From contig JAUXYI010000027.1 in assembly GCA_030694425.1 (NCBI GenBank), forward strand, positions 1 to 43,408: DNA of 43,408 bases, given 5' to 3'. Source of the stretch: Thermodesulfovibrionia bacterium. GTDB taxonomy: Bacteria; Nitrospirota; Thermodesulfovibrionia; UBA6902; BMS3Bbin08. A program made the position numbers and the translations under genes. Of this stretch, positions 1-43,408 are shown piece after piece (within the stretch, counting starts at the first letter, position 1; every line of letters begins with the position of its first letter). The notes below the pieces were generated by a model that saw nothing but the letters and a program-made list of their open reading frames with translations, made no database searches and was not told the DNA's origin.

Positions 1-44
1 GATTAGTAATCAGCAAGAATCATCATTTCTGATGGAGGAATAAG

Positions 45-572
45 ATGAAACTGCAAATCACTGCCCGTAATCTTGAACTCAGCGAGACAATCAAAGAAGA
101 TATCCGTATGAAAATGGGACAATTAGGGACATATTACGACCATATCATGAGCTGTAGAGTTGTGGTAGAGTCACCACATCGCCATCACCATGAAGGGGTG
201 TTATACAATGTGCGTATTGAGATGAGGGTGCCAGATGCAGAATTAATAGTAAAACACCAACCTGATAAAGATCTGGATGTGGCAATAAGAGATGCTTTTG
301 ATTCAGCCCGCCGCCAGTTAGAAGATTTCGTAAGACAACAGCGCGGTGATATAAAACATCACGAGGAAACTCCGCATGGGGAGATAACTGCATTGTTCAC
401 AGATAAAGGCTATGGCTTTTTGACAACGCCTGATGGCAGGGAAATTTATTTTCATGAACATAGCCTGATAAATTATAAATTCAAACACTTAAAGGTTGGG
501 ACAAAGGTGCGTTTTGTCGAAGAACAGGGGGAAAAGGGACCGCAAGCCAGTACCGTGACTGTAATAGATTAA
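45..572 (+). CDS. hpf: HPF/RaiA-type ribosome hibernation factor fused to a cold-shock domain
   Basis: Two domains are visible in 175 residues. Residues 1 to about 100 follow the ribosome-associated S30AE/HPF pattern, starting MKLQITARNLELSE and ending with the ALDxAF-like DVAIRDAFDSARRQLED helix. Residues about 110-175 form a cold-shock OB fold with RNP1-like KGYGFL and RNP2-like IYFHEHSL. HPF proteins bind the 30S subunit in slow growth and block the mRNA and tRNA channel; the cold-shock domain probably adds RNA binding in place of the dimerisation domain of long HPF. The start is supported by GGAGGA seven bases upstream. The gene is convergent with the lipid kinase gene. Family known, consequence of the fusion inferred. 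Confidence 0.93.
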   Translation: MKLQITARNLELSETIKEDIRMKMGQLGTYYDHIMSCRVVVESPHRHHHEGVLYNVRIEMRVPDAELIVKHQPDKDLDVAIRDAFDSARRQLEDFVRQQRGDIKHHEETPHGEITALFTDKGYGFLTTPDGREIYFHEHSLINYKFKHLKVGTKVRFVEEQGEKGPQASTVTVID

Positions 573-616
573 ACCTGTTCAGGACATTTCAAGCATCTGA
601 GGATTAGAAGACTTTT

Positions 617-1522
617 TTACCATACAAGGCTAATTGCATCCCTGACTACATCAATCTTTGCAGGCAATGTTCCGAAATAATCTCCATCTATCTGGACGTG
701 AACTTCTTCCTTAGAGGCAATTTCCATCTCTGGAAATTTTCCATAAAAAACATCTTTAAAATTTAAATGTCTTTTCCTGATAACGCCGCTTATAAATCTA
801 ATGAGGTCTTTTCTCGTTTTACCTTTAAAAAGACATAAATCAAGTAATGGCTCTGTGAGATTGGCTTCGGGCGTTATATGAAAATTTCCGCCATAACACT
901 TTGCCTTTCCTACTACTGCTGTATAGCCTGTAAATGTTCCTTCAGGAGTTTTTATTTTAATTAATGGCGGATTGTATTTAATCAGAGTATTAATCCCTGA
1001 AAGTATATAGGCGCCCTTACCCGAGATTTTTTTTATGCTGTTTTTGGCGCTAAATACGGTTTCTCCGTCAAAACCTATGCCTGCCATTAGAGCAAAATAA
1101 CGGCCATTAATCCTGCCAAGTGATATTTTTTTGGCAGTGCCTGTTAATGCAAGATGAACAGCTTTTTCTACATCCTCAGAAATGTTGAGTTCTTTGGCTA
1201 AGACATTTGTTGTCCCAAGAGGAATAAAGGCAAGCGGAACTGTTTTTTTCTTTGCGGCAGATTCTTGCGATGAAAGCATGCCATTTATTACTTCATTGAA
1301 AGTGCCGTCGCCTCCAGCTACGATTACTAAGAGATTTGAGATTTGAGATTTGTCCCGACTTATTCGGGATGAGATTTCCCTTGCAAATAATTCAGCGTCT
1401 CCTTTTTTCTGGGTAATAAAGGTTGTGAGAGACGCTTTTCCTTTGAGCAGGTCTTCAATCTTTTTTATTGACCTGAGCGCTTTATTGCCGGCAATTGGAT
1501 TAACGATGAGATTTACGTTCAA
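617..1522 (-). CDS. Diacylglycerol/sphingosine kinase-family lipid kinase (YegS/DagK-like)
   Basis: The protein has 301 residues, the usual length for this family. It starts with NVNLIVNPIAGN and carries the nucleotide-binding GGDGTFNEVINGM loop near residue 70, then PLGTTNVLAKEL and a conserved GIGFDGE motif, as in DAGK-catalytic lipid kinases that phosphorylate diacylglycerol or related lipids at the membrane. The probable start is TTG, whose first three bases overlap the bioW stop as TTGA, which suggests translational coupling. Residues about 48-64 (SRISRDKSQISN) are encoded by a word-like repeat (gagatttgagatttgag plus a tcccgacttattcggga palindrome), an apparent in-frame expansion just before the catalytic loop. 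The exact lipid substrate cannot be read from sequence. Confidence 0.88.
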   Translation of the reverse strand: MNVNLIVNPIAGNKALRSIKKIEDLLKGKASLTTFITQKKGDAELFAREISSRISRDKSQISNLLVIVAGGDGTFNEVINGMLSSQESAAKKKTVPLAFIPLGTTNVLAKELNISEDVEKAVHLALTGTAKKISLGRINGRYFALMAGIGFDGETVFSAKNSIKKISGKGAYILSGINTLIKYNPPLIKIKTPEGTFTGYTAVVGKAKCYGGNFHITPEANLTEPLLDLCLFKGKTRKDLIRFISGVIRKRHLNFKDVFYGKFPEMEIASKEEVHVQIDGDYFGTLPAKIDVVRDAISLVW

Positions 1523-2304
1523 GGAATTCTTTTATTGACTATTGACACCAAACCCTTACACTGTTTTATTTTACTTATTAAGACGGGCGTAGTTTGAAGA
1601 TACTTAATCAGGTCCTTTATTTCACCCCCGGTAATAAAAAAAGCCCTGCCGCCATAGGGAATGCCGCGTTTTTTAATATGCGGCAGTCTTACATATCCAT
1701 GTTTACGAGTGGTTACGTATCCTGTTGTATAATTCGGGTCGTCGGAGATGCAAAGTTCTCCGATGACCATAGGGTATTTATTGACTTTACTTGATAGGAT
1801 TAACGCCTCTTTAACTGTATCATTATTAAGGCCGAGTTTGCTTAATTTTTTTGAAAGAATAGCTGATGCATTGCTGGTTATGCCCATTCGTGTTACCCTT
1901 ACACCCCTCAGAAGGTCAGGTTCAAGCCTTACGCCTTCTACATTCATAAGCATTGCTCCTCTCATGGTAATGCCGATGGTAATGCCTTTAAATGCCTCTT
2001 CAACAGCCCTTTCTGTAATTCCAACTGATTTCAGTATTTCAATGGCAGCTTTTTTTACGCCTGACCTTTTAATACTTAATGTGCAAAGAGGCAAAGAAGA
2101 TATGTTCTGAGGTTTCTCCTTGAGTCCCTCAACTTTAATATTTATCTCGTCTGCCCTTCCCTTTTCATGGGACATCGCCCTTTCAGTGCACCTTTGAACT
2201 ATTTTAATGATGTCTTTTTTACCATATATACCTTCAGCGCCTGAAGTATGAATTCCCTCTCTGGATGCCCTCATCCTGACGCTGTAATAGCGATGTCTTA
2301 ACAT
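1519..2304 (-). CDS. bioW: 6-carboxyhexanoate-CoA ligase (pimeloyl-CoA synthetase)
   Basis: BioW activates free pimelate with ATP and CoA to pimeloyl-CoA, the acyl donor for BioF. The 261-residue length and the N-terminus YYSVRMRASREG followed by HTSGAEGIY match the family pattern (YSVRMRAS...HISGAE). Other family-like stretches are RGAMLMNVEGVRLEPD and RGVRVTRMGI, followed by HGYVRLPHIKKRG. It overlaps the 3' end of bioB by 7 nt and the following lipid kinase start by 4 nt, so bioB, bioW and the kinase look co-transcribed. Its presence means pimelate comes from free acid here rather than the BioC-BioH route, at least in part. Confidence 0.93.
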   Translation of the reverse strand: MLRHRYYSVRMRASREGIHTSGAEGIYGKKDIIKIVQRCTERAMSHEKGRADEINIKVEGLKEKPQNISSLPLCTLSIKRSGVKKAAIEILKSVGITERAVEEAFKGITIGITMRGAMLMNVEGVRLEPDLLRGVRVTRMGITSNASAILSKKLSKLGLNNDTVKEALILSSKVNKYPMVIGELCISDDPNYTTGYVTTRKHGYVRLPHIKKRGIPYGGRAFFITGGEIKDLIKYLQTTPVLISKIKQCKGLVSIVNKRIP

Positions 2305-3257
2305 GATATCTCAAGCCCTAAATCTTTAATCATCTGCAAATCGTCCTCCGGGTTTCTGCCAGGCGTGGTCAGATAATTGCTGACTAAAAGTCCATCAGCT
2401 CCAGCCATAAATATATAAGAATTCAAGTCCCTCAGAGTATTCGGCCTCCCGCCGCAGATTCTGATTTCACTCTCAGGCAAAATAAGCCTGTATATTGCTA
2501 TTATCTTCAAAGCCTCCATTGGATTTAATAATTCACTGCCTCCGAGAGGCGTGCCGCGTACGGGTGTAATAAAATTAATCGGGACCGAATCAACTCTTAA
2601 ATCCTTCAAAGCAAACGCCATATCTATTCTATCCTCCCATGATTCTCCTATTCCAAAAATACCGCCGCTGCATACAGAAAGCCCGAGGGATTTTGCGGCT
2701 TCAATCACCTTGATTTTTTCTCTGAATGTATGAGTTGTACATATCTCCTTAAAAAATGCCTCTGAGGTCTCAAGATTATGATGATACCTATGAAGCCCTG
2801 CCTCTTTCAGCATTTCAAGCTCTAACGGACTTAACATTCCAAGAGTAGCGCACGGAAGAAGTCCCAGATTTTTTATATCAGAAATAAAACTGCATATCTG
2901 CTCAATTTCTTTACTAAAAACCTTCCTGCCACTGGTTACAACACAAAATCTTTTAGCTCCAAACTTTTTAGCAGAAACAGCAGCCTCAAGAATTTTCTCC
3001 TCTGTTATTAAAGGATAAGCCTTAACATCTGTACGGCTGTGCACAGACTGAGCGCAAAAGGAACAGTCCTCAGGACATGCTCCGGATTTAGCATTAACAA
3101 TAGAGCACAAATCAACTTTACTCCCTCGAGATTTTACTCTTGTAAAGTTTGCTAAATAAAAGAGCTTAAAAATATCCAGTCCCGTGGCTCTTGACAACTC
3201 TAAGGCATACTCCTTATCAATGCTTCCTGTTTCTTGTACTCTTTCAGCAAAAGGCAT
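2298..3257 (-). CDS. bioB: Biotin synthase
   Basis: This radical SAM enzyme inserts sulfur into dethiobiotin. The 319 residues contain the radical-SAM cysteine motif CPEDCSFCAQS near residue 60, preceded by the BioB-typical CSIVNAKSGA. The later YHHNLETS motif, GGIFGIGES glycine motif and ICGGRPNTLRDL segment (with the Arg binding the [2Fe-2S] cluster) are also present. A GGGTAA sequence lies just before the ATG. The gene precedes and overlaps bioW, so both act in biotin synthesis; bioF and bioD lie about 29 kb away in the second biotin block. Confidence 0.96.
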   Translation of the reverse strand: MPFAERVQETGSIDKEYALELSRATGLDIFKLFYLANFTRVKSRGSKVDLCSIVNAKSGACPEDCSFCAQSVHSRTDVKAYPLITEEKILEAAVSAKKFGAKRFCVVTSGRKVFSKEIEQICSFISDIKNLGLLPCATLGMLSPLELEMLKEAGLHRYHHNLETSEAFFKEICTTHTFREKIKVIEAAKSLGLSVCSGGIFGIGESWEDRIDMAFALKDLRVDSVPINFITPVRGTPLGGSELLNPMEALKIIAIYRLILPESEIRICGGRPNTLRDLNSYIFMAGADGLLVSNYLTTPGRNPEDDLQMIKDLGLEISC

Positions 3258-3317
3258 GGTTTACCCAAAAATGTAATTTAAATTTGGATTTATTTAAAGA
3301 GGAAAGGCTGTCAGTCT

Positions 3318-3410
3318 CTATTTCCTTCTTTGATGTCTGGTCTTCTTAAGAAGCTTTTTATGCTTGTGTTTACTCATCTTCTTTTTGCGCCATTTTACCA
3401 CACTACCCAT
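3318..3410 (-). CDS. bS22-like (AURKAIP1/COX24-domain) 30-residue ribosomal peptide
   Basis: This is a 30-residue, extremely basic peptide. It starts MGSVVKWRKKKMSKHKHKK and ends LLKKTRHQRRK. The GSV-x-K-x-R-K-K-M-x-K-x-K-H-K-LL-x-TR-x-QRRK pattern is that of the AURKAIP1/COX24 C-terminal domain, which includes mycobacterial small-subunit protein bS22 and mitochondrial mS38. The start is fixed by an ideal AGGAGGT six bases upstream of ATG. It lies between bioB and the activase gene and reads in the same direction. The gene is below usual ORF length cut-offs. Ribosomal location is inferred from the family. Confidence 0.9.
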   Translation of the reverse strand: MGSVVKWRKKKMSKHKHKKLLKKTRHQRRK

Positions 3411-3486
3411 TCAATGACCTCCTCTTCTTAAGGGGTCAAGGATTCGAGGGTTCGTCCCGAATAGTCGGGATGAATCCTTGAACCCT
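3411..3486. repeat. Inverted repeat around a tcccgaatagtcggga palindrome
   Basis: The sequence aaggggtcaaggattcgag is mirrored by gaatccttgaaccctttacc around the palindrome at about 3454-3470. The repeat runs into the last codons of the activase gene, so its C-terminal KGFKG is repeat-derived. It also separates that gene from the bS22-like gene. Confidence 0.6.
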
Positions 3487-6400
3487 TTACCCCTTGAATC
3501 CTTTTGTTTCATTATATTCTTTTGCCTGATGCATAAATGCCTCAAGTTGAATTTCAGAACAGTTTGCCTCTGTTCCGTCATAAGCAATGTTGAAACACGG
3601 AATGCTTGCCTCCTGTTTAAGCCCTTTTAGCATAGCGCTTACAATAGTGCCGGGCATACAGCCAAAAGGCATGACATTAATTATACCTGAAGCGCCATTT
3701 TTTACATAGTCTATTGCTTTTCCAACGCTTAAAATTGCTTCACCTTCAAATGAATCATGTAAGTAAGGAGAAGCATTCCTGAGTATTTCTTCTATGGGCG
3801 GCTCTTTAAGGGTCTTAAGAAATCCTTCAAAAGGTCTTGATAATTTATGTTCAATCTTTTTTTGAACGAATCGCGTTGTTATTATACTAAGGATATCCTG
3901 TATGCTTTTTTTAGAGAAGATGTTATCCCGCCATATGGTTAAAGCCTTACGTAATCCCATCATATTTATGTAGTAAATCCATTCTTCAAAAGGTGCAAGC
4001 CATACTTCACCGCCAAGGGCTTCAACTTTTTTAATAATATTTTCATTTGAGAAGGCATTGTGCCTTACAAATATTTCTCCTATAATGCCGATAAGAGGTT
4101 TCTTTTCCCTGGACTTTGGTATGATAGCAAATGCCCTGCGGGTTTCATGCAGAAGTTCATCAAAAGCGCCATTTTGACTCTTAACCATCCTGCTCATTCT
4201 TAAGAGATATTCATTATATAAAGCATCTGTTTCTCCTGCGTTAATTTCATATGGTCTTATCTCATGGAGACATTTGATAAGGAGCTCTATTGCAATAATG
4301 CCTTTCCATGCCTCCTTCGTAAAATCATTCCCGATGATGCCTATTTCTTTATAAAAAGAGGCATCCTGATTAGGGGAAAATATCGGTATCTCTGGGAACC
4401 CTGCCTTGTCAAGCACAAGGCGGTGGAAAATATTATACTGTCCAAAACGGCATGGGCCTGAACCAGAAGGCATGAAGAAAACCGCCCTTTCAGGGTCAAA
4501 ATCACTTGACAAAGTCTTCTTCACCATATCGCCAGTAGTAATAAGGCATGGGTAACATTCTTTTCCTGATACAAAACGCCTGCCTACTTTTACGGTCTCA
4601 ATATCAGGGGCGTCCATTACCTCAGCGTCAAGCCCGCATTTTTCAAAAGCAGCAGCAAGTCCAAAGGCATGGTCTGACATCCTTGGAATATATACAGTAC
4701 GTCTTTGGAAACGAAGCGGATAGCGATTAGCAGTTGGTCTTTCACTAACAGCTATCTGCTTACTGCTAACTGTCTTTATGTTGCTGATGCTGTCAATAAA
4801 TGCCTCGCACCTTGTGATAATTCCGGCATCCGCGCTGTGCTCGTCAATCTCAATCTGAAGAAATGGTTTCTCAGCCATTGTTTCTTTAAAAAACCTGTGT
4901 ATAAAGGAATCAGGGCCGCAGGAAAAATTACCTATATAGAGCGCATAGAGTTTCGGGTAATTTCTGATTATCTCAGCTGCCTTTAAAATGTTTTGTCCGG
5001 ACCCCCAGTACATATTAGGCCATGTTTTTGTTATGTCAACAGTTTCTAATGGCAAATAGTCCATTGGAATGGACAAAACCCCGAGACTGGAAAGTTTTTT
5101 AGGGATTTCCATATTAACGCCGGGGTCAAAGGCATTGTACGAACGCCCGACTATAATAATTGTTTTTTCATTTGCTTTTTCTAATATTTCTTTCCCACGG
5201 CTTTTTATTGCTGAGATGAATTTCTTCTGCGATTTTTCAGCCTGCAATACCGCCTTTTTTATTACGTTCATTGAAATCCGGAACGGTTGGAACACCCTGT
5301 GTATTTCCTTTAAAAATTGTTTTTCCCCTGATTCAAAATTAATCACGGGACTGAGAACCTTTACCCCGCTTTCCTTGAAGGCAATGTTTGTGAAATATGG
5401 CATGGTTTGCACATACGGACAGGCAAGGCTTCGCATTGAACCATTATCAGCATTTAGATTTATAAAACTCGGGATTAAAACTGCCTCGACTCCCCTGTCA
5501 ATTAAATCTTTTATATGTCCATGAGCCACTTTATGAGGGAAACAGCTTTCCGCAAGAATAGTCTCTATTCCCTTGTTTATAATATTCCTATTTGTCTTAT
5601 CTGATATTTCTGCCTTGAAGCCGAGTTCCCATATAAGCGTGCTCCAGAAAGGCAAAAAATCATGGAAGAAAAATATCCTTGGTATGCCTATCTTTACCCT
5701 ATCAGAAAATCCCCCCTTGCCCCCCTTTAATAAAGGGGGGATGGGGGGATTTGAATATTCTCTATGAGATTTTGTAAGAAGTTCTTCCCTCTCCGCAAAT
5801 AAATCAGGAAGCTTTGTTGAATCAGTATATTTTTTCTTGCGCTTTACATCATATTTTTCGCATCTGCTGCCATAGAAAAGAGGGTCCTTCTCTCCCTCTA
5901 TCTGAACCCTGTTAATCTCGCAGATATTGTCACAGCCTTTGCACTCAAAAGACTTTATTTCATATCCTCTTTTAGAAAGGTCAAAACCTTTAAAGCGTGA
6001 CGAGTTACTAGTGACAAGTGACGGGTCAGTAATCCCCCCCTGCCCCCCTTTAGTAAAGGGTGGTAAGGGGGGATTTTCTGTGTTCTGTGCTCTGTGTTCT
6101 GCGTTCTGACTCTCCATGTGTTTCATCACAATGATTGCCATGCCTATGGCGCCGGTTACATCATGATGAGGAGGGACAATGATTTTTTTATTCAGGTACT
6201 CTTCAAATGCAGCAACAACTGCCTTATTAAAAGCTACACCGCCCTGAAAAAATATCTTTTTGCCAACTGGTTTGTCTCCGACCACCCTGTTAATGTAATT
6301 CTGAACTATTGAATATGAAAGCCCTGCAACAAGGTTTTCTTTGGACACTCCGCGCTGCTGTCTTGATAGAAGAGAATTTTCCATAAATACTGTGCATCTT

Positions 6401-7836
6401 TCTCCCAGACATGAAGGGCACTGTGATTTAAATGCTATGTCACTGAATTCTTCTTTTATTGATATATCCAGTTTCTCTGCCTGCTCTTCCAGAAACGAGC
6501 CTGTTCCTGCAGCGCACGCCTTGTTCATCTCAAAATCAACAATGATACTGTCTTTTATTGAAATGTATTTTGAATCTTGCCCCCCGATTTCAAAGATTGT
6601 ATCAACCTCAGGGTCTATCTCCACTGCTGCCCGCGCCTGAGCAGTGATTTCATTTTTTACGATATCTGCCCCAACAAAATCAGCAATCATATACCGTCCG
6701 GAACCGGTAGTGCCTACTCCAAGAATCTGAACCTTATCGCCAATTTCCTGTCCTATCTCGCCGAGTCCTTGTTTTACTGCCTCAATAGGTCTTCCGGCGG
6801 TCATCAGGTATCTTTTAGAAAGAAGTTTTCCTTCTTCATCAATAACAGCAAGGTTTGTACTTATTGACCCGATATCTATGCCGAGATAAGCATTAATTTT
6901 TTCAGAGTCCAGAGACCAGAACTCAGAACCCAGATTTGTTTTATCTGTAGTCTGTGCTCTGTAGTCTGTGGTCTGTGGTCTATGCCGGAGGGGTTTATGC
7001 CCTTTTTCTTCACTTCTCTGAGAGGAAATAAAGTCTTTAAGTTTTTCAATATCATAATGATTTTTAACTCCCTCTTCTATATATTTCAGGGCTGCCCCTA
7101 TTGCAGGCATCAATGCAAAGTGTTCAGGGATTAAAAGGTTTTCAAGTTGAAAAACTTCTTTAAATGCCCTCACAACGCCTTTATTCGCTGCCACTCCTCC
7201 CTGAAAACTCACAGGCAACGGCAAAACTATATTTTTAGCTATACTGCCCTTAAAATTTCTTGCAACAGCAAAACAAAGGCCTGCAACAATGTCATATACT
7301 GGAGTTGCTATCTGTTGGAGGTGAATCATATCGGATTTTGCAAAGACACTGCACCGCCCGGCAACACGAGGCGGATTTTTTGATTTTAATGTGCTCTCGC
7401 TAAACTCTTCTATACTGAGTCTCAATCTTTCAGCCTGCTGGTCAAGAAAAGAGCCTGTGCCTGCGGCACAGACTGAATTCATAGCAAATTCTTTTACCTT
7501 GCCGTCCTCAAGAATAATAAGCTTTGAATCTTCACCGCCCATTTCAATAATGGTCCTGATTTCGGGATAAAATCTTTTGGTTGAATAACTTTGAGCTATC
7601 ACCTCATTTACAGGCTCTATGCCAAACGCCTGAGCAATAATTTTTCCTCCGGAACCTGTAATGCTAAGTGAGGCTGACTGGTCTATCCCGATGAGTTGGG
7701 ACAGGAGTTCATATGCTACTGTTAGAGGCTTTCCTTTATGTCGGACATAGTTTGTTTCAAGGATACTGCCCTTTGCATCTAAAACTGCGATCTTTACACT
7801 GACAGAACCAGCATCAAGCCCTATAAATTTTTCCAT
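3487..7836 (-). CDS. Double acyl-CoA dehydratase activase (HgdC/BcrA-like) fused to DUF2229 and HgdB-like domains
   Basis: The 1449 residues hold two ASKHA ATPase modules (about 1-265 and 316-580). Each begins with an ATP-binding pattern (GLDAGSVSVKIAV; GIDIGSISTNLAV). Each keeps both cysteines that hold the interface [4Fe-4S] cluster in HgdC: CAAGTGSF near residues 119 and 442, then RCSVF and RCTVF. After a cysteine motif (CKGCDNIC) comes a DUF2229 region (GIPRIFFFHDFLPFW) and a C-terminal dehydratase-like part with CYPC, GSGPCRFG and GCMPG motifs. Known relatives use ATP to drive low-potential electron transfer to 2-hydroxyacyl-CoA dehydratases or benzoyl-CoA reductases; the substrate here is unknown. 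Repeat-derived stretches interrupt it at residues 275-310, 588-602, 695-710 and 1015-1036 without breaking the frame. It lies 12 nt downstream of the MTH1187-type gene. Confidence 0.88.
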   Translation of the reverse strand: MEKFIGLDAGSVSVKIAVLDAKGSILETNYVRHKGKPLTVAYELLSQLIGIDQSASLSITGSGGKIIAQAFGIEPVNEVIAQSYSTKRFYPEIRTIIEMGGEDSKLIILEDGKVKEFAMNSVCAAGTGSFLDQQAERLRLSIEEFSESTLKSKNPPRVAGRCSVFAKSDMIHLQQIATPVYDIVAGLCFAVARNFKGSIAKNIVLPLPVSFQGGVAANKGVVRAFKEVFQLENLLIPEHFALMPAIGAALKYIEEGVKNHYDIEKLKDFISSQRSEEKGHKPLRHRPQTTDYRAQTTDKTNLGSEFWSLDSEKINAYLGIDIGSISTNLAVIDEEGKLLSKRYLMTAGRPIEAVKQGLGEIGQEIGDKVQILGVGTTGSGRYMIADFVGADIVKNEITAQARAAVEIDPEVDTIFEIGGQDSKYISIKDSIIVDFEMNKACAAGTGSFLEEQAEKLDISIKEEFSDIAFKSQCPSCLGERCTVFMENSLLSRQQRGVSKENLVAGLSYSIVQNYINRVVGDKPVGKKIFFQGGVAFNKAVVAAFEEYLNKKIIVPPHHDVTGAIGMAIIVMKHMESQNAEHRAQNTENPPLPPFTKGGQGGITDPSLVTSNSSRFKGFDLSKRGYEIKSFECKGCDNICEINRVQIEGEKDPLFYGSRCEKYDVKRKKKYTDSTKLPDLFAEREELLTKSHREYSNPPIPPLLKGGKGGFSDRVKIGIPRIFFFHDFLPFWSTLIWELGFKAEISDKTNRNIINKGIETILAESCFPHKVAHGHIKDLIDRGVEAVLIPSFINLNADNGSMRSLACPYVQTMPYFTNIAFKESGVKVLSPVINFESGEKQFLKEIHRVFQPFRISMNVIKKAVLQAEKSQKKFISAIKSRGKEILEKANEKTIIIVGRSYNAFDPGVNMEIPKKLSSLGVLSIPMDYLPLETVDITKTWPNMYWGSGQNILKAAEIIRNYPKLYALYIGNFSCGPDSFIHRFFKETMAEKPFLQIEIDEHSADAGIITRCEAFIDSISNIKTVSSKQIAVSERPTANRYPLRFQRRTVYIPRMSDHAFGLAAAFEKCGLDAEVMDAPDIETVKVGRRFVSGKECYPCLITTGDMVKKTLSSDFDPERAVFFMPSGSGPCRFGQYNIFHRLVLDKAGFPEIPIFSPNQDASFYKEIGIIGNDFTKEAWKGIIAIELLIKCLHEIRPYEINAGETDALYNEYLLRMSRMVKSQNGAFDELLHETRRAFAIIPKSREKKPLIGIIGEIFVRHNAFSNENIIKKVEALGGEVWLAPFEEWIYYINMMGLRKALTIWRDNIFSKKSIQDILSIITTRFVQKKIEHKLSRPFEGFLKTLKEPPIEEILRNASPYLHDSFEGEAILSVGKAIDYVKNGASGIINVMPFGCMPGTIVSAMLKGLKQEASIPCFNIAYDGTEANCSEIQLEAFMHQAKEYNETKGFKG
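5708..5752. repeat. PPxPPxxKGG palindrome inside the activase gene (copy 1)
   Basis: A near-perfect palindrome of C-runs, a tttaataaa centre and G-runs. Read leftward it encodes NPPIPPLLKGGKGG (residues about 695-710), between the cysteine motif and the DUF2229 domain. Confidence 0.9.
6031..6075. repeat. PPxPPxxKGG palindrome inside the activase gene (copy 2)
   Basis: The same family, encoding NPPLPPFTKGGQGG (residues about 588-602). It is flanked by two word-like repeats, one encoding QNAEHRAQNTE and one made of agtgacgagttactagtgac-type units. Confidence 0.9.
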
Positions 7837-7848
7837 AAATGCCTATTC

Positions 7849-8154
7849 CTATTTCTTTAAATGTTTTCCTATTCTTTTTTCAATTGATTTTACCTTTTCC
7901 TCAATCCTGTTAGGTTTCCCTTTTCTATCGTCAATGGATATTGTTGTATATACACGGTCCCCGGACTTCATAACCGTATCATGACATTTTTTTATTAATT
8001 TTATAATTTCATTCCAGCTGCCTTCAATAACAGTGCCCATGGGATTTACTTTATAAGGCAGTCCGCTTGCATCCACTATTTTTAATACTCTGGCAAGCTG
8101 GTCTCCAATGCTGCTGCCAGCGCCTATTGGGATTATACTAAATTCTACAAGCAT
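7849..8154 (-). CDS. MTH1187/YkoF-like thiamine-binding (DUF77) protein
   Basis: The 101 residues begin MLVEFSIIPIG and continue GSSIGDQLARVLKIVDASGLPYKVNPMGTVIEG, the classic pattern of the MTH1187 family (small ferredoxin-like-fold dimers). Some members bind thiamine or hydroxymethylpyrimidine. The start follows AAGGAGG at good spacing. It is the first gene of a two-gene unit with the activase gene. No TPP-riboswitch-like sequence was noticed upstream; the upstream region instead holds a GTCATT-type repeat. The ligand is not proven by sequence. Confidence 0.88.
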   Translation of the reverse strand: MLVEFSIIPIGAGSSIGDQLARVLKIVDASGLPYKVNPMGTVIEGSWNEIIKLIKKCHDTVMKSGDRVYTTISIDDRKGKPNRIEEKVKSIEKRIGKHLKK

Positions 8155-8210
8155 ATGCTTAAACCTCCTTAAAATTTTCCTTGTAGCTTGCTACTGGGTT
8201 TCCTCATTTC

Positions 8211-8287
8211 TGTCATGCTCCCGATGCTTCGGGATTAAAGAAAGATGCCGAATCCCGAAGCATCGGGACCGACAAGCGGGAATGACA
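8211..8287. repeat. GTCATT-type dispersed palindromic element
   Basis: It begins tgtcatgctcccgatgcttc and ends gacaagcgggaatgaca, with a cccgatgcttcggga sub-palindrome near the left end and cccgaagcatcggga near the right. It belongs to the same family as the elements at 14650, 16521, 38099, 38244, 39856, 41171 and 41622. Confidence 0.85.
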
Positions 8288-8811
8288 ATAAAAAAGATAC
8301 GCTGCAGCTTACTGCAGGGTTGTTCATTTAATTTTTTGCATTTTATAAAGTGTCCATAAAAAATACGTGAATCAGAAGAATAAAAAAGATCTCTATAGAA
8401 TAATAATATACAAGGGAAATTTTATTATGGCAAGGAGAATTCCCCTCCATCCATTGCTATTGTTAATAATATTTAATGCCAAACCCATAAAGTGTAATTA
8501 ATATTTACAGTCATTACTTGCCTATTTGCGTACATGGGTCATTAAAGAGTGCGGGCAAGCTAAGCTTTTCGGTCTTACATAAAGACATCTCGGATTAGTC
8601 ATTTTAGCTGGAGAAGGACAAAAACCCACATCTTACGCATTTTGTATTTTCTGTTAATAAAATAAAGAGTAATTACGAAATAGGACAAAAGAATTCTTGA
8701 AATTTTTCAGGCAATTTTTTATTGAATAAGCCAGATAGATTTAGTATGATGTGATTGAGAATCCAGAAAATATGCAATTCGTCTATTAATTGTTGGGTAA
8801 ATAATTAATAA
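8288..8811. other. AT-rich intergenic stretch without recognisable gene
   Basis: It lies between the MTH1187-type gene and higB. I see no convincing start with a ribosome-binding site and no RNA motif. It marks the left border of a small accessory island. Confidence 0.5.
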
Positions 8812-8841
8812 TTGATAATAGCATGAGTTCCATGCTAACAT
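8812..8841 (+). promoter_or_regulatory. higBA promoter with overlapping HigA operator
   Basis: TTGATA (8812-8817) and TAACAT (8836-8841) are separated by 18 nt. Within the spacer lies a perfect inverted repeat, TAGCATG (8819-8825) - AGTTC - CATGCTA (8831-8837). This is the expected layout for autorepression by the HigBA complex. The -10 box ends six bases before the higB GTG. Confidence 0.65.
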
Positions 8842-8847
8842 GAATGT

Positions 8848-9141
8848 GTGATTCAGTCATTTAAAGAGAAGGGAACGGAAGATATTTTCAACGGCAAAAA
8901 TTCTAAAGATGCAAGAAAAACATGCCCACAATCGTTATGGAAGATTGCAGCAAGGAAATTGGATCAACTTGATTCTCTAAAACATCTCAATGAACTACGT
9001 GTTCCCCCAAATAATAAATTGGAAGCCCTAACAAGAGATAGAAAAGGACAAAATAGCATAAGGATAAATGATCAATATCGTATATGTTTTACATGGCAAG
9101 AATCCGGACCAGAAAAAGTAGAGATTACGGATTATCATTAA
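8848..9141 (+). CDS. higB: HigB-type mRNA interferase toxin (RelE fold)
   Basis: The 97 residues follow the HigB/GraT pattern closely: IQSFKEKGTEDIFNG at the start, KIAARKLDQLDS, LRVPPNNKLEALTRDRKGQ, and the C-terminal SIRINDQYRICF...VEITDYH active-site region. These toxins cleave ribosome-bound mRNA. The only start that fits the family N-terminus is GTG at 8848, which has no Shine-Dalgarno sequence. With the -10 box ending at 8841, the message may be leaderless. The antitoxin gene follows after a short gap, in the toxin-first order usual for higBA. Confidence 0.92.
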   Translation: MIQSFKEKGTEDIFNGKNSKDARKTCPQSLWKIAARKLDQLDSLKHLNELRVPPNNKLEALTRDRKGQNSIRINDQYRICFTWQESGPEKVEITDYH

Positions 9142-9168
9142 AAATTAATATATTTTATGGAGGTAAAT

Positions 9169-9492
9169 ATGGTTCGTATACCAACACATAGAGAGCCAAC
9201 CCACCCCGGGGAAATGCTCCTTGAAGAATTTTTAATTCCTATGGGTATCACCCAGCGGGAATTGGCAAATGAAATTCATGTCCCCTACCAGAGGATTAAT
9301 GAAATTATCAACAAACGTCGTGGTGTGACACCCAGTACAGCTCTACGGCTCGCAAAATTCTTTGGGGTTTCAGAAGATTTTTGGATGAATCTACAACTTA
9401 GATGGGATATATATAAAGCGAAACTTAATGAGGCAAACGAATTAAAGACAATTAGGGCCATCAGAATTAATGGGGCATTGGTACATTCATAA
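9169..9492 (+). CDS. higA: HigA-type antitoxin, XRE-family helix-turn-helix
   Basis: The protein binds HigB and represses the operon. It carries the HigA signature HPGEMLLEEFLIPMGITQRELA followed by the helix-turn-helix segment IHVPYQRINEIINKRRGVTPSTALRLAKFFGVS. The start is set at ATG 9169, because the GGAGGT of the ribosome-binding site overlaps an earlier in-frame ATG at 9157 and is correctly spaced only for 9169. The length is 107 residues, normal for the family. The last dozen residues (RAIRINGALVHS) look unlike the usual family tail and may reflect a small rearrangement at the 3' end. Confidence 0.9.
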   Translation: MVRIPTHREPTHPGEMLLEEFLIPMGITQRELANEIHVPYQRINEIINKRRGVTPSTALRLAKFFGVSEDFWMNLQLRWDIYKAKLNEANELKTIRAIRINGALVHS

Positions 9493-9525
9493 ATTTAAAC
9501 AGAGATGCCCAACAAATCATTACCT

Positions 9526-9600
9526 TGAACGAGGAGAGTGAACACAGGGTCAAGAGTGAACACAGTGAACACAGGGTCACACAGTGAACACAGGGTCAAG
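9526..9600. repeat. Tandem word-like repeat, unit agtgaacacagggtca
   Basis: About four imperfect copies of gtgaacacagggtca or its shortened form follow the higA stop. There are no spacer-repeat alternations of CRISPR type. It separates the toxin-antitoxin pair from the next gene. Confidence 0.8.
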
Positions 9601-9622
9601 TCTTGATTTATCAGTTTTCTAA

Positions 9623-9651
9623 TTAACTGAATTCTATTCACATCATATAAT
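9623..9651 (+). promoter_or_regulatory. Possible promoter for the cyclase-like gene
   Basis: TTAACT (9623-9628), a 17-nt spacer and a consensus TATAAT (9646-9651). The -35 match is weak. The leader would be about 90 nt. Confidence 0.35.
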
Positions 9652-9748
9652 TCATTTAACTTCTGATATTTTAAGACCCGAGACCCTTTTATTTCTTTTC
9701 TTGCTTTTTAGAACTTTCTTGGTTAATAATTACAATAAAAAGAAAATT

Positions 9749-10384
9749 ATGACTCAGAATAGATCTTTGAATGAAAAAGCTATTGTAGGTTTTCTTGATA
9801 TCTTAGGATATGATGCTATTGTTAAAAAAATGATCGATGACATCGAATTTGTTAAAAGATTCGATGATCTAATGTATGGAATTACAGTAAATATGCTACA
9901 GAAATTTAAAAACCTTCAACTTTCAGCCATAACACACGATAAAACAGTAGATGAGGCATACTTCAAGAAAGTTGTTGATGCCATAAAAGTAAGGTTTATT
10001 TACGATAACATCATATTTTCATTACCTCTGTCTGATATCACGTTTAGTTCACAAGAATTTGATAAGAAAACAACTGTTCTCAATTGTATAGAGACTTTCT
10101 TTTCTTTGATATCAATGTTCTCTACATTTTTTATCGGTAAAATGGGTTCTCTGCTTAGAGGTGGTATTTCGATAGGTTCACACTATGAATCTGAAAAGGA
10201 TAATTATCTCATGATTTTTAGCGAGGCGCATAATAAGGCAGTCCGTCTTGAGAGGGAGGCTAATTATCCCAGAATAATACTTGAAGAAAGTCTTCGATTA
10301 CGGGAAATCATTTATAATAATAGAAACAAAATAATGGAGGCATGGGATGAGCACTGCAGTCAATCTTCAAGAAGTAAGAATTAA
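9749..10384 (+). CDS. Nucleotide-cyclase-fold-like protein of unknown function with a DUF4160-like tail
   Basis: I do not recognise a named family. From the ATG at 9749 (preferred to a TTG at 9701) there are 211 residues. IVGFLDILGYDAIVKK near the start, FIYDNIIFSLP in the middle, LRGGISIG and FSEAHNKAVRLEREANYPRI resemble the order of class III nucleotide cyclase elements (two acidic metal sites, glycine strand, final helix), so a distant cyclase-like fold is possible. The last 25 residues (LREIIYNNRNKIMEAWDEHC) instead resemble the C-terminus of DUF4160 proteins, which usually precede DUF2442 genes, as here. It may therefore be a chimera. There is no strong ribosome-binding site. The 3' end overlaps the next start by 38 nt. 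Confidence 0.55.
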   Translation: MTQNRSLNEKAIVGFLDILGYDAIVKKMIDDIEFVKRFDDLMYGITVNMLQKFKNLQLSAITHDKTVDEAYFKKVVDAIKVRFIYDNIIFSLPLSDITFSSQEFDKKTTVLNCIETFFSLISMFSTFFIGKMGSLLRGGISIGSHYESEKDNYLMIFSEAHNKAVRLEREANYPRIILEESLRLREIIYNNRNKIMEAWDEHCSQSSRSKN

Positions 10385-10619
10385 GAGTGTAAGTGTCACC
10401 GAGGATACCATCACAGCATATCTTGTTGATGGAAGAGTGATTAGTGTTCCACTTACATGGTCATGGCGGTTATCAGAAGCAACACCAGAACAGCGTACCC
10501 GTTATGAGATTATAGGTGACGGGCATGGTATACATTGGCCAGAGATTGACGAGGACATTAGCGCAGAGGGGATGTTATACGGTACACCTGCCCCGAGGCC
10601 ACAGAAACCTTCAAAGTAA
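10347..10619 (+). CDS. DUF2442 family protein
   Basis: The 90 residues match the DUF2442 pattern: a short beta-rich N-terminus, then ITAYLVDGRVISVPLTWSWRLSEATPEQRTRYEIIGDGHGIHWPEIDEDISAEGML, with the family's W-P-x-ID-EDI-S-x-E-G-ML signature. The function is unknown; genes of this family are commonly paired with DUF4160, and the pair is often viewed as toxin-antitoxin-like. GGAGG six bases before the ATG fixes the start inside the 3' end of the previous gene. No intact DUF4160 gene is present; only a possible remnant at the end of the upstream gene. Confidence 0.88.
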   Translation: MSTAVNLQEVRIKSVSVTEDTITAYLVDGRVISVPLTWSWRLSEATPEQRTRYEIIGDGHGIHWPEIDEDISAEGMLYGTPAPRPQKPSK

Positions 10620-10651
10620 TTTATTTATATAAAAAAGGGTGACTATTCCAA

Positions 10652-11119
10652 CTAAAATGCATTACGACTTGTTTCAAACACCCCTTCAACTTTTGTAATC
10701 AACCATTTATATGATGATTTTTCAAAAAAGATTTTTATTGCTGCTGCCTGTCCTGCATCGCCTATAATATATCCTCTGTTTTCACCTTCTGAAGCAATTA
10801 CCCTGACATCTAACTCAGTTTCTGCAAAATTTTCTCTAAGTGAAATTTTTGTTATGGTTCTTTCAATTTTTATATCATTCAGGCGGCTGAGAACAGTCTG
10901 TAATATTTTTTTTATCTGGATATAGCTGGCACCATAGTCGTCTCTGTAGTTATAGGAAACATATTCCATTAACTTATCAATATTTTTCTCAACAATGGCA
11001 TCCTCGCTGTTATTAATAACCCTGATTATTCGCTTCTCATCTGTTGGATAAAATATATAAACTGCTGCTGCACACAGAATTAATGCAGCAAGGATAAAAG
11101 CAAGTCTATTTTTTTTCAC
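10652..11119 (-). CDS. Membrane-anchored NTF2-like protein of unknown function
   Basis: The 155 residues start with a basic tip and one hydrophobic segment (KKNRLAFILAALILCAAAVYIFYP), a signal anchor or uncleaved signal. The remaining exported domain has an SEDAIVEKNIDKLMEYVSYNYRDDYG stretch followed by strands ending YKWLITKVEGVFE, a layout typical of NTF2/SnoaL-like folds. No catalytic motif is evident. It lies 8 nt downstream of the ytxH-like gene, so it is probably the last gene of that envelope-related unit. The assignment is by pattern only. Confidence 0.6.
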   Translation of the reverse strand: MKKNRLAFILAALILCAAAVYIFYPTDEKRIIRVINNSEDAIVEKNIDKLMEYVSYNYRDDYGASYIQIKKILQTVLSRLNDIKIERTITKISLRENFAETELDVRVIASEGENRGYIIGDAGQAAAIKIFFEKSSYKWLITKVEGVFETSRNAF

Positions 11120-11127
11120 TTAACGAC

Positions 11128-11439
11128 TTAAAGAGAATGTTTCCCTTTCTCTTTCTCATATGCTTCTTTGCCTGCCTCAACGGCAGCAGTGAGCAAAGAT
11201 TTCTTCTCCTCAAAAAAATCCTTGCCATCTTCAACAGCTGACGTAACCTTGTCTTTTATCTGTCCGGCATAGCCTGTAGCTTTTTCTTTAATATCATCTG
11301 CAATGCCCTTTATTTTTTCTCTTGTCTCCTTCCCGGATTGCGGAGCCATAAGTAATGCAACTCCAGCGCCCACTATGCCGCCTAAAACAAAAGCCAAGAA
11401 AACACTGCTTGCAGAAAAACCATCATTATTATTGCTCAT
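11128..11439 (-). CDS. YtxH domain protein
   Basis: The sequence has a hydrophobic glycine-rich segment (FLAFVLGGIVGAGVALLMAPQSGKETREKIKG), the YtxH signature, then an amphipathic lysine/glutamate-rich helix typical of membrane-associated general-stress proteins. The start is set at the second ATG (11439), because GGAGG is only two bases from the first ATG but eight from the second; this gives 103 residues. It overlaps the end of the DUF948 gene by 11 nt. The function is unknown; the family is linked to envelope stress. Confidence 0.85.
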   Translation of the reverse strand: MSNNNDGFSASSVFLAFVLGGIVGAGVALLMAPQSGKETREKIKGIADDIKEKATGYAGQIKDKVTSAVEDGKDFFEEKKSLLTAAVEAGKEAYEKEKGKHSL

Positions 11440-11833
11440 CTGCATTTCCTCCTTTTTTTATAATACCCTTAGCAAGAGTTGCAAGGGCAGTTTTTATGCC
11501 TATGCCAAGACTCGCGGTTTTAATGGAAAAAGAGAGTCCTGTCTTTTTAATAAAATTGTTTAATTCGTCAACCAACTCTCCTGTTTCTCCTATTGTCTTT
11601 GCAAGATGCTGAACGTTTTTTGTGCTGTCTTCTATATCTTCCGTTATCCTGTTTAACCTTTCAACGCTTATTTTTAACTCTGATAAAAGGGGAGATAAAG
11701 ATTCCTGTGTGGTATTGATAAAGTTCCCCAGAAACATCAGTGTTTTTTTTGCATGCAGGATAAGAGGAATCAGAAATACAAGCAATATTATAAATCCCGC
11801 GGCGATTATTCCTAAAAATAATTGAACACTCAA
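11429..11833 (-). CDS. DUF948-like membrane protein
   Basis: The 134 residues have an N-terminal transmembrane segment (about residues 5-28), then long heptad-like helices (LNRITEDIEDSTKNVQHLAKTIGETGELVDELN) like the DUF948 family, and a glycine-rich hydrophobic C-terminal segment. The start is TTG, supported by AAGGAGGG upstream. DUF948 and YtxH genes are often adjacent, as here. No enzymatic motif is visible; a structural or stress role at the membrane is only inferred. Confidence 0.8.
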   Translation of the reverse strand: MSVQLFLGIIAAGFIILLVFLIPLILHAKKTLMFLGNFINTTQESLSPLLSELKISVERLNRITEDIEDSTKNVQHLAKTIGETGELVDELNNFIKKTGLSFSIKTASLGIGIKTALATLAKGIIKKGGNADEQ

Positions 11834-11928
11834 GGCGTTCCCTCCTTTCTTTCAACCATAAAATATATATCACATATCTTTATGATTTGCAAACATTATT
11901 ATGGCAAATTCTTTATCCATGGATGGTT

Positions 11929-14025
11929 CTATCCTTTTTCTTCTTTCTCTGGTTTTGCCCTTTCAGAGATAATTTTCTGAGCAAGATGGGAGGGAACTTC
12001 TTCATAATGCGAAAACTCCATTGAGTAAATGCCCCTGCCGCTTGTGAGAGAATTAAGCTGATTTGCGTAGGTAAGCATTTCAGCCATGGGGACAAGCGCT
12101 GTGATTTTTTGTCTGCCGCCCGACTGAGGTTCCACGCCCTGAACTTTTCCCCGCTTCCCGTTAATGTCTCCTATAACACTCCCCAGAAACTCATCAGGAG
12201 TAATGGTCTCAACCTTAAATATTGGCTCAAGAAGCACAGGTACTGCATCCAGAAAAGCCTTTTTTAATGCCATGGAGCCTGCTATTTTAAATGCCATTTC
12301 CGAAGAATCAACTGTGTGGTATGAACCGTCACAAACCGTTGCCCTCATATCAACTATAGGATAACCTGCAAGGATTCCTTCCTGCATGGCTTCAACGATT
12401 CCTTTTTCAACCGCCGGTATATACTGTCTTGGGATTACGCCGCCGACTATCTTATCAACAAATTCAAAACCTGCGCTCCTGGGCATTGGGTTTATTTCTA
12501 TCCAGCAGTCGCCGTACTGGCCGCGTCCGCCCGATTGTTTTTTATACCTGCCCTGTGCCTTTACAGATTTTCTAATTGTTTCTTTATAAGGAATCTTCGG
12601 AGTCTTCATCAAAACCTCAACCCCGAATTTTCTCCTCAACTTTTCAAGTGCGACCTCAAGATGCATCTGTCCCATACCTGAAAGAATCATATCTTTGGTT
12701 TCAGCATCACGATAAAATTTAAGCGTTGGATCCTCCTCAAGAATTCTGTGGATACCTAAACTCACTTTATCTTCATCGCCTCTGCTCTTGGGAGCAATTG
12801 CATAGGAAATCATCGGGTCTGAAAACTTGATGGGTTCAAAAAGTATTGGATTCCCTAAATCAGCAAGTGTATCCCCTGTCTGCGTATCTTTAAGTTTTGC
12901 AACGGCCGCGATTTCGCCCGGACCGATTTTCTGTACAGGTACCTGCTTTTTGCCCATCAAATAAAAAATATGTCCTAATTTTTCTTTACTGTTGCGGTTT
13001 GAATTATAAACTGTTGAGTCAGCCTTTAATACACCTGAAAAAACTCTGAAAACAGTAAGTTTCCCTGCGAACGGGTCAGCTATGGTCTTGAATACCTGTG
13101 CAGAAAAAGGCTCAGATTCTGAAGGGTTTCTTTGAATTTTATCGCCGTTTTTTAAATTTTTACCGGTAATCGGCGTGATTTTAGCCTTTTCAACAGGCGA
13201 AGGAAGACACAGGGTTATCACATCAAGGAGTTGATGCACTCCTATGTTTTTTATTGCAGAACCGCATACAAGAGGAATAAATCTTCGGGTGATAGAGCCT
13301 TCTCTTATTCCCTTTTTAATTTCTTCATCTGTCGGGTCAGTGCCTTCAAGATATTTCTCAAGGAGCGAATCATCTAATTCTGCAATTTTTTCTATTAATT
13401 TTTTTCTGTATTCTAAGGCGCTGGATTTAAGTTCTTCAGGGATATCTTCTTCTCGGTATGCTCCGTTGCTGAATTTTATTGCCTTCATATTTACAATATC
13501 TATAACACCTTCAAAACTTTCTGCTAAACCTACTGGAATGTTCAGCGGGATTACTGAAGATTCATATGCTTTCTCAAGCTCACCCACCGCCCTGTCAAAA
13601 CTAGCATTTTCCCTGTCCATTTTATTGACGAATACCACCCTGGGGATTTCATAATTGCAGGCATATTGCCAGATTTTTTCAGTTTCAGCCTTTACTCCTG
13701 AAAGAGCGCTTATAATAACCACGGCGCCATCAGAGATACTCAAGCAGCCTTTTGTATCTTCAATAAAGTTTATATACCCCGGAGTATCAATTATGTTAAA
13801 TCTAAAACCTTTCCAATCACAAAAAGCCATTGTAGAAGATATAGAAATCTTCCGCTCTATCTCTTCAGGCTCATAATCAGTTATTGTATTTCCGCTATCA
13901 ACACTGCCAAACCTGTCAGTTGCTTTAGAATTAAAAAGCATTGCCTCAACAAGTGATGTCTTCCCCGCGCCGCCATGTGCAATCACAGCAATATCCCTGA
14001 TTTTTTCAACATCAAAATTTACCAT
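11929..14025 (-). CDS. fusA: Elongation factor G-like translational GTPase (EF-G2 type)
   Basis: The 698 residues cover all five EF-G domains. The P-loop is AHGGAGKTSL, not the AHIDAGKTT of the main EF-G, and the other G motifs are DTPGYINF and NKMD. This GGAGKT variant marks the secondary EF-G2-like group. Domain IV is present (GRGQYGDCWIEINP) and domain V ends with GIYSMEFSHYEEVP. Main EF-Gs translocate tRNAs and help recycle ribosomes; the specific role of this paralogue is uncertain. The start follows a GGGGGG-TTA sequence. The gene stands between rseC and DUF948, away from ribosomal protein genes, which also argues for a paralogue. Confidence 0.9.
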   Translation of the reverse strand: MVNFDVEKIRDIAVIAHGGAGKTSLVEAMLFNSKATDRFGSVDSGNTITDYEPEEIERKISISSTMAFCDWKGFRFNIIDTPGYINFIEDTKGCLSISDGAVVIISALSGVKAETEKIWQYACNYEIPRVVFVNKMDRENASFDRAVGELEKAYESSVIPLNIPVGLAESFEGVIDIVNMKAIKFSNGAYREEDIPEELKSSALEYRKKLIEKIAELDDSLLEKYLEGTDPTDEEIKKGIREGSITRRFIPLVCGSAIKNIGVHQLLDVITLCLPSPVEKAKITPITGKNLKNGDKIQRNPSESEPFSAQVFKTIADPFAGKLTVFRVFSGVLKADSTVYNSNRNSKEKLGHIFYLMGKKQVPVQKIGPGEIAAVAKLKDTQTGDTLADLGNPILFEPIKFSDPMISYAIAPKSRGDEDKVSLGIHRILEEDPTLKFYRDAETKDMILSGMGQMHLEVALEKLRRKFGVEVLMKTPKIPYKETIRKSVKAQGRYKKQSGGRGQYGDCWIEINPMPRSAGFEFVDKIVGGVIPRQYIPAVEKGIVEAMQEGILAGYPIVDMRATVCDGSYHTVDSSEMAFKIAGSMALKKAFLDAVPVLLEPIFKVETITPDEFLGSVIGDINGKRGKVQGVEPQSGGRQKITALVPMAEMLTYANQLNSLTSGRGIYSMEFSHYEEVPSHLAQKIISERAKPEKEEKG

Positions 14026-14038
14026 TAACCCCCCTTCT

Positions 14039-14140
14039 ATAAAATTTAAAAATTAAAATTCAAAATGCAAAATTAAGGAAATTTTATTTAATTAGAATTA
14101 CTTTTCCACAACTTTGATTTTTGATTTTTACATTTTGATT
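14039..14140. repeat. AT-rich word-like repeat, aaaatgcaaaattaagga type
   Basis: Imperfect units (aaaattcaaaatgcaaaattaagg) are mirrored by ttttgatttttacattttgat. Related blocks lie at 17919-18004, 24495-24603, 28735-28777 and 33691-33740, always between genes. Confidence 0.75.
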
Positions 14141-14578
14141 TTATTGAAGTATCTCTTCAATCACTGGCTTATACTCTATTTTAGTTTCTGCCTTTTTACT
14201 CCATGCCTTTATCATAAGAAAACTTATGATAAAACCAGCAAAACCTAAAACAATAGATACAATATCTGAATTTATTTGTTTAAAATATGATTCACCAATA
14301 TTTTTGCCGATAATTACACCAGCTATAAAAACTGACGTCGGCATGCCGTAAACCAATATTGCTCCTTTAAGATAAGTCTGGGGCTTTATAGAGACTCTGA
14401 CTTTCTGTCCTATTTGAGCTTGAACCGCATTTAATGCTTCTATCTCCATCCCCTGCTCTGAAGATTCGCATACGCCGCTTGCAGCACATCCCTCACAGCT
14501 TCCTCGCTTTTGGACAAGGACTTTTGCCACAGTACCATCTGTTTTTGTTATTATTCCTGTTTCTTCGATATCTGCCAT
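14141..14578 (-). CDS. RseC/SoxR-reducing-system family membrane protein
   Basis: The 145 residues start with an N-terminal domain carrying clustered cysteines (CEGCAASGVCES), as in RseC and RsxC-associated proteins. Two transmembrane segments follow (about 75-95 and 105-128), then a short polar tail. Family members influence sigma-E signalling or reduction of SoxR through the Rnf/Rsx complex; no rnf or rpoE gene is in the window, so the partner is unknown. The ATG at 14578 is chosen over an upstream TTG because GGGGGT lies directly before it. Confidence 0.85.
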   Translation of the reverse strand: MADIEETGIITKTDGTVAKVLVQKRGSCEGCAASGVCESSEQGMEIEALNAVQAQIGQKVRVSIKPQTYLKGAILVYGMPTSVFIAGVIIGKNIGESYFKQINSDIVSIVLGFAGFIISFLMIKAWSKKAETKIEYKPVIEEILQ

Positions 14579-14649
14579 GTTAACCCCCACTCTCAAATTT
14601 TAAATGTCAAACAATAAGCCGTCATTGACCAGAAAATAGTAGTTAAGGC

Positions 14650-14732
14650 TGTCATTCCGGCAGGTTGTAAGCCGGAATCCAGTTCCTTGTGAAAAGACTC
14701 TGGATTCCCGCTCAACAGACTGCGGGAATGAC
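14650..14732. repeat. GTCATT-type dispersed element
   Basis: It begins tgtcattccggcaggttgta and ends gactgcgggaatgac. A partial second unit continues to about 14803 (gattccagtcttcacgggaa tgaca). This fills the rseC-cimA gap. Confidence 0.8.
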
Positions 14733-14868
14733 GGACAAGGGTTATTTTCATGCTCTTTTGTGAGCCAAAGGCTCGTGTCGATTCCAGTCTTCACGGGAAT
14801 GACAAGAAAAAAATAAAATAAAACTTAAGAAACGCAACAATAGATTTGTCATTTAAATTAATTGTTCC

Positions 14869-16431
14869 TTACCCTCTCAATAATTTATATTCAATGCTGT
14901 CCACAAGCGCCTGCCATGATGCTTCTATTATGTTTTCAGACACTCCAACGGTTCCCCATTTATGAGTATTATCACCTGATTCAATCAGGACCCGGACTTT
15001 TGCATAGGTGCCGGTGCCTGCTGTTAATACCCTTACTTTATAATCTAAAAGTTTAACCTGTTTAAGCTGAGGATAAAATTTCTCAAGCGCCTTTCTTAAG
15101 GCATTATCTAATGCATTCACCGGTCCATTGCCTGTTGCAGCAGTATGTTCTTCTTTCCTGTCCACTTTTAACATTATAGTAGCTTCGCTAAGAGGCGGCT
15201 CTCCTTCTTTTCTTTTTTCAACAATTACCCTAAAGCCTATAAGGTCAAAAAATTTACGGTGAAGTCCGAATGTCTTCTTCATCAAAAGTTCAAAAGAAGC
15301 CTCGGCGCCTTCAAACTGAAATCCCTGATTTTCAAGTTCCTTCATGTCATGGACTATCTGTGCTACCTTTGGAGAATCAGGGTCAACCTTTAAATTGAAT
15401 TCTTTAATTTTTCTGATTATGTTGCTCTTGCCGCCGAGATCTGATATGAGAACCCTTTGATAATTTCCAACAAGCTCTGGCTTTATATGTTCATATGTCT
15501 CAGGGTGCCTTAAAATTGCGCTGACATGGATGCCGCCTTTATGCGCAAAGGCGCTGTCTCCCACATACGGCTGTCTTTTAAAGGGTCTAACATTTGCTAT
15601 CTCTGTCACAAAGCGTGAAATATCCTTTAATTTCTTTAATTGATAATCAGTTACAATATCACGTTTAAGCTTTAACTTTAAGTTTGGAATAACGGAAATG
15701 AGGTTTGCGTTTCCGCATCTTTCGCCCAATCCATTTATTGTTCCCTGAATCTGCGATGCACCAAGTTCAACTGCGATAATGGAATTAGCAACAGCACACT
15801 CAGCATCATTATGGGCATGAATGCCAATGGGAGTTTTAAATCCTTCCAGAACTTTTTTTACTATGTTCCCTAAATCATGAGGTAAAGTCCCGCCATTTGA
15901 ATCACAGAGTACAAGACAATCAGCGCCTGCCGAAACAGCAGCCTCTAATGCCTTAAAGGCATATTCGGGGTTTGCCTTGCAGCCGTCAAAAAAATGTTCT
16001 GCATCAAAAAATACTTTTAGAACTTTTTTCTTAAGATATGATATGGAGTTATAAATCAAATCCAGATTTGTATTGAGGGAAACCCTGAGAGCCTCTCTCA
16101 CATGGAAGTCCCAGGTTTTTCCAACTATAGTCACAATAGAAGTTTTAGCATTTAGGAAGGCTTTTATATTCGGGTCATTGTGGACTTTATACGAGGCATG
16201 ATGCGTAGAACCAAAAGCAACTAACTGAGATGTTTTTAATTTAAGTTTTCGTACCTTACTGAAAAATTCTGCGTCTTTGGGGTTGGCGCCGGGCCAGCCG
16301 CCTTCAATATAATCAATGCCAAGCTCATCAAGTTTTTCAGCAATCCTTAACTTATCCTCGACAGAAAATGAAATGTCTTCAGACTGAGCGCCGTCTCGGA
16401 GTGTAGTATCGTATATTTCAATTCTTCGCAT
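14869..16431 (-). CDS. cimA: (R)-citramalate synthase
   Basis: The enzyme condenses pyruvate and acetyl-CoA to citramalate, giving 2-oxobutyrate for isoleucine without threonine deaminase. The N-terminus [22 protein letters not shown] has the DTTLRDG metal-binding motif of the LeuA/HMGL TIM barrel. [16 protein letters not shown] and [12 protein letters not shown] supply further active-site motifs. The C-terminal half (from about residue 380) is the LeuA-type allosteric domain. The 520-residue length and [10 protein letters not shown] favour CimA over LeuA or homocitrate synthase. ATG 16431 is preferred to a TTG six bases upstream. It follows lysC and apgM in the same direction, consistent with a branched-chain and aspartate-family block. 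Confidence 0.93.
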
Positions 16432-16520
16432 TATCAAAAAATTTTGAAACCTTAATTGTGTTACGAGTTTTTTAAAATACTAATAAAACCACAAATAAGT
16501 CCACGTAACTATCTCTGTTC

Positions 16521-16591
16521 TGTCATTGCGGCTTGTCCGCAATCCTTCTTAAAGAAAGATTCCCGATCCCGAAGCATCGGGAGGAATGACA
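16521..16591. repeat. GTCATT-type dispersed element
   Basis: It begins tgtcattgcggcttgtccgc and ends gggaggaatgaca, with a cccgaagcatcggga-like core. It lies upstream of cimA in the gap after lysC. Confidence 0.85.
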
Positions 16592-16683
16592 AAATATGTG
16601 GTTTTACTTATGAACTCCTTAGTAATTATGTTCTTAGATTTTTTAAATAACATAGATTTTCATACTATTTTACAATATAAATA

Positions 16684-17901
16684 CTATTTTGCAAGATTAA
16701 ATGCATCATGCAGTGTTTTAACTGCTTTTTCGGTATCCTTAACATCAATCACACAGGAAACTTTTATCTCTGAGGTGCTTATCATCATTATGTTAATGCC
16801 TTCCTTTGCAAGGGTCTCAAATATTTTAGCAGCAACTCCAAAATGAGATACCATGCCGACCCCAATAATGGAGACCTTTGCAACATCGGTATTCATATTA
16901 ACGCCCTTTGCGCCAAGTTTATCAGATACGTCTTTAGTAATCTCAAAAGCCTTTTTGCTGTCAGCTTTTGAAACAGTAAAAGAGATATCAGTTGCTTTTG
17001 TATCACTGCTTATATTCTGAACAATTATGTCAACCACTATATTTGCATTGGCAATTGCATCAAAGAGATTAGCTGCTATCCCGGGTTTATCAGGCACTCC
17101 CATAATAGTAATTCTTGCCTGGTTTTTATCAGCAGCAACGCCAGAAACAACAATTTTTTCCATATCCTCATCCTCCTTTATAATAAGTGTTCCGGGGTTA
17201 TAATTAAAACTTGAACGAACAACAAGGGGCACATTATATTTTTTTGCGAATTCAACAGAGCGTCCATGAAGAATTTTTGCTCCCAGACTCGCCATCTCAA
17301 GCATTTCATCATAGGAGATTTTATCCAGCTTTCTTGCTTCCTTGACTATCCTCGGGTCAGTTGTGTACACGCCATCTACATCTGTATATATCTCGCAAAG
17401 GTCAGCTTTAAGCGCAGCTGCGATTGCAACAGCAGTAGTGTCAGAGCCGCCCCTGCCGAGAGTTGTAACATCAGAGGACTCATCAATTCCCTGAAAACCT
17501 GCAACAACCGGAATCTTATCTTCATTAATAGCCTTTACAAGCCTTTCTGCACTAATACGTTCAATCATTGCCTTTGTATGAGCGCTGTCTGTTATTATCC
17601 CGACCTGTCTGCCTGTAAAACTTACTGACTTATATCCCATGCTTTGTATCGCCATAGCAGTAAGAGCGCTGGTTACCCTTTCCCCTGATGAAAGAAGCAT
17701 ATCCATCTCTCTCTCATCGGGTGCATCTGTTATCTCATGAGCAATTCTTATCAGTTTATCAGTCTCACCCGCCATAGCAGAAACAACCACAATTACTTTG
17801 TTGCCCTGTTTTGCAGTGGCTACGACTCTTTCTGCAACTGCTTTGATCCTATCTGTGTTTGCAACAGAAGAGCCGCCGTATTTTTGAACTATTAAAGCCA
17901 A
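16684..17901 (-). CDS. lysC: Aspartate kinase
   Basis: The enzyme phosphorylates aspartate, the first step toward lysine, methionine, threonine and isoleucine. The N-terminus [18 protein letters not shown] has the [10 protein letters not shown]/substrate motif. [16 protein letters not shown] and the [17 protein letters not shown] segment complete the kinase domain, and two C-terminal ACT domains (from about residue 265) point to feedback control. The likely start is TTG at 17901, since a GGAG lies seven bases before it; an upstream TTG at 17913 contains that ribosome-binding site. The length is 405 residues, standard for the monofunctional enzyme. It lies between apgM and cimA. Confidence 0.95.
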
Positions 17902-18005
17902 TATAATCTCCAAATCAAAATTAAAAATGTAAAATGTAAAATTAAGGACTTTTTATTATTAAATCTTGTTTCCATAATTTTGATTTTTTATTTTTTATTT
18001 TTGAC

Positions 18006-19229
18006 TTATTCCACTCTTATAAAATAATCCAACAACTTATATCCCTTATCAAATATGCGGATACCTTTCATACCACAGATATCTTCTGAGAAATGTTTTG
18101 CGGTTACAGCACGGTTGTCTGTTTTATAATTCCTGTATATTGCAAAAGGAACAGCGTCATTCGTATGCGTCATTAGCTGCAGTGGAGTTGAGTGGTCAGG
18201 CAAAACCAGTATGCTGTATTTTTTAAATTTTTTAATCCCCTCCAATACTGTACCAACAACCATTAAGTCAAAATTTTCTATCGCCTTTATTTTTTCCTTT
18301 ATATCACCCTTATGACTGGCTTCATCAGGCGCCTCCACATGCAGACAGACAATATCTGCTTTCTTTAATGCATTAAGCGCAGCCTTTGCCTTGCCGAGAT
18401 AATTAGTATCAAGATATCCTGTTGCCCCTTTTACATTGATGATATCAAACCCCGCATAAACACCAATGCCCTTTACTAAATCCACAGCAGATATAAGCGC
18501 TCCTTTAAGCCCGTATTTATACTGAAATTTTGGCATATCAGGTTTTTTCCCCTGCCCCCAGAGCCAGATACTATTAGCAGGCTTAAGTCCCTGTTTAATT
18601 CTTTTTTTATTCACAGGATGAGATAAAAGAATTTTTGTTGATTTTTCCATAAGTGTATTTAAAGTATCCTCACCATCTCCTACAGGCAGGTAAGTGCCAA
18701 TTTTTTTCCCTGTAATGTCGTGAGGAGGCGTAGATTGCACATTATTCCTTCCGCCCTTCCATACCATGAGATGACGGTAACTTACCCCCGGATAAAATTT
18801 GATTTCCTTGCTGCCGAGCTTATTATCTATTGTCTTGATAAGCGCCCTCGCCTCTTTTGTGGAGATATGACCGGCGCTGTAATCTTCCACTTCAGCCATC
18901 TCTCTTGTTCTTGATTTTGGAAATTTTAATGTAACAAGATTACATCTGTAAGCTACATCATCGGGTTTCAATTTTATTTTCTTGGAAGCCGCCTCAAGAG
19001 GCGCCCTGCCAGTATAATATTTAGCCGGGTCATAACCAAAAATTGAAAGGATTGCCACATCAGAACCAGGGGCAAAACCCGGCGGGATAGTTCTTATTCT
19101 TCCCACCTCACCTTCAGATGCAATTTTATCCATATTTGGTATACATGCCTTCTGGAGACACGTCTTATTGCCAAGCTTTTTTAAAGGCCTGTCTGCCATC
19201 CCATCGCCGATAAGAATAATGTATTTCAT
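18006..19229 (-). CDS. apgM: Cofactor-independent phosphoglycerate mutase, archaeal (ApgM) type
   Basis: The 407 residues begin MKYIILIGDGMADRPL with the alkaline-phosphatase-superfamily metal-binding DGMAD. GFAPGSDVAILSIFGYDP carries the catalytic serine, followed by YYTGRAPLEAAS. Later motifs include HVEAPDEASHKGD and VLPDHSTP, all metal ligands. The enzyme interconverts 3- and 2-phosphoglycerate. Genes of this type are often annotated in threonine/lysine clusters as homoserine-kinase-like proteins. Its place between thrC and lysC is worth noting, since no ThrB homoserine kinase is seen in the window; homoserine phosphorylation by this protein is only a speculation. There is no clear Shine-Dalgarno sequence. 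Confidence 0.93.
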   Translation of the reverse strand: MKYIILIGDGMADRPLKKLGNKTCLQKACIPNMDKIASEGEVGRIRTIPPGFAPGSDVAILSIFGYDPAKYYTGRAPLEAASKKIKLKPDDVAYRCNLVTLKFPKSRTREMAEVEDYSAGHISTKEARALIKTIDNKLGSKEIKFYPGVSYRHLMVWKGGRNNVQSTPPHDITGKKIGTYLPVGDGEDTLNTLMEKSTKILLSHPVNKKRIKQGLKPANSIWLWGQGKKPDMPKFQYKYGLKGALISAVDLVKGIGVYAGFDIINVKGATGYLDTNYLGKAKAALNALKKADIVCLHVEAPDEASHKGDIKEKIKAIENFDLMVVGTVLEGIKKFKKYSILVLPDHSTPLQLMTHTNDAVPFAIYRNYKTDNRAVTAKHFSEDICGMKGIRIFDKGYKLLDYFIRVE

Positions 19230-19465
19230 AGATGTTTCGGTTTTGATTGGTGATATTTAATGTAAAATAGAATTTATATTAACTTTTTTCCTTTAAAAAT
19301 GGAAGTGTAAGAAGGTTTCAAGTGTAATAATATTTTTTTGATATATAATCCTATTAAATTCTAAGATCAATCGTATGGTTTTACTTTTTTACGGTTTACA
19401 AATAGAGAGATTTATGAAAATTTGGATGGGATATTGGTTAAGATAACGCAGTATATTGATACTTT
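19230..19465. other. Intergenic, nothing recognisable
   Basis: AT-rich sequence upstream of apgM. I see no gene. An apgM promoter is probably here, but no clear -35/-10 pair stands out. Confidence 0.4.
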
Positions 19466-19570
19466 AACCTCCCCTACCCCTCCTTGTTAAGGAGGGGATT
19501 GTGAAGTGCCTCCTATATGAAGGATAGGAGGCATATAAAAATTCACTTCTTAGTAATGGGGGGAGGGGTT
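19466..19570. repeat. C-run/G-run palindrome with an inner hairpin
   Basis: It starts aacctcccctacccctcc and ends ggggggaggggtt. Inside are a gaagtg...cacttc pair and a tcctat/ataggag hairpin. It is related to the PPxPPxxKGG palindrome family and abuts the thrC remnant. Confidence 0.7.
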
Positions 19571-19701
19571 ATATACAGCACCCTCTTAAGACATTCTCTA
19601 ATTCGGAGAGCTCTGCTTTTATCCTTGTAGGTTTTTCAGATATCCTTAAGGCATTATCAGTGTCTTTCAATCCATTGCCAGTCAGGGTACAGACTACGAT
19701 T
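19569..19701 (-). pseudogene. Remnant of the thrC 3' end
   Basis: About 130 bp repeat the end of thrC (21067-21200) in the same orientation. It would encode [12 protein letters not shown], then ALR, and end ENVLRGCCI before a TAA stop, against a TAG in the intact gene. There are scattered substitutions but no start and no upstream part. Homology stops near 19701, next to the FG-GAP gene. It looks like an old partial duplication or the scar of an insertion. Confidence 0.88.
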
Positions 19702-19730
19702 TTATAGATATTATGTGACAAAAAATAATT

Positions 19731-20483
19731 TTAAAACTTTTTTTTCAACTCCCTTATTTTTTCTCTGGATTTATTTTTTAATATACTAACCCTTTCCTTT
19801 AGTTGATTCCATGCCCTTTTTGCGAGAACAGGTGGTGAATTAGATATTTTTGAAGAAGCAAGATAGAGCATAACTCTACCATCTTTACCACCCAGCAAAA
19901 TATCAGCAAGACCATCATTATTCCAGTCAGTGATAAATACTCGGGAACGCGGATAGCCTGTTGGTTCAGGATATTGAAGAAAATCTCCATTTCCGAGCAG
20001 AAGCTTCTCGGATTTATTAAAGATTGGTATATCATTTATTCCGACATTTTTGAGATAATAAACATATCCTTCCATTTCTCCGATGAGGATGTCTTTTAAT
20101 CCATCTTTGTCCCAGTCATATATCCTGGGCGCCACCCTGCTTCCCAAGTAAAAATCTTTTCCGCCTACCTGTAAGAGAGATGGAGAATCAAAGACCGGAG
20201 ATGAGTCCGTACCCCTGTTCAGATAAATTTTAATAGTCCCGTCCATACTGCCTATGAGGAGGTCTTTTTTTTCGTCACCATTCCAGTCATTAACAATGGG
20301 TGTTGCCCTTGCACCGGCATTCAGGATTCCACCACCTGCTTTAATATAAGAACCGCCATCCAATATTGGTTTTGTATTTGTGTTTGTGTTCAAGAAAATC
20401 TGAACATTCCCTTTAGCATCTCCAATCATTAAATCATGTTTTCCATCGTTGTCCCAGTCCACGACTGTGGGATAAGAGCCCAT
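19731..20483 (-). CDS. FG-GAP/VCBS beta-propeller protein, C-terminal part after an in-frame TGA
   Basis: The 250 residues contain repeats of the type (V/I)xDWxxDGxKDLLIG-xxG-xVxxYLN (for example VVDWDNDGKHDLMIGD, YDWDKDGLKDILIGE, TDWNNDGLADILLGG). These are calcium-binding blades of FG-GAP/VCBS propellers. It ends with a basic helix (REKIRELKKKF). It is in the same frame as the upstream piece and separated only by TGA at 20484-20486. No ribosome-binding site precedes the ATG at 20483, so it is more likely the continuation of one gene (about 376 codons) than a separate gene. Confidence 0.72.
   Translation of the reverse strand: MGSYPTVVDWDNDGKHDLMIGDAKGNVQIFLNTNTNTKPILDGGSYIKAGGGILNAGARATPIVNDWNGDEKKDLLIGSMDGTIKIYLNRGTDSSPVFDSPSLLQVGGKDFYLGSRVAPRIYDWDKDGLKDILIGEMEGYVYYLKNVGINDIPIFNKSEKLLLGNGDFLQYPEPTGYPRSRVFITDWNNDGLADILLGGKDGRVMLYLASSKISNSPPVLAKRAWNQLKERVSILKNKSREKIRELKKKF
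20452..20472 (-). other. SECIS-like hairpin after the in-frame TGA
   Basis: Eleven bases after the TGA, the mRNA strand can form TCCCA-(CA bulge)-GTC-GTG-GAC-TGGGA: a 5-bp stem, a two-base bulge, a 3-bp stem and a GTG loop with G first. The loop is about 21 nt from the TGA, within the range used for bacterial SECIS elements. The structure could be chance, since it overlaps a conserved VVDWD codon run. Confidence 0.35.
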
Positions 20484-20861
20484 TCAGCCCAAGGCAGCGA
20501 CATTTACGAGAGAGCATTTGTCAGTGCATGTCTGAATGTAAGTTGCGCCATTGAATATCGGCGCTGCATCAGAGCCGATATTCTTGTAAAAGCTGACATA
20601 TCCATGGTTGATATTCTTCTCATCAATATAGCTATTGCCGACTAAAAGATCTTTTTTTTCATCACTGTCCCAATCATATACAATCGGAACAGACCAATTG
20701 TTTGTTTTGACAATAGATGAACCATCATGGAGATACACGCCGGGTAAGAGAGTCGTTTGATAACATGCATAATAATGTAAGTTTAATCCCAGTAAAATAA
20801 GGAATATACATAACAGGATTATCCCTTTAAAAAACAGCGACATTTTGGATAATTTCGGCAC
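20484..20861 (-). CDS. FG-GAP/VCBS beta-propeller protein, N-terminal part ending at TGA
   Basis: The 125 residues start with a signal anchor (FFKGIILLCIFLILLGLNL), so the product is exported or membrane-tethered. One propeller blade follows (VPIVYDWDSDEKKDLLVGN), then a short region with two cysteines (TCTDKCSLVNVAALG) that stops at TGA. The next codon in frame begins MGSYPTVVDWDNDG, continuing the blade pattern without loss. So this is one gene with a nonsense codon or a recoded TGA (see the hairpin entry). A strong hairpin at 20904-20943 separates it from thrC. Confidence 0.7.
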   Translation of the reverse strand: MPKLSKMSLFFKGIILLCIFLILLGLNLHYYACYQTTLLPGVYLHDGSSIVKTNNWSVPIVYDWDSDEKKDLLVGNSYIDEKNINHGYVSFYKNIGSDAAPIFNGATYIQTCTDKCSLVNVAALG

Positions 20862-20903
20862 TTTTAATAATTAAAGAATTCCATAAAAGATGTCAAGTAT
20901 CAA

Positions 20904-20943
20904 AATGAAAGAGGGCTTGCTCATTACAAGCTCTCTTTCATTT
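20904..20943. terminator. Strong hairpin, probable terminator of the hom-thrC operon
   Basis: aatgaaagag-g-gcttg pairs with caagc-t-ctctttcatt: 16 bp with one G-U, around a 7-nt loop. It lies 120 bp past the thrC stop. Leftward the stem is followed by a modest T-run. It should isolate the FG-GAP gene from the amino-acid operon. Confidence 0.7.
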
Positions 20944-21066
20944 ATTTCATCCTATAATTGCTGATTTTTTCTGCTCTTAACTTCACTCATTTGTAGGTGA
21001 AAGCATTATCCAAGATATAATTTGCTGCCCGTAATGGTAAGTTTAGAATCAGGGGAAAAGGAGACT

Positions 21067-22134
21067 CTATATACAGCACCCTCTTAAAACATTCTCTAAT
21101 TCGGAGAGCTCTGCCTTTATCCTGATGGGTTTTCCAGAAACCTTTAAGGCATTATCAGGGTCTTTCAATCCATTACCGGTTAGAGTGCAGACTACGGTTT
21201 CGCCGTTTTTAAAATAGCCTTGTTTTGATAATTTTATTACACCTGCCACTGAGGCAGCAGAAGCAGGTTCACAGAAAATTCCTTCTTTTATGGCTATAAG
21301 TTTATATGCTTCAATTATTTCATCATCGGTTACAGCATCTATTTTTCCACCTGATTCATCTCTTGCAGCAAGTGCGCCTTTCCAGCTTGCTGGATTTCCA
21401 ATCCTTATGGCAGTTGCGATTGTTTCAGGTTTTTCCACCGGATGTCCTAAAACAATAGGTGCAGCGCCTGCTGCCTGAAACCCGAGCATTTTGGGCAGAT
21501 AATTAATCTTGCCAGCGGCGTGATATTCTTTATAACCTTTCCAGTAGGCAGTTATATTTCCGGCATTTCCAACAGGAAGGACATGATAAACAGGGGCGCT
21601 ACCAAGCTGGTCGCAAACCTCAAAAGCTGCTGTTTTCTGCCCTTCAATTCTGAAGGGGTTTAGAGAATTCACAAGCACAATGGGATGTTTTTCCACAATT
21701 TGTTTAACTATTCTCAGTGCATCATCAAAATTACCATTAACCTGCAGGACCATTCCGCCGTGTATCATAGCCTGGGCAAGTTTACCCGTTGCTATTTTGC
21801 CTTCAGGAATAAGAACTATGGCAGACATGCCTGCTCTTGCTGCATATGCAGAGGCAGAGGCAGAAGTATTGCCTGTTGACGCACAGATAACAGCCTTTGA
21901 TTTTTCCTCTGCAGCCTTTGAAATGGCAAGGGTCATCCCCCGGTCTTTAAATGAACCGGTCGGGTTAGCGCCTTCATATTTTAAGTATAAATTGATTTTT
22001 TTAGGGAATATATTTGTTAAATTTATTGCCTTAATTAAAGGTGTGTTGCCTTCATTAAGACTTATAATCGGGGTCTTATCTGTTACGGGTAAGAAATTCC
22101 TGTATTCTTCAATTATTCCTCGCCATAATTCCAT
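21067..22134 (-). CDS. thrC: Threonine synthase
   Basis: This PLP enzyme converts O-phosphohomoserine to threonine. The 355 residues show the canonical bacterial pattern: [20 protein letters not shown] with the PLP lysine, [19 protein letters not shown] for phosphate binding, [16 protein letters not shown], and [10 protein letters not shown] near the C-terminus. It starts two bases after the stop of the NIL-domain gene and is the last gene of the leftward run from hom. A duplicate of its 3' end lies about 1.4 kb downstream. It is the better candidate for genuine threonine synthase of the two paralogues here. Confidence 0.95.
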
Positions 22135-22136
22135 GA

Positions 22137-22373
22137 TTATTCCACTAAATCCCCTTCCACAAATTCCACTTCTATACCTTGTCGTTTAAGCATTTCAATG
22201 CCATTTTTCAAGTTCTCTTCTGTCCCGTCAAGTTCCAGAACCATTTCTCCGACAGTTTCCGTAACCCTTGCTCTTCTTATGTTAGGTATGATGTCGTATT
22301 TTTTAGCCATGTTAAAAATAACAGGCTCTTTTATTAAATGCTGCGGAAAAGTCAGCCTTACCCTGTATTTCAT
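22137..22373 (-). CDS. Stand-alone NIL domain protein
   Basis: The 78 residues match the NIL domain found at the C-terminus of methionine ABC transporter ATPases and in NIL/4Fe-4S proteins: [47 protein letters not shown] and the closing [11 protein letters not shown] domains are ACT-like ligand-binding folds often tied to methionine or homocysteine metabolism. AAGGAGGT supports the start. It is positioned between the MoaD-like carrier and thrC, which fits a sulfur amino-acid role; the exact function is unknown. Confidence 0.88.
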
Positions 22374-22380
22374 TATTACC

Positions 22381-22452
22381 TCCTTTTCTTCAGTGAATAG
22401 TGAATAGTAAATAGTTTTTTTACTGACTACTATTCACTAACGGCTGTTCACT
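22381..22452. repeat. Word-like repeat agtgaatag/ctattcact reaching into the MoaD-like 3' end
   Basis: Units agtgaatagtgaatagtaaatag are mirrored by actactattcac, then ctgttcactg. The block contains the stop codon and last codons of the carrier gene, so the residues after its Gly-Gly appear repeat-derived. Confidence 0.7.
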
Positions 22453-22730
22453 GTTTTTGTGCCTCCTGCTATCGCTGGGATAATGGAGACCTCATCTCCG
22501 TCCTTAATTTCTGTATCCTCATTTTTGAGAAATCTTATATCTTCTTCATTCACATACACATTAACAAAGCGTCTTATTTTCCCAGCCTCGGATATCCTTT
22601 CTCCAAGTCCCGGGTATTGCTTTTCCAGCGTATTTATAAGCTCTATAACTTTTCCGGGAGCGCCATCTACTTCATCTTTCCCTTGCGTCAGTCTCTGAAG
22701 TGGTATCGGAATTTTTACTTTTACAGCCAT
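22437..22730 (-). CDS. MoaD/ThiS-family sulfur carrier with a tail after Gly-Gly
   Basis: The 97 residues form a ubiquitin-like fold pattern: VKVKIPIPLQRLTQGKDEV, VIELINTLEKQYPGLGERI, RFVNVYVNEEDIRFL, TEIKDGDEVSIIPAIAGG. In mature carriers the chain ends at Gly-Gly, which is thiocarboxylated. Here seven further residues (TKTVNSR) follow, so removal of the tail is required, as for HcyS or QbsE. A JAMM peptidase, an E1-like enzyme and TusA lie upstream in the same operon. With a PLP enzyme immediately upstream, it is more likely a CysO/HcyS-type donor for amino-acid synthesis than a molybdopterin synthase subunit; no moaE is visible. Confidence 0.9.
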   Translation of the reverse strand: MAVKVKIPIPLQRLTQGKDEVDGAPGKVIELINTLEKQYPGLGERISEAGKIRRFVNVYVNEEDIRFLKNEDTEIKDGDEVSIIPAIAGGTKTVNSR

Positions 22731-22756
22731 TTTATTTTAAACCTCCCTTATAAATT

Positions 22757-24001
22757 TCAAGATGCAGCTTTATTTATTTCTTTTAACGTTTCTTCAAAAA
22801 ATGATAAATTGGGTTTAATATAATAAGGCTTAACAGTGTGACCATGAAGGGCCTCCTGCGTCTTAAGTCCATTGCCTGTAATGCATAACACCGTCAAGCT
22901 GTCTTTCTTAATATATCCTGCTTTTATAAGTTTTATTGCTGAGGCAAGGGTTACACCGCCTGCGGTTTCAGTAAATATCCCTTCGGTTTTTGCCAGCAAT
23001 TTTATCGCATCAATAATTTCCTGGTCTGATACATCCTCGCCAAAACCCTTACTCTCCTTTATAACCTGGGTTGCATAGAATCCATCCGCAGGATTGCCGA
23101 TTGCAAGGGATTTGGCGATAGTATTTGGTTTTACAGGTTTTATAACGTCAATGCCCTGCTTTATTGCTGCAACAATAGGCGAACACCCTGTAGCCTGAGC
23201 AGCAAAGACTTTTGTATTTACTTTTTCAATCAGGCCAATTTCTTTCATCTCTTTAAAACTCTTCCATACCTTTGTTATTAAAGAACCGCTTGCACATGGA
23301 ACTACTACATTATCAGGAGTGCGCCAGCCAAGCTGTTCTACAATCTCAAACCCGTGTGTCTTTGAACCCTCTGCGTAAAAGGGCCTGATATTTATGTTTA
23401 CGAATGCCCAGTGATATTTATTTGCCACCTCGCTGCAAAGCCTGTTGACCTCATCATAATTTCCGTCAACAGCAATAAGGTTTGGTTCATAGGCAAGTGA
23501 AGCAATTATTTTGCTGTATTCCAGGCTCGCAGGTATAAAAATAAATCTTTTAAACCCTGCCTTTGCTCCCTGGGCAGAAACAGCATGTGCAAGATTGCCT
23601 GTTGAGGCGCATGCAACAGTATCAAAATTAAATTCTCTTGCCTTTGCAAGCGCAACCGCAACTACCCTATCTTTGAAAGAAAGTGTTGGATGCGAAACAG
23701 AATCGTCTTTTATATAGAGTTCTCTTATTCCAAGTAATTTTGCAAGATTGTCTGCCTTTATAAGCGGGGTAAAACCCGTATGAAAGGCATCGAAAGGTTC
23801 ACCATCTATTGGCAAAAGCTCTCTGTACCGCCATAAGTTATGAGGTCTTGATTGAATCTTATCCCTTGTCAGTGATTGCCTGATTTTCTCATAGTCATAA
23901 ACCACTTCAAGAGGGCCAAAACAAAACTCACAAACATATATCGGATCAACAGGATATTCCCTGTCACACTCCCTGCATTTAAGCCCTTTTATATAACCCA
24001 T
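22757..24001 (-). CDS. Threonine synthase-like PLP enzyme with zinc ribbon (diverged paralogue)
   Basis: The 414 residues begin with a zinc ribbon (Cys 9, 12, 24, 27), then a PLP fold type II domain. The PLP-lysine motif is HPTLSFKDRVV instead of PTGSFKDRG. The phosphate loop is CASTGNLAHAVSAQGAKAG instead of [15 protein letters not shown], and the C-terminal motif is ETAGGVTLAS instead of [10 protein letters not shown]. These departures, together with a canonical thrC two genes downstream, suggest another reaction. It directly precedes the MoaD-like carrier gene. By analogy with CysM plus CysO, a thiocarboxylate-dependent sulfhydrylase using O-phosphohomoserine or a similar substrate is plausible. 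Standard annotation would say threonine synthase. Confidence 0.85.
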   Translation of the reverse strand: MGYIKGLKCRECDREYPVDPIYVCEFCFGPLEVVYDYEKIRQSLTRDKIQSRPHNLWRYRELLPIDGEPFDAFHTGFTPLIKADNLAKLLGIRELYIKDDSVSHPTLSFKDRVVAVALAKAREFNFDTVACASTGNLAHAVSAQGAKAGFKRFIFIPASLEYSKIIASLAYEPNLIAVDGNYDEVNRLCSEVANKYHWAFVNINIRPFYAEGSKTHGFEIVEQLGWRTPDNVVVPCASGSLITKVWKSFKEMKEIGLIEKVNTKVFAAQATGCSPIVAAIKQGIDVIKPVKPNTIAKSLAIGNPADGFYATQVIKESKGFGEDVSDQEIIDAIKLLAKTEGIFTETAGGVTLASAIKLIKAGYIKKDSLTVLCITGNGLKTQEALHGHTVKPYYIKPNLSFFEETLKEINKAAS

Positions 24002-24055
24002 TTTATTTCTTCCATCCTGTAATTATTCTGTATGCTCTTTAATATAAGAAATATA

Positions 24056-24490
24056 CTATATTTTATTCAAATTAATCTCATCAACCTTTTGTCCTGAATT
24101 TATTTTAAAAACTCTTACTTTAATATCACCATCTACCGGGCCGATAATCATGTACCCTATATCAGGATAAATTGGCATATCAGGCTCGCCAGGCCAATAT
24201 GCCCTCATGATATCTGTCTGAGATGGATATGACTGGGTTGAAGGATGTGAATGATAAATCCCGATAACTTTCAATCCTATACTTTTTATTTCTTTCTCAC
24301 ATCTTAATTGTCCTTTAGGGTCCATCTCATAATCAATTTTAGACTGTCTTATATTTGTGATTTTATAAACTCTTTCTACAGTATCCATTCTTCCTGCAAG
24401 CAAACCGCATGCCTCATTTGGATAAGTTTCTTTACAATGAGCAATTATCTCGTCAAGAAGTCTTCTGGGTATCGAGATTGTATCTGTCAT
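24056..24490 (-). CDS. JAMM/MPN+ (M67) metallopeptidase, Mec/HcyD/QbsD-like
   Basis: The 144 residues contain the full JAMM zinc motif: an upstream glutamate in NEACGLLAGR, then HSHPSTQSYPSQTD (H-x-H-x7-S-x2-D). Small bacterial members remove C-terminal residues from ubiquitin-like sulfur carriers to expose Gly-Gly or release the modified amino acid. The neighbouring carrier has just such a tail. Start chosen as MTDTISIPR at 24490; an upstream TTG lies in a tcccgaatagtcggga repeat and is unlikely. It lies between the E1-like gene and the ThrC paralogue. Confidence 0.92.
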   Translation of the reverse strand: MTDTISIPRRLLDEIIAHCKETYPNEACGLLAGRMDTVERVYKITNIRQSKIDYEMDPKGQLRCEKEIKSIGLKVIGIYHSHPSTQSYPSQTDIMRAYWPGEPDMPIYPDIGYMIIGPVDGDIKVRVFKINSGQKVDEINLNKI

Positions 24491-24494
24491 AAAC

Positions 24495-24603
24495 AAAAAT
24501 TCAAAAATCATCCCGAATAGTCGGGACAAAATTGAGGAAGAATGAGCAATAATTTAATAAAAAATTCCTTAATTTTACATTTTGCACTTTGCATTTTGAT
24601 TTT
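24495..24603. repeat. AT-rich word-like repeat with a tcccgaatagtcggga palindrome
   Basis: Imperfect inverted units (caaaaattcaaaaatc and acattttgcactttgcattt) bracket the palindrome near 24510-24526, between the JAMM and E1-like genes. Confidence 0.7.
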
Positions 24604-24608
24604 TAAGT

Positions 24609-25409
24609 TTATAGGGTGCAGTACTCTTGTGAATAATCACTAAGCTCTTTAATCTTTGGGTTCTTGCCGCATATAGCACAGTCAGGATTTTTCGGTATCT
24701 TAACTTTTCTAAAGTTTGTCTCCAGTGCATCATATACTAACAACTGTCCGATAAGAGGCTTTCCTTTTCCAAGTATTAATTTTAAGACCTCTGTTGCCTG
24801 AAGCGCGCCTATAACGCCGGGCAGAACTCCGAGCACCCCTGCTTCCTGACATGAAGGAACAAGACCGGGCGGGGGCGGGTCCTCAAACAAACACCGATAG
24901 CAAGGACCTTCTCCAGGCAGTATAGTGGTAACCTGTCCCTCAAATCTCAAAATGGCGCCGCTGACAAGGGGCTTCTTAAGCATTACGCATGCATCATTAA
25001 TAAGATACCTTGTAGGAAAATTATCAGAACCGTCAACTATAATGTCATAGTTTTTTATCAAATCAAGAATGTTTTTATTGTTAATCCTGTCTTTTATTGC
25101 TATTACATTGACATCTGAATTTAATGCCTCAAACGTTTTCTTAACAGAGTCTGCTTTATTCATACCAAGCGTCTTCATGCTGTGGGCAATCTGGCGCTGT
25201 AGATTACTGAGTTCAACATTGTCATTATCAATAAGGGCAATAGTTCCAACGCCTGCCGCAGATAGATAATAGCCAACCGGGCAGCCAAGTCCTCCGGCGC
25301 CAATTATGAACACCTTTGCATTTGATATTTTTTTCTGCCCTTTACCGCCGACTTCTGGCAGTATTATATGTCTGCTGTATCTTTGAAGCTGTTCCTCTGT
25401 AAAGTCCAT
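24609..25409 (-). CDS. E1-like adenylyltransferase (ThiF/MoeB/HesA family)
   Basis: The enzyme adenylates the C-terminal glycine of a ubiquitin-like carrier before sulfur transfer. It starts with LQRYSRHIILPEVGGKGQKKI and the nucleotide-binding GAGGLGCPVGYYLSAAGVG. DNDNVELSNLQRQIAH and DGSDNFPTRYLINDAC are family motifs. Zinc cysteines occur in CYRCLF and CAICG, and SCQEAGVLGVLPG holds the candidate catalytic cysteine. The 266-residue length matches MoeB/ThiF without a rhodanese domain; TusA from the adjacent gene could supply sulfur. The ATG overlaps the tusA stop as TAATG. Confidence 0.93.
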   Translation of the reverse strand: MDFTEEQLQRYSRHIILPEVGGKGQKKISNAKVFIIGAGGLGCPVGYYLSAAGVGTIALIDNDNVELSNLQRQIAHSMKTLGMNKADSVKKTFEALNSDVNVIAIKDRINNKNILDLIKNYDIIVDGSDNFPTRYLINDACVMLKKPLVSGAILRFEGQVTTILPGEGPCYRCLFEDPPPPGLVPSCQEAGVLGVLPGVIGALQATEVLKLILGKGKPLIGQLLVYDALETNFRKVKIPKNPDCAICGKNPKIKELSDYSQEYCTL

Positions 25410-25657
25410 TAATCTTCAACCTCTTTCCTTACCTGAATAATCCAGTCTGTTAAATTTATCTTTTCCACTTTTAAGACCGTATGTCCATAATTAAGCATTG
25501 CTTTAGGAATACTATCCGCTGCTTCAGGATAATCAAGCAATATCTCAAGAATCTGCCCTACCTTTAATTCCTCCATTGCAAGTTTGGATTTTACAAGGGT
25601 ATAAGGACAAACCACTCCCTTTATATTGAGTTTTTTATCCACGTTGACGTCTTGCAT
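25409..25657 (-). CDS. tusA: TusA-type sulfurtransferase
   Basis: The 82 residues begin MQDVNVDKKLNIKGVVCPYTLVKSKLAMEEL; the CPYT motif carries the sulfur-relay cysteine in the usual place for TusA (CPxP in most members, CPYT here). GHTVLKVEKI completes the fold. ATG 25657 is preferred over an upstream start because GAGGAGAGG precedes it and it begins four bases after the hom stop. TusA proteins pass persulfide sulfur to targets such as E1-like enzymes or carriers. It is directly fused by overlap to the E1-like gene, which supports a common sulfur relay. Confidence 0.92.
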   Translation of the reverse strand: MQDVNVDKKLNIKGVVCPYTLVKSKLAMEELKVGQILEILLDYPEAADSIPKAMLNYGHTVLKVEKINLTDWIIQVRKEVED

Positions 25658-25661
25658 CGTT

Positions 25662-26972
25662 TTATTCCTCTCCTCCCTCAACCCTAATGTATAATGGTTT
25701 TCCGGACACAACAGGGAGTTTGTTAATTTCTTTCATAGCATAAACCACATCTTTTTCCTTTGCCCTGTGAGTCATCATTACCAGAGGGACTACCCTTTCT
25801 TTCTTCCTTTCCTTTTGTATAACTGATTTAATGCTTATATTGTGACCACCCAAAATCCCGGATATCTTTGATAGAACACCCGGCTTATCAAAGACAGAGA
25901 ATCTAAAATAATAACAACTCTGTACATCTTCCATTTTTTTTATTCTAATGCCTGACTTTCCCTGTATTCCCATCCCCTGAATTCTGTTAACAGCGCCGGT
26001 TTTAATATTTCTTGCTATGTCCACAATATCGCTTACCACGGCGCTCCCGGTAGGCATTTCTCCGGCGCCTTTACCGTAGTAAAGTGCGGGACCAATGGCA
26101 TCGCCTTCTACATATACTGCATTGAAAACACCGTTAACGCTTGAAATTAAATATTCTTTTGGCAGCATCGTCGGATGCACCCTTAATTCAATATCATTAT
26201 TTATTTGCTTAGCTATTGCAAGCAGCTTTATTTTATAGCCAAATTCCGATGCAAAATTTATATCAAGCGGCGTTATTTTGGTTATGCCCTCTGTATATAT
26301 TTCTTTGAGAGAAAATAGTGTGCCAAAAGACAAAGAAGCAAGCAGTGCAAGCTTATGCGCTGCGTCAATGCCTTCAACGTCAAGCGTCGGGTCTGCCTCT
26401 GCATAACCAAGGGCCTGCGCCTCTTTTAGAGCGGTGGAAAAGTCAACGCCTTCTTCAGTCATTTCAGTAAGTATGTAATTAGAGGTGCCGTTAATTATTC
26501 CGTATATAGCCTGAATTTTATTGCCTATCAGCGCCTCCCTGATAATCTTTATTATAGGGATGCCGCCGGCAACAGCAGCCTCAAATCCCAATTCAACATT
26601 ATTTTTCTGTGCAGCTTCAAATATGTCAAAACCTTCAGATGCAAGAAGCGCTTTATTGGCTGTAATAACATGCTTCCCTTTTTTGATAGCTTTAAGAATA
26701 TACTCTTTAGCAGGATGAATTCCTCCGATAAGCTCTACAACTATATCAATAGACGGGTCATCTATTACCCCCAATCCATCTGTCACAAAAATATTTTCAG
26801 GAAGTGCGATCGCCCTTTTTCTTTTAATATCAATGTCGGCAATCTTCCCGATAACCAGAGGGAACCCAAGCTTTCTTTCAAGCTCTTTACGCTTTTTAAG
26901 GAGAATTTTCACAACCCCGGTCCCGACTGTCCCCAAACCGATAATGCCGACTGACACCGCTGATTTTCTCAA
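25662..26972 (-). CDS. hom: Homoserine dehydrogenase with ACT domain
   Basis: The enzyme reduces aspartate semialdehyde to homoserine. The 436 residues carry GIIGLGTVGTGVVKIL (nucleotide binding), then ELIGGIHPAKEYILKAIKKGKHVITANKALLA, the catalytic region GTSNYILTEM, and EADPTLDVEGIDAAHKLALLASL. A C-terminal ACT domain (about 350-430) implies feedback control by an amino acid. The start is TTG at 26972, preceded by GAGCGGGGT. It is the first gene of the run hom-tusA-E1-JAMM-thrC paralogue-carrier-NIL-thrC, so its product feeds both threonine and the proposed sulfur branch. Confidence 0.94.
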   Translation of the reverse strand: MRKSAVSVGIIGLGTVGTGVVKILLKKRKELERKLGFPLVIGKIADIDIKRKRAIALPENIFVTDGLGVIDDPSIDIVVELIGGIHPAKEYILKAIKKGKHVITANKALLASEGFDIFEAAQKNNVELGFEAAVAGGIPIIKIIREALIGNKIQAIYGIINGTSNYILTEMTEEGVDFSTALKEAQALGYAEADPTLDVEGIDAAHKLALLASLSFGTLFSLKEIYTEGITKITPLDINFASEFGYKIKLLAIAKQINNDIELRVHPTMLPKEYLISSVNGVFNAVYVEGDAIGPALYYGKGAGEMPTGSAVVSDIVDIARNIKTGAVNRIQGMGIQGKSGIRIKKMEDVQSCYYFRFSVFDKPGVLSKISGILGGHNISIKSVIQKERKKERVVPLVMMTHRAKEKDVVYAMKEINKLPVVSGKPLYIRVEGGEE

Positions 26973-27081
26973 TTTTACCCCGCTCTCAATCTTTTATAAC
27001 CTTAAGATAACGATTACAAAGTGTTAGCATTTATAATATTACGCCATAATACCTTAATTCAAGCATTAAAATAATGAAACC

Positions 27082-27362
27082 TCAGGCTGTCCCATAACCC
27101 TAAAACCTTGCATCAGTCATCCTGAGCCCTTCGCTTTCTGTCATTCTGAACCCTTCGCATGTCATTCTGAGCCCTTCGCATGTCATTCTGAGCGAAGCGA
27201 AGAATCTCATCTTTCTGCTCAGGATAAACTCCGTGAAGAATCTCTTTGCCTCACTCAGGGTAAACTCCGCGAAGAATCTAATCCCGATTGGGTCGGGACA
27301 ATGTATTTCAAAATAGAGATTCTTCGGCTAATGCCTCAGAATGACATTTTGGGACAGCCTGA
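27082..27362. mobile_element. MITE-like element with 13-bp terminal inverted repeats
   Basis: TCAGGCTGTCCCA (27082-27094) is matched perfectly in inverted form at 27350-27362. The 281-bp interior is made of tandem tgtcattctgagcccttcgc units and their reverse (gaagaatct...cagaatgacat), with a tcccgattgggtcggga palindrome. There is no coding capacity, so mobilisation would be in trans. Confidence 0.75.
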
Positions 27363-27392
27363 CCTTCTTATTTTTTTATCCTAAAAAAACAT

Positions 27393-27421
27393 TTGACGTG
27401 CGGTTTTAATAATAGTAAAAT
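27393..27421 (+). promoter_or_regulatory. Promoter directly before the GAF/HD-GYP start codon
   Basis: TTGACG (27393-27398), a 17-nt spacer, TAAAAT (27416-27421). Only seven bases separate the -10 box from the ATG at 27429 and no Shine-Dalgarno sequence is present, so transcription should begin at or next to the start codon. Confidence 0.65.
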
Positions 27422-27428
27422 TTAGTTG

Positions 27429-28724
27429 ATGCAAAGCCAAATCGGGAAAAGTTTTTTTGATAATATACGTCGTTACGTAAAAATCTCATATTTTATCTCT
27501 TCTATAATCCCTTTAGCGCTCCTCGCCTATATGAGTGTAAAATATATCTACCCGTATCTGCAGTTGGAACTGCCCATATATATTGGGGTTCTTCTATTCC
27601 TTGCAGTTGCTATATCACTACTTGGACTATCCCTCCTGACAAAGACTACTAATGCATCCATTTTATCATTACATGATCTTCATTCAAGATTAAATGCCCT
27701 TATTGACATTACCAAACATTTCAGGGAAACCATTTACATTGATTTGCTCCTGGGGAATATTATTAAATCTGCCATGAGACTTAATTCAACTGAAGCAGGT
27801 TCTCTCCTGCTTTGCGACGAAGCAGGTAATCTAAGGGTTAAATTTTTTACAGGAGAACATCCAAGATTAAATGACAGGATTGTAAAGGTGGGTGAGGGCA
27901 TTTCTGGATGGGTTGCAAAAACAGGGAAACCCGCATTAGTCAATGACGTAACCAAAGATAATCGTTATAACCCGGACGTTGACGCAGGAAGCAGGGATAC
28001 AGCAAGGTCTATTATGTGTGTTCCCCTTATTTACATCAATAAGGTTATCGGCGTTATTGAACTATTAAATAAAAAAAGCGGCATTTTTACTAAAGAAGAC
28101 GAGGAATTGCTTCATGCCCTTGCTGACCATGCAGCTATATCAATTGCACACAGCAGGCTGCTTGAGAATCAGCAAAGCGATATGATAAATATAACCGAGA
28201 TATTTGTTGCTGCACAAGATTCTTACAATCATGAAAAGAAAGGACATGCGCGAAGGGTGGCTAATTATGCTAATCTCATTGGCAGAAAAATGGGAATACC
28301 CGAAAATGAGTTAAGAAATCTTCATTACGCCTGTCTCTTTCATGACATAGGACTCATTAAAATCAGCATAGACGAACAATTCTTAAAGGAAAGGTATAAA
28401 CAACATCCCCAATTTGGATATGAAATGATACAACCCATTTCTCTATGGAGTAACGCTGCAGAACTTATTCTTAATCACCATGAAAGATACGACGGCAACG
28501 GTTACCCATCTGGCAAGAAAGGCAAAGAAATTCCTCTTGGCACAAGAATACTCTTTGTAGCAGAGGTATTTGATGTGCTTACCAGTAAAAACTCCTATAA
28601 AGACCCGATTGATCGCGATGCCGCAATAAATGAAATTGATGTAAATGCAGGTCTGCAGTTTGACCCGGAAGTAGTTAAGGCATTTAAGGAAGCAATAAAA
28701 GACTCTGACCTCATTGTTGAATAA
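27429..28724 (+). CDS. Membrane GAF/HD-GYP cyclic-di-GMP phosphodiesterase-like protein
   Basis: The 431 residues have two N-terminal transmembrane segments (about 20-40 and 44-66), a GAF sensor (about 90-245, with AGSLLLCDEAGNLRV and VGEGISGWVAKTGKPALVNDV) and an HD-GYP domain (about 255-420). The latter keeps HARRVANYA, LFHDIG, the internal QHPQFG, NHHERYDGNGYPSG and the closing AGLQFDPEVV. HD-GYP enzymes hydrolyse c-di-GMP to GMP. The metal-binding residues look intact, so activity is likely. ATG 27429 is preferred to an overlapping TTG at 27426 from the position of the promoter. It is read opposite to its neighbours hom and alaC, between a MITE-like element and alaC. Confidence 0.9.
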   Translation: MQSQIGKSFFDNIRRYVKISYFISSIIPLALLAYMSVKYIYPYLQLELPIYIGVLLFLAVAISLLGLSLLTKTTNASILSLHDLHSRLNALIDITKHFRETIYIDLLLGNIIKSAMRLNSTEAGSLLLCDEAGNLRVKFFTGEHPRLNDRIVKVGEGISGWVAKTGKPALVNDVTKDNRYNPDVDAGSRDTARSIMCVPLIYINKVIGVIELLNKKSGIFTKEDEELLHALADHAAISIAHSRLLENQQSDMINITEIFVAAQDSYNHEKKGHARRVANYANLIGRKMGIPENELRNLHYACLFHDIGLIKISIDEQFLKERYKQHPQFGYEMIQPISLWSNAAELILNHHERYDGNGYPSGKKGKEIPLGTRILFVAEVFDVLTSKNSYKDPIDRDAAINEIDVNAGLQFDPEVVKAFKEAIKDSDLIVE

Positions 28725-28783
28725 ATGAAATTATCATTGTAAATTTAAAATTTAAAACTTGCATTTTGCAATTTAAAAGGGTT

Positions 28784-29962
28784 TTAACTTCGCTTATTCA
28801 GCGCCTTCTTTATCCCTCTTGCTGCCTGTTTTATTCTATGCTCATTTTCTACCAAGGCAAAGCGGACAAATCCCTCACCGCCCTCTCCAAAACCAATCCC
28901 CGGCGAAACTGCAACTCCAGCCTCTCGCATGAGAAATTTTGAAAATTCAAGGGACTCCATTTTTTTAAATGCCTCGGGAATCTCTGCCCATACAAACATT
29001 GTTGCCTTTGGAGGTTTAATATTCCAGCCAGCGTTTTTGAGCCCTTGAATAAGAACATTTCTGCGGTGTTCATATGTCTTCCTTATCTCCTCAACACAAT
29101 CCTGGGGTCCCCTCAATGCAATAATGCTTGCAATCTGAATTGGCTGAAACATGCCATAATCCAAATAGCTTTTAATGGTTGTAAGCGCTCCTACGATTTC
29201 CTTGTTGCCCACACAAAATCCAACTCTCCAGCCTGCCATGGAATAACTTTTTGTAAGAGAAAAAAATTCAACACCAACGTCTTTAGCGCCTGACGCCTGT
29301 AAAAAACTTGGCGCCTTATAATCATCAAAAACAAGGTCTGCATATGCAAAATCATGTATCACAATAATATTATTCTCTTTAGCAAAATTGACAACTTTCT
29401 GAAAAAAATCGAGTTCAATACAGTCCGTAGTCGGATTGTGAGGAAAATTTATTATCAGAATTTTGGGTCTTGGCCATGTTGACTTATAGGCATCCTCCAT
29501 ATTTTTAAAAAAATCCGCATCTTCGCCAATAGGTATGCTTCTTACGTCTCCGCCAGCAAGGATAACGCTGTACGGATGTATAGGATATGCAGGAGCTGGA
29601 GTAAGAGCCAGATCTCCCGGTTCAACCATAGCATAGATAAGATGTGACAATCCTTCTTTTGAACCAATAGTAATTACTGCTTCTTTATCAGGGTCCAGGT
29701 CAACATCAAACCGCCTTTTATACCACTCGCATATTGCCATTCTTAAATGTGTTATGCCTCGTGATGCTGAATACCTGTGATTTTTAGGATTCTGTGCAGC
29801 CTCAATAAGTTTGTCTATAATATGTTTTGGAGTAGGCAGGTCTGGATTACCCATTCCAAGGTCAATAATATCCTCGCCTCTTCTTCTCGCCTCCATTTTA
29901 ATCTGGTTCACGATAGCAAAAACATAAGGCGGAAGCCGCTTTACTCTTTTAAATTCATGCAT
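28784..29962 (-). CDS. alaC: Alanine transaminase, AlaC type
   Basis: The 392 residues closely follow E. coli Ala[39 protein letters not shown], then [42 protein letters not shown] and the PLP-lysine region [17 protein letters not shown], ending [22 protein letters not shown]. The enzyme makes alanine from pyruvate and glutamate. LL-diaminopimelate aminotransferase is a related alternative, but the RLPPYVF and RRRGEDII motifs favour AlaC. GGAG precedes the ATG. The order alaC then hom is interrupted only by the opposite-strand HD-GYP gene. Confidence 0.9.
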
Positions 29963-30061
29963 TTAAACTCCTATTAAAAATTAATGGATTAGTTATTTTA
30001 AAATTTTGATTAACTTTTTTTCCACATAATTAATGGAAAAATTTTATAGGAGGTATAGAAA

Positions 30062-30220
30062 ATGGAAAGTAAAGAGTTTTTGAGGCATGCAAAAAAATTA
30101 TTTATTCTGGCGCTTTTGTGCTGTAACCAGCCAATCCCATGGGTATGGTTCCTTCATCCATTTAGGAGGATTGCTGAATTCTGTTTTCCAGTCGTACTCA
30201 ATCTTTCTAATTTCGTGTAA
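30062..30220 (+). pseudogene. Gene start with strong ribosome-binding site, truncated by the methyltransferase region
   Basis: AGGAGG eight bases before an ATG opens a frame starting MESKEFLRHAKKL, which looks like the N-terminus of a small protein (HicA-like beginnings are similar). After about 12 codons it runs into the antisense of the methyltransferase 3' end (stop at 30098) and ends at 30220 with no sense. It is probably a 5' remnant left at a rearrangement junction near 30097. Confidence 0.45.
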
Positions 30221-30865
30221 GTCAAAATTGAGATCCTGAAATAAGGCGCATAGTTCTTCTTTCACGTAATGTTTTGTTGGAATATGATCGATATTGACTA
30301 TTCCTTGCTGAAGATGTGAAGGTTTCTGTTTATTGTTACCATTCCATACAGCCATGACTGCTGCACCATAACTAAGCCCCCTGCGCTGGTTCCATTCAAT
30401 CAGACGAATGCTTGAATAGGTTGCTGATTCAAAAGAAGGAACAACAAGCAGCAGGTGTCCGCCATCATTGAGATGATTGCTAATGGACGTGAAATATCGA
30501 GAACGCTTTGACATAGACGGCATAATAATTGAATTGACACACAAAATAAAATCAACCTTTGACATTATGATTTCTCGTATTGATAGGTCGGACCTGATAT
30601 AGTCAACATTTGAAAGATCAGCACAGTTCTCTCGCGCTTGTTCCAAACATTTTTCCGCAATATCATAGGCATATACATGCCTGAAGTTTTGAGATAGTAT
30701 CGGAAGGAACTTTCCAATTCCACAACCCAGGTCTGAAGCGGTCTTTGTCACCGATGCAAACTTTTGAATTCGAGTCCTTATGAGATCGTGCTCGTCATGA
30801 GCAAGAACGCTGAATATCTCACTGTCATATTGCTCGGCTACATGGTTCCAATATGCTACATCCAT
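30098..30865 (-). CDS. Class I SAM-dependent methyltransferase
   Basis: The 255 residues contain motif I ASDLGCGIGKFLPIL near residue 42, motif II/III-like YAYDIAEKCLEQARENC, VDYIRSDLS, and VDFILCVNSIIMPSM with the post-motif strand HLLLVVPSFES. This is a Rossmann-fold methyltransferase; the substrate cannot be told. The N-terminus VAYWNHVAEQYDSEIF resembles UbiE/COQ5-like and natural-product methyltransferases. It stands alone, flanked by gene-free DNA and a truncated gene, which suggests acquisition. There is no Shine-Dalgarno sequence; a TATAAA box eight bases upstream and a perfect CRP-type site about 40 bases upstream suggest regulated, possibly leaderless expression. Confidence 0.82.
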   Translation of the reverse strand: MDVAYWNHVAEQYDSEIFSVLAHDEHDLIRTRIQKFASVTKTASDLGCGIGKFLPILSQNFRHVYAYDIAEKCLEQARENCADLSNVDYIRSDLSIREIIMSKVDFILCVNSIIMPSMSKRSRYFTSISNHLNDGGHLLLVVPSFESATYSSIRLIEWNQRRGLSYGAAVMAVWNGNNKQKPSHLQQGIVNIDHIPTKHYVKEELCALFQDLNFDLHEIRKIEYDWKTEFSNPPKWMKEPYPWDWLVTAQKRQNK

Positions 30866-30873
30866 TGTTATAT

Positions 30874-30915
30874 TTTATATAATATTTAGGATTCTAATGT
30901 GATGTATGTCACATT
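30874..30915 (-). promoter_or_regulatory. CRP/FNR-type operator and -10 box of the methyltransferase gene
   Basis: AATGTGA-TGTATG-TCACATT (30896-30915) contains the perfect TGTGA-N6-TCACA half-site pair. Read leftward, TATAAA (30879-30874) follows. The operator centre lies 40.5 bases before the start codon, close to the class II activation position if transcription begins there. Confidence 0.6.
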
Positions 30916-31264
30916 TAAGTTATCCCTACCATTATTCCCTTTGGTGAGATAGAATTACTCTAAGTTTCAGCAATGAGAAGGAAGAAACAAAAAGGTATAG
31001 CTGTAAAGCAAGTAATTGTCCGCTTACTTCTTATTAATTAATTAAAAAGTTATTGATTACTTTGTGTAATCCTGCATTTCAAGGCAAAATTTAAACATCA
31101 CGATAACAGGAAGAAATCGTTAAACTCTTCAGGCACTGTCTGAGGGGTAAAATCTTAGTCTTTGCATTTTTATTATTCTCAGAGACTGTTAAATTTTGCT
31201 CTACGAGTCGTAGACTGAAAGACAGATGTCCCGTTTATTTGATAAGTGTTAGTCTATGAAGATT
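30916..31264. other. Gene-free stretch between methyltransferase and lipA
   Basis: I see no supported gene. A short palindrome ctacga-g-tcgtag lies at 31201-31213. The rest is AT-rich without recognisable structure. Confidence 0.45.
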
Positions 31265-32197
31265 TTAAATTTTTGAATACATTTCCTCTGCATTCATTGA
31301 ACTTCTTGCCATCGGAGATGAAGCAACAGCCTTAAATCCCATTTCAAGCGCTTTGATTTTATAATGCTCAAAAACCTCGGGTCTTATGTAATCAACCACG
31401 GGAATATTTCCCTTTCGCGGTCTCAGGTATTGCCCTATTGTCAAAAAATCACATCCTGCATCTCTCAGGTCTCTCAAAACTGATAAAACCTCTGCGTCTT
31501 TTTCGCCAAACCCTAACATGATACCTGATTTAGTCTTTATATGGGGATAAAGTATCTTAGCCGAATGAAGTATATTTATTGATGTCAGATAATCAGCCTT
31601 TGGTCTTACAGTTGCATAAAGTCTCGGGATGGTTTCAACATTATGGTTGAATACATCTGGAGATGCATTGAGAACGGTTCTCAGCGCCTCTAAATCTCCC
31701 TTAAAATCAGGAGTTAGAACTTCAATTTTAATCTTTTCACCTGATAATCCCCCCATCCCCCCTTTAGTAAAGGGGGGTAAGGGGGGATTATTTTCATTGT
31801 TCTTTATGTTGCTGTGTAACATGTTTGTTTCATTTTTGAGTTTTAGAGCCTGTATTGTTTTTGCAAAATGCCCTGCCCCTCCGTCAGGCAAATCATCCCT
31901 TGTTACTGAAGTAATAACAACAAACTTCAAACCAAGCGTTGAAGCTGCCTCCGCAATCCTCTCCGGTTCATCAGGGTCAAGCGGTAAAGGGCTGTTTGAT
32001 TCAACAGCGCAAAAAGAGCAGTTTCTTGTACATCTGTCGCCGAGTATCATAAAAGTTGTTGTGCCGCTTGAAAAACATTTCCCCTGATTAGGGCACTTCG
32101 CCTCTTCGCAAACAGTAGATACCCTGTAATGCCTCAGGATTTTTTTGGTCTGGTGTGTACCGGATAACTGTACTTTTAACCATTCAGGATGACGCAT
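31265..32197 (-). CDS. lipA: Lipoyl synthase
   Basis: This radical SAM enzyme inserts two sulfurs into octanoyl groups. The auxiliary-cluster motif CEEAKCPNQGKC and the radical-SAM motif CTRNCSFC are both present, followed by VVITSVTRDDLPDGGAGHF and the closing ARSSMNAEEMY with the conserved RSS. Residues about 122-152 hold an insert of about 30 residues (word-like part, then NNPPLPPFTKGGMGG) just before IKIEVLTPDF, where family members have a short loop. The start overlaps bioD by 14 nt, so lipA and bioD are co-transcribed. Confidence 0.95.
   Translation of the reverse strand: MRHPEWLKVQLSGTHQTKKILRHYRVSTVCEEAKCPNQGKCFSSGTTTFMILGDRCTRNCSFCAVESNSPLPLDPDEPERIAEAASTLGLKFVVITSVTRDDLPDGGAGHFAKTIQALKLKNETNMLHSNIKNNENNPPLPPFTKGGMGGLSGEKIKIEVLTPDFKGDLEALRTVLNASPDVFNHNVETIPRLYATVRPKADYLTSINILHSAKILYPHIKTKSGIMLGFGEKDAEVLSVLRDLRDAGCDFLTIGQYLRPRKGNIPVVDYIRPEVFEHYKIKALEMGFKAVASSPMARSSMNAEEMYSKI
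31746..31789. repeat. PPxPPxxKGG palindrome inside lipA
   Basis: A 44-bp palindrome with a tttagtaaa centre. Leftward it encodes NPPLPPFTKGGMGG; read rightward the same DNA gives NPPIPPLVKGGKGG, so either orientation is an open frame. Confidence 0.92.
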
Positions 32198-32897
32198 AAC
32201 CTTTAAATTCCTTCAAAATTTTTTCTGCCATCATGATAAATATTTTTTTATCATCAGGCTCAGGATTTTTCGAATATGGCACAATGCCCAGTACAGGTAT
32301 TCCTCCAACGCTTTCTATTATTTTCGGATTGGTCTTCACAGATATATCGTTTTTAATTTGACCTGCATAGTTTATTACCACCCCAAGGATGTTTATCCCC
32401 CTGCCCTTTGCAACGCTTATTGTAAGAAGTGTATGGTTTATTGTTCCAATTCCGGGTCGTGATACGATTATCACAGGTAGCTTGAGGTCTTTTATAAAAT
32501 CAAGAAAAAGATATTTTTTATACAGAGGCGCCATAATACCGCCAGCGCCTTCAACAATTGTAATATCGTATTTTTTTGAAAGATAATTATAGGCTGAAAA
32601 TATTTTTTCCTTTTTTATTAATTTTCTCTCTAATTCTGCTGCAACTGAGGGGGCAAGAGGATGTTTAAATCTGTAAGGATTAATTACATCGACAGCTTCC
32701 TTTATTCCTGATGCCTTAATAAGATTCATCGTATCTTCAGGAATGAGTTTTCCTTTTTTAGTTCTGCAACCTGTCTCCACTGGCTTCATAGGACAGACAT
32801 CAAATCCCTTTTCTTTCAGGGCATTAATCAGCCCGACTGCCACAAAAGTCTTCCCAACTCCTGTATCAGTGCCTGTTATGAAAATACCTTTATGCAT
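32184..32897 (-). CDS. bioD: Dethiobiotin synthetase
   Basis: The enzyme closes the ureido ring of dethiobiotin with ATP and CO2. The 237 residues start KGIFITGTDTGVGKTFVAVGL with the BioD P-loop. CPMKPVETGC, NPYRFKHPLAPSVAAE and VEGAGGIMAPL are family motifs carrying substrate and nucleotide contacts. It lies between the SDR gene and lipA. The upstream gap is a word-like repeat and gives no clear Shine-Dalgarno sequence. Confidence 0.95.
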   Translation of the reverse strand: MHKGIFITGTDTGVGKTFVAVGLINALKEKGFDVCPMKPVETGCRTKKGKLIPEDTMNLIKASGIKEAVDVINPYRFKHPLAPSVAAELERKLIKKEKIFSAYNYLSKKYDITIVEGAGGIMAPLYKKYLFLDFIKDLKLPVIIVSRPGIGTINHTLLTISVAKGRGINILGVVINYAGQIKNDISVKTNPKIIESVGGIPVLGIVPYSKNPEPDDKKIFIMMAEKILKEFKGYASS

Positions 32898-32982
32898 AAT
32901 AACTGAAAACTAAGAAGTGAGAACTAAGAAGTAAAGACTCATAAATTTTCAGTTCTTAGTTCTCAGTTTTCAGTTCTTAGTT
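32898..32982. repeat. Word-like inverted repeat, aactgaaaactaagaa type
   Basis: Units aactgaaaactaagaagtga are mirrored by ttcagttcttagttctcagt. The block spans the whole gap between the SDR gene and bioD. Confidence 0.75.
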
Positions 32983-33688
32983 ATACTACCCTGCTATCCA
33001 GATTAAACACCTGACCTGTTATCCCTGATGTTTCAGAAAGATAACAAATAAACTCTGCGACATTATCTGGATTAGAAAAATTTTTTACAAGACTCTCTTT
33101 TAATGCCTTTTCTTTTGCTTCATTACTTGAATTCTTTCCCATATCAGTAAGCATATAGCCCGGAAGAATAGCATTAACCATTATATTATATCTGCTTAAT
33201 TCTGCCGCTGTTGAGATCGTAAGTCCAATAAGTCCTGCCTTTGATGCAGAATAGGCTGACAACCCTGCTTTGCCTTTAATCCCTGCAATTGAAGCAATAT
33301 TTATTATATGACCGCTTTTTTGTTTCATCATATGAAGAGCAGCAGAGCGAATAAAATTAAAAGGGCCTTTAAGATTTGTAGCAATTACATTATTAAAATC
33401 TTCTTCTGATGTTTTTAAAAGCAGCGCCTCTTGTGTGATACCTGCATTATTCACGAGGGTATCTATTCTGCCCCATTTTTTAATAATTTCATCAATAAGG
33501 GTTTTGACCTCTTTGAAGTTCCTGACATCAGCTTTAAGTATAATTGATTCTTTTATTTGAGAGGCAACATCTTCTGCTTCCCTGCTTTTATCTTTATAAT
33601 GGATAACAACTTTATGCCCCGTTTTGCCAAATGCAAGGGCAATAGCCTTACCAAGACCCCTTGATGAACCAGTGACTAAGCAAACCAT
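32981..33688 (-). CDS. Short-chain dehydrogenase, FabG-like 3-oxoacyl-ACP reductase
   Basis: The 235 residues show TGSSRGLGKAIALAF (cofactor binding), NNAG, the catalytic serine in NIASIAGIKG and YSASKAG with the Tyr-Lys pair. This pattern and length match FabG-type NADPH-dependent 3-oxoacyl-ACP reductases. Its place between bioF and bioD suggests a role in making the pimeloyl moiety or in acyl-chain supply for lipoate, though a general fatty-acid role is equally possible. There is no clear ribosome-binding site. Confidence 0.85.
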   Translation of the reverse strand: MVCLVTGSSRGLGKAIALAFGKTGHKVVIHYKDKSREAEDVASQIKESIILKADVRNFKEVKTLIDEIIKKWGRIDTLVNNAGITQEALLLKTSEEDFNNVIATNLKGPFNFIRSAALHMMKQKSGHIINIASIAGIKGKAGLSAYSASKAGLIGLTISTAAELSRYNIMVNAILPGYMLTDMGKNSSNEAKEKALKESLVKNFSNPDNVAEFICYLSETSGITGQVFNLDSRVV

Positions 33689-33690
33689 AG

Positions 33691-33839
33691 CAATAAAATT
33701 AAAAATAAAAAATCAAAATGCAAAATTAAGGAGTTATTTTAATAGCTCAAAGTTCATCCCGAACAATCGGGATGACTTTTGACATTTGAGTTTTGAGTTA
33801 TTTACTCCACAGTTTTGTCCCGACTATTCGGGATGATAT
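33691..33839. repeat. AT-rich word-like repeat plus two tcccgaa/ttcggga palindromes
   Basis: atcaaaatgcaaaattaagga units are followed by catcccgaacaatcgggatg and tcccgactattcgggatga. The block fills the bioF-SDR gap. Confidence 0.75.
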
Positions 33840-35153
33840 TTAAATTTTGAACTTATCCAGCCTTTCTAAAACCAAGCCTATATCCTTATCTGTATGCGCT
33901 GCAGTAACTGAAAATCTTATCCTGCACTTTTCTTCAGGCACTGTTGGCGGTCTTATTGCAGGGGCAAATATTTTATTCTTATAAAGATAGTTCCCCATTT
34001 TTAAGGCGCTCTTTACATCACCCGCCAAAATAGGGATTATCGGCGTTTCTGAATTTAATGTATCGTAGCCGAGATTTTTAAGACCCTGATAAAGTTTTAC
34101 TCTATTGGCCCATAATTTTTTTCTCAAGCTATCTGACTCGGAATTGACTATATCTATTGCCTTTATGCATGCCTCTGCTATCGCAGGCGGAAGCGATGTT
34201 GAATAAATAAAACTCCTTGCCATGTTTATCAGAAAATCTATTAAATCTTTTGAACCAGCCGCAAAACCCCCGAAACATCCAAATGCCTTGCTCAGTGTCC
34301 CCATCTGTATTATGCCCTGAGCTGAGCTTGCCGAAGCTTTAATGTCAAAATGCTCAAGCCCTCCCCTGCCTGTTCTCCCGAGAACACCTGTTCCATGTGC
34401 ATCATCAATCATGAGCATCGCACCATATTTCTTACTAAGAAAGACTATGTTTTTTAGCGGCGCTATGTCTCCATCCATGCTGAATATAGTGTCTGTGATT
34501 ATCAGTTTTTTAGCAGAAGATTTTGCCAAACAATCCCCCCCTCCCCCCTTTACTAAAGGGGGGTAAGGGGGGATTGTTTTCCTTGTCTTTTGTGCTTCTA
34601 CATGACATGTTTGTTTTAGGAGTTTCTCCAAATGATCCATGTCCCTGTGTCTGAAAATTTTTACTTTTGCCCTTGAAAGTTTTATGCCGTCTATAATGCT
34701 TGCATGGTTAAGTTCATCGCTGAAAATAGTGTCTTCATCTCCAACAAGTGCAGGTATAATTCCAGTGTTTGCAGAATAGCCTGTATTAAATACCAGCGCT
34801 GCTTCAGTTCCTTTAAATCTTGCTATTTTCTCTTCAAGCTTTTTGTGAGGGATATAAGAGCCGCTTAAAAACCTTGATGCGCCTGAACCAAACCCGTATT
34901 TCCCGAGAGCCTTTGCAGCAGCTTCTGCAATTCTATGGTCTTTTGATAATCCAAGATAATCGTTTGAAGAAAAATTAATATACCTTTTCCCGTTGATTGT
35001 AATTCTTGACCCGATAGATGACTCAATATATGTGAGTTTTCTTACAAGGCTATTTTTTTTAAGCTCTCTCAGCTTTTCAGCAAAACGCTTATTTTCTTTG
35101 AGTCTGTGTTCTGTGTTCTGTGTTCTGTGTTCTGCTTTTTTAAACCCCTTCAT
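33840..35153 (-). CDS. bioF: 8-amino-7-oxononanoate synthase
   Basis: This PLP enzyme joins pimeloyl-CoA (or -ACP) and alanine. Motifs: RYINFSSNDYLGLSKDHRI, YGFGSGASRFLSGSYIPHKKLE, SDELNHASIIDG, FSMDGDIAPL, IDDAHGTGVLG and the PLP lysine in MGTLSKAFGCFGG. The 437 residues exceed the usual 385-390 because of two repeat-derived parts: the N-terminal AEHRTQNTEHRL and a loop insert at about 178-213 containing IPPYPPLVKGGGG, just before KKLIITDTIFSMDGD. The start overlaps the queE end by 14 nt. The adjacent AlaC-type enzyme could supply alanine. Confidence 0.94.
   Translation of the reverse strand: MKGFKKAEHRTQNTEHRLKENKRFAEKLRELKKNSLVRKLTYIESSIGSRITINGKRYINFSSNDYLGLSKDHRIAEAAAKALGKYGFGSGASRFLSGSYIPHKKLEEKIARFKGTEAALVFNTGYSANTGIIPALVGDEDTIFSDELNHASIIDGIKLSRAKVKIFRHRDMDHLEKLLKQTCHVEAQKTRKTIPPYPPLVKGGGGDCLAKSSAKKLIITDTIFSMDGDIAPLKNIVFLSKKYGAMLMIDDAHGTGVLGRTGRGGLEHFDIKASASSAQGIIQMGTLSKAFGCFGGFAAGSKDLIDFLINMARSFIYSTSLPPAIAEACIKAIDIVNSESDSLRKKLWANRVKLYQGLKNLGYDTLNSETPIIPILAGDVKSALKMGNYLYKNKIFAPAIRPPTVPEEKCRIRFSVTAAHTDKDIGLVLERLDKFKI
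34532..34575. repeat. PPxPPxxKGG palindrome inside bioF
   Basis: The same 44-bp palindrome family, with a tttactaaa centre, encoding IPPYPPLVKGGGG leftward. It is flanked by additional non-family sequence (HVEAQKTRKT). Confidence 0.92.
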
Positions 35154-35784
35154 TTTCTTCAGGAGCCCATATGTATTTATGGATTTGAAGCTGTATCCTT
35201 ATTGGAAGGTTATCACGCAATATCCACAATGCAAGGGTTTTAGGGGATAAAACACCATAAGCAGGAGACATAAGGATATTTTTAGTTTTACTCAGCAGGT
35301 TATATTTGCTAATCATATCCTTTGCCCAGATGTAGTCTGATTCATTTAGAAGCACAAATTTTATTTCATCGTTGTTTTTAATAAGTTCAAGGTTTTTAAG
35401 ATTCATCCTTTCGCTCATACCGCTCTTTGGGGTCTTTATATCCATTATTATGGTCAATCTTTTGTCCAGGCATCCAATACATATAGAGCCGTTTGTCTCA
35501 ATAAGGACTTTGTGACCTTTATCAAGAAGGGTTTTAATTAATGGAGGGGTTTCTTCCTGTAAAAGAGGTTCGCCGCCGGTGAATTCCACTATGTTGACAC
35601 CGTACTCTTCAATTTTTGAAATTATCTCTTCATCAGAAAGTTCCTTCCCGTGGTAATAGGCATAATTGGTATCGCAATAAGTGCATCTTAAATTGCAGCC
35701 GGCAAGTCTTACAAAAGTGCAGGGAAGCCCTGCATAAGTTGATTCTCCCTGAATGCTTTTAAAGATTTCGTTTACTTTCAGCAT
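35140..35784 (-). CDS. queE: 7-carboxy-7-deazaguanine synthase
   Basis: This radical SAM enzyme of queuosine/7-deazaguanine synthesis converts carboxytetrahydropterin to 7-carboxy-7-deazaguanine. The 214 residues begin VNEIFKSIQGESTYAGLPCTFVRLAGCNLRCTYCDT with the CxxxCxxC cluster motif and the QueE-typical QGE-S-YAG-P-C-FVR-GCNL-RC. EFTGGEPLLQ follows. It lies 12 nt after the GGDEF/HD-GYP gene and overlaps bioF; no other queuosine gene is seen, so the neighbourhood says little about its role. Confidence 0.94.
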   Translation of the reverse strand: MLKVNEIFKSIQGESTYAGLPCTFVRLAGCNLRCTYCDTNYAYYHGKELSDEEIISKIEEYGVNIVEFTGGEPLLQEETPPLIKTLLDKGHKVLIETNGSICIGCLDKRLTIIMDIKTPKSGMSERMNLKNLELIKNNDEIKFVLLNESDYIWAKDMISKYNLLSKTKNILMSPAYGVLSPKTLALWILRDNLPIRIQLQIHKYIWAPEENEGV

Positions 35785-35796
35785 ATGCAGAGCAAT

Positions 35797-37800
35797 TTAT
35801 TTATAATTTTGTGCCTTCAAAACTTCTATAAAAATTTCCACTAAGTGAGGATCAAACTGTGAACCAGCCTTTGCCATCAATTCGTTACAGGCGTCTTCAA
35901 CGCTGAATTTCTGCCTGTATGGTCTTGGAGATATCATAGCATGAAACGCCTCGGCAATTGCAAGAATTCGCGCATGTAAAGGAATCTCTTCTCCAGCTAT
36001 TCCAAGCGGATATCCCTTGCCGTCATAACGTTCATGGTGATAAAGAATTATCGGCAGCACTGTGCTTATCATGGGGTGGCTTTTGAGCATCAACCCTGCA
36101 AGGGTCGGGTGTGCCTGGATAATTTTCTTTTCTTCCTCTGTCAGCTCGCTCGGCTTGTTTAAAATCTTTGCTGGAACGTTTACCGTGCCTATATCGTGCA
36201 GGACGCTTGCGATTCTGAGACTTTCAATATCGCCTTCGTGAAGTCCCAACCTCTTAGCCACTGAAACCGCTAAATTAGCAACTTCCTGAGAATGCCCTTT
36301 CATGTAGGGGGTCTTTGAATCAACAAGCTCGGCAAGATTCTCAAAAGTACGCTGTCCAGTTTCAGGAAGTCCTGCTGATTTAGCAGCCGCACTTCTATGT
36401 TCATCGTTAAAACCATATGTAAGGTTCCTGCCGTGCTCCTTTGCAGAATACATTGCCTTATCAGCCATCTCTATAAGCTGGATTTTATCCTGTGTATTTT
36501 CAGGAATTGATGCAAAACCCGCGCTGACAGTTACAAGAGCCTTGTTGCCTTCCGGAAGCGTAAAGGGAGTTTCAGCAATTTTTTCCCTCAGTCTCTCGGC
36601 AAGAATCTTTGCGCCTTCATAACCTGTCTCGGGCATAATTACAACAAATTCCTCGCCTCCGTATCTGGCAGTAAAATCAGTTTTGCGCGCCTGCTCAACA
36701 ACAATAGAGGCTATTGCCTTAAGCACCATATCTCCGACCTGATGGCCATAAATATCATTAAAGGTTTTAAAATGGTCAATGTCCAGAATCAAGAGAGAAA
36801 GATTCTTTTTGTAGCGATTCGCAAGTTCTACTTCTTGAGTTAATCTTTCCTGAAAATGTCTGTGATTATTAAGTCCGGTCAGTCCGTCTGTAACTGCCAA
36901 GTTCCTGATTTCCTCGTGCATTGCAATAGTCTGAAATGCCTGAAAAACAAAGTCCATTAACACATCCTCATCTTCCTGACTATAAGAACCTTCCAATTTA
37001 TTGGCTAATATCAGCGCCCCTGACAGGCTATTGGAGAAAATCAAAGGCACAGCAAGAATGTCTCTGACCTCTAAATTTAATTCCGGGATTCTTATGTATT
37101 GCAGCCGATTATCCAACTGTAATGAGTTTTTCAAAGGAACCATATCTTTTAATAATTTTTTAAAGAAACCCTCCGGGTCCATATGAATTGTTAAAGGGTC
37201 GTGTATTTCCTCTTTTGTAACAAAAATATTAGGTTTAAATGTTTCAGGTTCAAAAATTATTGCAGCACAATATTCCGACTTAATCAGGTCGCAAGTCCTG
37301 CTTACAAAATTTTTAAGAATTACATCTAAATTAACCTCGGATGTGACAAAACCTATTAATTCATTTAGTATGGCCAACTCGCGCACAGCCCTCTGCTGTT
37401 TATCCACAGCAGTCTCAAGAATGGAAATTTTTTCCTTATAAGAATCAGCCACAGTGTTAAGATTTTCCGCTAAGGACTTAAGTTCATCCGAGCCTTTTAC
37501 ATCAATCTTGATATTTTGCTCTCCGCGAATCATATTCTGGGTAAACCTGTTAAGCTCTTCTATGAGCCTGAGTATTCTGCTCATCAATCCTCTGAAAATT
37601 AAAATGCCGCTTATTGCGGTCAGAGCAGAAACTATCAGCAGGGCATATATGTTAGTATTAAGGCGCTGAGCAATTAAATTATAATCCCTTCCAACATCAC
37701 TGAAAATATTATAGGCAGCCATAAATGAAAAACCCATTATGGCTAAAACAGCAGCGACAACAACAAGAAATATTATGTTTAGCCTTTGTTTTAATGTCAT
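35797..37800 (-). CDS. Membrane HAMP-GAF-GGDEF-HD-GYP dual c-di-GMP enzyme
   Basis: The 667 residues contain two transmembrane segments (about 8-30 and 52-72), a HAMP-like linker, a GAF domain (about 155-300), a GGDEF domain with RYGGEEF near residue 380 and an inhibitory-site RKTD five residues upstream, and a C-terminal HD-GYP domain with HSQEVANLA, VLHDIG, YHHERYDGKGYPLG and AGSQFDPHLV. Both catalytic motifs look intact, so it may make and degrade c-di-GMP under control of the sensor parts. AAAGGGGC precedes the ATG, and a TATAAT-like sequence lies about 30 bases upstream. With the GAF/HD-GYP protein at 27.4 kb, c-di-GMP turnover is represented twice. Confidence 0.92.
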   Translation of the reverse strand: MTLKQRLNIIFLVVVAAVLAIMGFSFMAAYNIFSDVGRDYNLIAQRLNTNIYALLIVSALTAISGILIFRGLMSRILRLIEELNRFTQNMIRGEQNIKIDVKGSDELKSLAENLNTVADSYKEKISILETAVDKQQRAVRELAILNELIGFVTSEVNLDVILKNFVSRTCDLIKSEYCAAIIFEPETFKPNIFVTKEEIHDPLTIHMDPEGFFKKLLKDMVPLKNSLQLDNRLQYIRIPELNLEVRDILAVPLIFSNSLSGALILANKLEGSYSQEDEDVLMDFVFQAFQTIAMHEEIRNLAVTDGLTGLNNHRHFQERLTQEVELANRYKKNLSLLILDIDHFKTFNDIYGHQVGDMVLKAIASIVVEQARKTDFTARYGGEEFVVIMPETGYEGAKILAERLREKIAETPFTLPEGNKALVTVSAGFASIPENTQDKIQLIEMADKAMYSAKEHGRNLTYGFNDEHRSAAAKSAGLPETGQRTFENLAELVDSKTPYMKGHSQEVANLAVSVAKRLGLHEGDIESLRIASVLHDIGTVNVPAKILNKPSELTEEEKKIIQAHPTLAGLMLKSHPMISTVLPIILYHHERYDGKGYPLGIAGEEIPLHARILAIAEAFHAMISPRPYRQKFSVEDACNELMAKAGSQFDPHLVEIFIEVLKAQNYK

Positions 37801-37971
37801 TAACGCCCCTTTCTATCCTATATATTATAGTAACGGCATTAAATAAATTTAGCTCTAATATTTAATGTCATGCCCGAAGTTTTCAATCGGGCATCCAGTT
37901 CCTTTTCATTCTGTTTTAAGCATATTCCATCATAATCTTTTTAGATTTTTAGAACCGTATTTCATGTGTAT

Positions 37972-38000
37972 CAGAAACCTAATTAAAAAGTAGGTTTCTG
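37972..38000. repeat. Perfect 10-bp hairpin
   Basis: CAGAAACCTA and TAGGTTTCTG flank a 9-nt loop. There is no clear T-run on either side, so I do not call it a terminator. It lies in the 740-bp gene-free stretch 37801-38541, which otherwise holds the repeats listed separately. Confidence 0.6.
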
Positions 38001-38098
38001 TGATAACAAATAAATTATACAATAAAGCTATATTTGTCTTTGTGTTTTATTGTGATGTGTTATCATACCTTAAATAATAACGCAGGATTCAGGTTTAA

Positions 38099-38161
38099 TG
38101 TCATTCCCGCTTGTCGGGAATCTTTCTTATAAAGAAGGATTGCGGACAAGCCGCAATGACA
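38099..38161. repeat. GTCATT-type dispersed element
   Basis: tgtcattcccgcttgtcggg to gcggacaagccgcaatgaca. Confidence 0.85.
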
Positions 38162-38243
38162 AGATTATATTCTTTAAACGTAAACGAATTTATTGCCGTT
38201 ACATATTGCCGTTACTATATATCCTTGCATAAATATCACTACA

Positions 38244-38330
38244 TGTCATTGCGAGCCCGAAGGGCGTGGCAATCTCGCTTTTACGCCTGAAAAACAGAGA
38301 TTGCCTCGTCGCTACGCTCCTCGCAATGAC
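38244..38330. repeat. GTCATT-type dispersed element
   Basis: tgtcattgcgagcccgaagg to gctcctcgcaatgac, related to the pair at 41171 and 41622. Confidence 0.85.
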
Positions 38331-38353
38331 GCTTTAATTATGCAAGGTTATAT

Positions 38354-38504
38354 ATATGAGGTTCTTGCAAAAGTATCGAGGAAATCGCTTTTGCTGTCAT
38401 ACCCGCGAAGGCGGGTATCCAGAAGTCTTTGGTTTTAAAGAATACTGGATTCCCGATAAAGACCTCGGGAATGACGAATAAAGACTTTTGCAAGAGCCTC
38501 ATAT
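38354..38504. mobile_element. MITE-like element with 21-bp terminal inverted repeats
   Basis: atatgaggttcttgcaaaagt (38354-38374) and acttttgcaagagcctcatat (38484-38504) pair with one mismatch. The interior holds a GTCAT...ATGAC palindrome (tgtcatacccgcgaaggc to cctcgggaatgac). The right end directly abuts the -35 box of nfeD. Confidence 0.75.
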
Positions 38505-38534
38505 TTGACATAATTTATAATATAAAGATATAAT
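38505..38534 (+). promoter_or_regulatory. Consensus promoter directly before the nfeD start codon
   Basis: TTGACA (38505-38510), 18-nt spacer, TATAAT (38529-38534), both hexamers perfect. Seven bases separate the -10 box from the ATG at 38542. No Shine-Dalgarno sequence is present, implying a leaderless message. Confidence 0.75.
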
Positions 38535-38541
38535 TTTTTCA

Positions 38542-39828
38542 ATGAAAAAGAAAGTTTTTTTTACGCTCTTCGCTTTTTTCACCTTATTTTTCATTTCAAT
38601 GTCTTCAAGCGCCGAGATAATAGTCATTAAAGCAAACGGCGTAGTGAATCCGGTCATGTCTGAATTTATATCCAAGAATATTAAGGATGCAGCAAGCGCA
38701 AAGGCAGATGCCCTTGTTATAGAGTTTGATACGCCGGGCGGACTTGACACCTCCATGAGAGACATAGTAAGAAATATAATTGCAAGCGAAACTCCAATAA
38801 TAGTCTATGTATCTCCAGGCGGAGCAAGGGCAGCCTCTGCCGGGGTATTTATAACCCTTTCTGCCCATGTAGCTGCAATGGCTCCCGGCACAAATATCGG
38901 AGCAGCACATCCTGTTGGCATAGGTGGAAAAATGGATAAGACCATGGCTGAAAAGGCAGAAAACGATGCCGCTGCCTATATAAAATCCATAGCTGAACAG
39001 CGAGGCAGAAATTCCGAATGGGCAGAAAAGGCAGTCAGGAAAAGCGTCTCTATAACTGACGCAGAAGCCTTGAAACTAAATGTCATAGATATTGTCGCTC
39101 CTAACCTTGACTCTCTTCTGGAAAGTATTGACAACCGTACAGTAGAGATGTCCACCGGCAAACATATTATCAAAACTAAAGGAATTAAAGTCCAGCACAA
39201 GGAGCCGGGGCTCAGGCATAAGATTTTAAGTATTATCAGCGACCCAAATATTGCTTATATTTTAATGCTCCTCGGTTTTTACGGTATATTTTTTGAACTC
39301 ACAAATCCAGGCGCCATATTCCCGGGTGTTTTCGGAGCAATATCTTTAATCCTTGCTTTTTATTCCTTCCAGACACTGCCTGTAAATTATGCTGGTCTTC
39401 TCTTAATCATTCTTGCTATAATTTTATTTATCCTTGAAATTACAATTATTTCCCACGGTGTTCTAACAATAGGCGGGGTAATTGCAATGATTATAGGTTC
39501 TCTTATGCTTTTTGAATCTCCACTGCCGTTTTTCAGACTTTCGCTAAAGGTCATCCTTCCCGCTGTTATCATTACTACATTATTTTTCAGTTTGACCATC
39601 GGACTTGCTGTAAAAGCTCACAGGCGCAAACCTCAAACAGGCATTGAAGGACTTATAGGACTTGAGGGCACGGCAAAAACTGATGTTCATAAGGAAGGTT
39701 TGGTTTTTGTTCACGGCGAAATCTGGAGCGCATGGAGCGATGAACCAATAAAGGCTGGAGAAAAAGTCATAGTAGACAAAGTAGAAAATCTGAAACTAAA
39801 AGTTCACGCTATAAGAAGTGAGAAGTAA
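38542..39828 (+). CDS. nfeD: NfeD/ClpP-class membrane serine protease
   Basis: The 428 residues have a signal peptide (about 1-23), then a ClpP-like domain with IEFDTPGGLDTSMRDIVRNI and GARAASAGVFITLSAH, which holds the catalytic serine in the position known from archaeal 1510-N. A block of four or five transmembrane segments (about 235-365) and a C-terminal OB-fold NfeD domain (GLIGLEGTAKTDVHKEGLVFVHGEIW) follow. Such proteases cleave the C-terminus of stomatin-like partners, and a slipin gene follows downstream. Start at ATG 38542 from the promoter position and signal peptide. Confidence 0.93.
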   Translation: MKKKVFFTLFAFFTLFFISMSSSAEIIVIKANGVVNPVMSEFISKNIKDAASAKADALVIEFDTPGGLDTSMRDIVRNIIASETPIIVYVSPGGARAASAGVFITLSAHVAAMAPGTNIGAAHPVGIGGKMDKTMAEKAENDAAAYIKSIAEQRGRNSEWAEKAVRKSVSITDAEALKLNVIDIVAPNLDSLLESIDNRTVEMSTGKHIIKTKGIKVQHKEPGLRHKILSIISDPNIAYILMLLGFYGIFFELTNPGAIFPGVFGAISLILAFYSFQTLPVNYAGLLLIILAIILFILEITIISHGVLTIGGVIAMIIGSLMLFESPLPFFRLSLKVILPAVIITTLFFSLTIGLAVKAHRRKPQTGIEGLIGLEGTAKTDVHKEGLVFVHGEIWSAWSDEPIKAGEKVIVDKVENLKLKVHAIRSEK

Positions 39829-39855
39829 TAAGTTAAGTGAAAGACTTAAATTAGT

Positions 39856-39925
39856 TGTCATGCTGGCTTGTCCAGCAGCGTTCTTAAAGAATCCCGATGC
39901 ATCGGGACGACAAGCGGGAATGACA
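39856..39925. repeat. GTCATT-type dispersed element
   Basis: tgtcatgctggcttgtccag to cgacaagcgggaatgaca, in the nfeD-slipin gap. Confidence 0.85.
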
Positions 39926-39976
39926 ATTATGTCTACTTATTTTTGCCGTTAACTATAACAAGCAAAGGAGGGTAAA

Positions 39977-40747
39977 ATGTTTCAGTTTGGTTTTACAGGG
40001 TTTATTTTAGCTATTGTTTTAGTCATCTATTTTCTCTCAAGCGCAATCAAAATCCTTAAAGAATATGAAAGGGGCGTAGTATTCAGGCTTGGAAGGATAA
40101 TACCTGTCAAAGGTCCGGGTCTTGTAATAATCTGGCCTATTATTGATAAGCTCGTAAAGGTAAGTCTGAGGACAGTAGCCTTTGATGTGCCGCCCCAGGA
40201 TGTAATTACAAGGGATAACATCTCTGTCAAGGTAAATGCTGTTGTATACTTCAGGGTTATTGACCCTACAAAGGCTATAACAGCAGTTGAAGATTTTTAT
40301 TATGCCACATCACAAATATCCCAGACAACCTTAAGAAGTATTCTCGGTCAGAGCCAGCTTGATGACCTCCTGGCAAAGAGAGAAGATATAAATGCTGAAC
40401 TTCAAAAAGTCATTGACCAGCAAACAGAGCCATGGGGAGTAAAGGTAGCTACAGTAGAAGTCAAAAACGTTGACCTCCCTGTTGAGATGCAGAGGGCAAT
40501 TGCGAAACAAGCAGAGGCTGAACGTGAAAGAAGGGCAAAAATCATTCATGCAGAAGGTGAATTCCAGGCATCCCAAAAACTTGCAGATGCAGCAGCAATT
40601 ATTGCAACTCAGCCTATGGCAATGCAGTTGAGATTCCTTGGAACGTTGGCCGAGATCGCAACAGAGAAAAACTCAACGATTATATTCCCTGTGCCTATTG
40701 ACCTTCTTGAGCCATTTATAAAGAAACTTAAAAAAGAAACTGAATAG
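39977..40747 (+). CDS. Slipin (stomatin-like SPFH/band 7 protein)
   Basis: The 256 residues have one N-terminal transmembrane segment (about 4-24), then the band-7 start [29 protein letters not shown]. The slipin core [25 protein letters not shown] follows, with the coiled Ala/Glu-rich stretch [33 protein letters not shown] and a C-terminal hydrophobic segment. It forms membrane scaffolds and is usually encoded with NfeD-type proteases, as here. AAAGGAGGG supports the start. Confidence 0.95.
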
Positions 40748-40777
40748 TATAACATTTCTTAAATGTAACACATTGGC

Positions 40778-40866
40778 AGCCGCTGGCTTTAGCCTGCGTA
40801 CTATGAAATATAACGCAACCTATTCGCCTCTGCGAATCCGCCGTGGCGGAAAGGTTGCGGCTACAT
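40778..40866. repeat. Palindromic intergenic repeat
   Basis: cgcaacctattcgcctctgcg is mirrored by cggaaaggttgcg, with an inner gaatccgccgtggcggaa hairpin and an outer gccgctggctttagcctgcg unit. A different family from the GTCATT elements. Confidence 0.65.
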
Positions 40867-40873
40867 TAAATTA

Positions 40874-41140
40874 ATGAATAAAACAGAACATAAGAAAGAA
40901 CATTTTGTAATTACAACTCTCAAGCAGGCTAAACGGCTTGTTAAGACTGTAATCGGGTTTACGGTACTGCTTATAGGATTAGCTATGATTGTATTGCCTG
41001 GGCCTGCTATAGTGGTAATTCCTGTTGGACTGGCAATTCTTGCGACAGAGTTTGTATGGGCGAGGAAATTGTATAAGCGTTTTGAAAGCGGGGCAACCAA
41101 TCTTAAAAATTCAATTTTTAATAATTCTAAAAAACCGTGA
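40874..41140 (+). CDS. PGPGW-family small membrane protein
   Basis: The 88 residues contain one long hydrophobic hairpin, TVLLIGLAMIVLPGPAIVVIPVGLAILATEFVWARKL, with the PGP motif and trailing W-A-R of the PGPGW family. The N-terminus is polar and basic. The function is unknown. It follows the slipin gene in the same direction after a palindromic repeat and lacks a clear Shine-Dalgarno sequence. Confidence 0.85.
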   Translation: MNKTEHKKEHFVITTLKQAKRLVKTVIGFTVLLIGLAMIVLPGPAIVVIPVGLAILATEFVWARKLYKRFESGATNLKNSIFNNSKKP

Positions 41141-41170
41141 TAAAAAGTGTAAGTGTCAGTGATTAGTGTC

Positions 41171-41262
41171 TGTCATTGCGAGCTGAAGGCGAAGCAATCT
41201 CGTCTTTTGGGAGTGCTCTAAACGAATGAGATTGCTTCGGGACTTCATCCCTCGCAATGACA
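41171..41262. repeat. 92-bp GTCATT-type element, twin of the copy inside pmbA
   Basis: It begins tgtcattgcgagctgaaggc and ends cctcgcaatgaca. It differs from the copy at 41622-41713 at about seven positions and has the same length. Confidence 0.9.
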
Positions 41263-41352
41263 AGTTGGGGGATTCAGAAATAAAACAGTGTCAGTTAACA
41301 GTCTCAGTATAAATAAAAAACTGACACTGAACACTGTTCACTGAATACGGTT

Positions 41353-42834
41353 TCACGCGCTTATATCCATTTCTCCTATCAAAAGACTCGGGGAGCCGAT
41401 TTTGCCATAAAATTTCAAATCGCTGCCTACCCTCTCTATTCTTTTGAATAATTCAAGCACATTGCCTGACATAACAGCCTCTTTAATCGGATATTTAATT
41501 TCTCCATTTTCTATCCATAGGCCTGAAATACCTACGGAGAAATCTCCAGAAATAGGATTAGCAGTATGCACGCCCATCGCTTCAAGGACTAAGATTCCTT
41601 TGGACACGGATTTTACCAATCTGTCATTGCGAGCCGAAGGTGAAGCAATCCCGTCTTTTGGGACTGCTCCAAACGAATAAGATTGCTTCGGGACTTCGTC
41701 CCTCGCAATGACAAGCGAGGGGGGCTTTGGTTCTATATATAAATTCGTTACACCCACACCGGGCAGGGTTTTAAAGCCTCCTCTGACAGCATTTCCTGTA
41801 GAGACAGTTCCTTCTTTCTTTGCGGTATAAGTATTATGAATAAAACCTGTGAGAGCGCCTTTAGAGACAATCATTTTTTTTGAAGTTGGGACTCCTTCAT
41901 CATCAACAGGCTTTGTGCCGATTCTCCATGGCATAAGTCCGTCATCAAAAATATTTACGATAGGGCTTATTATATTTTTTCCGATTTTATTAGCAAGAAA
42001 TGACCTCTTCTTCTGTACAGCCTCTGCAGATAATGATGAACTGAAAATGCCAAGAAAATCTGATGCAACTGACGAATCAAGTATAACAGGGATTCTAACA
42101 GAAATAATCTTTCTTGAACCAAGCAAATCAATTGCTTTTTTTGATGCTGCTTCAGCAATTGAACCAAAATCTATATCACTCAACCTCCTGCTAACCGCAA
42201 AATCCCAGCCGGTCTGCATATCGTGCCCATCGTCTGCAAGTGTAGTTACAGAAGCAGTAATGGAACTGCTATCATAAGAAACTTTTATACCTTTTGAGCT
42301 AAAGATTGTGGTGCTGCCTGATGCAAGGGCAACCTCCGCCTTTCTTACTTTCTTAATCCTTGAATCAAAATCAAGCGCTGTCTTTTCAAGAAACAAGGCA
42401 TTGTTAATGACATCGTTTTCTTTCATGCTTTCAATTTTTTCATCAAAAACCAATGCCTCTGAGGAAGCAACCCCCACCAGCCCCCCTTTAACCCCTCTGT
42501 ATCCCCCCTTAGTAAGGGGGGAATTAAAGGGGGGTAAACTGGGGATGTCAATATATTTATCTTCTGCCGTCCATTTAGCGCCCTCAACAGCCTCTCTTAC
42601 CATATCTTCAAGTCCCGAACTCTCGGGATTTGTGGTAAAAGAAAATCCCAGCCTATGATTTTTAATAACCCTTAAGGATATTCCAAAATCTTTGGCTGAA
42701 TTTAATGCCTCCACGCCATTATTTTTTACCTCCACAGAAAATCTCTTTGCAGTTTTAATAAAAACTTCAGCTTCATCGCATCCCTTGCTAATAGCATCTT
42801 TAACAGCATCGGCGGCTAATAAGGTTACATCCAT
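41353..42834 (-). CDS. pmbA: TldD/PmbA-family metalloprotease component (PmbA/TldE type)
   Basis: The family pattern is clear: NNGVEALNSAKDFGISLRVI, DDEGVPTSKKMIVSKGALTGFIHNTYTAKKEG, RGGFKTLPGVGVTNLYIEP, and NPISGDFSVGISGLWIENGEI near the C-terminus. The TldD zinc motif HExxxH is absent, so it is the PmbA/TldE-like subunit; no tldD is seen in the window. TldD/E process small peptides and protein partners such as microcin B17 precursor and CcdA. The 493 residues include two repeat-derived inserts: about 95-118 (PSLPPFNSPLTKGG, C/G-run palindrome) and about 374-404 (GTCATT-type element). It is convergent with the PGPGW gene. Confidence 0.92.
   Translation of the reverse strand: MDVTLLAADAVKDAISKGCDEAEVFIKTAKRFSVEVKNNGVEALNSAKDFGISLRVIKNHRLGFSFTTNPESSGLEDMVREAVEGAKWTAEDKYIDIPSLPPFNSPLTKGGYRGVKGGLVGVASSEALVFDEKIESMKENDVINNALFLEKTALDFDSRIKKVRKAEVALASGSTTIFSSKGIKVSYDSSSITASVTTLADDGHDMQTGWDFAVSRRLSDIDFGSIAEAASKKAIDLLGSRKIISVRIPVILDSSVASDFLGIFSSSLSAEAVQKKRSFLANKIGKNIISPIVNIFDDGLMPWRIGTKPVDDEGVPTSKKMIVSKGALTGFIHNTYTAKKEGTVSTGNAVRGGFKTLPGVGVTNLYIEPKPPSLVIARDEVPKQSYSFGAVPKDGIASPSARNDRLVKSVSKGILVLEAMGVHTANPISGDFSVGISGLWIENGEIKYPIKEAVMSGNVLELFKRIERVGSDLKFYGKIGSPSLLIGEMDISA
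41622..41713. repeat. 92-bp GTCATT-type element inserted in frame in pmbA
   Basis: It encodes VIARDEVPKQSYSFGAVPKD and IASPSARNDR between NLYIEP and the VSKGILVLEAMGV helix, where family members have a short loop. It is open through its whole length in the pmbA frame. Confidence 0.92.
42481..42534. repeat. Nested C-run/G-run palindrome inside pmbA
   Basis: CCCCCCTTTAA (42481-42491) and TTAAAGGGGGG (42524-42534) enclose a ccccccttagtaagggggg hairpin. It encodes FNSPLTKGGYRGVKGG, a variant of the PPxPPxxKGG family. Confidence 0.85.
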
Positions 42835-42907
42835 ATTTTTTCCTCTATTTTGTCTGTATACCTATACGATAATAACTATAGTAAAGGAATTAAATAAAAT
42901 TATATAA

Positions 42908-43022
42908 TTCACCCTCCCCCTCGCCCCCTCCCGTCAAGGGAGGGGGGATTTTAGAGTCCCCTCTCCCCTTGTGGGAGAGGGTTAGAGCCTACCCCGTACT
43001 TGATACGGGGGTGAGGGGGTAT
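42908..43022. repeat. Composite C/G-run intergenic repeat
   Basis: ccctccccctcgccccctcc...ggaggggggat is followed by cccctctccccttgtgggag and a cccgtacttgatacggg palindrome, ending gtgagggggt. It lies in the pmbA upstream gap (42835-43169), where nothing else is recognisable. Confidence 0.75.
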
Positions 43023-43169
43023 GTAAACTTATTTTTTGCTTTCAGTATATCATCGTCTTTCTCTGTGTCCTCTGTGGTGAATCGCCTTTTTTAGGTAAGA
43101 TGTTTATGATTCTGAATAAACAAGATTTTAATCCTTTTTTTCATGATCTCAATTACTTTGCTTTTAATG

Positions 43170-43178
43170 TGTTATAAT
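43170..43178 (+). promoter_or_regulatory. Extended -10 promoter before the right-edge gene
   Basis: TGT-TATAAT: consensus -10 with the TGn extension and no good -35. The leader would be about 38 nt. Confidence 0.5.
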
Positions 43179-43222
43179 ATTAAAAATTTTAAATAAAAGA
43201 TAGCCTGATATTAGGAGGTTTA

Positions 43223-43309
43223 ATGGGAACAGCAATCAACTATAAAAAAGAAATTATAAATCTAACAAAAAAATTGTCAGAACCCAACAGGCTGTTGAAA
43301 AACCCCTGA
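43223..43309 (+). pseudogene. Gene start interrupted by a repeat element
   Basis: TTAGGAGG six bases before an ATG opens MGTAINYKKEIINLTKKLSEPNRLL, resembling the N-terminus of DUF2281-like or similar small antitoxin-type proteins. After PNR the codons derive from a repeat (caggctgttgaaaaacccc) and the frame stops at TGA 43307-43309, giving 28 residues. The original gene may resume beyond the element and outside the window. Confidence 0.55.
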
Positions 43310-43408
43310 AATGTCATTGCGATCCCGATATTTCGGGACGAAACATCGGGACGACGAAGCAATCTCTAACTCATTGATTTCTTTAACTGCGAGATTGCTT
43401 CGCGGAGT
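43287..43408. mobile_element. Left part of a MITE-like element, cut by the window edge
   Basis: It starts caggctgttgaaaaacccc, then an inner tgtcattgcgatcccgatat palindrome unit with tttcgggacgaaacatcggg and aagcaatctc...gagattgcttcgcgg. The right terminal repeat is not in the window. Confidence 0.6.

Follow-up and report, generated by a model that had tools for sequence, protein, structure and literature searches.

Palindromic inserts in the window

The window, a stretch of 43,408 nt, is one contig of genome G000 (2.42 Mb, 101 contigs) and carries copies of a short palindrome inside four genes; the ORFs and inserts of this paragraph and the heptad repeat at 6074–6108 are on the minus strand. 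In lipA (lipoyl synthase; 31265–32197, 310 aa), the palindrome spans 31746–31789 (44 bp) and reads NPPLPPFTKGGMGGL. It sits within a larger insert of approximately 93 bp or 31 aa (31738–31830, ends approximate) that has the form (TGAAA)CAAACATG...palindrome...TCAGG(TGAAA) and is missing from the lipA genes of relatives. The bioF ORF (33840–35153, 437 aa) holds a 44-bp copy at 34532–34575, here within a long form at 34521–34616 that amounts to a net insert of 25–28 aa compared with relatives. Two copies lie in a 2-hydroxyacyl-CoA-dehydratase-activase-like ORF (3487–7836, 1449 aa), in linkers that are hypervariable across all relatives: one at 5708–5751 (44 bp), which reads NPPIPPLLKGGKGGF and is oriented opposite to the lipA copy, and one at 6031–6075, which reads NPPLPPFTKGGQGGI. 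A pmbA/tldD-like ORF (41353–42834, 493 aa) contains an insert of 21 aa (42478–42540, ends approximate) built on a nested, variant palindrome with the core CCCCCTTAGTAAGGGGG at 42504–42520.

The preliminary description of this DNA had reported four copies and the nested pmbA variant, all in frame. We found each of them, and 5/5 are in frame within ORFs of 1449, 310, 437 and 493 aa. It had also stated that the copies encode almost the same peptide; a common Pro/Gly peptide is indeed present, but the bioF copy is read one frame over compared with that in lipA, as (T)IPPYPPLVKGGGGD. Because the palindromes in lipA and bioF are part of a unit of ~95–100 bp, the inserts in these two enzymes comprise 31 aa and 25–28 aa, and not the 15 aa of the palindrome.

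Other repeats share these genes. A second, unrelated palindromic repeat of the GTCATTGCGAGG type is found in frame in pmbA at 41620–41722, where it encodes the peptide PSLVIARDEVPKQSYSFGAVPKDGIASPSARND and relatives do without it; copies of this type are also found nearby in intergenic DNA (41169–41271 and 38132–38161). Heptad tandem repeats (GAACACA-like; peptide QNTEHRTQNTE) occur at 6074–6108, 35100–35134 and other G000 loci. The first of these, which reads AEHRAQNTE, abuts the 6031 palindrome, and heptad repeats directly adjoin the palindrome at 6/51 sites, compared with ~0.011 expected per site.

Structure, copy number and host genes of the repeat

The basic unit is AAT-C6-NNN-C6-TTTNNNAAA-G6-NN-G6-ATT, 44 nt in total, and a 45-nt version occurs beside it. 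The unit had been called a near-perfect palindrome: it is self-complementary, but its arms are unequal: the linker between C6 blocks is usually 2 nt long in one arm and 3 nt long in the other. Folding of the 44-mer yields a hairpin of −32.7 kcal/mol (z −3.1). The whole element is self-complementary, with terminal inverted repeats and without a protein of its own, as expected of a MITE. The main frame reads NPP(S/L)PPF(S/T)KGGMGGF in one orientation and NPPIPPLxKGGxGGF in the other, and reading one frame over gives IPPxPPLxKGGxGD. Both orientations can be read through, as first proposed, but not in every frame: of the six, typically 3–4 are open in an exact full-length copy, and genic copies use only the open ones. 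Reading of the sequence shows that when both arms carry a TNA linker, as in the symmetric 45-nt form, the main frame can acquire TAA or TGA; linkers of unequal length avoid this.

Larger forms contain the palindrome as one part. The long form (~95–100 bp) starts at approximately CAAACATG and ends at approximately TCAGG; it is common to lipA and bioF and recurs at other G000 loci, in G009 and partly in G006, two genomes from a different family within the same order. Its ends are flanked on both sides by TGAAA-like sequence in lipA and imperfectly at other loci, and we found no clear target-site duplication at the insert ends. In genus g9, three hairpins make up a composite form of ~107 bp, which has dozens of copies and folds into a single long palindrome; within genes it keeps the frame and is used in both orientations. 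We also observed nested palindromes at three loci (L102, L133 and L135), in which a AGGTCATGACC-type hairpin within one arm encodes LRVMTF and the frame is still intact.

We counted the core CCCCTTTANTAAAGGGG across G000 and found 74 matches with ≤2 mismatches and 43 with ≤1 mismatch, compared with 2 and 1, respectively, in the reversed control. This confirms that the palindrome is real and that its copy number lies far beyond that first described. ORFs of at least 212 aa hold 37/43 of the near-perfect cores, a share that matches the window's coding density of 0.868. Exact full-length copies in three genomes lie within ORFs in 62/71 cases (~87%; G000, 21/21; G285, 23/25; G322, 18/25), as do 24/42 copies of the 107-bp form. 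Selection against genic insertions would be expected to leave an intergenic excess; such an excess is seen for the 107-bp form and is absent for the 44-bp form in G000 and G285, which counts against the mobile-repeat reading proposed below.

All copies in ORFs preserve the frame and keep the reading open. Their hosts are mostly conserved Pfam families, including PriA, RecO, the CysS DALR domain, BamA-type POTRA, a V-type ATPase subunit, NuoG-like proteins, KDO transferase, cytidylyltransferase, ferrochelatase, MiaB-like proteins, CobT, CobB, CbiB, ApbE, CorA, ETF alpha and YjeF, among others. These genes have no common theme, and copies lie in either orientation and anywhere along the gene. 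ORFs flanking the intergenic copies mostly look separate, so most of these copies do not appear to represent disrupted genes, although one neighbour at L099 may be truncated. Among the ORFs neighbouring intergenic copies, we noticed no transposase and, by eye, no autonomous relative with the same ends.

The repeat is distributed patchily. Cores range from 0 to 66 per genome within the same class, and exact full-length copies are present in 47/296 genomes of the phylum (0–103 each), with 0 in the reversed control throughout. Named MAGs with exact copies include Nitrospirae/Thermodesulfovibrionia, Chloroflexi, Scalindua, Methylomirabilis and Desulfonema-like bacteria; several of these copies are intergenic and some are genic, for example in a lipoate ligase. 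In a Desulfonema-like MAG (L058), a stretch of 8 kb has nine related palindrome cores, of which several lie in ORFs, including a phage Rha/Bro-N-type gene.

Most of these genomes are MAGs, and the palindromes could in principle be artefacts of assembly or binning, or arise independently by local slippage. We consider this extremely unlikely, as dozens of unrelated genes, in assemblies made independently, contain one and the same sequence and have their frames intact, the reversed control is near zero, and slippage is unable to yield one sequence at many loci. Around position 80012 of contig C79, G031 has an open frame of 24,059 aa, which is either an unusually long gene or an artefact.

Empty sites, re-used loops and probable tolerance

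Alignment with relatives, which the preliminary description had suggested, shows clean, short loops in LipA, BioF and PmbA. At the point where G000 carries 31 additional residues, LipA of relatives has ...KLKKERMQVEVLTPDF or a similar sequence; 25–28 residues are missing from relatives of BioF and 21 from those of PmbA. PDB alignments of LipA and BioF are interrupted at the same points as the inserts. One relative's lipA (G037:C161:4413-4775) has an in-frame TAG.

Other loops are occupied more than once. The activase linkers vary across every relative, and in G029 the same linker contains a related insert of its own, SPPLNSPHSKGGYR. Genus g9 provides a further case: two cobyric acid synthase sites that have the palindrome in G031 are occupied by different palindromes or by tandem repeats in G034, G008, G019 and G012, and one of the two is also filled in G000. 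Three genomes (G000, G031 and G322) have a filled ferrochelatase loop. Equally long, unrelated loops in relatives had been named beforehand as evidence against insertion. This applies only in part: relatives do have other sequence, often other repeats, at the activase linkers and in cobyric acid synthase, but short loops in LipA, BioF and PmbA. The filling of the cobyric acid synthase and ferrochelatase loops across genomes indicates re-use, and judged from these alignments, the different sequences in the activase and cobyric acid synthase loops of relatives point to permissive loops that are filled again, which does not run counter to insertion.

We propose that the palindrome is probably a mobile repeat, non-autonomous and self-complementary, that inserts both within genes and in intergenic DNA; in the simplest reading it is selfish. 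Units of 44–45 bp, together with the ~95–100-bp and ~107-bp composite forms, would have multiplied in several bacterial lineages by transposition in trans, through some enzyme acting on the hairpin. Runs of C and G provide Pro and Gly codons in several frames whichever way round the element lies, and linkers of unequal length (2 nt and 3 nt) hold reading frames free of stops. A stop-free repeat coding for Pro and Gly would give a flexible, soluble peptide of 15–37 residues if it landed in a surface loop, and would hence be tolerated there. Purifying selection would purge copies that break the frame, bear stops or disrupt the protein core, and permissive loops would be filled repeatedly, by the palindrome and by other small repeats. 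Insertion with respect to relatives, the kept frames, the use of both orientations, the multi-copy forms particular to certain lineages and the shared loops are seen directly; the model further presumes that the peptide is translated and is nearly neutral for the enzyme; from the sequences in hand, translation and tolerance are most likely.

The insert might instead never stay in the enzyme, being removed or skipped by RNA splicing, by translational bypassing as in the byps of Magnusiomyces or by protein splicing. The message would contain a strong hairpin, the enzymes concerned are conserved and in many cases essential, and byp elements provide a known precedent (cited in PMC6649704). However, neither RNA removal nor bypassing needs an intact, open frame, yet every genic copy has one, which argues strongly against both as a general rule. 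We saw no intein motif or splice signal in these peptides of 15–37 aa, although, judged by sequence, removal at the protein level is conceivable. Overall, we regard removal or skipping as very improbable.

Two inserts shared at the same site conflict with the simplest form of tolerance. In an AMP-binding enzyme, the element is identical between G000 and G009 at 44/45 nt, compared with 255/330 nt in the flanks; in BioA, G285 and G322 agree at 43/45 nt of the element and at 173/210 nt of the flanks. Fisher's test yields P values of 0.0005 and 0.02, respectively, for all nucleotides and of 0.03 and 0.05 for third positions (two chosen cases, uncorrected for that choice). At the loci concerned (L127 with L149, and L296 with L321), conservation exceeds that of the flanking codons. 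This excess is not predicted by plain neutral tolerance; in these two chosen cases it may reflect selection, gene conversion, gene transfer or a second insertion at the identical base.

Such conservation, together with the high integrity of the palindrome in many copies, would be expected if the hairpin were kept for a function (as an mRNA attenuator or stabilizer, or as a DNA structure) or continually renewed by gene conversion, and not merely tolerated. We think this quite unlikely: the hosts share no theme, orientation and position within the gene are free, relatives manage without the element, and the shared sites, which number only two, may be fresh insertions or products of gene transfer. 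It is also unlikely, in our estimation, that the element is directed to coding loops, or preserved there, as part of a system that diversifies loops recurrently, in which repeat families are swapped at permissive sites and the DNA palindrome is kept more strictly than the surrounding gene.

If the repeat is a tolerated mobile element, a hairpin of ~44 bases has entered dozens of conserved enzymes of this uncultured bacterium and its relatives, each gaining a Pro/Gly-rich loop, and mobile DNA can reshape many proteins while their genes stay readable. The copies amount to many natural insertion experiments in conserved enzymes such as LipA, BioF, PriA, CysS and ferrochelatase; they offer a map of loops that tolerate inserts and a test case for the origin of new protein segments from mobile DNA, and they warn annotators that such loops derive from repeats.

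A possible mobilizer and relation to known elements

A candidate mobilizer is suggested by Y1 transposases. Across 61 genomes, the number of Y1_Tnp domains correlates with the copy number of the palindrome (rho 0.62, P 1e-7, kinship ignored), and within the order rho is 0.73 (kinship ignored). The control family DDE_Tnp_1 yields a rho of 0.06, which speaks against general transposase load as the source of the correlation. One possibility is that RAYT (Y1) transposases mobilize the palindrome as a REP element. Like REP/RAYT systems (PMC3733652), it is short, palindromic and present in high copy number in genomes rich in Y1 transposases, and REPs inside genes are on record (PMC3733652). However, the palindrome lay beside Y1 genes at 0/20 loci examined, which speaks against RAYT genes as its immediate source, and many Y1 loci have GGGGTCAGGTC-type ends of their own. 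No constant tetranucleotide such as the GTAG/CGTC tag was visible by eye beside the palindrome in the 69 flanks listed, and its copies are mostly intragenic, unlike the predominantly intergenic REPs. We therefore consider identity with REPs unlikely, and treat the link between Y1 and copy number as a lead, not a finding. The loci inspected, L196–L215, contain RAYT-like Y1 genes, many of them bordered by inverted ends of the GGGGTCAGGTC type together with short tandem repeats.

Cyanobacterial small dispersed repeats, from Elhai et al. 2008, are reportedly very small, mobile and nesting, and SDR5 is said to insert inside HIP1. Compared by description, size and nesting are alike, and sequence and insertion rule differ. 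Correia, ERIC and Yersinia MITEs (PMC2229807) are likewise non-autonomous inverted-repeat elements that make in-frame fusions, but they measure 107–168 bp, are mostly intergenic and usually have target-site duplications. The byps of Magnusiomyces mitochondria are also palindromic elements that interrupt coding sequence; byps are skipped in translation (cited in PMC6649704), whereas the genic copies in our genomes are all open and in frame. In the literature searched, which lay mostly outside subscription journals, we found no paper on the peptide itself and no similar report for this clade.

The closest match is the Rickettsia palindromic element (RPE). A resemblance had been noted from the window, and in-frame palindromic inserts in both orientations hold genome-wide and in other families. 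Judged by behaviour and description, the repeat works like RPEs (PMC2229807, PMC10969869): in both, palindromes lie in frame in many unrelated conserved genes, encode a shared peptide and use open frames. For RPEs, an insert-bearing Gmk is both translated and active (PMC2229807, PMC10969869). In-frame palindromes spread through conserved proteins have so far come chiefly from Rickettsia, an intracellular lineage. RPEs measure 105–150 bp, compared with a main unit of 44–45 bp and longer forms of 95–107 bp here; the peptide described here is Pro/Gly-rich, and its carriers are MAGs in other phyla. Nearly half of the RPEs of R. conorii are genic, compared with ~87% of exact copies here, and several repeat families occupy the same loops here. 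The unit described here is far shorter, is present in tens of genes per genome and is scattered patchily across the phylum as well as in MAGs outside it, and sister species refill the same protein loops with different repeats. The palindrome is a real and widespread protein-coding repeat, with a shorter unit, a different peptide, hosts in other phyla and a higher genic share than the RPE.

Follow-up and report, generated by a model that had tools for sequence, protein, structure and literature searches.

The pmbA locus and its insert

The window, that is, the whole 43,408-nt stretch of DNA analyzed, carries on its minus strand an intact 493-residue frame for pmbA/tldE (41353..42834), a gene of the TldD/PmbA metalloprotease family. 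Pfam detects all three PmbA_TldD domains in the protein, and the AlphaFold (AF2) model, computed from a 57-row alignment (pLDDT 88.1), matches TldE/PmbA crystal structures with Z 36-41, so that domains and fold agree on the assignment. Within the gene, at 41622..41713 (minus strand), repeat search, ORF and folding delineate a 92-bp imperfect palindrome that is open in the pmbA frame. The frame crosses it without a stop (NLYIEP-KPPSLVIARDEVPKQSYSFGAVPKDGIASPSARND-RLVKSVSKG), the element encodes the peptide VIARDEVPKQSYSFGAVPKDGIASPSARND (hereafter the VIA..RND frame), and PmbA_TldD domain 3 spans the insert. The element ends in 12-nt perfect terminal inverted repeats (TGTCATTGCGAG/CTCGCAATGACA), as miniature inverted-repeat elements (MITEs) do, and it folds far beyond shuffled sequences (z -4.5 as DNA, z -5.9 as gene-strand RNA). 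An Rfam search of the whole window at the gathering threshold gave no match to a known RNA family.

A twin of the same length, detected together with the pmbA element as a close repeat pair ~360 bp apart, lies at 41171..41262 (minus strand), in the intergenic region that separates the 3' end of pmbA from a small gene. The two differ at seven positions, and the coordinates, length and twin given in the initial annotation all hold. Next to the pmbA element, at 41714..41728 (minus strand), is a C-rich flank (CCCCCC..TCGCTT in the gene sense), a non-native loop sequence that also accompanies the pmbA insertions of two other genomes, G004 and G007, and is partly present in the twin. The shared unit is thus a few bases longer than 92 bp and reaches into this flank. 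The pmbA copies of the source genome (G000), G004 and G007 have the C-rich flank and some bases in common that are missing from the twin, and from this sequence comparison the twin may be a derived copy. We considered the pmbA element as a simple recent copy of the twin and tentatively set this aside on account of the shared flank and bases. A more diverged TGTCATTGCGAG-family copy, recognized by sequence match, lies outside any long ORF at 38244..38331 (plus strand), and a related TGTCATTCTGAG-type element at 27181..27346 (plus strand). A TGTCATTGCGA-type element starts near the right edge of the window (43312-43408), past the start of a short ORF.

The pmbA gene carries a second in-frame insert, a C-rich palindrome at ~42471..42545 (minus strand) with the peptide PPFNSPLTKGGYRGVKGGLVG. 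Only two segments of the structure model fall under pLDDT 50, residues 106-123, which are the C-rich palindrome insert, and residues 373-401, which are the VIA..RND element. Placed on the TldE fold as the initial annotation had proposed, the element is thus a low-confidence segment of an otherwise well-fitting model, which suggests that 373-401 is an exposed disordered loop. The annotation had also put the gain at about 31 residues. Extra residues are indeed present, but relative to orthologues with a short loop the protein gains ~24-29 net and not a clean 31, because native loop residues have been replaced.

A dispersed repeat family in and between genes

To place the element in its genome, we collected its relatives: BLAST returned 35 matches in the 2.42-Mb source genome, and the end GTCATTGCGAG occurs there in 170 exact copies (88 + 82), while the reversed control occurs in none (0 + 0). 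With its 92-bp length and its folding, the element is thereby a palindromic repeat in the sense used for Rickettsia palindromic elements (RPEs). We examined 73 distinct copies, drawn from the first 100 of the 170 end matches, the BLAST loci and the window. Of these, 18 lie within long reading frames, 16 ORFs in all, each of 120 residues or more and extending no fewer than 25 residues past the copy on each side. All but one (L216) of the 15 copy-bearing ORFs scanned against Pfam gave a match; the genes include GidB/RsmG, PriA, MnmE, QueH, Glyco_hydro_3, Phage_integrase, N6_N4_Mtase and PmbA, and in at least seven ORFs (GidB, MnmE, QueH, PriA and PmbA among them) the match spans or brackets the insert. 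The source genome therefore carries the family in frame in conserved protein genes, as RPEs are carried, with 16 ORFs counted, two of which are doubtful: in L200 the copy falls ahead of where an acetolactate-synthase-type gene probably starts, and L206, with its 160 residues, is the one ORF outside the Pfam scan. In two integrase-type genes, L213 and L014, a VIAR element precedes the integrase domains at comparable positions, and L014 looks internally deleted relative to L213.

We then compared the 57 copies that have both ends, 12 of them genic under a stricter rule (ORF of 150 residues or more, with 30 to either side of the copy) and 45 non-genic. The VIA..RND frame is used in 9 of the 12 genic copies (p 0.009 for frame), and the length is divisible by three in 9/12 genic versus 18/45 non-genic copies (p 0.03). 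Among 395 genomes of the phylum, the same peptide also occurs in frame in the CheA of a distant genome, where a CheW-like domain spans it. The initial annotation had read the twin as direct evidence that the family inserts into coding sequence; the twin alone is no such evidence, but the claim itself is borne out by the other genes and by the presence or absence of the element in orthologues, described below.

REP elements, which are typically extragenic, offer one parallel, since the source genome likewise combines dispersed palindromes with seven Y1_Tnp genes of the kind found in REP/RAYT systems. The parallel breaks down at the Y1_Tnp loci, as TGTCATTGCGAG-family ends are absent from the fetched flanks of six of the seven and a single end is present at one (L128). 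These loci give no convincing RAYT link, and no transposase with matching ends was found among the Y1_Tnp genes.

C-rich palindromes occur in frame in other genes of the window as well, all on the minus strand. One, at 31746..31789, encodes the peptide NPPLPPFTKGGMGGL in a lipoyl-synthase-like (LipA-like) radical SAM gene (31265-32197). Another, at 34532..34575, encodes IPPYPPLVKGGGGD in a class I/II aminotransferase gene (33840-35153) that we take to be BioF/KBL-like. Two more, at 5708..6075, lie in a BcrAD/DUF2229 activase fusion gene (3487-7836). In the lipoyl-synthase-like protein, NPPLPPFTKGGMGGL and neighboring extra residues fall within the Radical_SAM match; the aminotransferase also has an N-terminal AEHRTQNTEHR tandem-repeat peptide, and the fusion protein, 1449 residues long, has a tandem-repeat peptide besides its two C-rich palindrome peptides.

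Repeat-filled loops in orthologous proteins

We inspected the PmbA loop, defined as the stretch between NLYIEP and the next segment, in 30 of the 45 genomes of the order with a PmbA match. The loop is short (9-14 residues) in 11 of the 30, none of which has a repeat motif, and long (16-58 residues) in the other 19, with a recognizable motif in 15 and none in four; the motif classes were defined only after the loops had been viewed. The VIA..RND element sits at the same nucleotide of pmbA in three of the 30, namely G000, which belongs to family f1, and G004 and G007, which belong to another family, f2. Of the three other genomes of the source family, two (G001 and G003) gave a PmbA match, in neither case with the element. 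A search of the 395 genomes of the phylum located the peptide in PmbA only in G000 and G004, G007 having come from other searches. The possibility raised at the outset, that homologues throughout the phylum carry the same peptide, is thus at odds with its absence from two same-family genomes and its few carriers in the phylum.

These data bear on the reading that the segment is a native functional extension of PmbA and that no repeat was inserted. That three genomes from two families have it at one position would fit, but most orthologues lack it and its DNA belongs to a repeat that recurs across the genome, in intergenic positions as well as in other genes. Presence/absence and repeat data together refute a native extension, to which we assign almost no probability; as far as the compared sequences go, the pmbA element is a non-native insertion.

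The loop is occupied by mutually unrelated sequences: the TGTCATTGCGAG palindrome (three genomes, one with a nested second element), a C-rich palindrome, a GGGCGGGTTT-AAACCCGCC palindrome, GTCAG tandem-like sequence and GGATTCAAGG-like repeats. In the pmbA of G007 (L099), a TGTCATTCTGAG-type element is nested in the TGTCATTGCGAG element with the frame kept, giving a loop of 58 residues. Of all residues inserted across 57 homologues, 52% fall in one of the two PmbA loops and 24% in the other. G005 and G006, members of one genus, have pmbA DNA that is 90.6% identical, yet the content of both loops differs, those of G006 holding a C-rich palindrome and a GGATTCAAGG repeat; the content has been replaced and not simply added to. 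The comparison with related genomes proposed in the initial annotation hence yielded the expected difference in presence and absence, but the target duplication it had looked for was not recognized by eye at the filled and short pmbA sites, because the loop sequence has been replaced and not cleanly interrupted.

MnmE and QueH, compared in 29 and 30 sequences of the order, respectively (G000 included; one MnmE fragment, L292, was dropped), behave in a related manner. In MnmE, the loop after NKxDLPQ holds 89% of all inserted residues and measures 18-96 residues in 18 of the 29 sequences and 11-17 in the remaining 11. By eye, its fillings are of at least four unrelated kinds, the VIPAKAGIQ..PGQARND, GAGFKPAL, PLTKGG and VIAS..QND types, and one filling type, GGGCGGGTTTNAAACCCGCC, is a dispersed repeat, present in 23 of 47 genomes with as many as 85 forward matches (control 0). 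The structure model obtained for MnmE is weak (pLDDT 71.7, pTM 0.46), and within the insert confidence is low only at 349-379. The MnmE insert of the source genome (L224/L269) contains tandem copies of DEILRGVYPEQK and MRRAQND, a pattern that suggests expansion of the repeats after insertion. In QueH, the insertions are spread over several positions of one segment.

The account that we regard as highly probable is that the pmbA element arose by in-frame insertion of a dispersed palindromic, MITE-like repeat into a length-tolerant, probably exposed and disordered TldE/PmbA loop, and that such loops are refilled repeatedly. Several unrelated repeat families would have spread through the genomes of one Nitrospirota order, moving as non-autonomous elements, as 12-nt inverted ends and strong folding suggest, and landing both in genes and between genes. 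Genic copies would survive only where the frame is open and the loop tolerates extra residues, and the inserted peptide would be translated and near-neutral for the enzyme. Because of this double requirement, one small set of loops (two of PmbA, one of MnmE and one segment of QueH) would be refilled or replaced repeatedly by different repeats in different lineages. Selfish DNA thus seems to be accommodated by these bacteria at a few permissive loops of their proteins, and the filled loops show, as natural maps, where a conserved enzyme can take up tens of additional residues.

Near-identical elements in saturated genes and relation to known systems

Chance landing and tolerance do not readily explain why, in the sequences at hand, a near-identical element occupies the same nucleotide in G000, G004 and G007, together with the same following codons (RLVKS) and the shared non-native C-rich flank. 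Among the three genomes the element is 91-94% identical (88-94% at third positions), whereas the rest of pmbA is 67-71% identical and saturated, with 0.44-0.48 at 4-fold sites (binomial p 1e-6 to 1e-7). Directly next to the element, the 30 codons to each side show no greater likeness at 4-fold sites. Between G004 and G007, 89 nt of the element are identical. MnmE presents a similar case in G006 and G007, whose inserts agree at 122/135 nt and at 15/16 4-fold sites, versus 61/141 4-fold sites elsewhere in the gene. The pmbA gene tree groups G000 with f1 (support 86/74) and G004/G007 with f2 (100/95). A recent transfer of the whole pmbA gene was rejected because the flanking codons are saturated and the tree follows the families, the f1 fork having support of only 86/74. 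The description of the element as recent or homogenized in the initial annotation stands only in part: the element is near-identical in three genomes with saturated host genes, so the likeness of the twin does not fix the age of the insertion in the source genome.

The near-identity looks homing-like. A site-recognizing recombinase, or short-patch transfer between species, could have delivered the C-rich flank and the 92-bp element repeatedly to one pmbA position in different lineages. Such delivery would account for an element more alike than its surroundings, for its presence on both sides of the f1/f2 division of the gene tree and for the MnmE case, and also for the identical 89 nt in G004 and G007, in neither of which a comparable donor copy was found elsewhere in the genome (the next best is 78% in G004 and partial in G007). 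However, these drafts are 84-87% complete and may lack donor copies, and the subfamily consensus is stable across families, the next-best copies among 230 genomes of the class being the G333 CheA (87%) and one in G009 (81%), so copies inserted independently out of a slowly changing pool can resemble one another. In addition, the same PmbA loop hosts other repeats and is thus not reserved for one element. On balance we consider homing-like delivery to pmbA rather unlikely. Somewhat more doubtful is its generalization, in which loops of housekeeping proteins would be docking sites with exchangeable repeat cassettes delivered or swapped at one position, also between species; if this were true, a loop would be a slow protein-diversification cassette and not a mere tolerant spot.

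A single insertion dating back to the ancestor shared by f1 and f2, subsequently lost in relatives and otherwise kept almost unaltered by a DNA/RNA hairpin constraint or gene conversion, would explain the identical junctions in the three genomes, including the C-rich flank and RLVKS, as well as the further nested insertion in G007. It demands, however, near-absolute conservation of synonymous sites in an otherwise saturated gene and losses in G001, G003, G005 and G006, and gene conversion predicts that the closest copies lie within each genome, which was not found for G004 and G007. We judge this history improbable. The near-identity could be the outcome of independent insertion out of a slowly changing pool, of homing-like targeting or of extreme conservation, and the choice among these is limited because the drafts are incomplete.

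Inteins and homing introns are more alike than their host genes and occupy a fixed site in distant hosts. The pmbA element resembles them by analogy only in these two respects; it is 92 bp long, has no endonuclease and no splicing domain, and the residues that it adds are predicted to remain part of the protein.

The nearest parallel is offered by the palindromic elements of Rickettsia and their Wolbachia equivalents, for which in-frame palindromic inserts in conserved genes have hitherto mainly been discussed. As described in the literature, they lie in frame in conserved protein genes, are ~100-150 bp long (105-146 bp quoted), occupy solvent-exposed places and include an element in an active Rickettsia guanylate kinase that is translated with it (PMC2229807, PMC10969869, PMC3767692). 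In the open-licence literature, including searches with sequence strings, we found no earlier report of such elements in Nitrospirota, where they occur in many housekeeping genes and unrelated families converge on the PmbA and MnmE loops. That different RPE groups occupy one gene across species has been left undecided between hotspots and one diverged insertion (PMC3767692). In the Nitrospirota, several unrelated families, tandem-type and C-rich ones included, share one loop, which favors hotspots in these loops.

The Coxiella elements QMITE1 and QMITE2 and other bacterial MITEs are also short inverted-repeat elements, with ~50 or more copies, some of which overlap ORFs (PMC5896051). By that account, QMITEs are 150-400 bp long and have direct repeats, whereas no direct repeats were recognized for the pmbA family, several of whose insertions, unlike those of the QMITEs as described, lie in the middle of a conserved domain.

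The pmbA element would thus work like the RPEs (RPE-1 to RPE-10 as described), being a slightly shorter palindromic repeat in frame in conserved genes, although we claim no membership: the likeness is drawn from the published description of the RPEs, and the RPE hosts are intracellular alphaproteobacteria whereas the present host belongs to Nitrospirota. RPE-4, RPE-6 and RPE-7 are described as rich in ATGAC, and the pmbA element has ATGAC at its ends.
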